DNA of 46,951 bases from an uncultured Methanobrevibacter sp. Lineage in GTDB: Archaea > Methanobacteriota > Methanobacteria > Methanobacteriales > Methanobacteriaceae. Numbering within the stretch: the stretch's first letter is position 1; every line of letters begins with the position of its first letter. The notes below the pieces were generated by a model. That model was not told where the DNA came from. It saw nothing but the letters and a program-made list of their open reading frames with translations, and did no database searches. Below, one piece after another: positions 1 to 46,951 of the stretch. The translations under genes were made by a program, and so were the position numbers. Location: NCBI RefSeq assembly GCF_902788255.1, contig NZ_CADAJR010000017.1, positions 1 through 46,951 on the forward strand. Reading direction: 5' to 3'.

Positions 1-84
1 TAAACCGGAACCTAATCCAGCAAAACCAATTGCTACTCCAGCACCAATAGCTGCTAAAGCAGTACCTAAAGCAATTTCTACCAT
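1..84 (-). CDS. atpK: A-type ATP synthase subunit K, proteolipid (N-terminal part)
   Basis: Only the first 28 codons lie in the window; the gene runs off the left edge. The translation begins MVEIALGTALAAIGAG and continues with Gly/Ala-rich membrane sequence (VAIGFAGLGSG), typical of the c/K-ring proteolipid that carries ions through the membrane sector of A-type ATP synthases. The ATG at 82-84 is preceded by an AGGTGA ribosome-binding site. It lies 70 nt downstream of subunit I in the H-I-K order usual for methanogen ATP synthase operons. The ion-binding carboxylate is outside the window, so Na+ versus H+ coupling cannot be judged. Confidence 0.9.
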   Translation of the reverse strand, partial: MVEIALGTALAAIGAGVAIGFAGLGSGL

Positions 85-154
85 ATTTAATTCACCTTTG
101 AAATAATATTGATTTTTTTAATTTTATTTAAGATATAAATGAAAAATTTTTAAT

Positions 155-2155
155 TTATTTAATTTTAGTAAATGTTCTATTTGCTTTGAAAGCTTCGAAT
201 TTTCCTTTACTTTCCATGAAGAATTGAGAGAAGAACTCTACATAGTTAAGACGTAAAGCGTTAATAAATGCACCTAATACTTGGAAAGCGAAGTTTGCTA
301 TATGACCACCGACAAATACGATGATTGCAACAACAATACCCACTACAGGAACCATATTATTTAACATTTGAGCTAAGATGTTTACTGTCATAGCAATACC
401 ACCGGTAGCTAAACATAATGCTAAAAGACGTGCATATGATAATACATCACCCATGTAACCGAAAATATCCATTACACCGTATGCACCGTTAGCCCATACT
501 AACATTCCAATAGTTGCAACTATTAATATTCCTCCTAAAATCATTCCAATCATACCTATTGCAGGCATCATGAAACCTAATGCTAAGAGGATAATACCAG
601 CTTCAAATACAAACCAACAAATTTGAGAACCGATAGCCTCTTTGACGTTTCCGTATCTCAAGTTGTTGATAGCACCTAAAATAAATCCGATGTTGGTGTA
701 AACAAGACCAATTAAGATAGCTATTATCAAAATAGTATCCGGATGTACAAATGCTTCAACAGCAGGAATAACTGTTGGTAAACGGAAACCAGCTATTCTT
801 TCCGGGAAGTCCCCAATGAAACCGTTGGTAATCAGACCCAGTATAACGGCCCACAGACCGGACCAGATTAAAATCCAACCAAATGAATGCATGGATTCTT
901 TAACTTTACCCATACCTTTAAGGAGGACTACACCAATGAGTGCTACAACTAAACCATAAACTGCATCGGTTAAACAGAAACCGAAGAATAATGGGAATGT
1001 GATTGCAACAAAGATTGTTGGGTCCATTGAATTGTAACGTACTGGAGAGTACATATCAACAAGGTATTCGAAAGGTTTTGCATACCATCCATTTTGTTGT
1101 AGGACTGGAACATTCTCATCATCTGTACCTTCAACCTCTATTGTTTCAAAGGCACAATGTCCATCAGAACTTTTTTCAACAAGTTGTTCAACCTTTTCAG
1201 TATCCTTTACAGGTACCCATGCTTCAAGAACGTAAGCATCTTTGGTTTGAACAAATGAAGAAAGAATTTCGTTCTTTTCTTTTTCATTTTCTAATTGTTC
1301 TTTGAGAGCTAATATGTCATCGTCCCATTGTTCTGCAACTGCCCTTAATTCTGTTTTAACAGAGGCACGTTCTGATTCAATGGTCAATAATCTTGCATCA
1401 GCGTTTGAAATAATTTGTTGAGGTGTTCCGTCAACATTACCCACTTCAATTTTCTCAAAGTCAAATTTACGAAGTGTTGAATAAACTTCATCACTATATT
1501 CTTTTAATGTTACTACAACGACAATAGAATAATCATTATCATCGGCAGGAACAGTAAAAATATCTAATTCATCTGTCAAGTTACTTAATTCATTTTTGAT
1601 TTCTGAAGCAGATCCAGCATTAATCCTTCCAACAGTAGTAGAAGTGTACTTTGAATCTTTTAAGTCAGCTAAATTCATGTCAAAATTAGATAAGCGATTA
1701 GCCAAACTTTTATTAGACTGTAGTTCACTTGTTTCAGCGTCGAGTGCGGAAAGTTTTCCTTCTATAACACTTGTTTTAGCTTCCACCTGGGATAGAGTGT
1801 CTTCAGCTTTTTCAATGAAAGCTTCAGTATCTAATTTTTCTACTTCTTTTTGAACAGGTACATCCGGACTAATAAAAGACATAGCTAAGTCTTTTAACCC
1901 ATGGCCTTCTGATAAAGAATTTCCTAAAAGTTCAGATATACCGTTTGTTTTCATAAGAAGAGAAGATATCTTACCAGTGTATGGAGTGGCTTTAGCAGGA
2001 GTAACTAATTCCGCTAATTCAGGATCTTGCTGAATGCTGTCAGAAATATCACTGATTTGTATAAGCCCTGATTCGTGGAGAGCATCCACTGTAGGAGCTA
2101 CATACTTATCAAGTGTAACAATTCTAATTTTACGCATTCTAGCTGTCTTGAACAT
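155..2155 (-). CDS. atpI: A-type ATP synthase subunit I (a-subunit-like stator)
   Basis: A 666-residue protein of normal length for archaeal subunit I. The N-terminal half (about 1-370) is cytosolic, with a long coiled-coil-rich stretch (about 100-150 and 255-300). The C-terminal half (about 370-650) has seven or eight hydrophobic segments and ends near HIANFAFQVLGAFINALRLN, the conserved region that faces the rotor ring and channels ions. It begins MFKTARMRKIRIVTLDKYV, as in other archaeal I subunits. It follows subunit H by 11 nt and precedes subunit K, so one transcript is likely. Known role: stator and ion path of the membrane sector. No defect is visible. Confidence 0.95.
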   Translation of the reverse strand: MFKTARMRKIRIVTLDKYVAPTVDALHESGLIQISDISDSIQQDPELAELVTPAKATPYTGKISSLLMKTNGISELLGNSLSEGHGLKDLAMSFISPDVPVQKEVEKLDTEAFIEKAEDTLSQVEAKTSVIEGKLSALDAETSELQSNKSLANRLSNFDMNLADLKDSKYTSTTVGRINAGSASEIKNELSNLTDELDIFTVPADDNDYSIVVVVTLKEYSDEVYSTLRKFDFEKIEVGNVDGTPQQIISNADARLLTIESERASVKTELRAVAEQWDDDILALKEQLENEKEKNEILSSFVQTKDAYVLEAWVPVKDTEKVEQLVEKSSDGHCAFETIEVEGTDDENVPVLQQNGWYAKPFEYLVDMYSPVRYNSMDPTIFVAITFPLFFGFCLTDAVYGLVVALIGVVLLKGMGKVKESMHSFGWILIWSGLWAVILGLITNGFIGDFPERIAGFRLPTVIPAVEAFVHPDTILIIAILIGLVYTNIGFILGAINNLRYGNVKEAIGSQICWFVFEAGIILLALGFMMPAIGMIGMILGGILIVATIGMLVWANGAYGVMDIFGYMGDVLSYARLLALCLATGGIAMTVNILAQMLNNMVPVVGIVVAIIVFVGGHIANFAFQVLGAFINALRLNYVEFFSQFFMESKGKFEAFKANRTFTKIK

Positions 2156-2166
2156 ATAATCTCACA

Positions 2167-2481
2167 CTACAAAATATTTTTGACAATAATTGAAGCCGCA
2201 TCGTCAACATTTGCCATAGCTTTGTCCTTTATGGATTTAACTTCCACTTTGGATTGCTCAGCAATTGTTTGTGCTTCTTTTTTAGCTTTATCTTCTGCAT
2301 CAAAAACAGTATCTTTTGCATCGTCTTCTGCTTGCAATTTAGCTTGGGAAATAATTTCCTCAGCTTTTACTTGTGATTCAGCAATCAAATCTTTTGATTG
2401 TGCTTCTGAATCGACAATAAGTTGTTCAGCATCGGATTCAGCTTTTTTTATCATTGCGATTGCGTCTGATATCTCTGCCAT
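2167..2481 (-). CDS. atpH: A-type ATP synthase subunit H (peripheral stalk)
   Basis: A 104-residue, Ala/Glu/Lys-rich, almost wholly helical protein (for example AESDAEQLIVDSEAQSKDL), matching archaeal subunit H. This subunit pairs with subunit E in a right-handed coiled coil forming the peripheral stalk. The ATG at 2479-2481 follows GGTGAT with a 5-nt spacer. It is the first gene of the minus-strand operon H-I-K; a TATA-like stretch lies about 40 nt upstream. Length and composition fit the family, and there is no competing start. Confidence 0.9.
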   Translation of the reverse strand: MAEISDAIAMIKKAESDAEQLIVDSEAQSKDLIAESQVKAEEIISQAKLQAEDDAKDTVFDAEDKAKKEAQTIAEQSKVEVKSIKDKAMANVDDAASIIVKNIL

Positions 2482-2517
2482 AATTAATCACCATGGTGAA
2501 CTTATTTTTGTTGTGCA

Positions 2518-2529
2518 ATATATATATCT
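2518..2529 (-). promoter_or_regulatory. TATA box of the ATP synthase operon
   Basis: On the minus strand this reads AGATATATATAT, 37-48 nt upstream of the subunit H start. That puts transcription start roughly 10-15 nt before the GGTGAT site. It is the only convincing TATA element in the 165-nt gap 2482-2646. Confidence 0.55.
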
Positions 2530-2646
2530 TTTACTATTCAATTTTGATTAGACTTCGTAAAATTGAATTTTGAATAAAAAAAAGTATTTAAAATATTATA
2601 ATAACATGAAAAAATTTGATAAAAAAAAGAATAAAAGATAAATAGA

Positions 2647-2997
2647 TTATCTATAAAACCATTTCAATATACTAGGCGGTAATTTTTGTAAATAAGCAAG
2701 AATTGCTATGATAACAATGATTACACCCAAAATAGCGAACCCTATATTGTACGGAAATGCCAGTAGCATATACCCGCTGACACCTATGACAATACCTTCA
2801 AAGAAAAACACTGCCTTGGTCCAGCCAGGATTGAACAATATTATAAGGTAAGCTACAGCAATTAAAATCAGTATAATTGCAGTGGCAATAACATCATTTG
2901 TTATCGGCTGATGTCTTAAAAATGGAGCGACCGCCCAAACAATAAGCATCACTGCCAACATTACACCTAATAATTTAAACATTTTAACGTTAGCCAT
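2647..2997 (-). CDS. Small four-helix membrane protein, unknown function
   Basis: I do not recognise a family. The protein (116 residues from the preferred start, MANVKMFKLLG) has four hydrophobic segments and a short basic tail (QKLPPSILKWFYR), so it is an integral membrane protein. An ATG ten codons earlier (3027) is possible, but a TATA-like stretch (ATATAAAT, minus strand 3031-3038) lies almost on top of it, which favours the downstream start at 2997. Divergently transcribed from the gene at 3060. Probably a conserved hypothetical of the genus. Confidence 0.6.
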   Translation of the reverse strand: MANVKMFKLLGVMLAVMLIVWAVAPFLRHQPITNDVIATAIILILIAVAYLIILFNPGWTKAVFFFEGIVIGVSGYMLLAFPYNIGFAILGVIIVIIAILAYLQKLPPSILKWFYR

Positions 2998-3030
2998 AAT
3001 AACACTTATTTTAAGTATTAACTTCATAAT

Positions 3031-3038
3031 ATTTATAT
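3031..3038. promoter_or_regulatory. Shared TATA box between divergent genes
   Basis: ATTTATAT on the plus strand is centred 25-26 nt before the ATG at 3060, the geometry of a leaderless archaeal transcript; the plus-strand gene indeed has no ribosome-binding site. Read on the minus strand (ATATAAAT) it lies 34-41 nt before the start at 2997, which would give a leader of about 10 nt. One element may serve both genes. Confidence 0.5.
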
Positions 3039-3059
3039 CATTTTGTCAAAACTTAATAT

Positions 3060-3395
3060 ATGGAAAGAGCGGTTTGGATAATATTAAACAAAAATTTTTC
3101 ATTGACTTTGGATGCTGAAATAGTTGACGGAAAAGTGACTGATAAAAAATTTTCTCCCGGAAATGATATCTGGACCAATGAGCTTCCGCGTCTCGGTTTC
3201 AGCAGTGAAAGCATTCAAAATGACTATGAGGAGTTTACATCAGACATACTGACATTGTTTTCAGAACATGGCGCTGATGAAGTATTCATAAATGCCAAAA
3301 TCGGTGAGGAATCAGAATATGTCAATGCAAAAAATCCATTGATTATAAGAAAAATAGAAGAATATAGTGTTGATGAAATCATACAAGACGGGTAG
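3060..3395 (+). CDS. Conserved hypothetical protein, 111 aa
   Basis: No family recognised. Acidic, soluble, with mixed alpha/beta character (MERAVWIILNKNFSLTLDAEI at the start, a Glu-rich middle, IIRKIEEYSVDEI near the end). No signal peptide or membrane segment. The ATG has no Shine-Dalgarno sequence but has a TATA box at the leaderless distance. Its last 17 nt overlap the 3' end of the convergent gene at 3379-3717, which is common in compact archaeal genomes. Function unknown. Confidence 0.6.
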   Translation: MERAVWIILNKNFSLTLDAEIVDGKVTDKKFSPGNDIWTNELPRLGFSSESIQNDYEEFTSDILTLFSEHGADEVFINAKIGEESEYVNAKNPLIIRKIEEYSVDEIIQDG

Positions 3396-3717
3396 CCTGC
3401 TTTAGGATTTCATCCATATTGCTGAATTCCAACGGCTCACCGTCATCGCCCACCTTCTCGGTAGTGATTAAGACATTTGGTGACGCCCACAGGAAGGAAT
3501 AAGCAAAATACACTACATTAATGAAAATTACAGGTCCTATAAAAGACAGGGCTATGATTAGACATACCACATGTATCAGTGGATTGCCGTATCTTTTCTT
3601 TTTCATCAGGATGTAATTGTCCTGCTTTTCAATGACCTTAAATTTGTTTTGAGACAAATCCTTGGAAAGTTTATCCATTTGGGAGGAATTGTCTGCACTC
3701 AATATAAATAAACTCAT
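3379..3717 (-). CDS. Hypothetical membrane protein, 112 aa
   Basis: No family recognised. Residues 1-40 look like a small soluble domain (MSLFILSADNSSQMDKLSKD), followed by two adjacent hydrophobic helices at about 46-77 and a short acidic C-terminal tail. The start lies 1 nt after the stop of the nitroreductase gene, so it may be the last gene of that operon. Its 3' end overlaps the convergent gene 3060-3395. Confidence 0.55.
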   Translation of the reverse strand: MSLFILSADNSSQMDKLSKDLSQNKFKVIEKQDNYILMKKKRYGNPLIHVVCLIIALSFIGPVIFINVVYFAYSFLWASPNVLITTEKVGDDGEPLEFSNMDEILKQATRLV

Positions 3718-3718
3718 T

Positions 3719-4228
3719 CTAATCTTTATATACTACAAATTCATCCAGTTCTTTTCTTGGAGTGTCTCTAGGCTCGGCGTTTCCATATCCTAATGGAGTG
3801 AATAGTACAGCTTCCTCGTTTTCTTTTAGGCCTAAGAATTCATGAGCCTTATATTTTTTAAATGCGCCGATGTAACAGGTTCCAAGACCCACATCAGCTG
3901 CGGCAAGTATCATATGATCCATTACAATAGTTGCATCAATGTCTGCAATATTCTTTTGGTCCCAAGGTCTTGTCCATGCCTCATTTTTAACTCCCACTAC
4001 ACACAATACCAAAGGAGCTTCAACAAACCATTTTGCAGCATATATTTCGGAAAGTTCATCCTTATATTTTTTGGTATCAATAACATAGACTTTAAATGGC
4101 TGTGCATTTACACCGGTTGGTGCTATTGTTGCTGCTTTTAGTACATATTCCAGTTTTTCTGGTTCTACTTCCTTATCCAAGTATCCTCTTACACTGTATC
4201 TTTCTGTTATTACGTCAATAAATTCCAT
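3719..4228 (-). CDS. Nitroreductase family protein (FMN-dependent)
   Basis: A 169-residue protein of normal single-domain nitroreductase length. It opens MEFIDVITERYSVRGYLDKEV, the family's phosphate-binding Arg-Ser-x-Arg region for FMN, has PTGVNAQPFKVYV (residues about 37-49) and a C-terminal LGYGNAEP segment that lines the flavin pocket. Known members are dimeric flavin NAD(P)H oxidoreductases acting on quinones, nitro compounds or enoyl groups; the substrate here cannot be read. It starts 4 nt after the citryl-CoA lyase-like gene ends, with a GATGAT site, so it is probably co-transcribed with the tricarboxylate cluster. Confidence 0.85.
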   Translation of the reverse strand: MEFIDVITERYSVRGYLDKEVEPEKLEYVLKAATIAPTGVNAQPFKVYVIDTKKYKDELSEIYAAKWFVEAPLVLCVVGVKNEAWTRPWDQKNIADIDATIVMDHMILAAADVGLGTCYIGAFKKYKAHEFLGLKENEEAVLFTPLGYGNAEPRDTPRKELDEFVVYKD

Positions 4229-4232
4229 ATTA

Positions 4233-5027
4233 TCATCCCATATATTCTATATCGTCAAGGTCACAAAACCTTCTGAATTCATCTTCATCCATTTTTTCCT
4301 CGTAACTGTGTGCAATTAATCCTGGAAGTCTTCCAATCATGAAAATGCCCAAACCCAATTCAGGTGAAAATCCTAAATCTGACAATATTGCCGCATTTGC
4401 ACCATCAACATTCAATTTGATATGCTTTTTAGTGTATACCAAATCCTGCAGTGCCAAAGCCAGCTTAATGTGAGGTCCGATATAACCCTTATCAACAGCA
4501 ATTTCCATCAATTTTTCAGCCCTAGGGTCAACGTCATGATACCTATGGCCAAAACCGGGTATCTTTTTATCCTTAACTATATAATCATTGTAAATATCAA
4601 TGGCAAGACTTGCAATCTGCTTGTTGTCAATGGTCGGATCATCAATCAGATGAACAGAGCTGATTCGTGATTGGTATAGTTCCATAGCCTTTTCAATGGC
4701 TCCCGCATGCTTATTTCCAAATGACAATAAAGCACCCCCAATAGCAGAGTTCATCGGTGAGCCTGAAGAGGTTATCAGTCTTGCGGTTTGAGTGCTTGGC
4801 GGAGTAACGCCATGATCACAAAATGACACCAAAACATGATTGAAAATTTTGCTTTCCTTAAGTGAAGGAAGTCTTCCTTTCAAAAGCAGGAAAACCATAT
4901 CCCCAAATCTGATTTTCTCAATCAAATCTTTTTGATTGTATCCGCGAGTTACGATTTTATCCTTTTCAACACGGGAAACCGCAGTCCTTAAAGATTTGGG
5001 ATTGACTCTAAAATTATTCTCTTGCAT
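4233..5027 (-). CDS. Citryl-CoA lyase-like protein (citrate synthase superfamily)
   Basis: 264 residues, much shorter than true citrate synthase (about 370-430) but equal to stand-alone citryl-CoA lyase and the matching domain at the end of ATP-citrate lyase. Visible landmarks are DHGVTPPS (71-78), GNKHAGA (104-110, His107), GFGHRYHDVDPRA (158-170, His161) and LNVDGA (205-210, Asp208), the catalytic His/His/Asp set in lyase-type spacing. Known chemistry: cleavage or formation of a citryl-type CoA thioester to oxaloacetate plus acetyl-CoA. The substrate may be citryl-CoA or a homologue. It lies 56 nt after the hydratase gene. Calling it citrate synthase is possible but less likely. Confidence 0.8.
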   Translation of the reverse strand: MQENNFRVNPKSLRTAVSRVEKDKIVTRGYNQKDLIEKIRFGDMVFLLLKGRLPSLKESKIFNHVLVSFCDHGVTPPSTQTARLITSSGSPMNSAIGGALLSFGNKHAGAIEKAMELYQSRISSVHLIDDPTIDNKQIASLAIDIYNDYIVKDKKIPGFGHRYHDVDPRAEKLMEIAVDKGYIGPHIKLALALQDLVYTKKHIKLNVDGANAAILSDLGFSPELGLGIFMIGRLPGLIAHSYEEKMDEDEFRRFCDLDDIEYMG

Positions 5028-5083
5028 TTTTCTAAACCTTTATTTTGATTAATTAATAATTTAAATTAAGCATATATAAACCT

Positions 5084-5956
5084 TTACAATTTTAATGTTG
5101 CTACACGAGGTTCTACAAAACATGACGGCCTGATTGAGACTATTCTAACACCACTCGCCCTTTGATTTCCTATATTCAAATAGCATCCAAGAACTGTAGT
5201 CTTTCCACCTAAACCCATTGGACCAATTCCGGTACGGTTTAGTCTTTCAGTAATCTGATTCTCATAGTCATTCTGTTTATCCAAACTGCCATATGCAATG
5301 GATTTGATTAAAAGTGATGTAGCTTCAAAATGTGTCCTTCCAATTCCGATTGAGGGAATTGACGGAGTGCATCCCAACATTTTTAGGGAGGATTCCAGCC
5401 ATTCACATGCGGTGCCGATTACATTTTCAAAGGAACGTTTATGGTAAACCCTGTATGTTTTCGCCCTGATTTCAGGACCTCCCCCTTCAAGCAAAAAATG
5501 AATGTTCAATGTATCGGGTTCAATATCCCTTTTATATGTTGACTCGTCATTAGTGCTGTCAATTAGGATAGATGCCGGTGCGAGCTTTCCAGGCTCATCA
5601 TATAACCCTTCACTCTGTTCAATACGTTCCACAGAATTGCCTTTAACCGCCATGGGCCTTGCCGGAAGATTATTTAAGCCTGAAGAAATTCCTTCATGAA
5701 TCTGATTTAATAGCTCTCCAGATATCTGCCTGTCCTCACCAATCTCAATTATCACATGAGGAATTCCGGTATCGTCACACAATGGAAACTTGGTTTTCTG
5801 GGCAACCTCATAATTTTCCAAAATCTGTGATAATGCCCAACGGGCATTGTCGTTTTCTTCCATATCTATTGCCCTTTTTAAAGCATCAGATTTATCATCT
5901 GAAAGTGTGGTTGAGGCTTTTATTATGGTGTCTGAAATGTCTTTTACAAGATCCAT
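5084..5956 (-). CDS. Class I fumarase alpha-subunit-like hydratase (Fe-S)
   Basis: 290 residues from the ATG at 5954-5956, which follows GTGAT with a 3-nt spacer; starts further upstream would run into the preceding gene. It matches the alpha (N-terminal) part of class I fumarases and tartrate dehydratases: LCDDTG (Cys60), GCTPSIPSIGIG (Cys196) and GPMGLGGKTTVLGCYLN (Cys258), giving the three cysteines that hold the 4Fe-4S cluster. Two-subunit members need a beta chain; none is encoded nearby. With MmgE/PrpD and a citryl-CoA lyase beside it, the likely substrate is a citrate-like acid rather than fumarate itself. Gap to the upstream gene is 4 nt. Confidence 0.8.
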   Translation of the reverse strand: MDLVKDISDTIIKASTTLSDDKSDALKRAIDMEENDNARWALSQILENYEVAQKTKFPLCDDTGIPHVIIEIGEDRQISGELLNQIHEGISSGLNNLPARPMAVKGNSVERIEQSEGLYDEPGKLAPASILIDSTNDESTYKRDIEPDTLNIHFLLEGGGPEIRAKTYRVYHKRSFENVIGTACEWLESSLKMLGCTPSIPSIGIGRTHFEATSLLIKSIAYGSLDKQNDYENQITERLNRTGIGPMGLGGKTTVLGCYLNIGNQRASGVRIVSIRPSCFVEPRVATLKL

Positions 5957-5960
5957 AAAA

Positions 5961-6863
5961 TCACTCAGGAACTGCCAAATCAGCGGATTTGTCTGGTGAA
6001 GCAACAGCATCCGGACAATACTCATCAATCATTCTTTTAACAAGTCTCACTTGTTTTATACGAGCGATGGCTTCTTTTTCTGTAGTGTCCCAATTATGGT
6101 TGGCTGCAACAGAGCCTCCGGTCTTTAAATAAACAGGTGAGGCAACTTTAATGAAGTTTGGCACTTCATAATGCCTAATAAATCCCCCTGTTGATTTGGG
6201 ATTTTCAGTGTGCAAATCCAAAGCCATATCTGTTGCATTTCTAATAGATGCAATCATCGGAATCTGCAGGTCACGAACAGGATTTAGAGAATTGAGCCCA
6301 TTTTCTTCAAGCAGTTTTGCAGATGCGGCATTTGAATGTCCCGCATGTGCAGACAGTTTGAAATGGACACTCTCAGGAATTTCACCATCCCTTCGCATCT
6401 GATTCAATACCCACAAAAGACCTTCATCGTAAAGCAGAATTCCGCGAACACCTAACCTGCATGCCCTTTTAACATCCTCTATCGCATAAACAAGATTATC
6501 ATAACCCCTTAATCGATAGCCGATTCTGCTGCCTTCCTTTGTATGAACTGTGGCAGAGGTATCATATGTCGCCCTCGGACCAACTGACAGGAACAGTTCA
6601 CATCCGTAATCTTTAGCCAGAGAAACCATTTCTTCAATCTCCTCATCAGCAAGCATCATTATTCCCTTGGTTTGAGTCACACGATGAATGAAAATATTGC
6701 TTTTTAAAGCTTCATCAAGAAGTGCTTTCATTGTTTTGGGTGACTGAATTCCCGGAACCTCAAAACGGAACTGTCCACCATCACCAAATCGTTTGGATGA
6801 AACATATTCATTTGAAACTTCATCAATACCTATCTTTTTAAGGAATTTTTTAGTTTTATCCAT
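5961..6863 (-). CDS. Peptidase U32-like TIM-barrel protein in the tricarboxylate cluster
   Basis: 300 residues, soluble, no signal peptide. Segments such as FLSVGPRATYDTSA, RACRLGVRGILLYDEGLLW and KLSAHAGHSNAASAKLLEENG alternate strand and helix like a TIM barrel and resemble the barrel of U32 'peptidase' proteins, most of which are now linked to small-molecule or RNA modification rather than proteolysis. I am not certain of the family. It is packed 5 nt after MmgE/PrpD and 4 nt before the fumarase-like gene, so it should act in the same pathway. The ATG follows AGGTAGATAAA. An isomerase or lyase role is an inference only. Confidence 0.55.
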   Translation of the reverse strand: MDKTKKFLKKIGIDEVSNEYVSSKRFGDGGQFRFEVPGIQSPKTMKALLDEALKSNIFIHRVTQTKGIMMLADEEIEEMVSLAKDYGCELFLSVGPRATYDTSATVHTKEGSRIGYRLRGYDNLVYAIEDVKRACRLGVRGILLYDEGLLWVLNQMRRDGEIPESVHFKLSAHAGHSNAASAKLLEENGLNSLNPVRDLQIPMIASIRNATDMALDLHTENPKSTGGFIRHYEVPNFIKVASPVYLKTGGSVAANHNWDTTEKEAIARIKQVRLVKRMIDEYCPDAVASPDKSADLAVPE

Positions 6864-6868
6864 TTTAT

Positions 6869-8278
6869 CTACCTGTTCAGTTTGCGAACAACATATTTCA
6901 TTGTATATTCTTCTAATGAATCGATAACAGTCAAATTTTTAATGTCATACTGAGGATTTAAAGCCTTGAACTTGTCAATCAGCTCCCTTAACTGGAATGG
7001 ATTTTCAAAGTCTCCCTTTGGAAGGAAAGTGATGTTTTGAAATACTCCATTTCTAAAACTGTCATCCAGTTTGATAATGACATTGGACGGTCTTTTTTCC
7101 GGATACAGTTCATTTAACTTATCATCAACAACTATAATCATGTTATTTACAAGATTCTTGATGCTGTTAACCGTATCCACTGTCGAATAGTTTTCCAAAA
7201 GGCCGAACTCAATCAACTGATTTATATCATCAACGCTGACTTCTCCCACAACCAATGAAATGGCAACGGCATACGGAAGGCTTTGCCTTAACTCCTCTAT
7301 ATTTTTTGGATTGAAATTGTTATGTTCTGCAGCAACGGAATATGTCTTGATTGCCAAATTCTGTATATGATCATATTCATCCCCAATACTTGCCTTAAGC
7401 TTGAGTGCGGTGTCGATTGAAGAGTGCAGGTGTCTGCAGAAAGGATATTTTTTAAAGTAGATGTCTCTCACCCTTACCTTTCCAATGTCTTTAAGTGCGT
7501 CTTCAAGTGAGAAATCATCAAATTTGTAATCTTCATCATCAACAACCATGGTTTTTAAAAATCCTTCATTACCTTCAAATATTGTACTTGATCCTGTAAA
7601 ACCATTTCTTGCAAGGTAAGCAGACAATATTCCATTATAAACTGCCTTTCCAACATGCAATGATTTTCCCATGGATCCTCCATGGTCGGATTCCAACAGT
7701 CCTGCAGCCTGAGTTCCGCATAAACCCAATGCATTTAAAATCTGTTTTTCATCCAATTTCAATAATTTGGATGCCACAACCCCCGCTACAAATGTTCCAA
7801 CTGTTCCAGTAGTATGAAACCCTCTGTTTCTGTGTTCGGGATTGACAATTTGTCCTAAAAGAATTCCAACTTCATAACCAGTCATTACACCTTCAATAAA
7901 TTCCCTACCGGACAAGTCATAGGCTTCTGAGATAGCAAGTGCGGTTGAAAAAATAACAGAACCCAAATGGAGTTGGGCTTTCCTGTGGCCGTCATCAAGT
8001 TCCAGCACATGTGCAGATATCCCATTGATGAGGCCCGCATGCAAAACGTCTGCCTTAAAATTGGTTCCTATTACAGATGATTTTAAATTTGAATCTGAGT
8101 TTCCATGAAATATTTCCCCAACAGTATTACAAGCTATACTTGGAGCATCTTCCCTTACTCCTCTGTAGGTAACTCCAAAATAATCTAGAAATGCAGCTTT
8201 TACTGTAGTTATAGATTCTACAGTTGCCTGTTCATAGCGATAGTTTGAAATAAATTTAGAAATATTTTGTAAAAACAT
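6869..8278 (-). CDS. MmgE/PrpD family protein (2-methylcitrate dehydratase-like)
   Basis: 469 residues, full length for the family. Hallmarks include GFHTTGTVGTF (about 153-163), a Gly/Ala-rich stretch LGLCGTQAAGLLESDHGGSM, HVGKAVYNG, and KKYPFCRHLHSSIDTA (about 276-291), the counterpart of the KPYPCCRYTH segment. Known members dehydrate 2-methylcitrate (PrpD), make itaconate from cis-aconitate (CAD) or isomerise related tricarboxylates, without metals. It is the first soluble enzyme gene of the minus-strand cluster, 81 nt downstream of the transporter-like pair. Its exact substrate is not readable. No sign of decay. Confidence 0.88.
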   Translation of the reverse strand: MFLQNISKFISNYRYEQATVESITTVKAAFLDYFGVTYRGVREDAPSIACNTVGEIFHGNSDSNLKSSVIGTNFKADVLHAGLINGISAHVLELDDGHRKAQLHLGSVIFSTALAISEAYDLSGREFIEGVMTGYEVGILLGQIVNPEHRNRGFHTTGTVGTFVAGVVASKLLKLDEKQILNALGLCGTQAAGLLESDHGGSMGKSLHVGKAVYNGILSAYLARNGFTGSSTIFEGNEGFLKTMVVDDEDYKFDDFSLEDALKDIGKVRVRDIYFKKYPFCRHLHSSIDTALKLKASIGDEYDHIQNLAIKTYSVAAEHNNFNPKNIEELRQSLPYAVAISLVVGEVSVDDINQLIEFGLLENYSTVDTVNSIKNLVNNMIIVVDDKLNELYPEKRPSNVIIKLDDSFRNGVFQNITFLPKGDFENPFQLRELIDKFKALNPQYDIKNLTVIDSLEEYTMKYVVRKLNR

Positions 8279-8359
8279 AAAACATCAAAGTAATATTTGT
8301 AATAGGTAGTATTAAAATAGTTCAGTTACTAATCAGAACAAATTTTTGAAGTAGCACTA

Positions 8360-8851
8360 TTATGCTGCTGGAACACCGCTTAAAACAAGGATGATATGTG
8401 CCACAATAGCCGCACCATAATAAGTTGCTGCAATAACTAGAACGGTTATTAAAATTGCTTTCCAACCTAATGCCTTGAATTCATTCCAGCTTTTACCCAT
8501 CCCAATACCAACATAGGCCAAAAATACTGTAACTATTGCCAAAAGCTCAATCTGTGAGACATAATGAAGAACGAATTTTGAAGTGGGCATGCCCGGAAAG
8601 GCCAGAATAATACCGATTATACTTATATACAAAATTGATGACACGTTAAAAGGAAGGTATCTTTCAAGCCACACCCCTGCAAGTGTGATTACTGATAATA
8701 TCCCCATTCCGATTAGGGAACCTTCAATAGGATGTTTATAACCTAAAAAATTACCAATGACAGTGATAATTGAAAATAGAATCAGCAGGACTATCCAATT
8801 TATAATACCATGAACTGATACATTTTCAGACCCATCAATCAGATCAGTCAT
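8360..8851 (-). CDS. Small partner membrane protein of the DUF3100 pair, copy 1
   Basis: 163 residues with about five hydrophobic helices and a short N-terminal MTDLIDGSENVSVHGIINW. It contains a GIGMGKSWNEFKALGWKA segment near residue 116 that reads like a cytosolic loop between transmembrane helices. Its ATG overlaps the TAA stop of the upstream DUF3100 gene by 1 nt (TAATG) with GGAGG just before, so the two are translationally coupled. The second pair at 9892-11264 has the same layout and a close paralogue. The pair probably makes one transporter of the small-anion/carboxylate type; that is inferred from the adjoining enzymes. Confidence 0.75.
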   Translation of the reverse strand: MTDLIDGSENVSVHGIINWIVLLILFSIITVIGNFLGYKHPIEGSLIGMGILSVITLAGVWLERYLPFNVSSILYISIIGIILAFPGMPTSKFVLHYVSQIELLAIVTVFLAYVGIGMGKSWNEFKALGWKAILITVLVIAATYYGAAIVAHIILVLSGVPAA

Positions 8852-9735
8852 TATTTATCCTCCTCATCAGGTGTGATGGAATCCCTTCCTATTTTTGGCT
8901 CAAGCCAACGATACATTTTTTCGGTTAATGGAATTGCAATAAATATTACAATGTAAATTCCTACACAAAATGACAGGAGATTGCTGAACCCTGCAAACGC
9001 CTCAATTTGAGTTTCCAATCCTGGAAATGCCGCCAGAGTCGGACCGATTGCAGCTGCATTCATACTTGCGCTACCCACACCACTTGCCATCGCAAATGCA
9101 TATGGATGCAAAGGAAGGAACGACAGTGAAAATGTCACTAAAAAGCTTATGAAAATTGTTCCGATAACAGTCCCTATAATGAATATTGCAAATACTCCTC
9201 TTGATTCAGGAGAGTTGAATCCATATTTGTCCACAACAACCGCAACATTCGGTTCCCTACCAATTGAATTGGTCATACCTATTGCCTCTTCCTTAAATCC
9301 TAAAAGCAATGCAATCGGAAGAACCAATATTGTAGCCAAGTGACCTACCTCCTGCAATATCAAAGCAGACCCCATTTGAAAAATTAAACCTATTGACTGT
9401 CCGCTTGAAACAGCCAGCTTTGCAATCAAGACGCCAATGAAAAGCATCATTGACCCTTCAGCAATACGTGCCTGTTTTCTTTGAATCCATTTGATAGGTT
9501 TTGCAAGGTAAAAGATAAGACCTAAAATAATCGTATATATCAAAGGCATTATTGTAATTGCAACATCTTTAGTGATTGGAATTTCTATAGTTCCGATTAG
9601 CTCGGCAATAATAACTAAAATAAGCACAGTACCATGTAGGCGATAATCCCTCCATGGATTTTTCTTAAGGATACGTTTATCAGTTTTTTCCCTATAAATA
9701 TGTTCTACCTGCCCATCTTTACCCCTATTAGGAAT
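8851..9735 (-). CDS. DUF3100 membrane protein, copy 1, apparent ATT start
   Basis: A polytopic membrane protein with about eight hydrophobic helices, matching DUF3100 (signature GMTNSIGREPNVAVVVDKYG and HPYAFAMASGVGSASMNAA). The first GTG in frame is at 9627, but the frame stays open for 36 more codons up to a TAG at 9748-9750, encoding a basic cytosolic N-terminus (TDKRILKKNPWRDY) almost identical in copy 2. No ATG, GTG or TTG occurs there. An ATT at 9733-9735 follows GGGGTGG with a 6-nt spacer; starting there gives 294 residues, exactly the length of copy 2. Likely a carboxylate transporter component for the downstream enzymes. Confidence 0.75.
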   Translation of the reverse strand: MPNRGKDGQVEHIYREKTDKRILKKNPWRDYRLHGTVLILVIIAELIGTIEIPITKDVAITIMPLIYTIILGLIFYLAKPIKWIQRKQARIAEGSMMLFIGVLIAKLAVSSGQSIGLIFQMGSALILQEVGHLATILVLPIALLLGFKEEAIGMTNSIGREPNVAVVVDKYGFNSPESRGVFAIFIIGTVIGTIFISFLVTFSLSFLPLHPYAFAMASGVGSASMNAAAIGPTLAAFPGLETQIEAFAGFSNLLSFCVGIYIVIFIAIPLTEKMYRWLEPKIGRDSITPDEEDK

Positions 9736-9741
9736 TCTAAT

Positions 9742-9748
9742 CCACCCC
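9742..9748 (-). promoter_or_regulatory. Shine-Dalgarno site placing the ATT start of DUF3100 copy 1
   Basis: Reads GGGGTGG on the minus strand, with 6 nt (ATTAGA) to the proposed ATT initiation codon at 9735-9733. No other start codon is in frame between here and GTG 9627, which is 115 nt away from this site. Confidence 0.55.
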
Positions 9749-9891
9749 TAAAAATTGAGATATATCAAAATTTGTAATATCTATTATACTTTAATTCAAG
9801 CATATTATATAAATTAATAGCATCGAAACAAAAAAAGTACACTAAATAAGAAAAAAGAAAAATGGTGAATTTCACTAAAAAGGAAAAGAAG

Positions 9892-10380
9892 TTATGCCGG
9901 AACACCACTTAGAACCAGAATAACATGAGCTACAACAGCAGATCCAAGATAGGTTGAAGCGATAACTAAAACTGTAACAATTATAGCACGCAAACCAAGC
10001 GCCTTAAATTCATTCCAGCTTTTACCCATCCCAATACCTACATATGCCAGAAATACGGTAACAATAGATAAAAGTTCAATTTTTGAAACATAATATGAAA
10101 CAAGTTCTGCTGTAGGCATTCCAGGAAATGCTAAAATAATTCCCATTACACTTATGTAAATAATGGAAGAGATGTTCAACGGAAGTTCCCTTTCCATCCA
10201 TACACCTAAAAGAGTTATCAGGGAAAGAATGCCCATACCAATCAATGAATCCTGAATAGGATGTTTGTAACCTACATAATTACCAATCACAGTAATTACT
10301 GAAAATATTGCTAAAAGTAAAATCCAATTTAAGATTCCCTGAACTGAAACATTTTCAGTACCATCAATTAAATCAGGCAT
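9892..10380 (-). CDS. Small partner membrane protein of the DUF3100 pair, copy 2
   Basis: 162 residues and a close paralogue of 8360-8851; it starts MPDLIDGTENVSVQGILNW and has the same GIGMGKSWNEFKALGLRA loop. About five hydrophobic helices. The ATG overlaps the stop of the DUF3100 gene by 1 nt with GGAGGATGAATA in front, again implying coupled translation. Retention of both copies suggests either gene dosage or different substrate preferences. Confidence 0.75.
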   Translation of the reverse strand: MPDLIDGTENVSVQGILNWILLLAIFSVITVIGNYVGYKHPIQDSLIGMGILSLITLLGVWMERELPLNISSIIYISVMGIILAFPGMPTAELVSYYVSKIELLSIVTVFLAYVGIGMGKSWNEFKALGLRAIIVTVLVIASTYLGSAVVAHVILVLSGVPA

Positions 10381-11264
10381 TATTCATCCTCCGGAACAAT
10401 AGCTTTTCTGCCAATTTTTGGCTCTAAAAATGCATATAATTTCTCAGTCAATGGAATTGCAATAAATATTACAATATAGATTCCAATTGAAAATGACAGG
10501 AGATTACTGAATCCTGCAAATGCCTCAATTTGAGTTTCCAATCCCGGAAATGCCGCCAGAGTCGGACCCAGTGATGCTGCATTCATACTTGCACTTCCCA
10601 CACCAGAAGCCATAGCAAATGCATATGGATGCAACGGCAAAATAGATACACATATACTTGTCAAGAAACTTATGAAAACAGTACCAATAATTGTTCCCAC
10701 AATAAACAATGCAAAAATTCCCCTTGATTCAGGTGAATTAAATCCATATTTATCTACAACAACTGCAACTTCAGGTTCCCTCCCTATGGAGTTGGTCATA
10801 CCAATTGTTTCCCGTTTAAATCCTAAAAGTAAAGCAACAGGAAGTGCAATGAAAATAGTTGCCAAATGCCCAAGTTCCTGGAACAGTAATGCAGGACCCA
10901 TTTCAAAGAGAAGATGCATTGATTGTCCACTGGAAACAGCCAGTTTTGCAATCAAAATACCTATAAAAAGCATCATTGCCCCTTCAGCAACACGGGACTG
11001 TTTTCTTTCAATCCATTTGATTGGTTTTGCCAAATAGAATACCAAACCTAAAACCATTGTATATAGCAGAGGCATTATTGAAACTTCAACACCTTTTGTA
11101 AGAGGTATTTTAATCGGACCTATCAACTCTGCAATTATCACTAAAACAAGTACAGTTATATGCAAACCATAATCTCGCCAAGGATTTTTCTTTAAAATAC
11201 GTTTATCAGTTTTTTGACGATATAAATGTTGAATTTCATTCGTTGAAGAATCTTGATCAGGAAT
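10380..11264 (-). CDS. DUF3100 membrane protein, copy 2, apparent ATT start
   Basis: A paralogue of 8851-9735 with the same GMTNSIGREPEVAVVVDKYG and MASGVGSASMNAA segments and about eight membrane helices. The first in-frame TTG (11165) lies just before the first membrane helix and would remove the conserved basic segment TDKRILKKNPWRDY. The frame is open upstream to a TGA. The only plausible start is ATT at 11262-11264, 5 nt after GGGGGAG; an ATG at 11276-11278 is in another frame and closes after 28 codons. The ATT start gives 294 residues, as in copy 1. This is the promoter-proximal gene of the whole tricarboxylate region. Confidence 0.75.
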   Translation of the reverse strand: MPDQDSSTNEIQHLYRQKTDKRILKKNPWRDYGLHITVLVLVIIAELIGPIKIPLTKGVEVSIMPLLYTMVLGLVFYLAKPIKWIERKQSRVAEGAMMLFIGILIAKLAVSSGQSMHLLFEMGPALLFQELGHLATIFIALPVALLLGFKRETIGMTNSIGREPEVAVVVDKYGFNSPESRGIFALFIVGTIIGTVFISFLTSICVSILPLHPYAFAMASGVGSASMNAASLGPTLAAFPGLETQIEAFAGFSNLLSFSIGIYIVIFIAIPLTEKLYAFLEPKIGRKAIVPEDE

Positions 11265-11269
11265 TGTAT

Positions 11270-11276
11270 CTCCCCC
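11270..11276 (-). promoter_or_regulatory. Shine-Dalgarno site placing the ATT start of DUF3100 copy 2
   Basis: GGGGGAG on the minus strand, 5 nt before ATT at 11264-11262. It corresponds in position to GGGGTGG in copy 1, and in both the codon after ATT is CCT (Pro). Confidence 0.55.
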
Positions 11277-11470
11277 ATATATGAGATAAAATATGCTATC
11301 TATTTTATACTCTCAAAATTGTAGTATTTAAATTAATAGGATTCAAATTGAAAAAGTTCTTAAAATATGAAAAAAATTGGGAAAAATTTAAAATTTAATT
11401 CACAAAATGTGAATTTAATTAAATCCTAAAAAATAGGCAAAAATTAAAAATAGAGATTATGAATACTTAT

Positions 11471-12733
11471 TCAACCTAAATTCATTCTGCAAATAGGTTT
11501 TGACAAATGACGCCTTGCAGAAACTGGTGTTTCATAAAATTGAGCATTATCCAAATTACGATGAATTTTAATAGGAACTTTTTCATTTGACTCAATTCTA
11601 TTTCCACATTTTCTGCATTTGAAACCCTTGTTCTTTCCTGCGGAAGTCATTCTTTTTCCGCACTCGCACACAGGATTTTCATATTCAACATCGTTCAGTT
11701 CAATTACCTGAAATTTTTCAATGTTGAATGTATTCTGCTCACCTATTCCCCCATAAACCTTGATTATATCTCCAGGGTGCAAATAGGATACAGTTTTTCT
11801 GAAATTTTTTGTAGGTTCATAAGCACCACATTCAATCTCTCCGGACTCATCAGCAATGTAAAAGAACATGTGTCCACCATCAATGATTGTGGGCTTGTTT
11901 TTTACTTTTCCGGTTACCTCATAACACCCGAACTGTTTCATATCGGAAATTTTAGATGCCTTTTGAATATGCATATCTGTATGCTGGTTTGTCTTGAAAA
12001 TGCACCAGTCAACAATAGGTTCTGAAACTTTAACTATATCTTTGGCCAATTTCAGTGCCTCGACATTGTTTGATCTGATTCCATATAAGACAGGACACGG
12101 TGTTTTGGGTTCAATTGCAATGTAATCTTCAGAATAGTCAATATTTTCAAAAGTGTCCGGAAATGTCTGCCTGTCCATCTCATAAACAGATTCATGATCG
12201 ATTTGTCTTTTGGTACCATAATTTTCAGACGCCCGGTAGGCCAGAAGTTCAAAAGTATAATCACTAAGAGGAAGACCGATTGCTGCAATAGAGCCGATTA
12301 TTCCTCTTCCCTTTTTAAACTTGTGAATTTCACATCCAATGGATTTTCCAAACTTTTCAGCCTCATCAATTGTAATGAATTCATATATTGCTCTGAATGC
12401 ATAATCCTGCATTTTCTTTGTAATTTCCCCATCATAAAAGATGACCCCAGGATTTGTATTGTCACAATCAAACATTGACAGCTTTTCGACTTTTTTAAGA
12501 ACGATTTCCTTTGCCAAATTAGCCTTTGAATCATTCAATATCTTTAAAGCCACACCCCCATTTCCACGGGTTTTAAAACGGGCAAACGGATTTAATCTAA
12601 TCAATCGAGGATAGTCAACCAAATCTATTCCATTGTCTTTAAATTCGTTGATGATTTGGCTTGCAAGAAATGTTGTGCACATACCATCCGGAGAATCCGT
12701 ATCATCAATTCCAATATATAAATACTTAATCAA
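11471..12733 (-). CDS. tiaS: tRNA(Ile2) 2-agmatinylcytidine synthetase
   Basis: About 420 residues, full length for TiaS, the archaeal enzyme that uses ATP and agmatine to modify the wobble cytidine of the AUA-decoding tRNA(Ile). Landmarks: YLYIGIDDTDSPDGMCTTF at the start, RLNPFARFKTRGNGGVALK, GRGIIGSIAAIGLPL, an OB-fold region (about 270-340) and a C-terminal zinc ribbon with CECGKRMTSAGKNKGFKCRKCG. The start is uncertain: GTG at 12739 lies inside the AGGTGAT ribosome-binding site, TTG at 12733 is 1 nt from it, and ATT at 12730 is 4 nt from it. I give the TTG conservatively. Confidence 0.93.
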   Translation of the reverse strand: MIKYLYIGIDDTDSPDGMCTTFLASQIINEFKDNGIDLVDYPRLIRLNPFARFKTRGNGGVALKILNDSKANLAKEIVLKKVEKLSMFDCDNTNPGVIFYDGEITKKMQDYAFRAIYEFITIDEAEKFGKSIGCEIHKFKKGRGIIGSIAAIGLPLSDYTFELLAYRASENYGTKRQIDHESVYEMDRQTFPDTFENIDYSEDYIAIEPKTPCPVLYGIRSNNVEALKLAKDIVKVSEPIVDWCIFKTNQHTDMHIQKASKISDMKQFGCYEVTGKVKNKPTIIDGGHMFFYIADESGEIECGAYEPTKNFRKTVSYLHPGDIIKVYGGIGEQNTFNIEKFQVIELNDVEYENPVCECGKRMTSAGKNKGFKCRKCGNRIESNEKVPIKIHRNLDNAQFYETPVSARRHLSKPICRMNLG

Positions 12734-12793
12734 AATCACCTACTAAAATATATTTAAAGTTAAAATCATATATAGTTTAACAGAGGTATTTAG

Positions 12794-13726
12794 ATGTTAA
12801 CACGAAGCCAACTATTACACAATATTGAAAACTTATTGACCTCACAGGGTTTTAAAACCTCAGATATTTATGATCAGGGTTCATTTGATATTGTAGCAAG
12901 AAAAAATCTGCAGATATTACTCTTAAAAACCTTTCTCAACATCGACAGTATCAATGAACAGAATGCACACGAAATGAAGCAGCTGGCAAACATATTCCTG
13001 GCATCTCCCATAATTATCGGGGAGAAATCAAGAAATGGACTGTTGGAAGAGGGAGTAATATACGAAAGGTATGAAATTCCAACCATTGGCTTTGAAACAT
13101 TAAAGAATATGATAGTGTATGGAGAATACCCTGAAATTCTTGCGGACCGTGGAGGATACTTTGTAAAGATTGACGGAAATGTCATCAAACAATACCGTGA
13201 AGAATACTCAATGTCACTTAAGGATTTGGCAAACCTGGCCCACGTATCCCGTGCAACAATGTATAAATACGAAAACGGAATTGTAAGGGCGAATACCGAA
13301 ACTGCAATGATACTTGAAGAGATCCTAAACACCAAGGTGACATTGGACATAGATTTACTGCAGCAACCGCAAAAAGACAACATCAAGTATAGTGATGATG
13401 TCAATGACTTGTCAAAACTTGGATATGGCGTATTAGCCACAAACAAGGGACCATTTGATGCCGTGGCCAAGATGAAAAGTTCAGACAAACACTCCCCATT
13501 AATGACAAATGTCGAAAAGAACAGGAGTGAAAAAACATTGAAAAGAATGGCAATCCCACTTAAGGACTTGTCAATGGTTACAACCTCAGAACCAGTATTC
13601 ATAATAAACAATGACAAAATTAAGGAATCAATCGGCACAGTTCCAGTAATAAAATCATGGGAATTGAAAGAATTTGAAAATTCAAAGGAACTGTTGAAGA
13701 TGATTAAGGAAAGAAAGGAAAATTAG
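12794..13726 (+). CDS. Archaeal HTH-type transcriptional regulator (XRE-like)
   Basis: 310 residues with a helix-turn-helix at about 135-190 (YREEYSMSLKDLANLAHVSRATMYKYENG), preceded by an N-terminal alpha/beta domain (1-115) and followed by a C-terminal region ending near VPVIKSWELKEF. This architecture matches the conserved euryarchaeal 'putative HTH-type transcriptional regulatory protein' family; targets are unknown. The ATG follows GAGGT with good spacing. It is divergent from tiaS and 9 nt upstream of the Cys-rich gene, probably in one operon with it. Confidence 0.85.
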   Translation: MLTRSQLLHNIENLLTSQGFKTSDIYDQGSFDIVARKNLQILLLKTFLNIDSINEQNAHEMKQLANIFLASPIIIGEKSRNGLLEEGVIYERYEIPTIGFETLKNMIVYGEYPEILADRGGYFVKIDGNVIKQYREEYSMSLKDLANLAHVSRATMYKYENGIVRANTETAMILEEILNTKVTLDIDLLQQPQKDNIKYSDDVNDLSKLGYGVLATNKGPFDAVAKMKSSDKHSPLMTNVEKNRSEKTLKRMAIPLKDLSMVTTSEPVFIINNDKIKESIGTVPVIKSWELKEFENSKELLKMIKERKEN

Positions 13727-13735
13727 CGTGATAAT

Positions 13736-14122
13736 ATGGAAGACTTACAGATAACTGATATGGAAAACTATCCGATAAAATGGGTTTGCAACTTTAAGGG
13801 CCAAAGAGCCATTGGAATCTGTGGAAAAACACAAAAAATAGCAATGTTTGCTTCAGATGAACGTGTTTCAAGAATTCTCGACGATATTGTCATTGGAACC
13901 GATGAAGAACAGGAAGGATACGGTTGTGAAGAAAAGGACAGATGCTGCAATTTTGAATGTGAACTGTGTGAAATCTCACCAAGGCAATATCTGCAGATTA
14001 CAGGCAAAAAACCATCCAACAAAAACATAAAAGATTTAATAAATGGACTGGCTGATTTAAACCAATCCCTTGAAGATGATGGTCACGTTCCTTTTGAAGA
14101 ATATGAAATTGTTAAACTTTAG
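13736..14122 (+). CDS. Cys-rich conserved protein, 128 aa, possible metal binder
   Basis: No family recognised. Acidic and soluble, with seven cysteines at 18, 29, 64, 70, 71, 75 and 78; the cluster GCEEKDRCCNFECELC (63-78) looks like a metal or Fe-S site. The ATG follows GTGAT with a 3-nt spacer. It trails the HTH regulator by 9 nt, hinting at a sensor or accessory role for that regulator (inference). Its 3' end overlaps the convergent gene by 4 nt. Confidence 0.65.
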   Translation: MEDLQITDMENYPIKWVCNFKGQRAIGICGKTQKIAMFASDERVSRILDDIVIGTDEEQEGYGCEEKDRCCNFECELCEISPRQYLQITGKKPSNKNIKDLINGLADLNQSLEDDGHVPFEEYEIVKL

Positions 14123-14913
14123 AACTGTTTTAACAGTTCAAAGTCTTCTTTAGCTTCACTTACCTTAGCGACACCCATACAAATAGCATCGACAAAATCG
14201 ACATTACTATAAAAGGTGAATGCTTCTTTTGGTTTCAATACCCCTGCCGCAAGGATTCTTGTGGCGATTATTTTTTTGTTTAAGCTTTTAATTTTATCAA
14301 TGAATTCCTGTCTCTGGGAGGCATTGAATGCACTGATGTCCATCATATATGATAAGCTGTTATAGGGAATCATGTAAAAATCAAACAGGTCCATATCCAG
14401 ATTATCGGCAATCAGGTCGCTTGTTCTTGATGGAAATGCTGTCACCAATCCTGAAAGAGAACCTGCATCATTTATTCTGTTCAGTATTCTTGAGGTCAGT
14501 CTCCAGTCATATGCATCAGTTATGAACTCATCAACAAGCATCAAAGGACAGTCATAAGTGGAAAACAGCTCAATGTCCTCGTCCCAATCAACTTCCTTTG
14601 CAACCTCATAATTAGGATTCAAATAGTCAACATCACTTTTTCCGATTGTTGCAATAACCTTCATCTTACAGCCCGCATCAACGGCCAGGTCATATGCTTT
14701 CAATAAATTATCATCATTGACAAGGTTTATTGCCCTGACACCCTGATTATATGATTCAATGATGACCTCAGAGGCATTTTGAGGATCATTATATAAGTCA
14801 TCAAGGTAAAGTCGTGACCTGTGGCCATAATACAGCTCGGCCATGAATGGACCATAACCTAAAATTGTCTGTGGAATAACTTTTTGCTTATACTCCAAAT
14901 CCTCAAAAAACAT
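14119..14913 (-). CDS. TIM-barrel protein, aldo/keto reductase-like
   Basis: 264 residues, soluble. Repeated strand-helix units (GVRAINLVND, GCKMKVIATIGK, CPLMLVDEF, DLFDFYMIPYNSLSY, KKIIATRILAAGVLKP, VDFVDAICMGVAK) fit an (alpha/beta)8 barrel, and the late order resembles aldo/keto reductases. The canonical Asp-Tyr-Lys-His tetrad is not evident, so enzyme activity is uncertain. It starts 7 nt after the YbjQ-family gene stops, so the two are probably one operon. Confidence 0.6.
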   Translation of the reverse strand: MFFEDLEYKQKVIPQTILGYGPFMAELYYGHRSRLYLDDLYNDPQNASEVIIESYNQGVRAINLVNDDNLLKAYDLAVDAGCKMKVIATIGKSDVDYLNPNYEVAKEVDWDEDIELFSTYDCPLMLVDEFITDAYDWRLTSRILNRINDAGSLSGLVTAFPSRTSDLIADNLDMDLFDFYMIPYNSLSYMMDISAFNASQRQEFIDKIKSLNKKIIATRILAAGVLKPKEAFTFYSNVDFVDAICMGVAKVSEAKEDFELLKQF

Positions 14914-14919
14914 GAATAT

Positions 14920-15258
14920 CTATTCCTTTTCGACAACTACTGCTGTTCCATATACCAGAATTTCCTGCATTACATCAGAAATTTCATTTGAATCGAATCT
15001 GATTGCAACAATTCCATTTGCGCCCAATTCCTTTGCATGATCAATTGCTCTTTGCAACGCTTCTTCACGGGACTCTTCCATCATGGTTACATATTGCCTG
15101 ATTTCCCCACCAAAAAGAGATTTGATTCCTGCACCGATTTGTCCACCGGCACCTCTGCTTCTAACGGTCAAACCATATATAAAACCTTTTGTTTCTACAA
15201 TTCTGTAACCCGGTACGTCATTTGCTGTTGAAATTACATATTCATCTACTGATACCAT
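14920..15258 (-). CDS. YbjQ/UPF0145 family protein
   Basis: 112 residues from the ATG at 15256-15258, which follows GGTGAT with a 3-nt spacer; an open extension of 18 codons lacks a site. Family hallmarks: an ISTANDVPGYRIVETKGFI start, RSRGAGGQIGAGIKSLFGGE, and REEALQRAIDHAKELGANGIVAIRFD. Known members form pentameric rings and are sometimes called heavy-metal-binding, but the function is unsettled. Cytoplasmic. Confidence 0.88.
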   Translation of the reverse strand: MVSVDEYVISTANDVPGYRIVETKGFIYGLTVRSRGAGGQIGAGIKSLFGGEIRQYVTMMEESREEALQRAIDHAKELGANGIVAIRFDSNEISDVMQEILVYGTAVVVEKE

Positions 15259-15690
15259 ATTATCACCTATTAAGAATATTTCGGGGTCTGAACTTTGACC
15301 CGAGTAACTCAATGATTTTAACTTACTTTTTTAATATTCAATGTTAAATATTTAAAATTATTGGTCTCACTTGAGGAATTTTTTCTATTTAACTTTAATT
15401 TTAACAGTTTTTGTCAAAGCATGAAAAAATTATGAATATGGATAAAAAAATGATTTTTTTATTGAGCATTTACTGTTCCTCCCCATGCAATGTAAATAAT
15501 TTATTAATTTTTTGTTAAATAATTAATGGGAATTAAATTTTACTTATGCATCTTAGGAACAATTTTATATATTTTTAAAAAACAATTGGAATGCGAATAT
15601 TTTATAATTTGTAATATCTTTTAAATATAATAAAACACATAGATTTAATTAATATTTATTATTAAATATTTTAGAAATTATGGTGAAAAT
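15259..15690. other. Gene-free A+T-rich region upstream of serA
   Basis: 432 nt without a credible gene. The longest open stretch with an ATG (from 15433) is under 30 codons and has no ribosome site. An A7/T7 snap-back at 15444-15460 could be a weak structure. The right part holds several TATA-like sequences that could drive serA, and a GGTGAAA site directly before its ATG. No tRNA or riboswitch-like fold is recognised. Confidence 0.5.
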
Positions 15691-17262
15691 ATGAAAGTAT
15701 TAATTGCTGATGCTATTAACGAAAAAGGTATTGAAAATTTAAAGGAAGTAGCTGAAGTTGTTGTTGACACTGAAATTACTCCTGAAGAATTAGCAGATAC
15801 CATCCATGAATACAATGGAATTATTGTAAGAAGCCGGACAAAATTAACTGCAGACATCATTAAAAAAGCTGACAATCTGCAAATCATTGCAAGAGCAGGT
15901 GTTGGAGTGGACAACATCGACCTTGATGCTGCAACCGAAAAAGGTATTATGGTTGTAAACTCACCTGAATCAACTTCCGTAACCGTTGCAGAACATACCA
16001 TGGGATTAATCTTGAGCATGGCCCGTAAAATCTCCATTGCAGACAAATCTGTAAAAGAAGGCAAATGGGAAAAGAAAAAGTTCATGGGCGTTGAACTCAG
16101 AAACAAAACTCTTGGTGTTATCGGTATGGGAAGAATCGGTTCACAAGTGGTTAACAGATGCAAAGCATTCGAAATGGATGCAATGGCTTATGATCCATAC
16201 TTACCTGAAGAAGTTGCAAAACAGATGGGTGTAGAATTAACAGATTTGAATACCGTGCTTAAAAACTCTGATTTTATTACAATCCACGTTCCATTAACCC
16301 CTGAAACCGAACATTCAATTTCAACTGAACAATTTGAATTGATGAAAGACACAGCATACATCGTAAACTGTGCCCGTGGTGGAATCATAGATGAAGACGC
16401 TTTATATGATGCATTGGCAAATAATAAGATTGGTGGAGCTGCATTAGACGTATACGAAGAAGAGCCACCAGAAGAATCAAAATTATTCGAACTTGACAAT
16501 ATCGTATTAACCCCTCACATTGCTGCTTCAACAAAAGAAGCACAAAGAGACGCAGCTATTATTGTAGCTGATGAAATCATTGAACTGGCTAAAGGAAACA
16601 ATCCTAAAAATGTATTAAACATGCCACGTATCGACAATAACACTTACCAAGAGTTAGCTCCATATATGGAATTATGTGAAAAATTAGGTAGTTTCATCTC
16701 ACAAGCTGTAAACGGTAAAATCCAAGAAATTGAAATCATATACAGTGGGGAATTAGCTGAAATCGACAATCTTGAAATATTATCCAGAACTGTTATCCAA
16801 GGTGCAGTAAATCCATTCTTAAGTTCACCTGTAAATGCAGTCAATGCTTCCCTTGTCGCTAAAGACAGAGGAATAAGCATCACTGAAGGCAGAAAAGACA
16901 ATGCAAAAGGATACGAATCATTAATCAAAGTTATTGCAAAAAGTGCAACAGATGTATTCTCAGCTGAAGGTACACACCTGCACGAAGCAAGAATTTTAAA
17001 AGTTAACGGTTACTGGGTGGACGTCATTCCTGAAGGACACATGTTCATCGCAAAATATGAAGATGTACCTGGAAGTATCGGTAAAATTGGTACCAAATTA
17101 GGCGAACATGGAGTAAACATTGGAATTATGCAAGTTGGAAGAGATGAAAAAGGCGGAAGAGCCATCATGGTTCTGACTTTAGATAAAGAAATTCCAAAAG
17201 AAGTTATCAAAGAAATCCAAGCTTTAGACAATGTCTATGAAGCTATTGGATTAGAATTATAA
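15691..17262 (+). CDS. serA: D-3-phosphoglycerate dehydrogenase
   Basis: 523 residues, the long form of the family. Order: substrate-binding part (1-95), NAD-binding Rossmann domain with [15 protein letters not shown] (about 142-156), catalytic Arg in [13 protein letters not shown], Glu in [11 protein letters not shown] and His in [12 protein letters not shown], then an intervening regulatory domain (about 320-445) and a C-terminal ACT domain ([24 protein letters not shown]). It oxidises 3-phosphoglycerate to 3-phosphohydroxypyruvate, the first step of serine synthesis; the ACT domain suggests serine feedback. Monocistronic, ending in a shared terminator. Confidence 0.96.
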
Positions 17263-17291
17263 AAAACAATTTTTCACCATAATTGTTTTTT
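17261..17291. terminator. Bidirectional terminator between serA and the JAMM gene
   Basis: A perfect 11-bp inverted repeat, AAAAAACAATT (17261-17271) and AATTGTTTTTT (17281-17291), with a 9-nt loop and further T tracts after it. It sits between two convergent genes, and poly-U tracts are the usual archaeal termination signal. Confidence 0.6.
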
Positions 17292-17295
17292 ATTT

Positions 17296-17982
17296 TTATT
17301 TTTTACTAATTTTTTTAACAGTGCCATCCGGATTTAATTCAATCCTAATAACATTATTGGTTGGCATTTGAGTATTGGAAATGATATGAACCTGATTTTG
17401 CTGTTCAAAATCGTCATAATGATATTTTCTCTCTTCATCAAGTGTCTTGAAGAATTCATCATCCTTTTCATCAAAAAATCCAGGTTTAAATTCATCACTA
17501 TCAGTTACAACATCACTTTCATCAAAGAAGTCAGTGGTATTATCCTCAACCAAATCACTATAATCTCCAATGGTATAATCTACAGGCTGACCATACCTGT
17601 CATAGGATTTGAAAGTTTGAAATGAATAAGGAAGGCATACAATCATGTGAAAATAGCCATGCTTTGAAAATGTCACCAGGTCTGCATCTGACGGCTGCGC
17701 ACTTGGTCCCGGGTGGGAGTGTACGGATCCCATATATTTGGTGTTCATCGGCATCAGTTCAGTGTGAACCACAGCACCGGTTTCACAGGTTTCACCCGGA
17801 AGAAACAGCAAACCTGTTATATAAAGTATTTTATCCTTTATTTCACCGTCAAAGAATGCTAAAAATTCGTTAGGATAAGCTTTTTTAGAATAATATAATA
17901 CAGATTCCAAAACTTCACGGTCAACCCTTACTTCTTTAAATTCCTCATCTTTATTTCCGAGCAATCTTGAAATAAAACTCAT
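17296..17982 (-). CDS. JAMM/MPN (Mov34) family metalloprotease-like protein
   Basis: 228 residues. The N-terminal part (about 15-135) is an MPN+ domain with a full zinc site: Glu39 in PNEFLAFF, then HSHP with His88 and His90, Ser98 and Asp101 (H-x-H-P-x6-S-x2-D). Archaeal homologues remove ubiquitin-like SAMP modifiers or are uncharacterised. The C-terminal third is unusual: very acidic (DNTTDFFDESDVVTDSDEF) and ending in a short basic strand. The start overlaps the Thg1 stop by 4 nt, so it is translated with nadX and thg1. The substrate is unknown. Confidence 0.85.
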   Translation of the reverse strand: MSFISRLLGNKDEEFKEVRVDREVLESVLYYSKKAYPNEFLAFFDGEIKDKILYITGLLFLPGETCETGAVVHTELMPMNTKYMGSVHSHPGPSAQPSDADLVTFSKHGYFHMIVCLPYSFQTFKSYDRYGQPVDYTIGDYSDLVEDNTTDFFDESDVVTDSDEFKPGFFDEKDDEFFKTLDEERKYHYDDFEQQNQVHIISNTQMPTNNVIRIELNPDGTVKKISKK

Positions 17983-18701
17983 CCTATCACCTTTATCTTT
18001 TTAAAGAAATCTTGTGTAAAAATTGGAAGTTCCCAATCTGTGTAAACATAACTTCTATATGATGTTTGATATTTATTTTCCTTTTTATTAAAACCTTCTA
18101 TTTTTTTATTTTTCCTATATATTCCTATTCCGCGTTTTTTATAAGTTTCAACATCATTCAAGTTAATGCCATTTTGGAACAATAATTCATGTATTTCATT
18201 TTGTTTCATGCCATTTATTTTATCGTTTGCTTCAGTATTTGAGTACTTAGTTTTAAGGTAGAATATCCCGTGTGAATTAATGCAGTTTCTCCATGACTCA
18301 TCCTGCCTCCATTTGAAATATTCAAAAATGTTTTCGTCCTGAACGGGAATAATCCTTGAATCAAAGGCAGGAGGTTTTTTAAATTCACAGCCATAATTAA
18401 TAACAAAAGAGGATGCCGCAAAACTTGCTATAACAGAATCTATTTTTTCAAGTCGCCCATCAAAAGGGACCTTATCAAAAAGCAAACTGATCTCATCTGA
18501 GAATGCATATGCAAATACCGGTGAAAATTCCTTAAACAAATCTTCACACACTTTTGATAAAACATTATAGAAGTTCTCATCATAAGGCTTTTCCAATTCC
18601 AAATCACGAGCTAACTGATGAAACGCTCTACCATCCAATCGAATGATGATTTTGGAGTTTTTTGGAACTCTCAATGACGAATAAACTTCATAATCCTTCA
18701 T
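17979..18701 (-). CDS. tRNA(His) guanylyltransferase family protein (Thg1/TLP)
   Basis: 240 residues, normal for Thg1. It has the palm-domain metal ligands in IIRLDGRAFHQLARD (Asp23) and YAFSDEISLLF (Asp69, Glu70), plus the ASSFVINYG segment. Known members add nucleotides in the 3'-5' direction: eukaryotic Thg1 adds G-1 to tRNA(His), while archaeal Thg1-like proteins repair 5'-truncated tRNAs in a template-dependent way. The ATG follows the nadX stop with no gap and overlaps the JAMM gene by 4 nt, an operon of three. Confidence 0.9.
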   Translation of the reverse strand: MKDYEVYSSLRVPKNSKIIIRLDGRAFHQLARDLELEKPYDENFYNVLSKVCEDLFKEFSPVFAYAFSDEISLLFDKVPFDGRLEKIDSVIASFAASSFVINYGCEFKKPPAFDSRIIPVQDENIFEYFKWRQDESWRNCINSHGIFYLKTKYSNTEANDKINGMKQNEIHELLFQNGINLNDVETYKKRGIGIYRKNKKIEGFNKKENKYQTSYRSYVYTDWELPIFTQDFFKKIKVIG

Positions 18702-19466
18702 CTACATTCCCACACTTATTGTCTCATTGAAACTTTTAAGCAGCCTAATTGCTGAAAGTGCAGCCAACATACTTGTTTTTGGATTTGCTGCACAAGGACA
18801 GTTCATGGTTGTTGTCTTAAACTCCCCAAAGTCTCCTTTTGCAGTGATTTCATGAACATTTCTGTCCACATTAGGATCAACAATAATCTTTACATCAATA
18901 TCCTTTTGGCATGCAATACTGATTGTTGCCGCAACATTGATATTTAATGGGAATTCCTTTACCGCATCAGAAGCTTTTCCCTCAAACAATACCTCTTCAG
19001 TATCGATATCCTTTCCAAGAGATTTTGGAGATTTCCTAGTTACAAGACTGACTTCCTTAAGACCAAATTTTGCAACTGCCTTTATTCCATCCAATCCGAC
19101 AATTGCTCCTGAAGGCAAGTGTATTTTTGCATTGTTCTCTTTAGCCAATGATTTCAACTCATCATAAAATGCATTATCCATCAATGCACCGATACTCATT
19201 ACAATCATGTCTATTCCACGAGACAATACCGTTGGAGCATATTCCTTAACGGAAACTGGAGCGGCACATTCTAAAATCAAATCAACATCATTCAACATGT
19301 CATCGAAGTTAAGCACTGCAACTCCACCAGCCAAACTGGCCAAATTCTCTGCCCTTTCAATATCCTTATCAAAAAAGTATGCAATCTCTATATCATTTTC
19401 TTCGGGAACTATACTGGTAGTTATAATGTTAGCAATAGCTCCACAGCCTATAATACCTACTTTCAT
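18702..19466 (-). CDS. nadX: L-aspartate dehydrogenase
   Basis: 254 residues, standard length. It starts MKVGIIGCGAIANIITTSI, a Rossmann Gly motif, and contains the family segments ECAAPVSVKEY, VMSIGALMD and IHLPSGAIVGLDGIKA; the end has MNCPCAANPKTSMLAALSAI. The enzyme converts aspartate to iminoaspartate with NAD(P), the first step of NAD synthesis with quinolinate synthase. First gene of the nadX-thg1-JAMM operon, with GTGAT 3 nt before the ATG. Confidence 0.92.
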   Translation of the reverse strand: MKVGIIGCGAIANIITTSIVPEENDIEIAYFFDKDIERAENLASLAGGVAVLNFDDMLNDVDLILECAAPVSVKEYAPTVLSRGIDMIVMSIGALMDNAFYDELKSLAKENNAKIHLPSGAIVGLDGIKAVAKFGLKEVSLVTRKSPKSLGKDIDTEEVLFEGKASDAVKEFPLNINVAATISIACQKDIDVKIIVDPNVDRNVHEITAKGDFGEFKTTTMNCPCAANPKTSMLAALSAIRLLKSFNETISVGM

Positions 19467-19515
19467 AGTATCACATTAAAAAAAGTTATAAAAAAAAGAA
19501 TTGTAGAAAGATTGT

Positions 19516-19920
19516 TTATAATCTTTCAGGTTCAAATTGGCTTTGAGTTTCGCCATGTGGTTGAGGGTTTTCAGGGGTTTGAGGAGCTACTTCAGGGATT
19601 TGTGGTTCAGGAGTCATTTTTTTCATGTCCCTAGGGTTGATTAACATAATGTCCCCAATAGCTTGAACTTTATCGAAATCTACAGTTAATAAATCATTTT
19701 GGAAAGATCTCATATTATTGTCTTCAGGCATTTCTCCACGGATACTGCCTAAGAATGAATTTACAAATCCTGCAGGTTTTGGTTGTTGTTCAATTGCCCT
19801 AACTTGTAATTTTGAAATGGTTCCTAATCTAATATTTAATATAACATCTTCTACACGACCAACATAATGTCCTGTGTTGGTATAAATATCTAAACTGCGT
19901 AATTTTGAAACTTCTACCAT
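19516..19920 (-). CDS. PRC-barrel domain protein
   Basis: 134 residues from the ATG at 19918-19920, placed after GGGTGT. Residues about 1-85 form a PRC-barrel (VEVSKLRSLDIYTNTGHYVGRVEDVILN, then DKVQAIGDIMLINP), with a Pro/Gln/Glu-rich disordered tail. PRC-barrels occur in RimM and in small archaeal proteins suspected of RNA or division-related roles (CdpB family); the simple one-domain form here cannot be assigned further. Confidence 0.85.
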   Translation of the reverse strand: MVEVSKLRSLDIYTNTGHYVGRVEDVILNIRLGTISKLQVRAIEQQPKPAGFVNSFLGSIRGEMPEDNNMRSFQNDLLTVDFDKVQAIGDIMLINPRDMKKMTPEPQIPEVAPQTPENPQPHGETQSQFEPERL

Positions 19921-20087
19921 GTTTACACCCAAGTAATTCTATAAATAATTAAATAAATATGTATTATTTTATTTAATTGTTAATATAAATACTTTATGTT
20001 TTTTTAAAGATTTAAATTTCCTTTATTACAAAAAATTTATTAAAAATTAAAATAAAAATATAGTTTAGACTTAAAAGAGGACTTGAA

Positions 20088-20810
20088 ATGTGGGATACAA
20101 CTAAAGATTATCGGATTTTAGTAGCAAGCAAAGCAAGAGAAAATTATCTAAATCTCATTCCAACCGCTTCATTCAGAGGAAGTTGGAATAAAAAACAGGC
20201 AATTGATTTAGGAAAACAAATGAATAGTGATTTTCAATCATTAACTTATTCTTACCTTGAAGGAGACGAACTTGTAAATTCTCCAGACGTTGCTGCACTT
20301 ATGGATAAAGCAGAAAATATTATTGAATGTTTGGGCGGTCCAGACTGGAACAAGAAATTCCTGAGCAATGCACCAAAAGAGGATCGTGAAAAAACACAGG
20401 AAAACATTGCCAAAGTAAGATTCTTCCTTGACACAATACTTGGCCTAAAGGACAGGCTGGCTCTAGGACAAATCCCGGACCCGATTATGGGAGTGGACAT
20501 TAAGGTCGGAGAAGTGATGAGCGTTACCCAACATCCTAAAAATGAAAACCTTATGCTGTGTAATGTTAACCTTGGAAAACGTGCAATAACCGTTGTAACA
20601 AACGATTTGAATGTCAAGGATGACAATAAAGTTGGAGTTTCACTGCTTCCACCCCAATCCTTCAGTGACATCGTAAGTGAAGGAATGTTTTTAGGAATGA
20701 ACGGAAGCATCCTCAAGGAGGTTGAAGGAGAACTTGGACAAATGCCTAAAGGCATACCAATGGAATCCTTAAATGAAACCCGTAACCTCGTTGAAAATTA
20801 TTTAAAATAA
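20088..20810 (+). CDS. tRNA-binding (EMAP/MetRS-beta type) OB-fold protein
   Basis: 240 residues. The N-terminal part (1-125) is helical and unassigned; the C-terminal part (about 137-235) reads DIKVGEVMSVTQHPKNENLMLCNVNLG, the OB-fold shared by the C-terminus of MetRS, Trbp111 and EMAP II, with FLGMNGSILKEVEG near the end. Cytoplasmic; probably binds structured RNA such as tRNA. The ATG follows an A+T-rich leader with GAGGACTTGAA. Single gene, convergent with the aldehyde dehydrogenase. Confidence 0.8.
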   Translation: MWDTTKDYRILVASKARENYLNLIPTASFRGSWNKKQAIDLGKQMNSDFQSLTYSYLEGDELVNSPDVAALMDKAENIIECLGGPDWNKKFLSNAPKEDREKTQENIAKVRFFLDTILGLKDRLALGQIPDPIMGVDIKVGEVMSVTQHPKNENLMLCNVNLGKRAITVVTNDLNVKDDNKVGVSLLPPQSFSDIVSEGMFLGMNGSILKEVEGELGQMPKGIPMESLNETRNLVENYLK

Positions 20811-20833
20811 GTTTAAACACTTATTTTCTTTTT

Positions 20834-22246
20834 TTATCTTAGATTGAGTCCAATCAATTTTGTTTTTGTCATCTCATCGATGGCGTATTTTATTCCTTCT
20901 TTTCCAACACCACTATTCTTGAATCCTCCAAATGGCATGTTGTCTGTCCTGAATGTGGATTGCTTGTTTACAAATACGGTACCCGCTTCAATTTCATTGG
21001 CGCATCTCATTGCAGAGGAATAATCCTGTGTAAATACCCCTGCCTGAAGACCGTATTCAGTGTCGTTTGCAACTTCAATTGCCTCATCAAGGTTTTTGAC
21101 ACGTATTATTGGCGCAATTGGACCGAATGTTTCCTGAACCACCAAATCCATATCCGGAGTTACATAGTCAATTACCGTTGCCTTGTAGAATGCCCCGTCA
21201 CGAACTCCGCCAGTCAATACTTTCGCACCATTTTCAACCGCATTGTTGACAGTCTCCTCGACCTGTATTGCGGATTTTTCAGATATCAATGTTCCAAGGG
21301 TTGTTTTTGCATCCAAAGGATTTCCCATGACAAGTTTTTCAGTCGCTTCAACCAGCTTTTGGCCAAATTCGTCTGCAATGTCCTCTTCAACTATTATCCT
21401 TTTAACTCCCATACAGACCTGTCCCGCATTGAGGAATGCTCCATTGATTATTCCCTTTACGGCCTTGTCGATATCAGCATCTTTCAGGATTATCACAGGG
21501 TCGTTACCTCCCAACTCCAATGTGACCTTTTTCATTCCTGCCTTTTGTGATATCATCAAACCTGTTGTTACACTGCCAGTAAATGAGATCTTGTCTATTT
21601 CAGGAGAGCATACAAGATAATCTCCAATTTCAGAACCGTATCCGGTCACCACATTCACCACTCCGTCGGGAAATTCCTCATCCAAAAGTTCACAGAATTT
21701 CATTACAGTCAGAGGAGCTTCTGTTGGAGGTTTTACAATAACCGTGTTTTTACATGCAATTGCAGGTGCAATCTTATGGATTGTCAGATTAAGGGGATAG
21801 TTGAACGGTGTGATAGCGGCCACAACTCCCAATGGAATCTTTTGGGTAAAGGCGAAAAATCCTTTACCGTTTAATCCTGCATCCAACGGCACGCTTTCAC
21901 CATAGATTCTTTTTGCCTCTTCGGCTGCAAGTTTAAGTGTTTCAATTGACCTGTCCAGTTCCACCAATGCCTCGTTTATGGGTTTTCCAACCTCAAGACT
22001 CAACAGTTCCGCAAATTCCTCTCTTTTGTCCTGAAGTTTTGAAACAACATTGAACAGTTTGTTTGAAACCTTAAAAGCAGACATTTCAGTCAAACTAGCT
22101 TTGGCCTGATTGGCCTTATCAATCGCAAGCTGTGCAGTCTGTCTATGAGCTATCGGAATTGTATCAATAACTTCCCCATTATAAGGGTTGATTACGTCCT
22201 GTCTGTCATCGCATGAAATATATTCTCCTCCAATTAGCATGTCCAT
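20834..22246 (-). CDS. NAD(P)-dependent aldehyde dehydrogenase, likely lactaldehyde dehydrogenase
   Basis: 470 residues, full-length aldehyde dehydrogenase. Catalytic Cys in FLNAGQVCMGVKR, Glu in KKVTLELGGNDPV and the FTGSVTTGLMIS cofactor loop are all present. In methanogens the close family is CofA, which oxidises lactaldehyde to lactate for coenzyme F420; succinate-semialdehyde or glyceraldehyde-3-phosphate oxidation is possible. The ATG follows GGTGAT with a 3-nt spacer. Divergent from the TMEM175-like pair. Confidence 0.88.
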   Translation of the reverse strand: MDMLIGGEYISCDDRQDVINPYNGEVIDTIPIAHRQTAQLAIDKANQAKASLTEMSAFKVSNKLFNVVSKLQDKREEFAELLSLEVGKPINEALVELDRSIETLKLAAEEAKRIYGESVPLDAGLNGKGFFAFTQKIPLGVVAAITPFNYPLNLTIHKIAPAIACKNTVIVKPPTEAPLTVMKFCELLDEEFPDGVVNVVTGYGSEIGDYLVCSPEIDKISFTGSVTTGLMISQKAGMKKVTLELGGNDPVIILKDADIDKAVKGIINGAFLNAGQVCMGVKRIIVEEDIADEFGQKLVEATEKLVMGNPLDAKTTLGTLISEKSAIQVEETVNNAVENGAKVLTGGVRDGAFYKATVIDYVTPDMDLVVQETFGPIAPIIRVKNLDEAIEVANDTEYGLQAGVFTQDYSSAMRCANEIEAGTVFVNKQSTFRTDNMPFGGFKNSGVGKEGIKYAIDEMTKTKLIGLNLR

Positions 22247-22295
22247 CTTATCACCTAATTAATATTTTTATATTAAAAATTATAAATATTCTTAT

Positions 22296-22877
22296 ATGGA
22301 AACAAATAGGTTTGAAACATTTTTTGATGCAATCATTGCAATTATTATCACTGTTCTGGTTTTAAAAATTCCTCAGCCTACAACTCCGACATTGGAAGGC
22401 GTTTTGGAATTACAGACAATTTATATTGCCTACCTAATCAGTTTTTTGATTTTATACAATATATGGTATGCAAACCACAACCTGTTTCAGGTCGTTGAAC
22501 ATATTGACAATACCACAGTATGGATTTATGGAGTAATGACATTCACAATCTCATTGCTACCTTATTTTACCATTTGGCTTGCAAACAATGTGCAGTCCGT
22601 TCCCGCAGAGACCATGTTTGGCCTGATTTTTATCATAACCCATATTCTAAATACATTGGCCAACCATTCAATCTACAAGAGCAATCCATACAACAGCAAA
22701 TTGAAAGACCTCAATAATGACTCATACCTCCTGAATTTGCCGGTGATAGTTTTAATCCTCGGTTTTGTATTGACATACACAGTTTATGTTCCGGGAATCT
22801 ATATCTGCTGTTTGCTTTCCATTGTTTTATGGATCATATTGGGCAGAGTGGTAAGGAGGGATGAAAATGGAAACTGA
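22296..22877 (+). CDS. TMEM175-family (DUF1211) membrane protein, copy 1
   Basis: 193 residues with about six hydrophobic helices. It begins METNRFETFFDAIIAIIIT, the family's RF(E)xFxDA pattern in helix 1, and has WYANHNLFQVV in helix 3. Bacterial and archaeal TMEM175 proteins are tetrameric K+-permeable channels with one six-helix repeat per subunit. No ribosome site is visible, but TTTTATATT is centred about 26 nt before the ATG, indicating a leaderless transcript. It overlaps copy 2 by 11 nt. Confidence 0.85.
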   Translation: METNRFETFFDAIIAIIITVLVLKIPQPTTPTLEGVLELQTIYIAYLISFLILYNIWYANHNLFQVVEHIDNTTVWIYGVMTFTISLLPYFTIWLANNVQSVPAETMFGLIFIITHILNTLANHSIYKSNPYNSKLKDLNNDSYLLNLPVIVLILGFVLTYTVYVPGIYICCLLSIVLWIILGRVVRRDENGN

Positions 22878-23436
22878 AAGATTTGAAGCACTGATTGATG
22901 CGATTTTAGCAATCATCATTACAATAATTGTTTTGGAAATTCCACTTGCTTCAAATGGAAGCTGGGAGGCCCTATTTGAGATAAAATACGAATTTTTAAT
23001 CTATGCAATAAGTTTCATGGTCTGCTTTAACTTTTGGAACTACAACAACAACATATTCAGCATAGTCAATAAAATTGACCCGAAGGTCATATGGACAATG
23101 GGAATAACCTTATTTGTATTTTCTCTGCTCCCTTATCTGACAACATTCGTTGCCGAGAATTTCTATATATTTTTCCCACAATTCCTTTACGGATTATGTT
23201 TTATCGTAACTGCAATCCTTTCGAAACTGATTTCAAAATTCCTGAAGGAATCAGACCCCGCAAACATTGCGCTGCAACTGGTTTTAGAAAAGGATTACAT
23301 ATTTGCAATGACCATTGTTTTGGTGATTGTTGGAATGATTATCGGATATTTCGCTTATCCTCCTGCAATAATCATCTGCTGTCTGTTGCCAATCATTGCA
23401 ATGTGGACAGTTCCAAAATTAAGAAATCAACTGTAA
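22867..23436 (+). CDS. TMEM175-family (DUF1211) membrane protein, copy 2
   Basis: 189 residues from the ATG at 22867, which is 6 nt after GGAGGG (the ATG at 22861 abuts the site and is less likely). It starts METERFEALIDAILAIIITIIV and has the same six-helix plan as copy 1. The start lies inside the end of copy 1, so the two are co-translated, perhaps as a hetero-oligomeric channel. The 3' end overlaps the convergent symporter gene by 10 nt. Confidence 0.85.
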   Translation: METERFEALIDAILAIIITIIVLEIPLASNGSWEALFEIKYEFLIYAISFMVCFNFWNYNNNIFSIVNKIDPKVIWTMGITLFVFSLLPYLTTFVAENFYIFFPQFLYGLCFIVTAILSKLISKFLKESDPANIALQLVLEKDYIFAMTIVLVIVGMIIGYFAYPPAIIICCLLPIIAMWTVPKLRNQL

Positions 23437-24389
23437 TATCTTTTATATAGGTATGCAATAATGGAGCCTGCAAGATTCTGCCATGCCGAATAAATGGCTC
23501 CAGGAACTGTTGCCTGGGTCAAGCTTGGAAAATGGGTTTTTGCAAGGCTTGTGGATAATCCTGAATTCTGAAAAGCAAGTTCAATGGCAACGGTTATCAT
23601 CTGTTTTTTATTCAAACCGGCAAAATGACCTACGACAAAACCAAGTCCCATTGAAATAAAGTATTGCAGAACAATTACACCCATGATTACTCCAAATGAA
23701 GTTAAAATTGCCTGTTTATTGGCTCCGATTACTCCAGCAACAATAATACAAACCACAAGGGAAGACAATCCCGGAAGATAATCCCCTAACTTTTCACAAA
23801 ATGTCGGGAACTTATAGTTTAAAAGCAAACCTGTTGCGATTGGAATGATTACTATTTGGAAAACTGAAATAAACATGGCGACCGGATCGAAATGAATCTG
23901 ATTTCCAATTAAGAGTAATGTGATTAATGGAGTTAACAATGGAGACAGTACAGTTGATACAGCAGTCATCGAAACGGATAGTGCCACATCACCCCCTGCA
24001 AGGAAAGTAATTACATCGGATGCAGTTCCTCCAGGAACGGTTCCGACCAGTATCAGTCCTACGGTCAAACCGGCATCCAGTGAAAATAAGCTTGCAAGGA
24101 CAAATGCTATAAGCGGCATTACAATGTATTGGGCTGAAACTCCAACTGCAACCGCCTTGGGATTTCTAAAGACATTTACAAAATTGTCCACTTTCAATGT
24201 GGTTCCCATTGTGAAAAGTACGACACCCAAAAGCAAATTAATTATGTTTATGCCGTTTACTTCACTCAAAACCCAATTGAACAATTTAGGTTCAATCATT
24301 GAAATTATAACCGCCAATATGACAATTATGAAAAAATATTTCTCTATAACTTTAAAAATCCTTTTCATAAGTATTACTTTATCCATCAT
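23427..24389 (-). CDS. Bile acid:sodium symporter (BASS) family transporter
   Basis: 320 residues with about nine or ten membrane helices. The family core GTVPGGTASDVITFLAGGDVA (about 114-134) and the crossover QNSGLSTSLAKTHF (about 275-288) hold the Na+-site residues. BASS proteins move organic anions with sodium (bile acids, pantoate, pyruvate or 2-keto acids), and the substrate is not predictable. The ATG-ATG start is placed at the stop of the pilin gene without a clear ribosome site; an ATG at codon 8 is an alternative. Confidence 0.88.
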   Translation of the reverse strand: MMDKVILMKRIFKVIEKYFFIIVILAVIISMIEPKLFNWVLSEVNGINIINLLLGVVLFTMGTTLKVDNFVNVFRNPKAVAVGVSAQYIVMPLIAFVLASLFSLDAGLTVGLILVGTVPGGTASDVITFLAGGDVALSVSMTAVSTVLSPLLTPLITLLLIGNQIHFDPVAMFISVFQIVIIPIATGLLLNYKFPTFCEKLGDYLPGLSSLVVCIIVAGVIGANKQAILTSFGVIMGVIVLQYFISMGLGFVVGHFAGLNKKQMITVAIELAFQNSGLSTSLAKTHFPSLTQATVPGAIYSAWQNLAGSIIAYLYKRYYS

Positions 24390-24571
24390 TATTTAAAATA
24401 TCTTCCCAAGGTATTTAATTGACTGTTGAATTCATTTAACTCCTTTGATGAAATTTCCCCTGTCAAGTCATTCATATAGTTTTTATACATGAAAATCGCA
24501 AGTAAAACAACTACAAATATTCCTCCAAAGAGCAAAATAAATTCTGCTGATGCCTGAGCTTTATTATCCAT
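24389..24571 (-). CDS. Small pilin-like protein with class III signal peptide
   Basis: 60 residues: MDNKAQASAEFILLFGGIF followed by one hydrophobic helix and a 30-residue hydrophilic tail. The QASAEF motif next to a short charged leader is the class III (EppA) signal: cleavage before Gln leaves the hydrophobic helix as the pilus-core segment. GGAGG is 6 nt before this ATG; ATG 24574 is a possible start one codon earlier. It follows the TadC-like gene with overlapping stop and start, so the pair is one unit. The mature protein is very short for a pilin. Confidence 0.8.
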   Translation of the reverse strand: MDNKAQASAEFILLFGGIFVVVLLAIFMYKNYMNDLTGEISSKELNEFNSQLNTLGRYFK

Positions 24572-25497
24572 CATAATCCTCCCATAAGCAATGACCCGCC
24601 AAAAGTTGATATGAAATAGAAAATTGCCCAAGATGAAACCGCCAAAGGCAAGGAAAACTTGATTCCCTTTTTAAACTCACCATACATTATTATACTGATG
24701 ATAAAAGCCACCAAAATCGAATGTATTATCAAATATAACTCCCCTGCTATCGGTGCGGTCAAAATAATCTGTGACTCCATACCATAGCCTTGCATGAACC
24801 CCGAGTATACACTAACCATCCCTACGGAAAACGGCGTTGCAATAACCGCTGAAATTAACAGAAACATGACAGACATCATCACTGTGGATTTTCTCTCCCT
24901 TTTAAGTGCAAGCAAATCCCTCAAATCATCCGACACATCCGACAGCACATTGGATATGCTTGATCCACTTCTCCTACCATCAAGAATTATCCCAAATACA
25001 CGCTCCAATTCCTTTGATTTCAAACGTTGACTCATTGCCCTCCATGCATCATCAAAATTGCGACCCATTCGAATTTCAATAACTGTACGCCTGATTTCAT
25101 CATACATCGGACCTTCTCCATACTGTGACATGTCTTCCATTGCATTTTCAAAGCTGAGTCCTACCTGAAGCATGCTTGAAAGCTGTCTTAAAAAGTCCGG
25201 TGCCGTTCGCTCTATTTCCTGTGCTCGTTTTTCCTGCTGGTAGACAATATATGTGAAAAGCCCAGGAACTATAAAAAGCGGGAGAATCAAAAGTGATGCA
25301 GGCAGATTCAACATTGTCAACGCTACTGCCAAAACAATTTCACCTGCTAAAATGAAAATTATGAGTAGAGCTAAAACTTTACTTGCATCTGTAAAAATGG
25401 CACCACTCAGTAAAAATTCCTGCAATTTAGATAATTGCTTTTCCGGAATGATATTGTCTAATAATATTGCTAAATCATCTATTATTTTAAATTTCAT
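24571..25497 (-). CDS. Type II secretion system F / TadC-like pilus membrane protein
   Basis: 308 residues. Helices near 38-85 flank two T2SSF-type cytosolic regions (EIERTAPDFLRQLSSMLQVGLSFENAMEDMSQYG, then ALKRERKSTVMMS) and C-terminal helices end at GGSLLMGGL. This is the platform protein of archaeal type IV pilus-like machines, recruiting the ATPase. No ATPase gene is in the window. A TATA box and palindrome lie just upstream. A truncated paralogue is at 32309-32752, and trkH lies upstream in both copies. Confidence 0.85.
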   Translation of the reverse strand: MKFKIIDDLAILLDNIIPEKQLSKLQEFLLSGAIFTDASKVLALLIIFILAGEIVLAVALTMLNLPASLLILPLFIVPGLFTYIVYQQEKRAQEIERTAPDFLRQLSSMLQVGLSFENAMEDMSQYGEGPMYDEIRRTVIEIRMGRNFDDAWRAMSQRLKSKELERVFGIILDGRRSGSSISNVLSDVSDDLRDLLALKRERKSTVMMSVMFLLISAVIATPFSVGMVSVYSGFMQGYGMESQIILTAPIAGELYLIIHSILVAFIISIIMYGEFKKGIKFSLPLAVSSWAIFYFISTFGGSLLMGGL

Positions 25498-25508
25498 AAA
25501 ATAGTATT

Positions 25509-25522
25509 ATGCTTTAAAGCAT
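25509..25522. promoter_or_regulatory. Perfect 14-bp palindrome between TATA box and TadC-like start
   Basis: ATGCTTTAAAGCAT is self-complementary and lies directly downstream of the minus-strand TATA element (25521-25528) and 12 nt before the ATG at 25497. This is a classic archaeal repressor-operator position. The duplicate promoter at 32776 lacks it. Binding protein unknown. Confidence 0.4.
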
Positions 25523-25558
25523 ATAAAGTGTTGGTTATCTTTCAAATCAATTTTACAA
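25521..25558 (-). promoter_or_regulatory. Duplicated 38-nt promoter element, copy A
   Basis: Matches 32776-32813 at 37 of 38 positions. On the minus strand it ends in CACTTTATAT, which looks like a TATA box with its upstream recognition element about 25-30 nt before the start of the TadC-like gene, suggesting a leaderless message. The conserved block extends about 28 nt upstream of the TATA box. Confidence 0.55.
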
Positions 25559-25613
25559 GATGAAAACAATATTTATGATAATGAATAAAATTTTAACATA
25601 TTAAGTGATTATT

Positions 25614-26556
25614 TCATCTTCTTTTAAAAATTTCAAAGAATGCTCTTAATGTAATCAAAATAGGATAAATTTCCAGTCTTCCAGCCCACATGATAAATAT
25701 CGCCAGGATTTTCAATGGAAATTCAAGGTTTTGCGACATTTGCCCGATTTCAAGGCCAACATTACCCTGCATGGAAAAAGTGAAAAACAATGAATCCAAT
25801 GGATTATGACCATATAAGCACAGCAATGCCCATGTGACCACTATGAAAAGGAAATAGAGTGCAATATAGTTTCCGCTTTGTGTCACTAAATCTTCCGTAA
25901 TGCTTTTATTAGACCTGTCTAACGGAACTACACTACCTTCAGGAGACCATATCTCCCGCATATTCCTGCATATTCCTTTAACAAATGCAATTACTCTCAT
26001 CAATTTAATTGCACCTACAGTAGACCCGGTAGAACCCCCTATAAGCATAAGCACCATTATAATAAATATTGTGAACGGCGGCCATCCTCCCATAACTGTT
26101 GAGCTTTGGATGCTTGCACCGGTTGTGGTAATTGCCGAAACAACAACAAACAGAATATCCATCGGAACAATATACGAAGTTAAAAAAAATCAATAAGGTT
26201 GAAATTGCTATTATGGAAATCATCACTTTAAATTGCGAATCATGAACCAATGATTTCCCCCTTGTTTTAATTAGCCTATAGTGAACCAGAAAGCTTGTTG
26301 CGCCAAGTATCATTAAGACGATAGTGATGAAGTAAATCAAATCATCATTGTAAAATCCCATATTGGCATTTTTAACACTCATTCCACCTGTTGAGATTAT
26401 GCTGAATGTATTGCAGACAGAATCGAAAACTGGCATTCCTGCAAGGACATACAAAACAATCCCTAAAATCGTATAGATTAAATAAATTTTAGGTGGGTTG
26501 AACACCCACATTATACTTTTTTTGCTTATTTTTTCAAAAACTATGCCAAAATACAT
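25614..26556 (-). pseudogene. TrkH potassium transporter remnant, N-terminus lost and frameshifted
   Basis: A degraded paralogue of the intact trkH at 32844-34274. The first part (26556 to about 26182) matches from KIYLIYTILGIVLYVLAGMP onward; the ~185 residues that should precede it are missing and replaced by 21 unrelated residues. Reading then leaves frame at a run of eight A/T bases (26182-26189) and the rest continues in another frame (MDILFVVVSAITTTGASIQSS, through GRLEIYPILITLRAFFEIF). Removing one base restores the paralogue's sequence. Either part of the K+ pore would be non-functional alone. Confidence 0.85.
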
Positions 26557-26635
26557 ATTTTTATGGATTTTTACATAATTTTAAAAATAATTATCAATAT
26601 AATTATTAGTGTTAAAATATAGGAGGAAAAAAATT

Positions 26636-29600
26636 TTGAATAGAAAAATATTTCTAATAATCGCATTGATATTTCTGATAATTGGTATCAGTGCAGTTAG
26701 TGCAGAAGATATTAATCAGACTGATGACAGTTTAGAAATCAGTGATTCCGACGTAATATCTGATTCACCAAAATCTTTTAGTGATTTAGGAAAAGCCATT
26801 GGGGAAAGTCCCGATGAAGGATTAAATATCGTCGCAGATTACGAATTTAATAATGCGACAGATGATGCCTTCAAAAATGGAATAACATTAAATGTTGCTC
26901 CCGATGGAACATATACAATCAACGGTAATAACCATGTGATTGATGCTAAAAATCAAGCAGGTATTTTTAAATTAAATAAGGGCACATTTATTATAAACAA
27001 TTTAAAATTGCGTAATGCAAACACTTCTTCAATAATACTGAATGATTGTGAATTGCGTACAAATAATGTAACCTTTGAAAACAACAATGCTCCAATAGCA
27101 GGGGCAGCAATATCCGCCGGTCAAAGTAATTACTACAGCAGCCATGACAAATTCATAAACAATTATGCTGCAAACGGCGCGTCAATTTATGCATATAAAA
27201 GCATAGTAGACATCAACAATTCAACATTCACCAGCAATAAAATCTATTGGAGTCTAATTTATGGTGATGATTCAATGATGACCGTTAGGGACAGCATTTT
27301 TGCCAACATGACTTCAAGATATGCCACTGCAATCTACAGCGAAGAAAGCACAATAAAAAGCAAGTTAACTGTTTTAAATTCAAAATTCATTAATCTAAAA
27401 GCAAATGCTACTGCAGGAGCTATTGGAGCTAAAGCAATTAATTCAGTAACAATTGATGGTTGTAGCTTTATCAACGTCACATCAGCTAAAAATGCAGGTG
27501 CAGTTTATGCAGATCTTAATGGAGTCAAATACAATCCTGAAAATACCATGACAATATCAAATTCATTATTTGAAAATTGTTCTTCCACTTTTGGAGGAGC
27601 TTATCTCCAGTTAGGTGGAAAGTTAAACATAGCTAAAACTAATTTTGTAAATAATATTGCAGAATATATGGGAGGAGCAGTGTATCTGTCAAACACAACC
27701 ACATTAATCAGTAACTCCAAATTCAATAAAAACAATGCTACTTACAATTATGGTGGTGCATTGTACATTGACGACAGCAATTGTATCATAACAACAAATG
27801 AATTCAGTAATAATTATGCAGGCTCTTATGGTGATGCGATTTATTTACGTGACAGCAAATACAACATTAAGAATTGTGATTTTACAAAAGGTGATAAGCC
27901 CGCTATTGCAAGCTTCTTTGAAAACCAAGCTTCCTCATTTGTCAATAACAATTTAAATGGTGGAACAACATTGCGAAATCAAGTAGCTTACAATACCATA
28001 GTAAATTATGAAGGAAAGCAAATCAATTTAATTGCAAACCCTGTTACAAATGCATCTGCAAAAGATTCAAGTTTCGACCTACGTAATTATGTAGTCAACG
28101 GATATAAGTTATCTGGTACTGTTAAAGACCAGGGAAACAATGGAGCATGCTGGGCATTTGGTGCTACAGGAGCTCTTGAATCTGCATTTTTAAAAGCAAC
28201 TGGAATATTACTTGACTTATCTGAAAACAACATCCAAGGTGCTGCAACACGTTATAGTGAATTCGGTACAGGATTTATAAACGAAGGAGGATTTGCAGTT
28301 TCCGGAATGGGTCTTTTCTTAGGATGGTTAAGTGTTCTTTCAACTGAATATGACAATTATGACGAACTAGGTAAAGTAAGCATTGCAGCATTTGTTCGAA
28401 ACGAATCATATCACATCCAAGATGCTATTATTATACCTGCACGTACTTCTGCATTGGATAACGATAAATTGAAGGACGCATTAGTTAAATATGGTGGTTT
28501 AACAGTTCACCTTTATGGTGCTTCCGCAAACAATAATTATTACAATCCAACAACCCATTCACAATACTATAATGGTGAAGGCTATGGAAATCACTTTGTA
28601 ACATTAGTCGGATGGGATGACACTTATTCAAAAAACAATTTCAAGATAACTCCACCTGGTGACGGCGCTTGGATTTGTAAAAACAGCTGGGGAACCGACT
28701 GGGGTGAAGACGGATACTTCTACGTATCATACTATGACAAAACATTTGCCATGACATCTAACAGTGTAGGATACATAATTAACAATACTGAAAACTACAC
28801 TACAGTATATCAATATGACATTGGATACACAGGATTTTTCAATGATAAAGGAGAAACTATCAGATTTGTCAACACTTATACTGCAAATGACAATGAATTG
28901 ATAGCGGCAGTTGGAACATACTTTGCAAATGCAGGAGACAAATACACTTTAAAAATATTTGTGGACAATTCTGAAGTATATTCCCAAGATGGAGTTGCAA
29001 CCCACTCAGGATTTGAGACAATCAAATTAAACAAAAAGATTGCAGTGAATGCAGGCCATAAATTTTCAGTCCAATTCCAAGCTAAGAATTTGCCATTGCG
29101 TGAAGACACAAGAATTCACTTTAAATTAGGAGAGTCCATGGCATATTATACCGACGGAGCTATTGATGATTTAGGAAAATTCGGCAAAACCGCATGTATT
29201 AAAGCATATACAATTAAAAATGAAAATCCGGGTGCAAACAACTCACAATACTATAAAAATAACAATATAACCATTAATTCAAATGCTAATGGAAAAACAA
29301 TCAGTATTGTGAATGCAAAAGACGGTAAAACATTAGGAAGTGCAATTGTTAAAGATAACAAGGCATCATTCAACTTCACACTAGAACCAGGATCATACTG
29401 TATCGATTATGGAGACTTTATTGAAGGATTTGAGATAATGAATACCATCGAAGTTATTAACAGCGTTAAAATCGGATATAATGCTCCATTAACCATTTAT
29501 GCCACATTCTATGACGAAGACGGTATTGAATTATTCGGCAGCGACATAACAGTCATATTGGACGGTAAAAATTACACAGAAACCATTTATGAGATTGATG

Positions 29601-30238
29601 GAACACTTGACCTAGTTTTATATGATTTAAGTATTGGAAAACACACATTAATCTTAAAAAATCCTGCAACAGAAGAGGAAAGTGTTACAACAATAGAAGT
29701 TGTTTCAAGATTCAACGGAAACTCAAATGTGAACATGTACTATGCAGACGGTTCAAGCTTTAAAGTACGTATATACGATGATGATGGCAACCCAGCGAAA
29801 GCAAATGAAATCGTTACCATTAAATTAAACAAGGCAACCTATAAAGTTAAAACAAACAGTAATGGTCATGCAATATTGAATATACCAAACACAGTTAAAC
29901 CTGGAACCTACGCTTTAACTGCAACTTATCAAGGCCAAAGCATTAAAAACACTGTTAAAGTGAAACAGGTTTTAAAACTCACAAAAGTGAAAGTTAAAAA
30001 ATCCGCTAAAAAGCTAGTCATTAAAGCTACCTTAAAAGGAAAATCTCCTATTAAAAACAAAAAACTGACTTTCAAGTTCAATGGTAAAAAATATACTGCT
30101 AAAACCAACAAGAAAGGTATTGCAAAAATAACCATTAAAAAATCTGCACTGAAAAAACTTAAAGTAGGTAAAAAGGTCAAATACCAAGTAACTTACCTTA
30201 AAACTACTGTTAAACTAAGTGTAAAAGTTAAAAAATAG
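26636..30238 (+). CDS. Adhesin-like surface protein with papain-like (C1) peptidase domain
   Basis: 1,200 residues from TTG 26636, which is 9 nt after AGGAGG. A signal peptide (MNRKIFLIIALIFLIIGI, cut after VSA) leads into right-handed beta-helix repeats (about 55-440; NNNAP, NNYA, NNATYNYGGA turns), then a C1A-like peptidase with Gln499, Cys505 in GACWAFG, His653 in YGNHFVTLVGW and Asn683 in KNSWGTDWG. Next come a beta-sandwich region and two or three Ig-like repeats ending in a very Lys-rich segment. No membrane anchor or sortase signal is seen; the basic tail may bind pseudomurein. Typical of host-associated Methanobrevibacter surface proteins. Confidence 0.88.
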   Translation: MNRKIFLIIALIFLIIGISAVSAEDINQTDDSLEISDSDVISDSPKSFSDLGKAIGESPDEGLNIVADYEFNNATDDAFKNGITLNVAPDGTYTINGNNHVIDAKNQAGIFKLNKGTFIINNLKLRNANTSSIILNDCELRTNNVTFENNNAPIAGAAISAGQSNYYSSHDKFINNYAANGASIYAYKSIVDINNSTFTSNKIYWSLIYGDDSMMTVRDSIFANMTSRYATAIYSEESTIKSKLTVLNSKFINLKANATAGAIGAKAINSVTIDGCSFINVTSAKNAGAVYADLNGVKYNPENTMTISNSLFENCSSTFGGAYLQLGGKLNIAKTNFVNNIAEYMGGAVYLSNTTTLISNSKFNKNNATYNYGGALYIDDSNCIITTNEFSNNYAGSYGDAIYLRDSKYNIKNCDFTKGDKPAIASFFENQASSFVNNNLNGGTTLRNQVAYNTIVNYEGKQINLIANPVTNASAKDSSFDLRNYVVNGYKLSGTVKDQGNNGACWAFGATGALESAFLKATGILLDLSENNIQGAATRYSEFGTGFINEGGFAVSGMGLFLGWLSVLSTEYDNYDELGKVSIAAFVRNESYHIQDAIIIPARTSALDNDKLKDALVKYGGLTVHLYGASANNNYYNPTTHSQYYNGEGYGNHFVTLVGWDDTYSKNNFKITPPGDGAWICKNSWGTDWGEDGYFYVSYYDKTFAMTSNSVGYIINNTENYTTVYQYDIGYTGFFNDKGETIRFVNTYTANDNELIAAVGTYFANAGDKYTLKIFVDNSEVYSQDGVATHSGFETIKLNKKIAVNAGHKFSVQFQAKNLPLREDTRIHFKLGESMAYYTDGAIDDLGKFGKTACIKAYTIKNENPGANNSQYYKNNNITINSNANGKTISIVNAKDGKTLGSAIVKDNKASFNFTLEPGSYCIDYGDFIEGFEIMNTIEVINSVKIGYNAPLTIYATFYDEDGIELFGSDITVILDGKNYTETIYEIDGTLDLVLYDLSIGKHTLILKNPATEEESVTTIEVVSRFNGNSNVNMYYADGSSFKVRIYDDDGNPAKANEIVTIKLNKATYKVKTNSNGHAILNIPNTVKPGTYALTATYQGQSIKNTVKVKQVLKLTKVKVKKSAKKLVIKATLKGKSPIKNKKLTFKFNGKKYTAKTNKKGIAKITIKKSALKKLKVGKKVKYQVTYLKTTVKLSVKVKK

Positions 30239-30243
30239 ATTAT

Positions 30244-30273
30244 GAGATAATTTATTTAATTATCTCTTTTTTT
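30244..30273 (+). terminator. Stem-loop terminator after the adhesin gene
   Basis: GAGATAATT (30244-30252) pairs with AATTATCTC (30258-30266) around a 5-nt loop, followed by T7. It lies 5 nt after the adhesin stop and doubles as the 3' coding end of the hydrolase fragment on the other strand. Confidence 0.65.
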
Positions 30274-30898
30274 ATTTCTTTAAAAGCTTTTTTTGCTTCA
30301 GGCATTGGGAATAAAGGATATATATGGAAAAGTCCTTCGCCTTCAACTAATTTCACATCAACATTCTCTTTTTCAAGCATTTCAACATATCTTTTAATGT
30401 CCTTGTAAAAGATTTCGTTTGTCCCTGCAAAAATTAATGTTCTGGGAAGTCCTGTGTTGTCTCCATAAATCGGACTTACCCGATAGTCTTTAGCGCCCAA
30501 GTCTCCCGCCCATGATTTGCCAATTTCTTTTAGACCAACTTCTCCTAAAATCGGATCGTTTTCACTGTCATATGGAGTGTTGCTCATTGAAATGTCAACC
30601 CATGGAGAAAATACTATAATTTTATCTGGCTGTGCCAAGTCAATTGTTTTTAAGTATTGGCAGAATGACAATACAAAGCCTCCACCTGCCGAATCGCCCA
30701 TTAATGTCAAATTATTTTTGGAAATTAATTTTTCATACAAAAGAGTAATCATATCATAAGTTTCATTTGCGCTATGCAACGGAGCGAGAGAGTAAACTGG
30801 CAGTAGAACATATGCATCCAGTTTTCGTGACAGCTTCAGACAATATAATAAATGTTGATAATTCAATTCATTGACGTATGCACCACCATGTATGTACA
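30252..30898 (-). pseudogene. Alpha/beta hydrolase (HSL-type), C-terminal fragment
   Basis: Encodes about 215 residues equal to residues about 71-285 of the intact hydrolase at 37249-38106: YIHGGAYVNELNYQH (oxyanion hole), LMGDSAGGGFV (nucleophile Ser) and GLFHIYPLFPMPEA (catalytic His) are all kept. The N-terminal 70 residues are missing; the coding frame is instead joined without a stop to the transposase of the adjacent insertion sequence, giving one open frame 30252-31793. No own start codon or promoter remains, so it is probably dead although the catalytic core is intact. Confidence 0.8.
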
Positions 30899-30914
30899 AT
30901 AGGGTGCTAGATTT
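30899..30914 (+). repeat. Left terminal inverted repeat of the insertion sequence
   Basis: ATAGGGTGCTAGATTT, identical to the reverse complement of 32293-32308. On the minus strand it encodes KSSTL in the open frame that joins transposase to hydrolase. Confidence 0.8.
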
Positions 30915-32125
30915 ATGCAAATGGAACAGTGTTGATTGCTCTTCTTTTTTAATTTTTAGTGTTGTTTGTTCTTCAGTTTTTTCGCCCACTTCTTGATTTT
31001 CATTTGTTTCTTCTGATTTTGTTGATTTTTTAGATTTTCTTTGTTTAATTGGTTCTAAATCTATTCTACCTTCGGCCAATTGTTGTAGTTTTGTTTTTGT
31101 GTCAAATCCTTGTTGTATGACTAGTGTTGATAATAATATGCATAAATAGATGTTTCTTCTCATTGAACTTTCTGTATATGAGTGGAATTCTCCTAAACCG
31201 AATGCATCTTTGCATACTTTGAAGAAATCTTCAATTAATCCTCTTGTTGGTTTTAATTCTTCCCAATTTTCTAGTTTTTCATATAATGTTGCTGTTAATT
31301 CTAAAAATAAGCTTTTTTCATTTTCTAATGTATTTTCATCGTGAAAGATGTCCAATGTGATGGACATTCGTGCATCTAATTTTTCAATCGTGAAGTATTG
31401 CTTTGGAAATATAACTGCAACAACGTTATACTTGTTAATTGCGTTAATATAGTTTTCCATGGAGTAGTATCCTTTATCAAATAATATTACTTGTCCTTTT
31501 TGAAGAAGGCGTCTTCTTTTTAATTCTTCTAAAACTTCGTCAAAAATTTTACTATCATTTTTCGCACCAGAATGGATAATAATTGAAATAGGACATAATG
31601 AATCTTTTTCTAACACGACTGTGGCTTTAAATCCAATATAATAACCTTTGGTGGTTGAAAAACCCATATCTAAATTTAATTTTTCAAGATGTTCAGGACT
31701 CACGTATTTCTTTAGAATATTAATATCGCAAGCTACTGGGGTTGCATCAACTATCCACTCCCTTTTATTGTTTTTATTTAGTTTTAAAAACAATTTAAAG
31801 AAGCTGTTGCTAATATTATTGTATTGATCAGGAGAATAGCGACCCAGGTATTCATAAATCTGTCCCTCACTCGGAACTTCGTCCCCAATTTTAAGGAATC
31901 TTTTTAATCTTTTATCAATGTTAATCTCATAAATTACTCTAGAACTGGATAATTGTAGAATTTACTTAAAAAAACAATTTTTATGCATGTAATCATCATT
32001 TTAATGTTTTTTATCCCATTTTCACTGAATATGTGTCTGTTCTTTTTATCATCGATATTTATAAATACTTTGTCCAACAATCTAAATTTACGGCATCTTT
32101 TAGTATAATTTAATCCTAGCAACAT
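30915..32125 (-). pseudogene. DDE transposase of the insertion sequence, frameshifted
   Basis: Starts at ATG 32125 (MLLGLNYTKRCRKFRLLDKV) and reads to FYNYPVLE before a stop at 31934. The continuation SRVIYEINIDKRLKRF is one frame away; adding one base near 31943 restores it. From 31793 the frame carries the catalytic acids in WIVDATPV (Asp16 of that part), VILFDKGYYS (Asp106) and TRGLIEDFFK (Glu188). The C-terminal region is Lys/Glu-rich, and the frame runs past the inverted repeat into hydrolase; another frame has a TAA about 10 nt inside the end, so a second slip is likely. Not functional as it stands. Confidence 0.75.
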
Positions 32126-32292
32126 GTTAAATCACTAATAAACCATTTGTTGCTCATTATATTTAAATTTATTTACTAATTGGTGCCGTTTTTTTATTTA
32201 ACAATTTTAAAAATTGTGGGCTAGGAATTAAAGTAAAAATATATGTGAAAATAAGAAAAATAATAACAAAATGATAGTTTTTTACAACTCAA

Positions 32293-32308
32293 AAATCTAG
32301 CACCCTAT
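32293..32308 (-). repeat. Right terminal inverted repeat of the insertion sequence
   Basis: Exact complement of 30899-30914. It supplies the TAG stop that ends the truncated TadC-like frame. Confidence 0.8.
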
Positions 32309-32752
32309 AATATATAAAGCCTTCTGAAATGAGAAGCACCATCGTATCATTTCATCGTACATCGGCCCCTGTCCATACTGTGACATGTCCTCCATTGCAT
32401 TTTCGAAACTGAGTCCAACCTGCAGCATTGAAGTCAACTGTCTTAAAAAGTCCGGAGCAGTCCTCTCAATTTCCTGCGCTCTTCTCTCCTGTTGTACGAT
32501 AACATAAGTGAAAAGACCCGGAACAATAAAAAATGGAACGATTAAAACAGATAATGGCAAATTTGCATAAGCAATTGATATGCCAAGTACTATTTCACTT
32601 ACACCTATGAAAATCATAAGCAAAACTAAAACTTGGCTTGCATCTGTAAAAATCGCACCAGTTAATAAAAATTCCTGCAATTTAGACAAATACTTGTCTG
32701 GAACAATATTGTCAACAACTAATGCCAAATCTTTAACTATTCTAAATTTCAT
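32309..32752 (-). pseudogene. TadC-like (T2SSF) pilus gene, truncated by the insertion sequence
   Basis: The first ~133 codons (MKFRIVKDLALVVDNIVPDK to GPMYDE) closely match the intact gene at 24571-25497; after that about 15 unrelated codons lead into the insertion-sequence end, where a TAG closes the frame at 32297. Both later cytosolic loops and the C-terminal helices are lost, so it cannot act as a pilus platform. The promoter element upstream is retained at 37 of 38 positions. Confidence 0.85.
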
Positions 32753-32775
32753 AAAATAAAATTATATTTAGAACT

Positions 32776-32813
32776 ATATAAAGTGTTGGTTGTCTTTCAA
32801 ATCAATTTTACAA
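32776..32813 (-). promoter_or_regulatory. Duplicated 38-nt promoter element, copy B
   Basis: Counterpart of 25521-25558 with one mismatch; TATA box then truncated TadC-like gene. It lacks the 14-bp palindrome found in copy A. Confidence 0.5.
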
Positions 32814-32843
32814 TACAAAAACAATATTAATTTTAAAAAATAA

Positions 32844-34274
32844 TCATTTGAAGACTTCAAAAAATGCCCTTAATGTAATCAATACAGGGTAAATTTCCAG
32901 CCTTCCCATCCACATGTTGAATATGCCCACAATCTTTAATGGCCATTCAATTGTTTGTGACATCTGCCCAATCTCCAAACCGACATTCCCCTGCATGGAC
33001 ATTGAAAAAAACAAGGAATCAAAAGCATCATGCCCATATAAGCATAACAACGACCATGTTATCAATATACACATTAAATAAAGAGTGATATAGTTCCCGC
33101 TTTGAGCTGCAACATCATCCTTTAGTTTTTCACCGGACATGTTCATTGTAAAAACACTACCCTTAGGAGACCATATCTCACGCAAACTTTTATATAACCT
33201 CTTAAAAAATGTAATAACCCTCATCAATTTAAGTGCACCAACAGTAGACCCGTTGGAACCCCCAATAAGCATCAATACCATCATAATGAATATTGCAAAT
33301 GGAGGCCATCCGCCCATAACAGTTGAACTTTGAATACTTGATCCAGTGGTTGTAATCGCAGAAACCACAACAAATAAATTATCCATTGGAGTGATTTGTG
33401 AGGTGAAATATATAAGCAATGTTGAAACCGCTATCAAACAAATCATTACCTGAAATTGCAAATCATGAATTAAAGACCTCCCACGGGTTTTAATAATTCT
33501 AAAGTGAACCAAAAAGCTTGTTGCACCCAAAATCATTAAAATCATCGTGATGAAATAGATGATATCATCATGGTAAAATCCAATGTTTGCATTCTTTGTA
33601 CTCATACCCCCTGTTGAAATGACACTGAATGTATGACATATAGAATCAAAAAGAGGCATTCCTGCAAGCACATACAGTATGATTCCAAATACTGTATATA
33701 TTAAATAGATTTTTACAGATTCCTTTAGGGTTGATTGGGTTGATGGCCTGAGCCTATCCTCACGAGCTTCGGACTGGTATAATTTTGACGATACGGAACC
33801 CGGTTTTGAAAAAATTGATATTATCATAACAACCACCCCCAAACCACCAATCCATTGTTGAAATCCTCTGAAAAACAATACACTATTAGGCAAGGATTCA
33901 ACATCAGGATATATTGTAATTCCACTTCCAGTCAGGGCAGACATGCTTTCAAAAAGGCTATCCACAATACCGATATCTGTTGCAAGAAAAAGTATTACGC
34001 CACAAACAAGAGCTGCCCAGAGCCATGACAGGGAAGATATCAACATAGCATGTTTTACACGCACTTTATTAATTCCAGGTTTATTCAAACTATATCTAAC
34101 AATCAAACCCAGATAAATGGATATCAATGCAGGCATAAGAAAATAAATTGCATTACCTTCGAGATATACAAAATCAATGATAATTGGAACAAGACACATT
34201 AACCCGATTCCAATCATTAATAATCCCATATTCCTAATAATGATTAAAACATCATTCTTATTAATATACCTCAT
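32844..34274 (-). CDS. trkH: Trk-type potassium uptake protein, membrane subunit
   Basis: 476 residues, full-length TrkH/KtrB. Four pore-loop units are visible, with filter-like segments ALTGSGITIYPDVE, STGGMSTKNANIGFY, TTTGSSIQSSTVMGGWPP and SMQGNVGLEIGQMSQ, and about ten helices. It imports K+ with a cytosolic RCK partner (TrkA), which is not encoded here. It starts MRYINKNDVLIIIRNMG. Upstream in both copies of the TadC-like gene; the link is conserved by duplication, not clearly by function. Copy A at 25614-26556 is broken, so this is the only working local copy. Confidence 0.93.
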   Translation of the reverse strand: MRYINKNDVLIIIRNMGLLMIGIGLMCLVPIIIDFVYLEGNAIYFLMPALISIYLGLIVRYSLNKPGINKVRVKHAMLISSLSWLWAALVCGVILFLATDIGIVDSLFESMSALTGSGITIYPDVESLPNSVLFFRGFQQWIGGLGVVVMIISIFSKPGSVSSKLYQSEAREDRLRPSTQSTLKESVKIYLIYTVFGIILYVLAGMPLFDSICHTFSVISTGGMSTKNANIGFYHDDIIYFITMILMILGATSFLVHFRIIKTRGRSLIHDLQFQVMICLIAVSTLLIYFTSQITPMDNLFVVVSAITTTGSSIQSSTVMGGWPPFAIFIMMVLMLIGGSNGSTVGALKLMRVITFFKRLYKSLREIWSPKGSVFTMNMSGEKLKDDVAAQSGNYITLYLMCILITWSLLCLYGHDAFDSLFFSMSMQGNVGLEIGQMSQTIEWPLKIVGIFNMWMGRLEIYPVLITLRAFFEVFK

Positions 34275-34453
34275 ATTAACAACCTACATTTTAATGCTAT
34301 TACAATATTAATCGAAGAGACATATAAATGTTTGAGTAAATTATATTTTACATGAAAATAAGAAATAATGGAAGTTATTTAAAAAAATTGTATAAAATTA
34401 AAAACGATTTAAAAAAAAAATAATAAAAAAAGTAGATGATTTCATCTACTTAA

Positions 34454-35296
34454 TTATCTTTTACGATTTAATGGAATGAATATCGCTGCAAATACTGCAA
34501 TAATCAAAACAAGTATTGGAAAACCTGTATGGTTCATTTTAGATTTTGTTGTATTTTCTGGTTTTTTCTTATCCTGTTTGATTATTTTTGTAGAAGATGC
34601 AATTTTTGTAGTTTCAGTAGTTTTAGTGGTTTTGGTTGTTGTTTTTGAATCTTTTTTAGTTGACTTATCTTTAGAATCATCACTAGACTTTGAGTCATCT
34701 GTTGAATTGTCAGTTGAATCATCAGTAGAATTTGCATCATCTGTTCCATTAGTATCATCACTAATAGAATTGTCATCCTTAGTACCATTGGAATCATCAG
34801 CAGTTAAAGGACTTGATCCATTTATATGAGTACCAATATCAGATACAGAATTATCTGAATCTGAAAGACTTTTGTCAGATGCAGGAGTGCCTGTTTTTGA
34901 AGAATCACTATCAGATGAAGTACTTTTATCAGAAGAAGAGTCATCATCATTACTTAAAACATCACTCTTAATTACGTGACTTTTAATTACAAATCCGCTT
35001 TTAGCATTACCATAAACCCTTGATAAATAATCAGACCCGCTTTCCACAGTAACCTGATAGTGTCCATCATCATCCACCTTAAAAGTAGTTTTCCACCCAT
35101 TGCCTGAACTTAATTGAGCAGAGTCAACAACAACACCATCTTCAATAAGATTTACAGTAACACTACTAGGTCTGTCATTACTGTTACCATCCCATACGAT
35201 TTTAACTGGAATGGAATCCTCAGCCGCTGAAATAACGCCCACAGATACTATTAAAAAAGTTGCAATGATAAGTATTGCAAACAATTTTTTATACAT
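34454..35296 (-). CDS. Surface protein: Cna-B-like domain, Ser/Asp/Thr linker, C-terminal anchor
   Basis: 280 residues from the ATG at 35294-35296, after GGAGGT. Signal peptide (MYKKLFAILIIATFLIVSVG, cut near SAA), then one beta-sandwich like a Cna-B domain (about 30-112; VKIVWDGNSNDRPSSVTVNL and WKTTFKVDDDGHYQVTVE), a ~130-residue Ser/Asp/Thr/Asn-rich low-complexity linker, and a C-terminal hydrophobic helix (FPILVLIIAVFAAIFIP) with a basic end (LNRKR). The layout is a cell-wall-spanning membrane-anchored stalk, common in gut methanogens. Low-complexity DNA here may change length between strains. Confidence 0.85.
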   Translation of the reverse strand: MYKKLFAILIIATFLIVSVGVISAAEDSIPVKIVWDGNSNDRPSSVTVNLIEDGVVVDSAQLSSGNGWKTTFKVDDDGHYQVTVESGSDYLSRVYGNAKSGFVIKSHVIKSDVLSNDDDSSSDKSTSSDSDSSKTGTPASDKSLSDSDNSVSDIGTHINGSSPLTADDSNGTKDDNSISDDTNGTDDANSTDDSTDNSTDDSKSSDDSKDKSTKKDSKTTTKTTKTTETTKIASSTKIIKQDKKKPENTTKSKMNHTGFPILVLIIAVFAAIFIPLNRKR

Positions 35297-35325
35297 GTGA
35301 ACCTCCAAAAAAATATTAGGTTTAT

Positions 35326-36036
35326 TTATACATCAGAGTATAATAAACCGGTTGCTCTACCATTGAAGAATACAAGATATACAGCTAAAATACCGAATAT
35401 GATTCCTCCAACAGTGGCATTCCATTGTACAATAATTCCTGCAATGAAGAATAATATGAATGCAATAACTGCAATAAGAATAATGAATGCTAATACTTTT
35501 GCAAGACCTATTCTTGAGATATCTCCAATAGCATCACCAATTGCTAAAGCAAATCCTAAGTCTTCAGTTTTAGCCAATCTGCATTGACCCATCATTAATG
35601 CTAATGAAAATACAATACCTAATATGAAAGAAACAACCATAACTATCCAGTGTTGGAAGATTACTGACAAAATAGCTGAGATAACGATTGGAACAATTAA
35701 ATAAACAACGTTTACAACCAAATATTTTACACCATTGACAAATTGTCTTACAAAGTCAATTCCAGGTGCATCGTTTCTTCTGTCAATACCGTATTTTGTT
35801 ATATCCAATTGATATCCTGTAATAACAAATGATATGACTAATGCAATAACAAGACCAATTATTCCTGATCCTACAAGTGCAAATGCATTTCTAGCTGCAG
35901 CCCCTACCATTACTCCTGCCAGAGTTCCTGCAACAGCAATACCTAAGATTATTCCTAAAATAACATATATGACTAATGCTTTAATGTTCTGTAAAGGGTA
36001 TGATAAAGCATCAGTTATAATTTCACCTAATTCCAT
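35326..36036 (-). CDS. DUF4013 membrane protein
   Basis: 236 residues with about six long hydrophobic helices; it begins MELGEIITDALSYPLQNIKAL, the family signature, and has the YQLDITKYGIDRRNDAPGID loop. DUF4013 proteins are frequent in Methanobacteriales; function unknown. The ATG follows GGAG with an 8-9 nt spacer. 29 nt upstream of the Cna-B-like protein, so probably co-transcribed with it. Confidence 0.85.
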   Translation of the reverse strand: MELGEIITDALSYPLQNIKALVIYVILGIILGIAVAGTLAGVMVGAAARNAFALVGSGIIGLVIALVISFVITGYQLDITKYGIDRRNDAPGIDFVRQFVNGVKYLVVNVVYLIVPIVISAILSVIFQHWIVMVVSFILGIVFSLALMMGQCRLAKTEDLGFALAIGDAIGDISRIGLAKVLAFIILIAVIAFILFFIAGIIVQWNATVGGIIFGILAVYLVFFNGRATGLLYSDV

Positions 36037-36203
36037 TTTTTTAGTCTCCTTTAAATTTAATTTTTAAAACCCATATTATGAGTTATTAATATTTTATGCC
36101 TTAATAATATTTAAAACATTCATTTTTTAAAGAAAAATATAAAAAAAGTATATAATTAATTATAAACAAATATTTAAAATGTAAATAATGCGAGGAGAAA
36201 TTA

Positions 36204-37247
36204 ATGGGAAAAACTAGAGTTGAATGGATAGACCTTGTGCGCGCAATTGCAATTCTAACTGTACTATACATCCATGCAACCGACGGAATTTATATCATCT
36301 CATCTGATTCCATGATGCATTTTGGTGTATATTCTAGAATTTTCCAATTCATATCACTATTTATTGGACGTATAGGAGTTCCATTCTTTTTAATGATAAC
36401 AGGTTATCTGTTGCTTGACAGATCCTATGATGATGAACGTGTGAATAAGTTTTGGTCAAAAAATGTAAAAAGCCTGATAGTGGTTACTGTTATCTGGACT
36501 GTAATTTATGCACTTAGCCTGCAGCTTGTTGTTACCGGAAGTAGCCAGGTCAATTTTACTGAAGGGGGAAACTTATTCTTTAGCCATATGTGGTATATGC
36601 CGATGATTATTGGAATGTATCTTTCAATGCCGTTTGCCGCAAGTGCCATTAAAAACTACAACACAAAAACAATTAACAGTGCTTTGATTCTGTTTTCAAT
36701 TTTGGCGTTTGTAGTTCCGTTCATAACACTTTTACTTGACATGCAAGGCATTAAAAATGTTTCCATACAGTTCAGTTTAGGATTTAGTGGAGGAGTCTAC
36801 GGAATTTATATCATTTTGGGATATTTGGTTAAAAAAGGTTTCTACAAGAAATATTCCTCAAGAAGTTTTGGTATTTTAGCAATCGTGTCATTTTTAATTT
36901 GTGTATTGTTCCAGTACTATGCATTTACTCGCGGATATGATTTCTTCTTATGGTATGAGTTCCCATTCATTTTAATTGGATCATTAGCATTGTTCGAGTT
37001 ATGTTCAAGGGTAAAACATGTAAGGGCATTTCCATTTGTTACAATATTATCTAAATATTCCTTTGCAGTATTTTTAATACATAACTTGTTTAGACTGCCA
37101 TTGCTTCCGGTTATCGTCCAACTGCCACTGACAGAACCTGCAAAGGCCATAGTTCTTTGGATTTTATTAATAGTTTTAAGCTACATTGCAGCTGCGATTA
37201 TCTATAGAATCCCGAAATTTGGTAAATTTATTTTATATATGAGATAA
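36204..37247 (+). CDS. Acyltransferase family 3 membrane protein
   Basis: 347 residues with about ten helices. The first helix reads RVEWIDLVRAIAILTVLYIHATDG, the family's D(x)xR…H pattern (Asp, Arg and His of the transfer site), and GYLLLDRSYDDERVNKFWSK follows. Members O-acylate sugars, peptidoglycan-like polymers or exported glycans at the membrane; here a surface glycan or pseudomurein is a plausible target. The ATG follows GAGGAG. Its last codons form the left arm of the terminator. Confidence 0.88.
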   Translation: MGKTRVEWIDLVRAIAILTVLYIHATDGIYIISSDSMMHFGVYSRIFQFISLFIGRIGVPFFLMITGYLLLDRSYDDERVNKFWSKNVKSLIVVTVIWTVIYALSLQLVVTGSSQVNFTEGGNLFFSHMWYMPMIIGMYLSMPFAASAIKNYNTKTINSALILFSILAFVVPFITLLLDMQGIKNVSIQFSLGFSGGVYGIYIILGYLVKKGFYKKYSSRSFGILAIVSFLICVLFQYYAFTRGYDFFLWYEFPFILIGSLALFELCSRVKHVRAFPFVTILSKYSFAVFLIHNLFRLPLLPVIVQLPLTEPAKAIVLWILLIVLSYIAAAIIYRIPKFGKFILYMR

Positions 37248-37267
37248 TCTACATTATCTCTTTTTTT
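37241..37267 (+). terminator. Stem-loop terminator at the acyltransferase 3' end
   Basis: GAGATAAT (37241-37248) pairs with ATTATCTC (37253-37260) around a 4-nt loop, followed by T7. The acyltransferase stop codon lies inside the left arm, and the right arm with its T tract encodes the end of the convergent hydrolase. Same design as 30244-30273. Confidence 0.65.
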
Positions 37268-38106
37268 ATTTCTTTAAAAGCTTCTTTTGCCTCAGGTATG
37301 GGAAACATCGGATAGATATGGAACAGTCCGTTACCGGTGATGAATTTTACATCAACATTGTCCCTTTTAAGTTTTTCAACATAGTTTTTAATGTCATTGT
37401 AAAAGATTTCATTTGTTCCTGCAAAAATTAGTGTTTTAGGAAGTCCCTCATTATCCCCATAAATCGGACTTACCTTATAATCTTTAGTGTCCCACTCTCC
37501 AGCCCATGATTTTCCAATTTCCTTTAAACCAATTTCACCTAAAATCGGATCATTTTCACTGTCATATGGCACATTACTCATTGAAACATCAACCCAGGGA
37601 GAAAATGTAATTATATGATTAGGCTGAGGGAGATTAATTGTTTTTAGATATTGGCAGAACGAATGTATGAATCCTCCACCGGCGGAATCCCCCATCAAAA
37701 TGATATTGGAATGAGTTTGCTGTAAACTTTCATAAAATTTAGTAACTAACTCAAAAGTTTCTGCCGCTTTGTGATGAGGAGCAAGCGGGTAAACCGGTGC
37801 CAGGACATAGGCATCCAATTTTCGTGACAGCTGCCTGCAATATAAATAATGCTGATAGTTGATTTCATTGACATAGGCACCGCCATGTATGTATACAATT
37901 GTGTTTTTGGCATTTTTGTTTCCAAATGCGAAAACCTGCATGCCATTAAAATTTATGCTTTTAAAGATACTTTTGACAGGTTCGGTGTTTTGTTGTTTAT
38001 CTGATAAAAACTCGATTACTTTACCCTGATTGTCCATGTAATCGGGTTTTGTAAATTTCAAAATTGATTCTTCAATTTTTGCAATAAAAGATTTCCCATC
38101 ACTCAT
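37249..38106 (-). CDS. Alpha/beta hydrolase, HSL-type (esterase/lipase)
   Basis: 285 residues from ATG 38106 (a TTG one codon earlier is possible). HGGAY (oxyanion hole, about 76-80), MGDSAGGG with nucleophile Ser near 147, an acid region around GTNEIFY and His in GLFHIYPMFP complete the hormone-sensitive-lipase/acetylesterase triad. Cytoplasmic, no signal peptide. A C-terminal fragment of a paralogue is at 30252-30898. Convergent with the acyltransferase; an esterase beside an O-acyltransferase may be a functional pair, but that is inference. Confidence 0.9.
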   Translation of the reverse strand: MSDGKSFIAKIEESILKFTKPDYMDNQGKVIEFLSDKQQNTEPVKSIFKSINFNGMQVFAFGNKNAKNTIVYIHGGAYVNEINYQHYLYCRQLSRKLDAYVLAPVYPLAPHHKAAETFELVTKFYESLQQTHSNIILMGDSAGGGFIHSFCQYLKTINLPQPNHIITFSPWVDVSMSNVPYDSENDPILGEIGLKEIGKSWAGEWDTKDYKVSPIYGDNEGLPKTLIFAGTNEIFYNDIKNYVEKLKRDNVDVKFITGNGLFHIYPMFPIPEAKEAFKEIKKEIM

Positions 38107-38291
38107 CAATTAACCTATAACTTTAAAAACATATAACTGTTTTGAAAAAATTAAAAAATTACTTGAAGACACATCAAATAATAAGAACCATTATACAGGC
38201 AGTATACAATAATAGAAAATATATATCGCTTAAAATACAAAATTATAAGTTATAATATTTAAAATTATGAACCTACCTCAATGTGATAAAA

Positions 38292-38591
38292 ATGGATATT
38301 GAAAAAAATTATGCTGAAAATGAATTAACTTTATTTATCATAGGTCGTGTAGATACAATTACCTCACAGACCTTAGAAAAAGAAATAAATGATGAAATGG
38401 GCAATTTTGATTCATTAGTATTAGATTTAACCGATTTAGAATATATTTCAAGTGCAGGACTGCGTGTATTAATCAGTACTCAGAAAAAATTAAAAAACGA
38501 TGACATACCAATGGCCATAAAAAATGTCAACGATATTGTCAATGAAATTTTCAGAATGTCCGGTTTCGATAAAATATTAAACATTGAATAA
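38292..38591 (+). CDS. STAS domain protein (anti-sigma factor antagonist-like)
   Basis: 99 residues, a lone STAS domain: MDIEKNYAENELTLFIIGRVDT, then LVLDLTDLEYISSAGLRVLIS, where Ser in ISSAG is the phosphorylation site in SpoIIAA/RsbV proteins, and RMSGFDKILNIE at the end. The ATG at 38292 is 4 nt after TGTGAT; GTG 38283 lies within that site. Archaea lack sigma70 factors, so the partner must be something else (a kinase/phosphatase switch is typical). No kinase gene is adjacent. Confidence 0.9.
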   Translation: MDIEKNYAENELTLFIIGRVDTITSQTLEKEINDEMGNFDSLVLDLTDLEYISSAGLRVLISTQKKLKNDDIPMAIKNVNDIVNEIFRMSGFDKILNIE

Positions 38592-38631
38592 ATTCAATTT
38601 ATTCAAACCCTTCCATATTTAAAAATTAAAA

Positions 38632-39264
38632 ATGATCAAGCTAGCCTATTGTAATGTTGAAAACTTGGATTTAGCCAAAGCATATCCTCTACTTCCACAA
38701 AATAGGAAAGAAAAGGTGGACTATTTTAGATTCATTAAAGACAAAAAGCTAAGTAGCGGAGCATATCTGCTTTTAGAAAAATTACTTAGTGAAGAAGACA
38801 TCATAAAACCTATTTTTAAAACAGAAAAATACGGCAAATCCTATATCTCCAACTATGAAAACATTCACTTTAATTTAAGCCATTCAGGAAGCATGGTTGC
38901 ATGTGCAATATCCGATACGGAAGTCGGAGTCGATGTGGAATACAATGACCCAACCATTGATTTAGACATTGCCAAAAATTACTTTTACAACAGCGAATAT
39001 GATAGCATCATTAAATCCGACAATCCCTCAAACGAATTTTTCAATTATTGGGTTTTAAAGGAAAGCTATATGAAATATACTGGTTTGGGATTTAACCTTG
39101 AACTTGATAGCTTTGAAATCATCATAAAGGATGAAATATCCCTAAAAAATGATAAGAACAAATTGAAGTTTAACCTTTTTGACATTGAAGATTACAAACT
39201 CGCAATTTGCTCAAAATATGATGTTAAAAATTTTACCAAATACTCAGTCGATGACCTGATTTAG
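38632..39264 (+). CDS. 4'-phosphopantetheinyl transferase (Sfp type)
   Basis: 210 residues. It shows NLSHSGSMVACAI (about 81-93), GVDVEY (Asp101 and Glu103, Mg2+ ligands) and WVLKESYMKYTGLG (140-153, Lys143/Glu144 and Lys148), the Sfp-family motifs. It moves phosphopantetheine from CoA to Ser of carrier proteins. Archaea lack fatty-acid carrier proteins in general, so the usual partner is a non-ribosomal peptide or polyketide synthase, not found in this window. Overlaps the convergent peptidase gene by 4 nt; no ribosome site, TATA-like TATTTAAAAA upstream, maybe leaderless. Confidence 0.88.
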   Translation: MIKLAYCNVENLDLAKAYPLLPQNRKEKVDYFRFIKDKKLSSGAYLLLEKLLSEEDIIKPIFKTEKYGKSYISNYENIHFNLSHSGSMVACAISDTEVGVDVEYNDPTIDLDIAKNYFYNSEYDSIIKSDNPSNEFFNYWVLKESYMKYTGLGFNLELDSFEIIIKDEISLKNDKNKLKFNLFDIEDYKLAICSKYDVKNFTKYSVDDLI

Positions 39265-40277
39265 TCAATATTCAAAGGCAAATCGCCAATGACATTGGCC
39301 TTGCGGGAGATATATACAGTATCTTCCAGACGTACACCAAATTCACCCTCAAGATATATTCCAGGCTCCACTGTAATAACCATGCCCTCTTCAATTATTG
39401 TCTCATCGCGCATGGAAAATCCTGGAGTTTCATGAATGTCCAAACCTAAACTGTGACCTGTTGAGTGAATGAACCTGTCACCATAGCCATAATCTGCAAT
39501 TATATCCCTTGCAACTTTGTCAACTTCACAGCATTTCATTCTAGGTTTGATTGCTTTAATGGCCTTATCATGTGATTCGGCAACAATGTCCCATATTTCC
39601 TGCTGTTTTTCAGTATAAACCATTGTTCTGGTATTGTCAGAGCAGTACCCTTCATAAATCGCCCCCCAATCAATCAATATTGGTTGTGTCAATTTTTTAT
39701 CCTGAGGTATTGTATGAGGAAGGCTAGATTCCGCACCGCTTGTTACGATTGTGTCAAATGATTCTTTAGAGGCTCCATTTTCAATCATGTGGCGGACCAA
39801 ATCAAAGGCAACTTCTTTTTCAGTGCTTTTATTGTTCAATATATCCAATTGCAGAAATGACTTCTGGGCAATTTCTGTAGCTCGGGTAATCTTTTCAATC
39901 TCGGCAGGGGTTTTGATCATGCGTTGTTTGTCAATGTATGTCTTTGAATCGATTGTAAAATCATCCCTGAATCTAACATAAGTACTGTATGGAAGTGTTG
40001 GCTCAATTGCCAAACTTTTAATGCCATCATCTTTTAGCTCATTAATCATAACATCATAGGATTCGTATTCCTTAACTTCAATTGAGGAATTATTCCTAGC
40101 CAATTCCATATCCATACCAGAAGCATAGATGATAGGATTTTCCTTTATTATGCAAAATGCAAAACTGGTAGGTTTATAATTAGAAATATATTCCACATTG
40201 GTAAATTGTGTTAGCAAATAAGCATCGAAATCATCATTTTTCAAATCATTTATTATATTGGTTATATGCAAGTCCAT
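39261..40277 (-). CDS. M24B metallopeptidase (Xaa-Pro aminopeptidase/dipeptidase)
   Basis: 338 residues from ATG 40275-40277, beginning MDLHITNIINDLKNDDFDAYLL; longer open starts cross the divergent promoter and are rejected. Pita-bread fold ligands are in LIDWGAIYEGYCSDNTRT (two Asp), IHSTGHSLGLDIHETPG (His), TVEPGIYL (Glu) and RLEDTVYI (Glu). Cytoplasmic release of N-terminal residues before proline. No ribosome site; the TATA box at 40297-40308 is at leaderless distance. Confidence 0.92.
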   Translation of the reverse strand: MDLHITNIINDLKNDDFDAYLLTQFTNVEYISNYKPTSFAFCIIKENPIIYASGMDMELARNNSSIEVKEYESYDVMINELKDDGIKSLAIEPTLPYSTYVRFRDDFTIDSKTYIDKQRMIKTPAEIEKITRATEIAQKSFLQLDILNNKSTEKEVAFDLVRHMIENGASKESFDTIVTSGAESSLPHTIPQDKKLTQPILIDWGAIYEGYCSDNTRTMVYTEKQQEIWDIVAESHDKAIKAIKPRMKCCEVDKVARDIIADYGYGDRFIHSTGHSLGLDIHETPGFSMRDETIIEEGMVITVEPGIYLEGEFGVRLEDTVYISRKANVIGDLPLNID

Positions 40278-40296
40278 AGTAATAATTAGAAAAATC

Positions 40297-40308
40297 TTTA
40301 TATATAAA
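40297..40308. promoter_or_regulatory. Symmetric TATA box serving two divergent leaderless genes
   Basis: TTTATATATAAA is a perfect palindrome. Its centre is 24.5 nt before the ATG at 40327 (plus strand) and 25.5 nt before the ATG at 40277 (minus strand). Neither gene has a Shine-Dalgarno sequence. A single TATA box could drive both leaderless transcripts in opposite directions. Confidence 0.55.
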
Positions 40309-40326
40309 ATTAGATATTTTAAAATT

Positions 40327-40968
40327 ATGTTTAAATTTACAGCCAGTGAAGTAAGAGATTTACTAATTGCATTTTTCGTCATTTCACTATGTTTTGCAAT
40401 AGTGAATGGTGGAAGAGATTCAAATGCAGTTTTATCAATTCTTCCGATTGTTATGGTAGGTGTGGGTGCAGGATTTATCCTACACGAGCTTGGACACAAA
40501 TTTGTTTCAATGAAATACGGTTACTGGGCCGAATTTAAATTATGGCCTCAAGGACTGATATTTGCACTTGTCACATCATTTTTCGGGTTCGTATTCGCTG
40601 CACCAGGTGCGGTTTATACATATGCAAACTACATGACTGATGAAATAAACGGCAAAATCTCAATTGCCGGACCAATTGTCAACATTATTCTTGCATTAGT
40701 ATTTTTAGCATTAGCAACTTCAGTATATCAATCCGCATTCACATCAAGCAATTCACTATTGATATTCATCATTTGTGCGACAGGATATTCAGTTAACAGT
40801 TTTTTAGCTGTGTTTAACTTACTGCCAATTGGAAACTTAGATGGATCTAAAGTTCTTACATGGAATTTCGGAATTTGGATTGTTACAATCGCTATCGCAG
40901 GAATATTGACCGCCGCTTCAATGACAATCGGTGTTGAAAATATAGTTAGAATGATTTTGGGAATGTAA
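40327..40968 (+). CDS. M50 family (site-2 protease-like) membrane metalloprotease
   Basis: 213 residues from the ATG at 40327 (MFKFTASEVRDLLIAFF). HELGH at 53-57 in the second hydrophobic region supplies the zinc site, and FNLLPIGNLDGSKV near 163-176 is the family's N/D-x-x-P-x-x-x-LDG third-ligand motif. About six helices. Intramembrane proteolysis is the family's role; the substrate is unknown. 1 nt before YcaO, so likely co-transcribed with it. Leaderless start. Confidence 0.88.
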   Translation: MFKFTASEVRDLLIAFFVISLCFAIVNGGRDSNAVLSILPIVMVGVGAGFILHELGHKFVSMKYGYWAEFKLWPQGLIFALVTSFFGFVFAAPGAVYTYANYMTDEINGKISIAGPIVNIILALVFLALATSVYQSAFTSSNSLLIFIICATGYSVNSFLAVFNLLPIGNLDGSKVLTWNFGIWIVTIAIAGILTAASMTIGVENIVRMILGM

Positions 40969-40969
40969 C

Positions 40970-42172
40970 ATGTCAGAAGAATTAACATATTTTAAGGGAA
41001 CTCACAGAGTAATAGCTCCTAAAAAAACAATTGAAATTAATGAAGACAAATTAAAGACTGCCGGAATAACCCGTATTGCAGACATTACCGATTTGGACCG
41101 CATAGGACTTCCAGTCTATACTGCAATCAGACCTACCGCAGAATATGGTGGAGTTAGCGTTTATGGTGGAAAAGGAATTTCCAAAGACCATGCAAAGGCC
41201 TCTGCCATGATGGAAGGATTTGAAAGATACTCTGCAGAAAGACAGGACCGCGATGAGATAATACTCTCTAGCGTAAATGAAATATCTGCCAAGGGGAATT
41301 ACATCGATCCGAAATCCCTGAACCTGCCAAAGGAATTTGAAAAAAAGGATATTTCAGACATCAGATTGGAATGGAGCATGGCGCATGATTTAATTACAGA
41401 TAAGGACTATTATATCCCAACAAATGCGATTTACCACCCATACACACATGACAACAACGTTGAAAGTCTGTTCAAGTCAAATACAAATGGACTTGCATCA
41501 GGAAATATCCTGGAAGAGGCAATCTTGCATGGTATTTTTGAAGTTATAGAACGTGATGCATGGAGCATTTTCGAGTTGACCCATAAAAACTATTCACAGA
41601 TTGATTTAGACACAATTGAAAGTGAAACTATCAATGAAACCATTGAAAAATTCACATCAAATGGAATAAACATTAAACTGATGGATTTCACTGCAGACAT
41701 CGATGTTCCAACCATTGCTGCTTCCGCAGACGATACCGTTACACGTGATGCTGGATTACTTACCTTGGGCATAGGAACCCACCTTGACCCCGAAGTTGCA
41801 ATCCTAAGGGCATTGACAGAAGTTGCCCAAAGCAGAGCAACACAAATCAACGGTGCCCGTGAGGATACGGTCAGGGCAGACTTTGCACGTGAAGCAGGTT
41901 ATGAAAGGATGAAAAGAATCAACAAGTATTACTTTAAACAAGAAGAGGAACAAATCAGCCTTTCAGACATTGAAAACAAATCAACAACATCAATCAATGA
42001 GGATTTGGAAATTGTCAAAAATGAACTGACCTCAAATGAAATAAAACATGTATTATATCATGACTTGACACGCCCTGAACTTGATGTAAGCGTCGTTCGT
42101 GTCGTTATTCCTGAAATGGAATTATATACACTCGACCAAAGCCGTGCAGGATATAGATTTTTAAGAGTCTGA
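40970..42172 (+). CDS. YcaO-type McrA-glycine thioamidation protein
   Basis: 400 residues, the methanogen YcaO length. It has GGVSVYGGKGISKDHAKASAMMEGFERYSAERQ (ATP/Mg2+ Glu-rich motif), SNTNGLASGN, EAILHGIFEVIERDAW and a Pro-poor C-terminus. With TfuA directly behind it (4 nt gap), it matches the system that converts Gly to thioglycine in the McrA subunit of methyl-coenzyme M reductase. Other YcaO roles (azoline synthesis) need partners absent here. Confidence 0.92.
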   Translation: MSEELTYFKGTHRVIAPKKTIEINEDKLKTAGITRIADITDLDRIGLPVYTAIRPTAEYGGVSVYGGKGISKDHAKASAMMEGFERYSAERQDRDEIILSSVNEISAKGNYIDPKSLNLPKEFEKKDISDIRLEWSMAHDLITDKDYYIPTNAIYHPYTHDNNVESLFKSNTNGLASGNILEEAILHGIFEVIERDAWSIFELTHKNYSQIDLDTIESETINETIEKFTSNGINIKLMDFTADIDVPTIAASADDTVTRDAGLLTLGIGTHLDPEVAILRALTEVAQSRATQINGAREDTVRADFAREAGYERMKRINKYYFKQEEEQISLSDIENKSTTSINEDLEIVKNELTSNEIKHVLYHDLTRPELDVSVVRVVIPEMELYTLDQSRAGYRFLRV

Positions 42173-42176
42173 TCAT

Positions 42177-42845
42177 ATGGTAAAGATTATAATTTATACT
42201 GGACTATCCCTACCTTTTGATGAAGCAAAGGAAATACTTGATTCGGATGATGATGTTGAAGTAATATATAAAAGACCCATCAAAAGAGGAGACCTGGGCA
42301 TAGATTTAAAGGAAAATCCTGACATCATCGCAATAATTGATGGTGTTTTTCATCAAAACTCCGCAGTAGGCCACAAAGAAATATTGGGAGCAATAAATGC
42401 TGGTATAAAAGTATTTGGAGCTTCAAGCATGGGAGCTTTAAGGGCTTCTGAATTGGATAGTCTGGGCATGGTCGGTGTTGGATATTGCTATAATCAGTAT
42501 GCAAGCGGAGCAATAGATTCCGATGATGATGTTGCAGTCATGCTGGATAGTGAAAGCTTAGAAGCACTGTCAGTTCCTCTAATCAGCATGAATTATGTTT
42601 TTGAAAATGCGGTTTCGGAAAATATCCTAACCCAAAGCGAAAAGGATGAATTATCAGACATTGCAAAATCCACTTTTTATCCAAAAAGAAATTATGCCGA
42701 CACCCTAAGCAAATCAGGCTTAAGCAATGATAAAAAAAGTGAATTGATCAATTTCATTCGTGAAAATGAGGACATCAAAAAACAGGATGCAAAAGAATTG
42801 TTGAATTGCATTAAAGAATATATCCGCAACGAAAACAATCTTTAA
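42177..42845 (+). CDS. tfuA: TfuA-like McrA-glycine thioamidation protein
   Basis: 222 residues, starting MVKIIIYTGLSLPFDEAKEIL, with the TfuA core IAIIDGVFHQNSAVGHKEIL and VFGASSMGALRASELDSLGM. TfuA is the helper thought to deliver sulfide to YcaO during thioglycine formation in McrA. The ATG lies 4 nt after the YcaO stop (TGATCAT), so translation is coupled. C-terminal part is helical and charged. Confidence 0.92.
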   Translation: MVKIIIYTGLSLPFDEAKEILDSDDDVEVIYKRPIKRGDLGIDLKENPDIIAIIDGVFHQNSAVGHKEILGAINAGIKVFGASSMGALRASELDSLGMVGVGYCYNQYASGAIDSDDDVAVMLDSESLEALSVPLISMNYVFENAVSENILTQSEKDELSDIAKSTFYPKRNYADTLSKSGLSNDKKSELINFIRENEDIKKQDAKELLNCIKEYIRNENNL

Positions 42846-42952
42846 AATTCAAGTATTGAATTCATTTAAATGAAATTACAATTCATTAAATGAAAACTTT
42901 TTTTAAAAAAATTAATTAAAAATAGTGAAAGGTTAATTAAATTAATGAGAAA

Positions 42953-43414
42953 TTATTGTTGGGATTGCATTTCCCTATACTTTTTCAAAACAATATCTGG
43001 TGTTTCAAGAATATGCTCAAAACTGGTTGAAAATTCCTTCGGTTCGAAATCATCCTCAACTTTTCTAATGCCATTTAGACAAATCTTGGAATTTTCTAAT
43101 TTAAAGCCAACATCATCTGCCACAACTGAAATCAAATCTATTTCGATTTCGGACGCCTTTTCCAATACCTCATTAGCCTTGATATCATATTTCAGATTCA
43201 ATATTTTATGAGGCATTATCTCATTGATGGTTCTTTTTATTGCAGAATCAAGAAGCTCTAAAAATTTTAAAGCAGGGGGTAAGTTATTAGCCCACCAATA
43301 AGTCAATACAGAGTTTAATACAATATCATGTTCAGAAAAATCATCATATAATCTTGCCCGAACACGAACTGTACTTTCATCTGCTTTAACAAGTAAAACT
43401 GGACTAACAGCCAT
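42953..43414 (-). CDS. Conserved hypothetical protein, 153 aa
   Basis: No family recognised. Soluble, with a beta-rich N-terminus (SPVLLVKADESTVRVRARLYDD) followed by helices (NLPPALKFLELLDSAIKRTINEIMPHKI, EASEIEIDLISVVADDVG). No membrane segment. It lies 9 nt after the CBS gene on the same strand, so both may share a transcript with the universal stress protein. Function not inferable. Confidence 0.6.
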   Translation of the reverse strand: MAVSPVLLVKADESTVRVRARLYDDFSEHDIVLNSVLTYWWANNLPPALKFLELLDSAIKRTINEIMPHKILNLKYDIKANEVLEKASEIEIDLISVVADDVGFKLENSKICLNGIRKVEDDFEPKEFSTSFEHILETPDIVLKKYREMQSQQ

Positions 43415-43423
43415 TTTATCCCA

Positions 43424-44263
43424 TTATTCAACTAATGCTTTGATTAAATCACAAGCTCTTACAAGACCGACCAAGTCACCTTCAACACCAATTACAGGAA
43501 TCTGCTCAATGTTTAAGGTTTTCATTTTCTTAGCACAGTCTGAAACTTTGGTTTTGGAATTAGCAACTTCCACATTTCCAACAGCCACATCAGCTACAAC
43601 TTTATCAGTGAACTTTAAACTGTTTTTCTCAATGTACAATACGGAAGTACTGTCCCATGACCATTTATCTCCTTCAGTTCCAACAGTAGAACTGTGTTCA
43701 CTTCTTTCAGAGATGATTTCAATTTCTGAAATAAAATCAGTTTCAGTTAAAATACCTGATAATTTTGCTTCATCATCTAAAGCCAAAACGGATTTTAATC
43801 CGAATTGATTCATGGTTTCAAATGCAACGTTTAATGGAGCTTTTTCCCATGTAGTTGGAACAGTAGTAATCATATAATCTTCAACAGCATCATTTATTTC
43901 AATTTTAGTTAAAGCTTTTGATACCAAGTCAAATGAAGTGATTATTCCCACTAATTCGCCATCATCATTTACAACAGGAACTCTTCTTACATCATTTTCC
44001 ATCATTACACGAGCAGCATCCACTACATCATCACCAGGTTTAACTGTGATTAAGTCTCTGCTCATTAACATTGCAATTTGCTCTTCATCAGGATTATTAA
44101 TTAAATCAGAACGAGTTACTAGTCCTACTAAAATGTCAGTATCTTCTTTAACAACAGGAAGAACTGCTTTGTTTTCTTTTCTCATTAAGTCTAAAACTTT
44201 TTCACGATTACCTGGAACGGAAACGCTTACAACATTTTTAGACATTGTTCTTTTAACTAACAT
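43424..44263 (-). CDS. Protein with four CBS domains
   Basis: 279 residues from ATG 44261-44263, which follows AAGGTGT with a 6-nt spacer; the longer open frame lacks a site. Four CBS units are seen: MSKNVVSVSVPGN…LVTRSDL, MSRDLITVKPGDD…IITSFDL, MITTVPTTWEKA…LTETDF, and VAVGNVEVANSKTKV…LVRACDLIKAL. CBS pairs bind adenine nucleotides or SAM and act as energy or ligand sensors. 37 nt downstream of the universal stress protein, another ATP-binding sensor. Confidence 0.9.
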   Translation of the reverse strand: MLVKRTMSKNVVSVSVPGNREKVLDLMRKENKAVLPVVKEDTDILVGLVTRSDLINNPDEEQIAMLMSRDLITVKPGDDVVDAARVMMENDVRRVPVVNDDGELVGIITSFDLVSKALTKIEINDAVEDYMITTVPTTWEKAPLNVAFETMNQFGLKSVLALDDEAKLSGILTETDFISEIEIISERSEHSSTVGTEGDKWSWDSTSVLYIEKNSLKFTDKVVADVAVGNVEVANSKTKVSDCAKKMKTLNIEQIPVIGVEGDLVGLVRACDLIKALVE

Positions 44264-44300
44264 AAAAAACACCTTTAATAAATTTAATATATAATGTAAA

Positions 44301-44726
44301 TTAATGTACAACGAGCACTGCACATTTGGCTGAATTTACAACCTTGTCTGCTACACTGCCCATAATAAATCTATCGAAGCCAGATTTACCAGAACTACCC
44401 ATAACGATTAAATCGACATCTTCCTCTCCAGCAACTTCCAATATTACTTTAGCCGGAGAACCTTCTCTAATCACATGAGTAATCTTTAAATCATCAACAT
44501 TCAATTCATCAAATTCCTTGAGATTCTCTTCTGATCTTTCCTTTAGAATTTGATTTAACTGGTATACTTCATCATCCAATGGAAGTCCGTTAACAAAATT
44601 GTTTTCTGTGACACTCACAGCGATTATTTCAGCTCCACTAACCTTTGCTAAAAACAAAGCATGTTTTTGAGCTTTTTTTGCAAATTCTGATCCATCAGTA
44701 GGGACCAATATTCTTTTATACATCAT
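44301..44726 (-). CDS. Universal stress protein (UspA family)
   Basis: 141 residues. It starts MMYKRILVPTDGSEFAKKA, and residues near the end, VMGSSGKSGFDRFIMGSVADKVV, form the G-x2-G-x9-G(S/T) ATP-binding loop, so it is the nucleotide-binding type. Two adjacent ATGs (44726, 44723) follow GGGAG with 6- or 9-nt spacers; ATG 44732 lies within the site. Upstream of the CBS gene, likely co-transcribed. Confidence 0.92.
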   Translation of the reverse strand: MMYKRILVPTDGSEFAKKAQKHALFLAKVSGAEIIAVSVTENNFVNGLPLDDEVYQLNQILKERSEENLKEFDELNVDDLKITHVIREGSPAKVILEVAGEEDVDLIVMGSSGKSGFDRFIMGSVADKVVNSAKCAVLVVH

Positions 44727-44764
44727 TAACATCTCCCATAATATATAGATTTATATCCATGATA

Positions 44765-45919
44765 TTATACATTAACTCTTTTGTTTATGATATATAATAT
44801 ATTTTTCGTTTCTAGACGATTACACATATTAAGGTAAGGATTTTTAGAAAAAGATTTGAAAATGAAAAATTCCGCAAAATTATCCTCTAAAATCATCGAT
44901 TTTTCAACAATTTTGTTGATGTCAAATCCACAAATATTGGTTGTTGCCATTTTAACCAATTCAATAGGATTGATATAACTCTTGTAATAAACAGACATGA
45001 GTTTTAATGAAAATTCCAATTCCCTAAGCATATTTGGGGAGTTAAGCATAACATTGTCAGTACCAAGCAATGGCTTAACACCTAAATTGAGCATTTTATT
45101 TAAGGGCGCCACACCAACGTTTAATGTCGCATTTGCTCTTGGACAAACAACAACATTCTGATTTGAGTTTGCAATTAGGTCGATGTCATTGTTTTTGGGA
45201 TTGGTACAGTGAACCAGCTGATTGAAATTGGTTTTTACCCCCCTAGCAATTTCAGTCACCTTATTCTCATTTAAAGACTCAATTTGATTGGATTCTGATT
45301 CCGCAACATGGATTGATGAAATCTTGCCCTGTCTATTGCACTCTTCAACTATCAAATTAGCAACATCCGTTGTTATTTCACCAAAACCGCTTGGAGCAAT
45401 ACCGTCAGCAACCTTAAGAAGTTTTCTAATTGCGGTTTTAACCTTAGCCAAATCTGGATCGTCTCCATAAAAACTATCGTCACGACCCAGAATAACCGGT
45501 TTGATTGGAATGTCCTTTGAGGATTTTCTCAAAAGTTTTACTCCCTTTATTCCACCTTCGCGATAATCAATAAAATGACTTGTACCTGAGTTTACCATAT
45601 CCCACATGGACTGTTTCATTGCATCAATTAAATCCTCATCACAAGCATTGGCCAATGCACGATGCTTTACACCATTAGGGGGCTTGACCATTTCACTTAA
45701 TGTCAAACCATACCCCTCATCCTTGATTATTGAATCTCCAATGTGAATATGGCCATTGATAAAAGAGGGACAAACATAAGCGCCTTCAATGTCGATTATT
45801 TTTCCTTCTTTCGCATCCTTTGAAATCTCAATGATTTTGCCGTCATCCACAACGATATTTTCACGAACCGGAGTCAAATTTTGGCCTTTTAAAATAATCC
45901 CATTTGATATAGTAAACAT
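44765..45919 (-). CDS. Amidohydrolase family protein (TrzA/ATZ-like)
   Basis: 384 residues. GHIHIGDS (His57, His59), SSIHVAESES (His), LVHCTNP (His) and LLGTDNVM (Asp) form the metal-dependent amidohydrolase centre, with the N-terminal beta-sandwich strand set typical of deaminases. Known relatives remove amino groups from purines, guanine or S-adenosylhomocysteine; the substrate is not clear. The ATG has no evident ribosome site. The last 40 residues are divergent and aromatic/basic. Monocistronic by spacing. Confidence 0.87.
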   Translation of the reverse strand: MFTISNGIILKGQNLTPVRENIVVDDGKIIEISKDAKEGKIIDIEGAYVCPSFINGHIHIGDSIIKDEGYGLTLSEMVKPPNGVKHRALANACDEDLIDAMKQSMWDMVNSGTSHFIDYREGGIKGVKLLRKSSKDIPIKPVILGRDDSFYGDDPDLAKVKTAIRKLLKVADGIAPSGFGEITTDVANLIVEECNRQGKISSIHVAESESNQIESLNENKVTEIARGVKTNFNQLVHCTNPKNNDIDLIANSNQNVVVCPRANATLNVGVAPLNKMLNLGVKPLLGTDNVMLNSPNMLRELEFSLKLMSVYYKSYINPIELVKMATTNICGFDINKIVEKSMILEDNFAEFFIFKSFSKNPYLNMCNRLETKNILYIINKRVNV

Positions 45920-46069
45920 TAAAGTAAACTCTAATTTTTGTTGTTAAAGTATTTTTGGATTAACTTTATTTAATTCAAAAATCAATAATATAAATGTAAA
46001 ACCCATAGGTTCAAATAGAAACTTTTAACCTCATGAGTCAACTGTTACTTAATTTTTAAAGCCATCAGG

Positions 46070-46663
46070 GTGATTTATATTAACTCTCAGGAAATAAGAT
46101 ACTTTTACAGGAATATCGTTAAAACCGGCAATGTATACAGAGTTAAATATAACAATAAAGACTATGGAGAGTTTTCAAAATTATCCGATGCACTATATGA
46201 AAGGGATGCACTGTTTTTTTGTAATTTCGATTATGATTTGCTTGTTGAATGTGACCTTGAAAACAAGTACGAAACCATGGAATTGCCACCATTTCCCGAA
46301 AAAAGACCAAAAGGCAGAATCAAGGGGACCAAAGTTAACAAAACCGAAAGGGAAGGTGAAATTCTATTCAACCATAAAATCAAGAAATTTTATATTCAAA
46401 AGGGTGATGAAATCATTGGAAACTACGATTCAATGACTGAGGCATTCTATTATAAGAAACTTCTAATGGACAACAACTGGGACATGAATGTCCTGAAAAC
46501 CAACATTACCCAGAAAATTGAAGTCAACATTGTTATTGATCAGACCAAAGAATACAAGGTTCAGCTTAACTTCTGCCCTAAATGTAAAAATAGACTTAAA
46601 ATCGGCGAAGAGGAATGTCCTTCCTGCGGTATAAATATTAAAGAATATCTGTACAATAATTAA
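46070..46663 (+). CDS. Zinc-ribbon protein, about 195 aa
   Basis: Residues 1-150 contain two similar repeats around GEFSKLSDALYERDALFF and GNYDSMTEAFYYKKLLMDN, joined by a basic Pro/Lys/Arg linker (PFPEKRPKGRIKGTKVNK, possible AT-hook-like DNA contact). The C-terminus is a zinc ribbon, FCPKCKNRLKIGEEECPSCG. Probably nucleic-acid-binding. Start uncertain: GTG 46070 lies inside the AGGGTGAT ribosome site, no ATG or TTG follows for over 60 codons, and ATT at 46079 is at the correct 4-nt spacing. Confidence 0.7.
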   Translation: MIYINSQEIRYFYRNIVKTGNVYRVKYNNKDYGEFSKLSDALYERDALFFCNFDYDLLVECDLENKYETMELPPFPEKRPKGRIKGTKVNKTEREGEILFNHKIKKFYIQKGDEIIGNYDSMTEAFYYKKLLMDNNWDMNVLKTNITQKIEVNIVIDQTKEYKVQLNFCPKCKNRLKIGEEECPSCGINIKEYLYNN

Positions 46664-46727
46664 AAAAAATAGGAAAAATATAGATGCATTTTGCACCTAC
46701 TTTACCATCGAATTTTCTCAGCGGTTT

Positions 46728-46838
46728 GATTGAACTACCTCAACTTATGGAAGTTGAGGATTCTTACTTCACGGGCTGTATACTCTAATGAGTATAGAAT
46801 TACCGTGCTATCCCCCTAGTCCCTAAGGTTCAACAATC
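46728..46838. ncRNA. Compact structured element: closing stem plus two hairpins
   Basis: Nested inverted repeats: GATTGAAC (46728-46735) pairs with GTTC-AA-CAATC (46828-46838) as an outer stem with a 2-nt bulge; CCTCAACTT (46738-46746) pairs with AAGTTGAGG (46751-46759); CACGG (46770-46774) pairs with CCGTG (46803-46807) enclosing TATACTC (46779-46785)/GAGTATA (46790-46796). It is more G+C-rich than its surroundings. Read on the minus strand (AGAATCC-hairpin-GG…TTCAA) it resembles right ends of IS200/IS605-type tnpB elements and their guide RNA. No tnpB frame is in the rest of the 288-nt gene-free end. Strand and identity are unproven. Confidence 0.45.
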
Positions 46839-46951
46839 AATTTTTAAATCATTTTTTTATTTCAACTTGGCTATCGTTGAAAATTTAATGAATTAAGTTG
46901 ATTGTTATCTATTATTTTAATTTTAGTAATATTTAAATCAAATGAGAGAGC

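Follow-up and report, generated by a model that had tools for sequence, protein, structure and literature searches.

A conserved gene set of Methanobacteriales predicted to act on a branched polycarboxylate, possibly the HTCA arm of methanofuran

Four clustered genes and one unlinked gene of Methanobacteriales might encode a five-enzyme biosynthetic pathway for a branched polycarboxylate, most likely 1,3,4,6-hexanetetracarboxylic acid (HTCA), a prediction that we hold tentatively and with slightly less than even confidence. The products of the clustered genes are an MmgE/PrpD protein, a TIM barrel with a U32-type fold, a protein of the citryl-CoA-lyase type (CCL), and FumA′, a divergent alpha subunit of class I fumarase, whose beta partner FumB′ is the product of the fifth gene. 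Members of the Methanobacteriales include the main methane makers of the gut and rumen. HTCA, which bears four carboxyls and has been known chemically for decades, is the terminal arm of their methanofuran, the first carbon carrier in the reduction of CO2 to methane. If the prediction is correct, the five named genes would make the origin of the HTCA arm testable, the pathway would be specific to Methanobacteriales-type methanogens, and a new enzyme fold would be added to those known for C-C chemistry.

Organization and distribution of the gene cluster

The window (the whole stretch of DNA that was analysed) comprises 46,951 nucleotides from an uncultured Methanobrevibacter species. The existence of the cluster at positions 3719 to 11264, as described in a first-pass annotation, was confirmed by open reading frames (ORFs) and by Pfam and NCBIfam scans, which placed all of the named genes on the minus strand. 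The relevant features are as follows.

155..2481, minus strand: ahaI and ahaH of the A1Ao ATPase, conserved downstream flank, outside the pathway (from a reading of the translations)
3379..3717, minus strand: membrane-type hypothetical protein, companion of the nitroreductase in relatives (112 aa; ORF)
3719..4228, minus strand: nitroreductase-family flavoprotein, accessory (169 aa; PF00881, 3e-27)
4233..5027, minus strand: CCL, core gene 4 (264 aa; NF004866, 411 bits, cut-off 245)
5084..5956, minus strand: FumA′, core gene 3 (PF05681, 5.9e-54; ATG start at 5956, whereas the TTG start called at 6028 would run into the barrel gene)
5961..6863, minus strand: U32-fold TIM-barrel protein, core gene 2 (300 aa; PF01136, 7e-4)
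6869..8278, minus strand: MmgE/PrpD protein, core gene 1 (469 aa; PF03972, 1.1e-66; PF19305, 1.3e-24)
8360..8851, minus strand: membrane partner of DUF3100 copy 1 (163 aa; 1-nt overlap; without a Pfam match)
8851..9627, minus strand: DUF3100 membrane protein copy 1, accessory (PF11299, 1.2e-83)
9892..10380, minus strand: membrane partner of DUF3100 copy 2 (162 aa; sub-threshold Pfam match only, MerC, 0.021)
10380..11165, minus strand: DUF3100 membrane protein copy 2, accessory, tandem duplicate (PF11299, 3.8e-86)
11471..12739, minus strand: TiaS-like protein, presumably of the tRNA-Ile2 agmatinylcytidine synthetase type, outside the pathway and conserved in most relatives as the upstream flank of the core
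G000:C29:11378-11866 of the same genome: FumB′, unlinked beta partner of FumA′ (closest relative, the FumB of bacterial barrel operons)

The computed intergene gaps, taken upward from the ORF at 3379, are 1, 4, 56, 4, 5, 81, -1, 264, and -1 nt. The 1-nt overlaps and the gaps of 4, 5, 56, and 81 nt had been recorded previously, whereas the 264-nt gap that separates the two DUF3100 pairs had been omitted. The stretch ends at 11264, about 100 bp past the last ORF.

Among 152 genomes of the phylum Methanobacteriota, the barrel is present in 129, MmgE/PrpD in 128, and CCL in 123; of 20 genus-level groups, 19 have all three. Methanosphaera is the sole genus from which these three proteins and FumB′ are jointly absent (each in 0 of 20 genomes). 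By its own terms, the first-pass annotation would have been contradicted had the genes not been neighbours in other genomes. Instead, the core genes are adjacent across the order, and a neighbourhood comparison revealed that the four-gene order is kept in all main lineages. Therefore, the cluster is not a chance assembly. The gaps between core genes in some relatives yielded no recurring metabolic gene; the inserts resemble a transposase, ATPases, surface proteins, and a DNA glycosylase.

Identities of the clustered enzymes

The MmgE/PrpD protein passes both superfamily Pfam domains (225 and 87 bits, cut-off 32.1), and scores 35-40 bits against the PrpD equivalog models, whose cut-offs are 458-950 (for TIGR02330, 35.2 bits versus 458). 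It is predicted to be a dehydratase or isomerase of a branched polycarboxylate. CCL passes the NF004866 model for the citryl-CoA lyase subfamily and covers the C-terminal half of citrate synthase only. Its alignment reveals the conserved His/His/Asp motifs (KHAGA, GFGHRYHxxDPR, and NVDG), from which activity is predicted only. A second CCL copy in Methanothermobacter and relatives adjoins phosphate-type transport genes, a setting that gives no clue to the pathway.

The barrel scores 19.4 bits against PF01136 (peptidase family U32), below the Pfam gathering threshold of 22.4 (E = 7e-4), and it is best described as having a U32-like fold rather than as a filed member of the U32 family. Its predicted structure (pLDDT 87.3, pTM 0.87) bears out the U32-type fold suggested by the first-pass annotation, in that the top Foldseek match in the PDB is the U32 protein Mk0906 (5d88; E = 1.8e-7, TM 0.42-0.50). 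Class II aldolases follow, and DHDPS and PrpB are also resembled, with the PrpB structures ranking behind both U32 proteins and class II aldolases. This model supersedes one built from 12 sequences (pLDDT 70), which gave generic TIM-barrel matches. A profile search against PDB sequences returned chance matches only, and a Pfam scan gave no isocitrate lyase/PEP mutase match. Several arginines are among the invariant residues. Although the barrel shares its fold and a weak Pfam match with the U32 peptidases, its score is sub-gathering and its operon partners belong to small-acid metabolism rather than to proteolysis or RNA modification. The structural model is consistent with a predicted role as a C-C lyase or ligase acting on a 2-oxo polycarboxylate.

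A divergent hydro-lyase pair and its linkage to mfnA

Both subunits of an Fe-S hydro-lyase are present in the genome, with FumA′ in the cluster and FumB′ on another contig (C29). This pairing is reported here for the first time. The unlinked beta partner lay outside the view of the first-pass annotation. Like class I fumarase and L(+)-tartrate dehydratase (FumA-FumB and TtdAB), the two proteins fall in the same two Pfam domains, and FumA′ retains three cysteines that align with those of canonical FumA. They nevertheless form a separate subfamily that is common to bacterial operons carrying the barrel. FumA′ is 45-51% identical to its counterparts in those operons and in Methanothermus, versus 26-31% to canonical FumA, and it scores 123 bits against the fumarase alpha equivalog NF004885, below the cut-off of 276. 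In direct comparison, FumA′ and FumB′ are each 46% identical to their bacterial barrel-operon counterpart versus 25-38% to the canonical subunits; for both subunits the closest relatives lie in those operons, and FumB′ is orthologous to the FumB encoded there. Canonical FumA (C12) and FumB (C11) are encoded elsewhere in the same genome, which rules out FumA′ as the TCA-cycle fumarase. It also agrees with the first-pass proposal of an undescribed pathway on citrate-like acids that is separate from that cycle.

In all nine loci checked, each from a lineage outside Methanobrevibacter g1, fumB′ is located directly 3′ of mfnA, with a 4-bp overlap in two. The neighbouring gene was verified in three tested cases by scores of 552-572 bits against TIGR03812 (cut-off 299). 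MfnA is the tyrosine decarboxylase of methanofuran synthesis. The linkage represents one inherited arrangement and not nine independent ones. MfnA may double as an aspartate decarboxylase in CoA synthesis, and thus the linkage is not specific to methanofuran. In Methanobrevibacter g1, fumB′ adjoins korDABC-sucC; proximity to kor is not the general arrangement, given the mfnA neighbour elsewhere.

Relatives in bacterial operons

Bacterial operons that carry the barrel repeatedly hold MmgE/PrpD and a class I fumarase, and two of three operon types also include a citrate-type lyase, which is either CitDEF or PF15617. In one genome (G460, locus L156), a CitD-like protein, CitE, and CitF are encoded beside the barrel, FumA′, and MmgE, where they occupy the position of the methanogen CCL. 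However, the methanogen enzyme has an unrelated fold and probably operates in the reverse direction. Another bacterial locus carries genes for the TctABC tricarboxylate transporter and malic enzyme, and its catabolic character counts against the biosynthetic reading. A third operon, from Ruminococcaceae, encodes a phosphonopyruvate-decarboxylase-type enzyme and an aldo/keto reductase and lies inside apparent exopolysaccharide genes.

A proposed route to HTCA

In Methanothermobacter, HTCA is abundant as a free solute as well as being part of methanofuran (PMC1224877). The gene set occurs in the genomes of known HTCA-methanofuran makers, namely Methanothermobacter thermautotrophicus dH (G047) and Methanobrevibacter smithii (G033). 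Across methanofurans, the side chain comes in five forms (PMC11365854), and about seven methanofuran proteins still lacked identification in 2011 (PMC3087415). Our literature search, whose coverage did not extend to the original HTCA papers, returned no genes described for HTCA synthesis, no joint match for methanofuran and hexanetetracarboxylic acid, and nothing on MTH962-965 or MTH1115. Conservation of the core in hydrogenotrophic autotrophs argues for synthesis of an acid over its consumption.

We infer a route in which CCL would combine acetyl-CoA with a 2-oxo acid (probably 2-oxoglutarate) to give a citryl-type (homocitrate-like) product that FumA′B′ would dehydrate to a substituted fumarate. 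The barrel might then form a second C-C bond with a pyruvate-type unit (C5 + C2 + C3 = C10), MmgE/PrpD would dehydrate a hydroxylated intermediate either ahead of this step or following it, and a reductase would saturate the final product. The core is accompanied neither by a CoA-activating enzyme nor, across the order, by a reductase. If this route is right, it would share with the homocitrate/homoaconitate branch of coenzyme B synthesis (AksA, AksDE, and AksF) a start from 2-oxoglutarate and acetyl-CoA and the use of hydro-lyase steps. The Aks proteins, which we take to be DRE-TIM synthases and aconitase-type enzymes, have no counterpart of either type in the present set. Moreover, coenzyme B is general to methanogens, whereas this set is not.

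The pattern in Methanosphaera weakens the simple version of the HTCA proposal. This genus retains MfnB, and so it has not lost methanofuran altogether, nor did the gene set disappear alongside the core genes for methanofuran. Thus, the proposal requires that Methanosphaera make a methanofuran without HTCA. The full version is plausible but less likely than not. In it, the five genes would account for the whole missing route to HTCA, the barrel would be a new type of enzyme that forms a C-C bond between a pyruvate-type unit and a carboxyethyl-fumarate, and its bacterial relatives, in gut Clostridia and in sugar-acid operons, would be the corresponding lyases.

Alternative functions for the gene set

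A catabolic or methylcitrate-like role is also possible. Perhaps the enzymes form a carbon shunt, resembling the methylcitrate cycle or a citramalate/mesaconate route, that interconverts small central acids instead of making HTCA. In such a shunt, CCL would act on an acyl-CoA and a 2-oxo acid by condensation or cleavage, the product would be dehydrated by MmgE/PrpD, FumA′B′ would rehydrate it to an isomer, and the barrel would cleave it as PrpB does. These four activities parallel PrpC, PrpD, the hydratase, and PrpB, in that each scheme has a citrate-synthase-fold condensation, an MmgE/PrpD dehydration, a hydration by an Fe-S enzyme, and a C-C step carried out by a TIM barrel. The PrpB structures among the Foldseek matches, the CitDEF or PF15617 lyases in bacteria, and the malic enzyme at the end of one bacterial version also fit. 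However, CCL corresponds to a citryl-CoA lyase of half length, hydration falls to a paralogue of class I fumarase and not to an aconitase, the barrel resembles U32 proteins more closely than the PEP mutase/isocitrate lyase family, and MmgE falls far below the PrpD cut-offs. A shunt of this kind also has no obvious use that Methanosphaera alone could dispense with and Methanothermobacter would need, and it leaves the position of fumB′ beside mfnA unexplained. We consider it somewhat unlikely.

It is unlikely, in our estimation, that the enzymes serve to produce or alter some other polycarboxylate or a metabolite linked to CoA or beta-alanine, such as another solute or an envelope decoration, with the mfnA linkage reflecting aspartate decarboxylation or chance. 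The setting of the Ruminococcaceae operon, the possible second role of MfnA, and the retention of MfnB by Methanosphaera are consistent with such a function. However, we know of no other compound found throughout the Methanobacteriales that fits as well as HTCA, and the kor and sucC neighbours of fumB′ in Methanobrevibacter g1 are suited to 2-oxoglutarate chemistry.

It is very improbable that DUF3100 and its partner take up an external tri- or dicarboxylate for breakdown to oxaloacetate/acetyl-CoA products, as the first-pass annotation had it, since the adjacency of DUF3100 to the core in Methanobrevibacter and the TctABC genes of one bacterial locus are outweighed by import genes that vary while the enzymes stay constant.

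Accessory genes

Only certain lineages have added the DUF3100 pairs and the nitroreductase to the core, and the idea of import is weak for this reason. The core occurs without DUF3100 in the thermophilic hydrogenotrophs Methanothermobacter and Methanothermus, in several Methanobacteriaceae, and in one close relative (G020, locus L025), which rules out DUF3100 as the centre of the system. The same pair of DUF3100 and small-partner genes is found in Fusobacterium, Nitratireductor, and Haladaptatus, and away from the core it keeps other neighbours, namely M20 amidohydrolases, aldehyde dehydrogenases, or aminotransferases. No paper on DUF3100 was found in the literature search. The nitroreductase gene adjoins the core in Methanobrevibacter-type loci and is not beside it in Methanothermobacter, Methanothermus, and others. 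This flavoprotein is possibly an ene-reductase.

The four-gene core and its distribution

The window is a complete 46,951-bp contig. It comes from a Methanobrevibacter-type methanogen with a genome of 2.2 Mb, whose closest named relatives are Methanobrevibacter. ORF calls and Pfam/NCBIfam scans recovered, on the minus strand, every gene named in the first-pass annotation. The spacings it gave are right, although a 264-nt gap separating the two DUF3100 pairs was left unmentioned. Four of these genes, rather than nine, form the core:

6869-8278, minus strand: MmgE/PrpD
5961-6863, minus strand: U32-fold TIM-barrel protein (the barrel)
5084-5956, minus strand: divergent class I fumarase alpha subunit (FumA')
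4233-5027, minus strand: citryl-CoA-lyase-type protein (CCL)

We read the gene order around the barrel in 20 relatives, one of whose loci reaches a contig end ahead of CCL, and found MmgE/PrpD-barrel-FumA'-CCL unchanged in the genus, Methanothermobacter, a third family and Methanothermus. Most of the 80 loci in a wider scan share this order; a small number of lineages have the block split apart. In Methanobrevibacter filiformis and Candidatus Methanovirga, the barrel stands alone at its locus and CCL and MmgE are retained on other contigs. A TiaS-like gene and the A1Ao ATPase operon lie near the block in most loci.

Of the 152 genomes covered from the phylum, 129 contain the barrel, 128 MmgE and 123 CCL, and carriers of the core include M. 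thermautotrophicus dH (G047), M. smithii PS (G033) and M. ruminantium M1 (G079). Misses outside Methanosphaera (g26) are mostly incomplete assemblies. Barrel, CCL and MmgE are absent from all 20 Methanosphaera genomes, a genus that includes the single-contig genome of Methanosphaera stadtmanae (G147).

The barrel and its bacterial relatives

The barrel model (pLDDT 87) matches the U32 protein Mk0906, followed by class II aldolases, DHDPS and PrpB. Across nine diverse members, arginines 61, 133, 140, 157, 208 and 230, lysines 169 and 247, and E35, D146, D216 and E233 are invariant, a pattern to be expected if the enzyme binds several carboxylates. Gut Firmicutes carry close relatives (56-66% identity to the archaeal or bacterial query) in operons of three types:

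Type 1: MmgE, aldo/keto reductase, phosphonopyruvate-decarboxylase-type enzyme, barrel, PF15617 C-C bond lyase, FumB', FumA'
Type 2: CitD-like protein, CitE, CitF, barrel, FumA', iron-type alcohol dehydrogenase, MmgE
Type 3: barrel, canonical-type FumA/FumB, malic-enzyme-type protein, MmgE

One type 3 operon continues into tripartite-tricarboxylate-transporter-type genes and a 4-carboxy-4-hydroxy-2-oxoadipate-aldolase relative. Together with the methanogen block, these operons indicate that in close sets the barrel accompanies MmgE/PrpD and a class I fumarase; in methanogens and types 1 and 2 it is also accompanied by a citrate-type lyase from one of three unrelated families. The pathway is a variant of citrate-type chemistry, not a new kind of system.

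A Ruminococcaceae barrel operon (L110:4263-12445) sits inside apparent exopolysaccharide genes with an ATP-grasp gene adjoining; it carries a phosphonopyruvate-decarboxylase-type enzyme, and no PEP mutase was seen within that stretch. Distant barrels (29-40%) in Thermomicrobium roseum (megaplasmid, L140) and Streptomyces nigrescens (plasmid, L141; gene identities read from translations) adjoin enolase-superfamily dehydratases, lactonase-type enzymes, IclR regulators and ABC transporters for sugars. An aldolase would complete the pathway in these neighborhoods, which suggests a candidate unrecognized aldolase family for 2-keto-3-deoxy acids. Another relative, on an Enterobacter chuandaensis plasmid (L143:10901-22505), belongs to an operon that looks biosynthetic and may be an uncharacterized natural-product cluster; the other genes encode an oxidoreductase, an aminotransferase, two iron-containing redox enzymes, an M14 peptidase, a nucleotidyltransferase and an MFS exporter.

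An unlinked beta subunit

Class I fumarases of the FumA' type require a beta subunit, and the cluster contains no gene for one. The source genome has two beta genes, one canonical and the other FumB' (contig C29, 11378-11866). FumB' is 46% identical to the FumB of a bacterial barrel operon versus 38% to the canonical paralogue, and FumA' is 46% identical to its bacterial-operon counterpart versus 30% to canonical FumA. FumB' is present in about 122 of the 152 genomes; in every Methanosphaera only the distant canonical paralogue matches it (E about 1e-12 to 1e-17), except for one incomplete genome with no match. That a gene at a second locus shares the cluster's pattern of presence and absence supports a single pathway. 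The initial observation is confirmed and extends beyond the original claim: the pathway is ancient and spans the order, and its fifth subunit is encoded away from the cluster.

In M. thermautotrophicus dH, the FumB' gene (L164:9506-9998) is matched in two frames, which may reflect a sequencing error or a genuine frameshift; close relatives (loci L167 and L176) have it in one piece.

A possible route to the methanofuran arm

FumB' lies directly downstream of the tyrosine decarboxylase gene mfnA, on the same strand, in each of the nine loci read outside the Methanobrevibacter genus g1, with a 4-bp overlap in two. The three mfnA products scored all pass the NCBI MfnA model (552-572 bits; cut-off 299). 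In g1, FumB' faces korDABC-sucC, the 2-oxoglutarate synthase operon. Because these neighborhoods are inherited arrangements, they count as one or two events rather than nine. Kaster et al. assigned MTH1116 as MfnA and left about seven more methanofuran proteins unassigned (PMC3087415).

The pathway most likely runs toward synthesis, the host being a hydrogenotrophic autotroph. In the proposed route, CCL would condense acetyl-CoA with a 2-oxo acid, and dehydration by FumA'B' would yield a substituted fumarate. The barrel would attach a pyruvate-type unit, MmgE/PrpD would eliminate water, and saturation would fall to a reductase. If the 2-oxo acid is 2-oxoglutarate and the added unit pyruvate, the inputs, acetyl-CoA included, would sum to ten carbons, the skeleton of 1,3,4,6-hexanetetracarboxylic acid (HTCA), the terminal arm of methanofuran. 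HTCA is labeled from 2-oxoglutarate and acetate units, and M. smithii methanofuran bears a hydroxylated HTCA, consistent with a 2-oxo intermediate. PMC1224877 records HTCA both in methanofuran and as a major solute of Methanothermobacter. We tentatively predict HTCA as the product, at somewhat less than even chances, and the pathway makes the origin of the methanofuran arm directly testable.

Lacking the molybdopterin that formylmethanofuran dehydrogenase needs, Methanosphaera cannot reduce CO2 to methane (PMC13135261). It retains the methanofuran ring enzyme MfnB, so the HTCA assignment requires its methanofuran to be without HTCA. A methylcitrate-like shunt, which employs the same four enzyme kinds as the core, is a less probable reading, and an anabolic product other than HTCA is slightly less probable again. 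A point against HTCA is that CoA synthesis may also draw on MfnA; another is that bacterial relatives of the core set can be catabolic. Uptake and breakdown, as first proposed, is unlikely given the lineage-limited DUF3100.

Accessory and duplicated genes

DUF3100, its membrane partner and the nitroreductase are confined to Methanobrevibacter-type lineages, and DUF3100 is sometimes missing even there (for example, at locus L025). In some Methanobrevibacter, the FumA'/CCL gap has taken up unrelated genes whose sequences resemble transposases and ATPases (L024:11830-13086; L082:5539-6763; L087:2962-4329), and the core genes are left unbroken. A second CCL-type gene lies near phosphate-type transport genes in Methanothermobacter, a third family and one genus of Methanobacteriaceae (L185:8022-8960; L186:7181-7993; L187:7065-7859). 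Across the compared stretch, the dH version is nearly the same as the one in the cluster. The pairing of DUF3100 with a small membrane protein is also conserved in Fusobacterium, Nitratireductor and Haladaptatus (L182, L183 and L184), near M20 amidohydrolases in the first two, and the pair looks like a putative two-part transporter.
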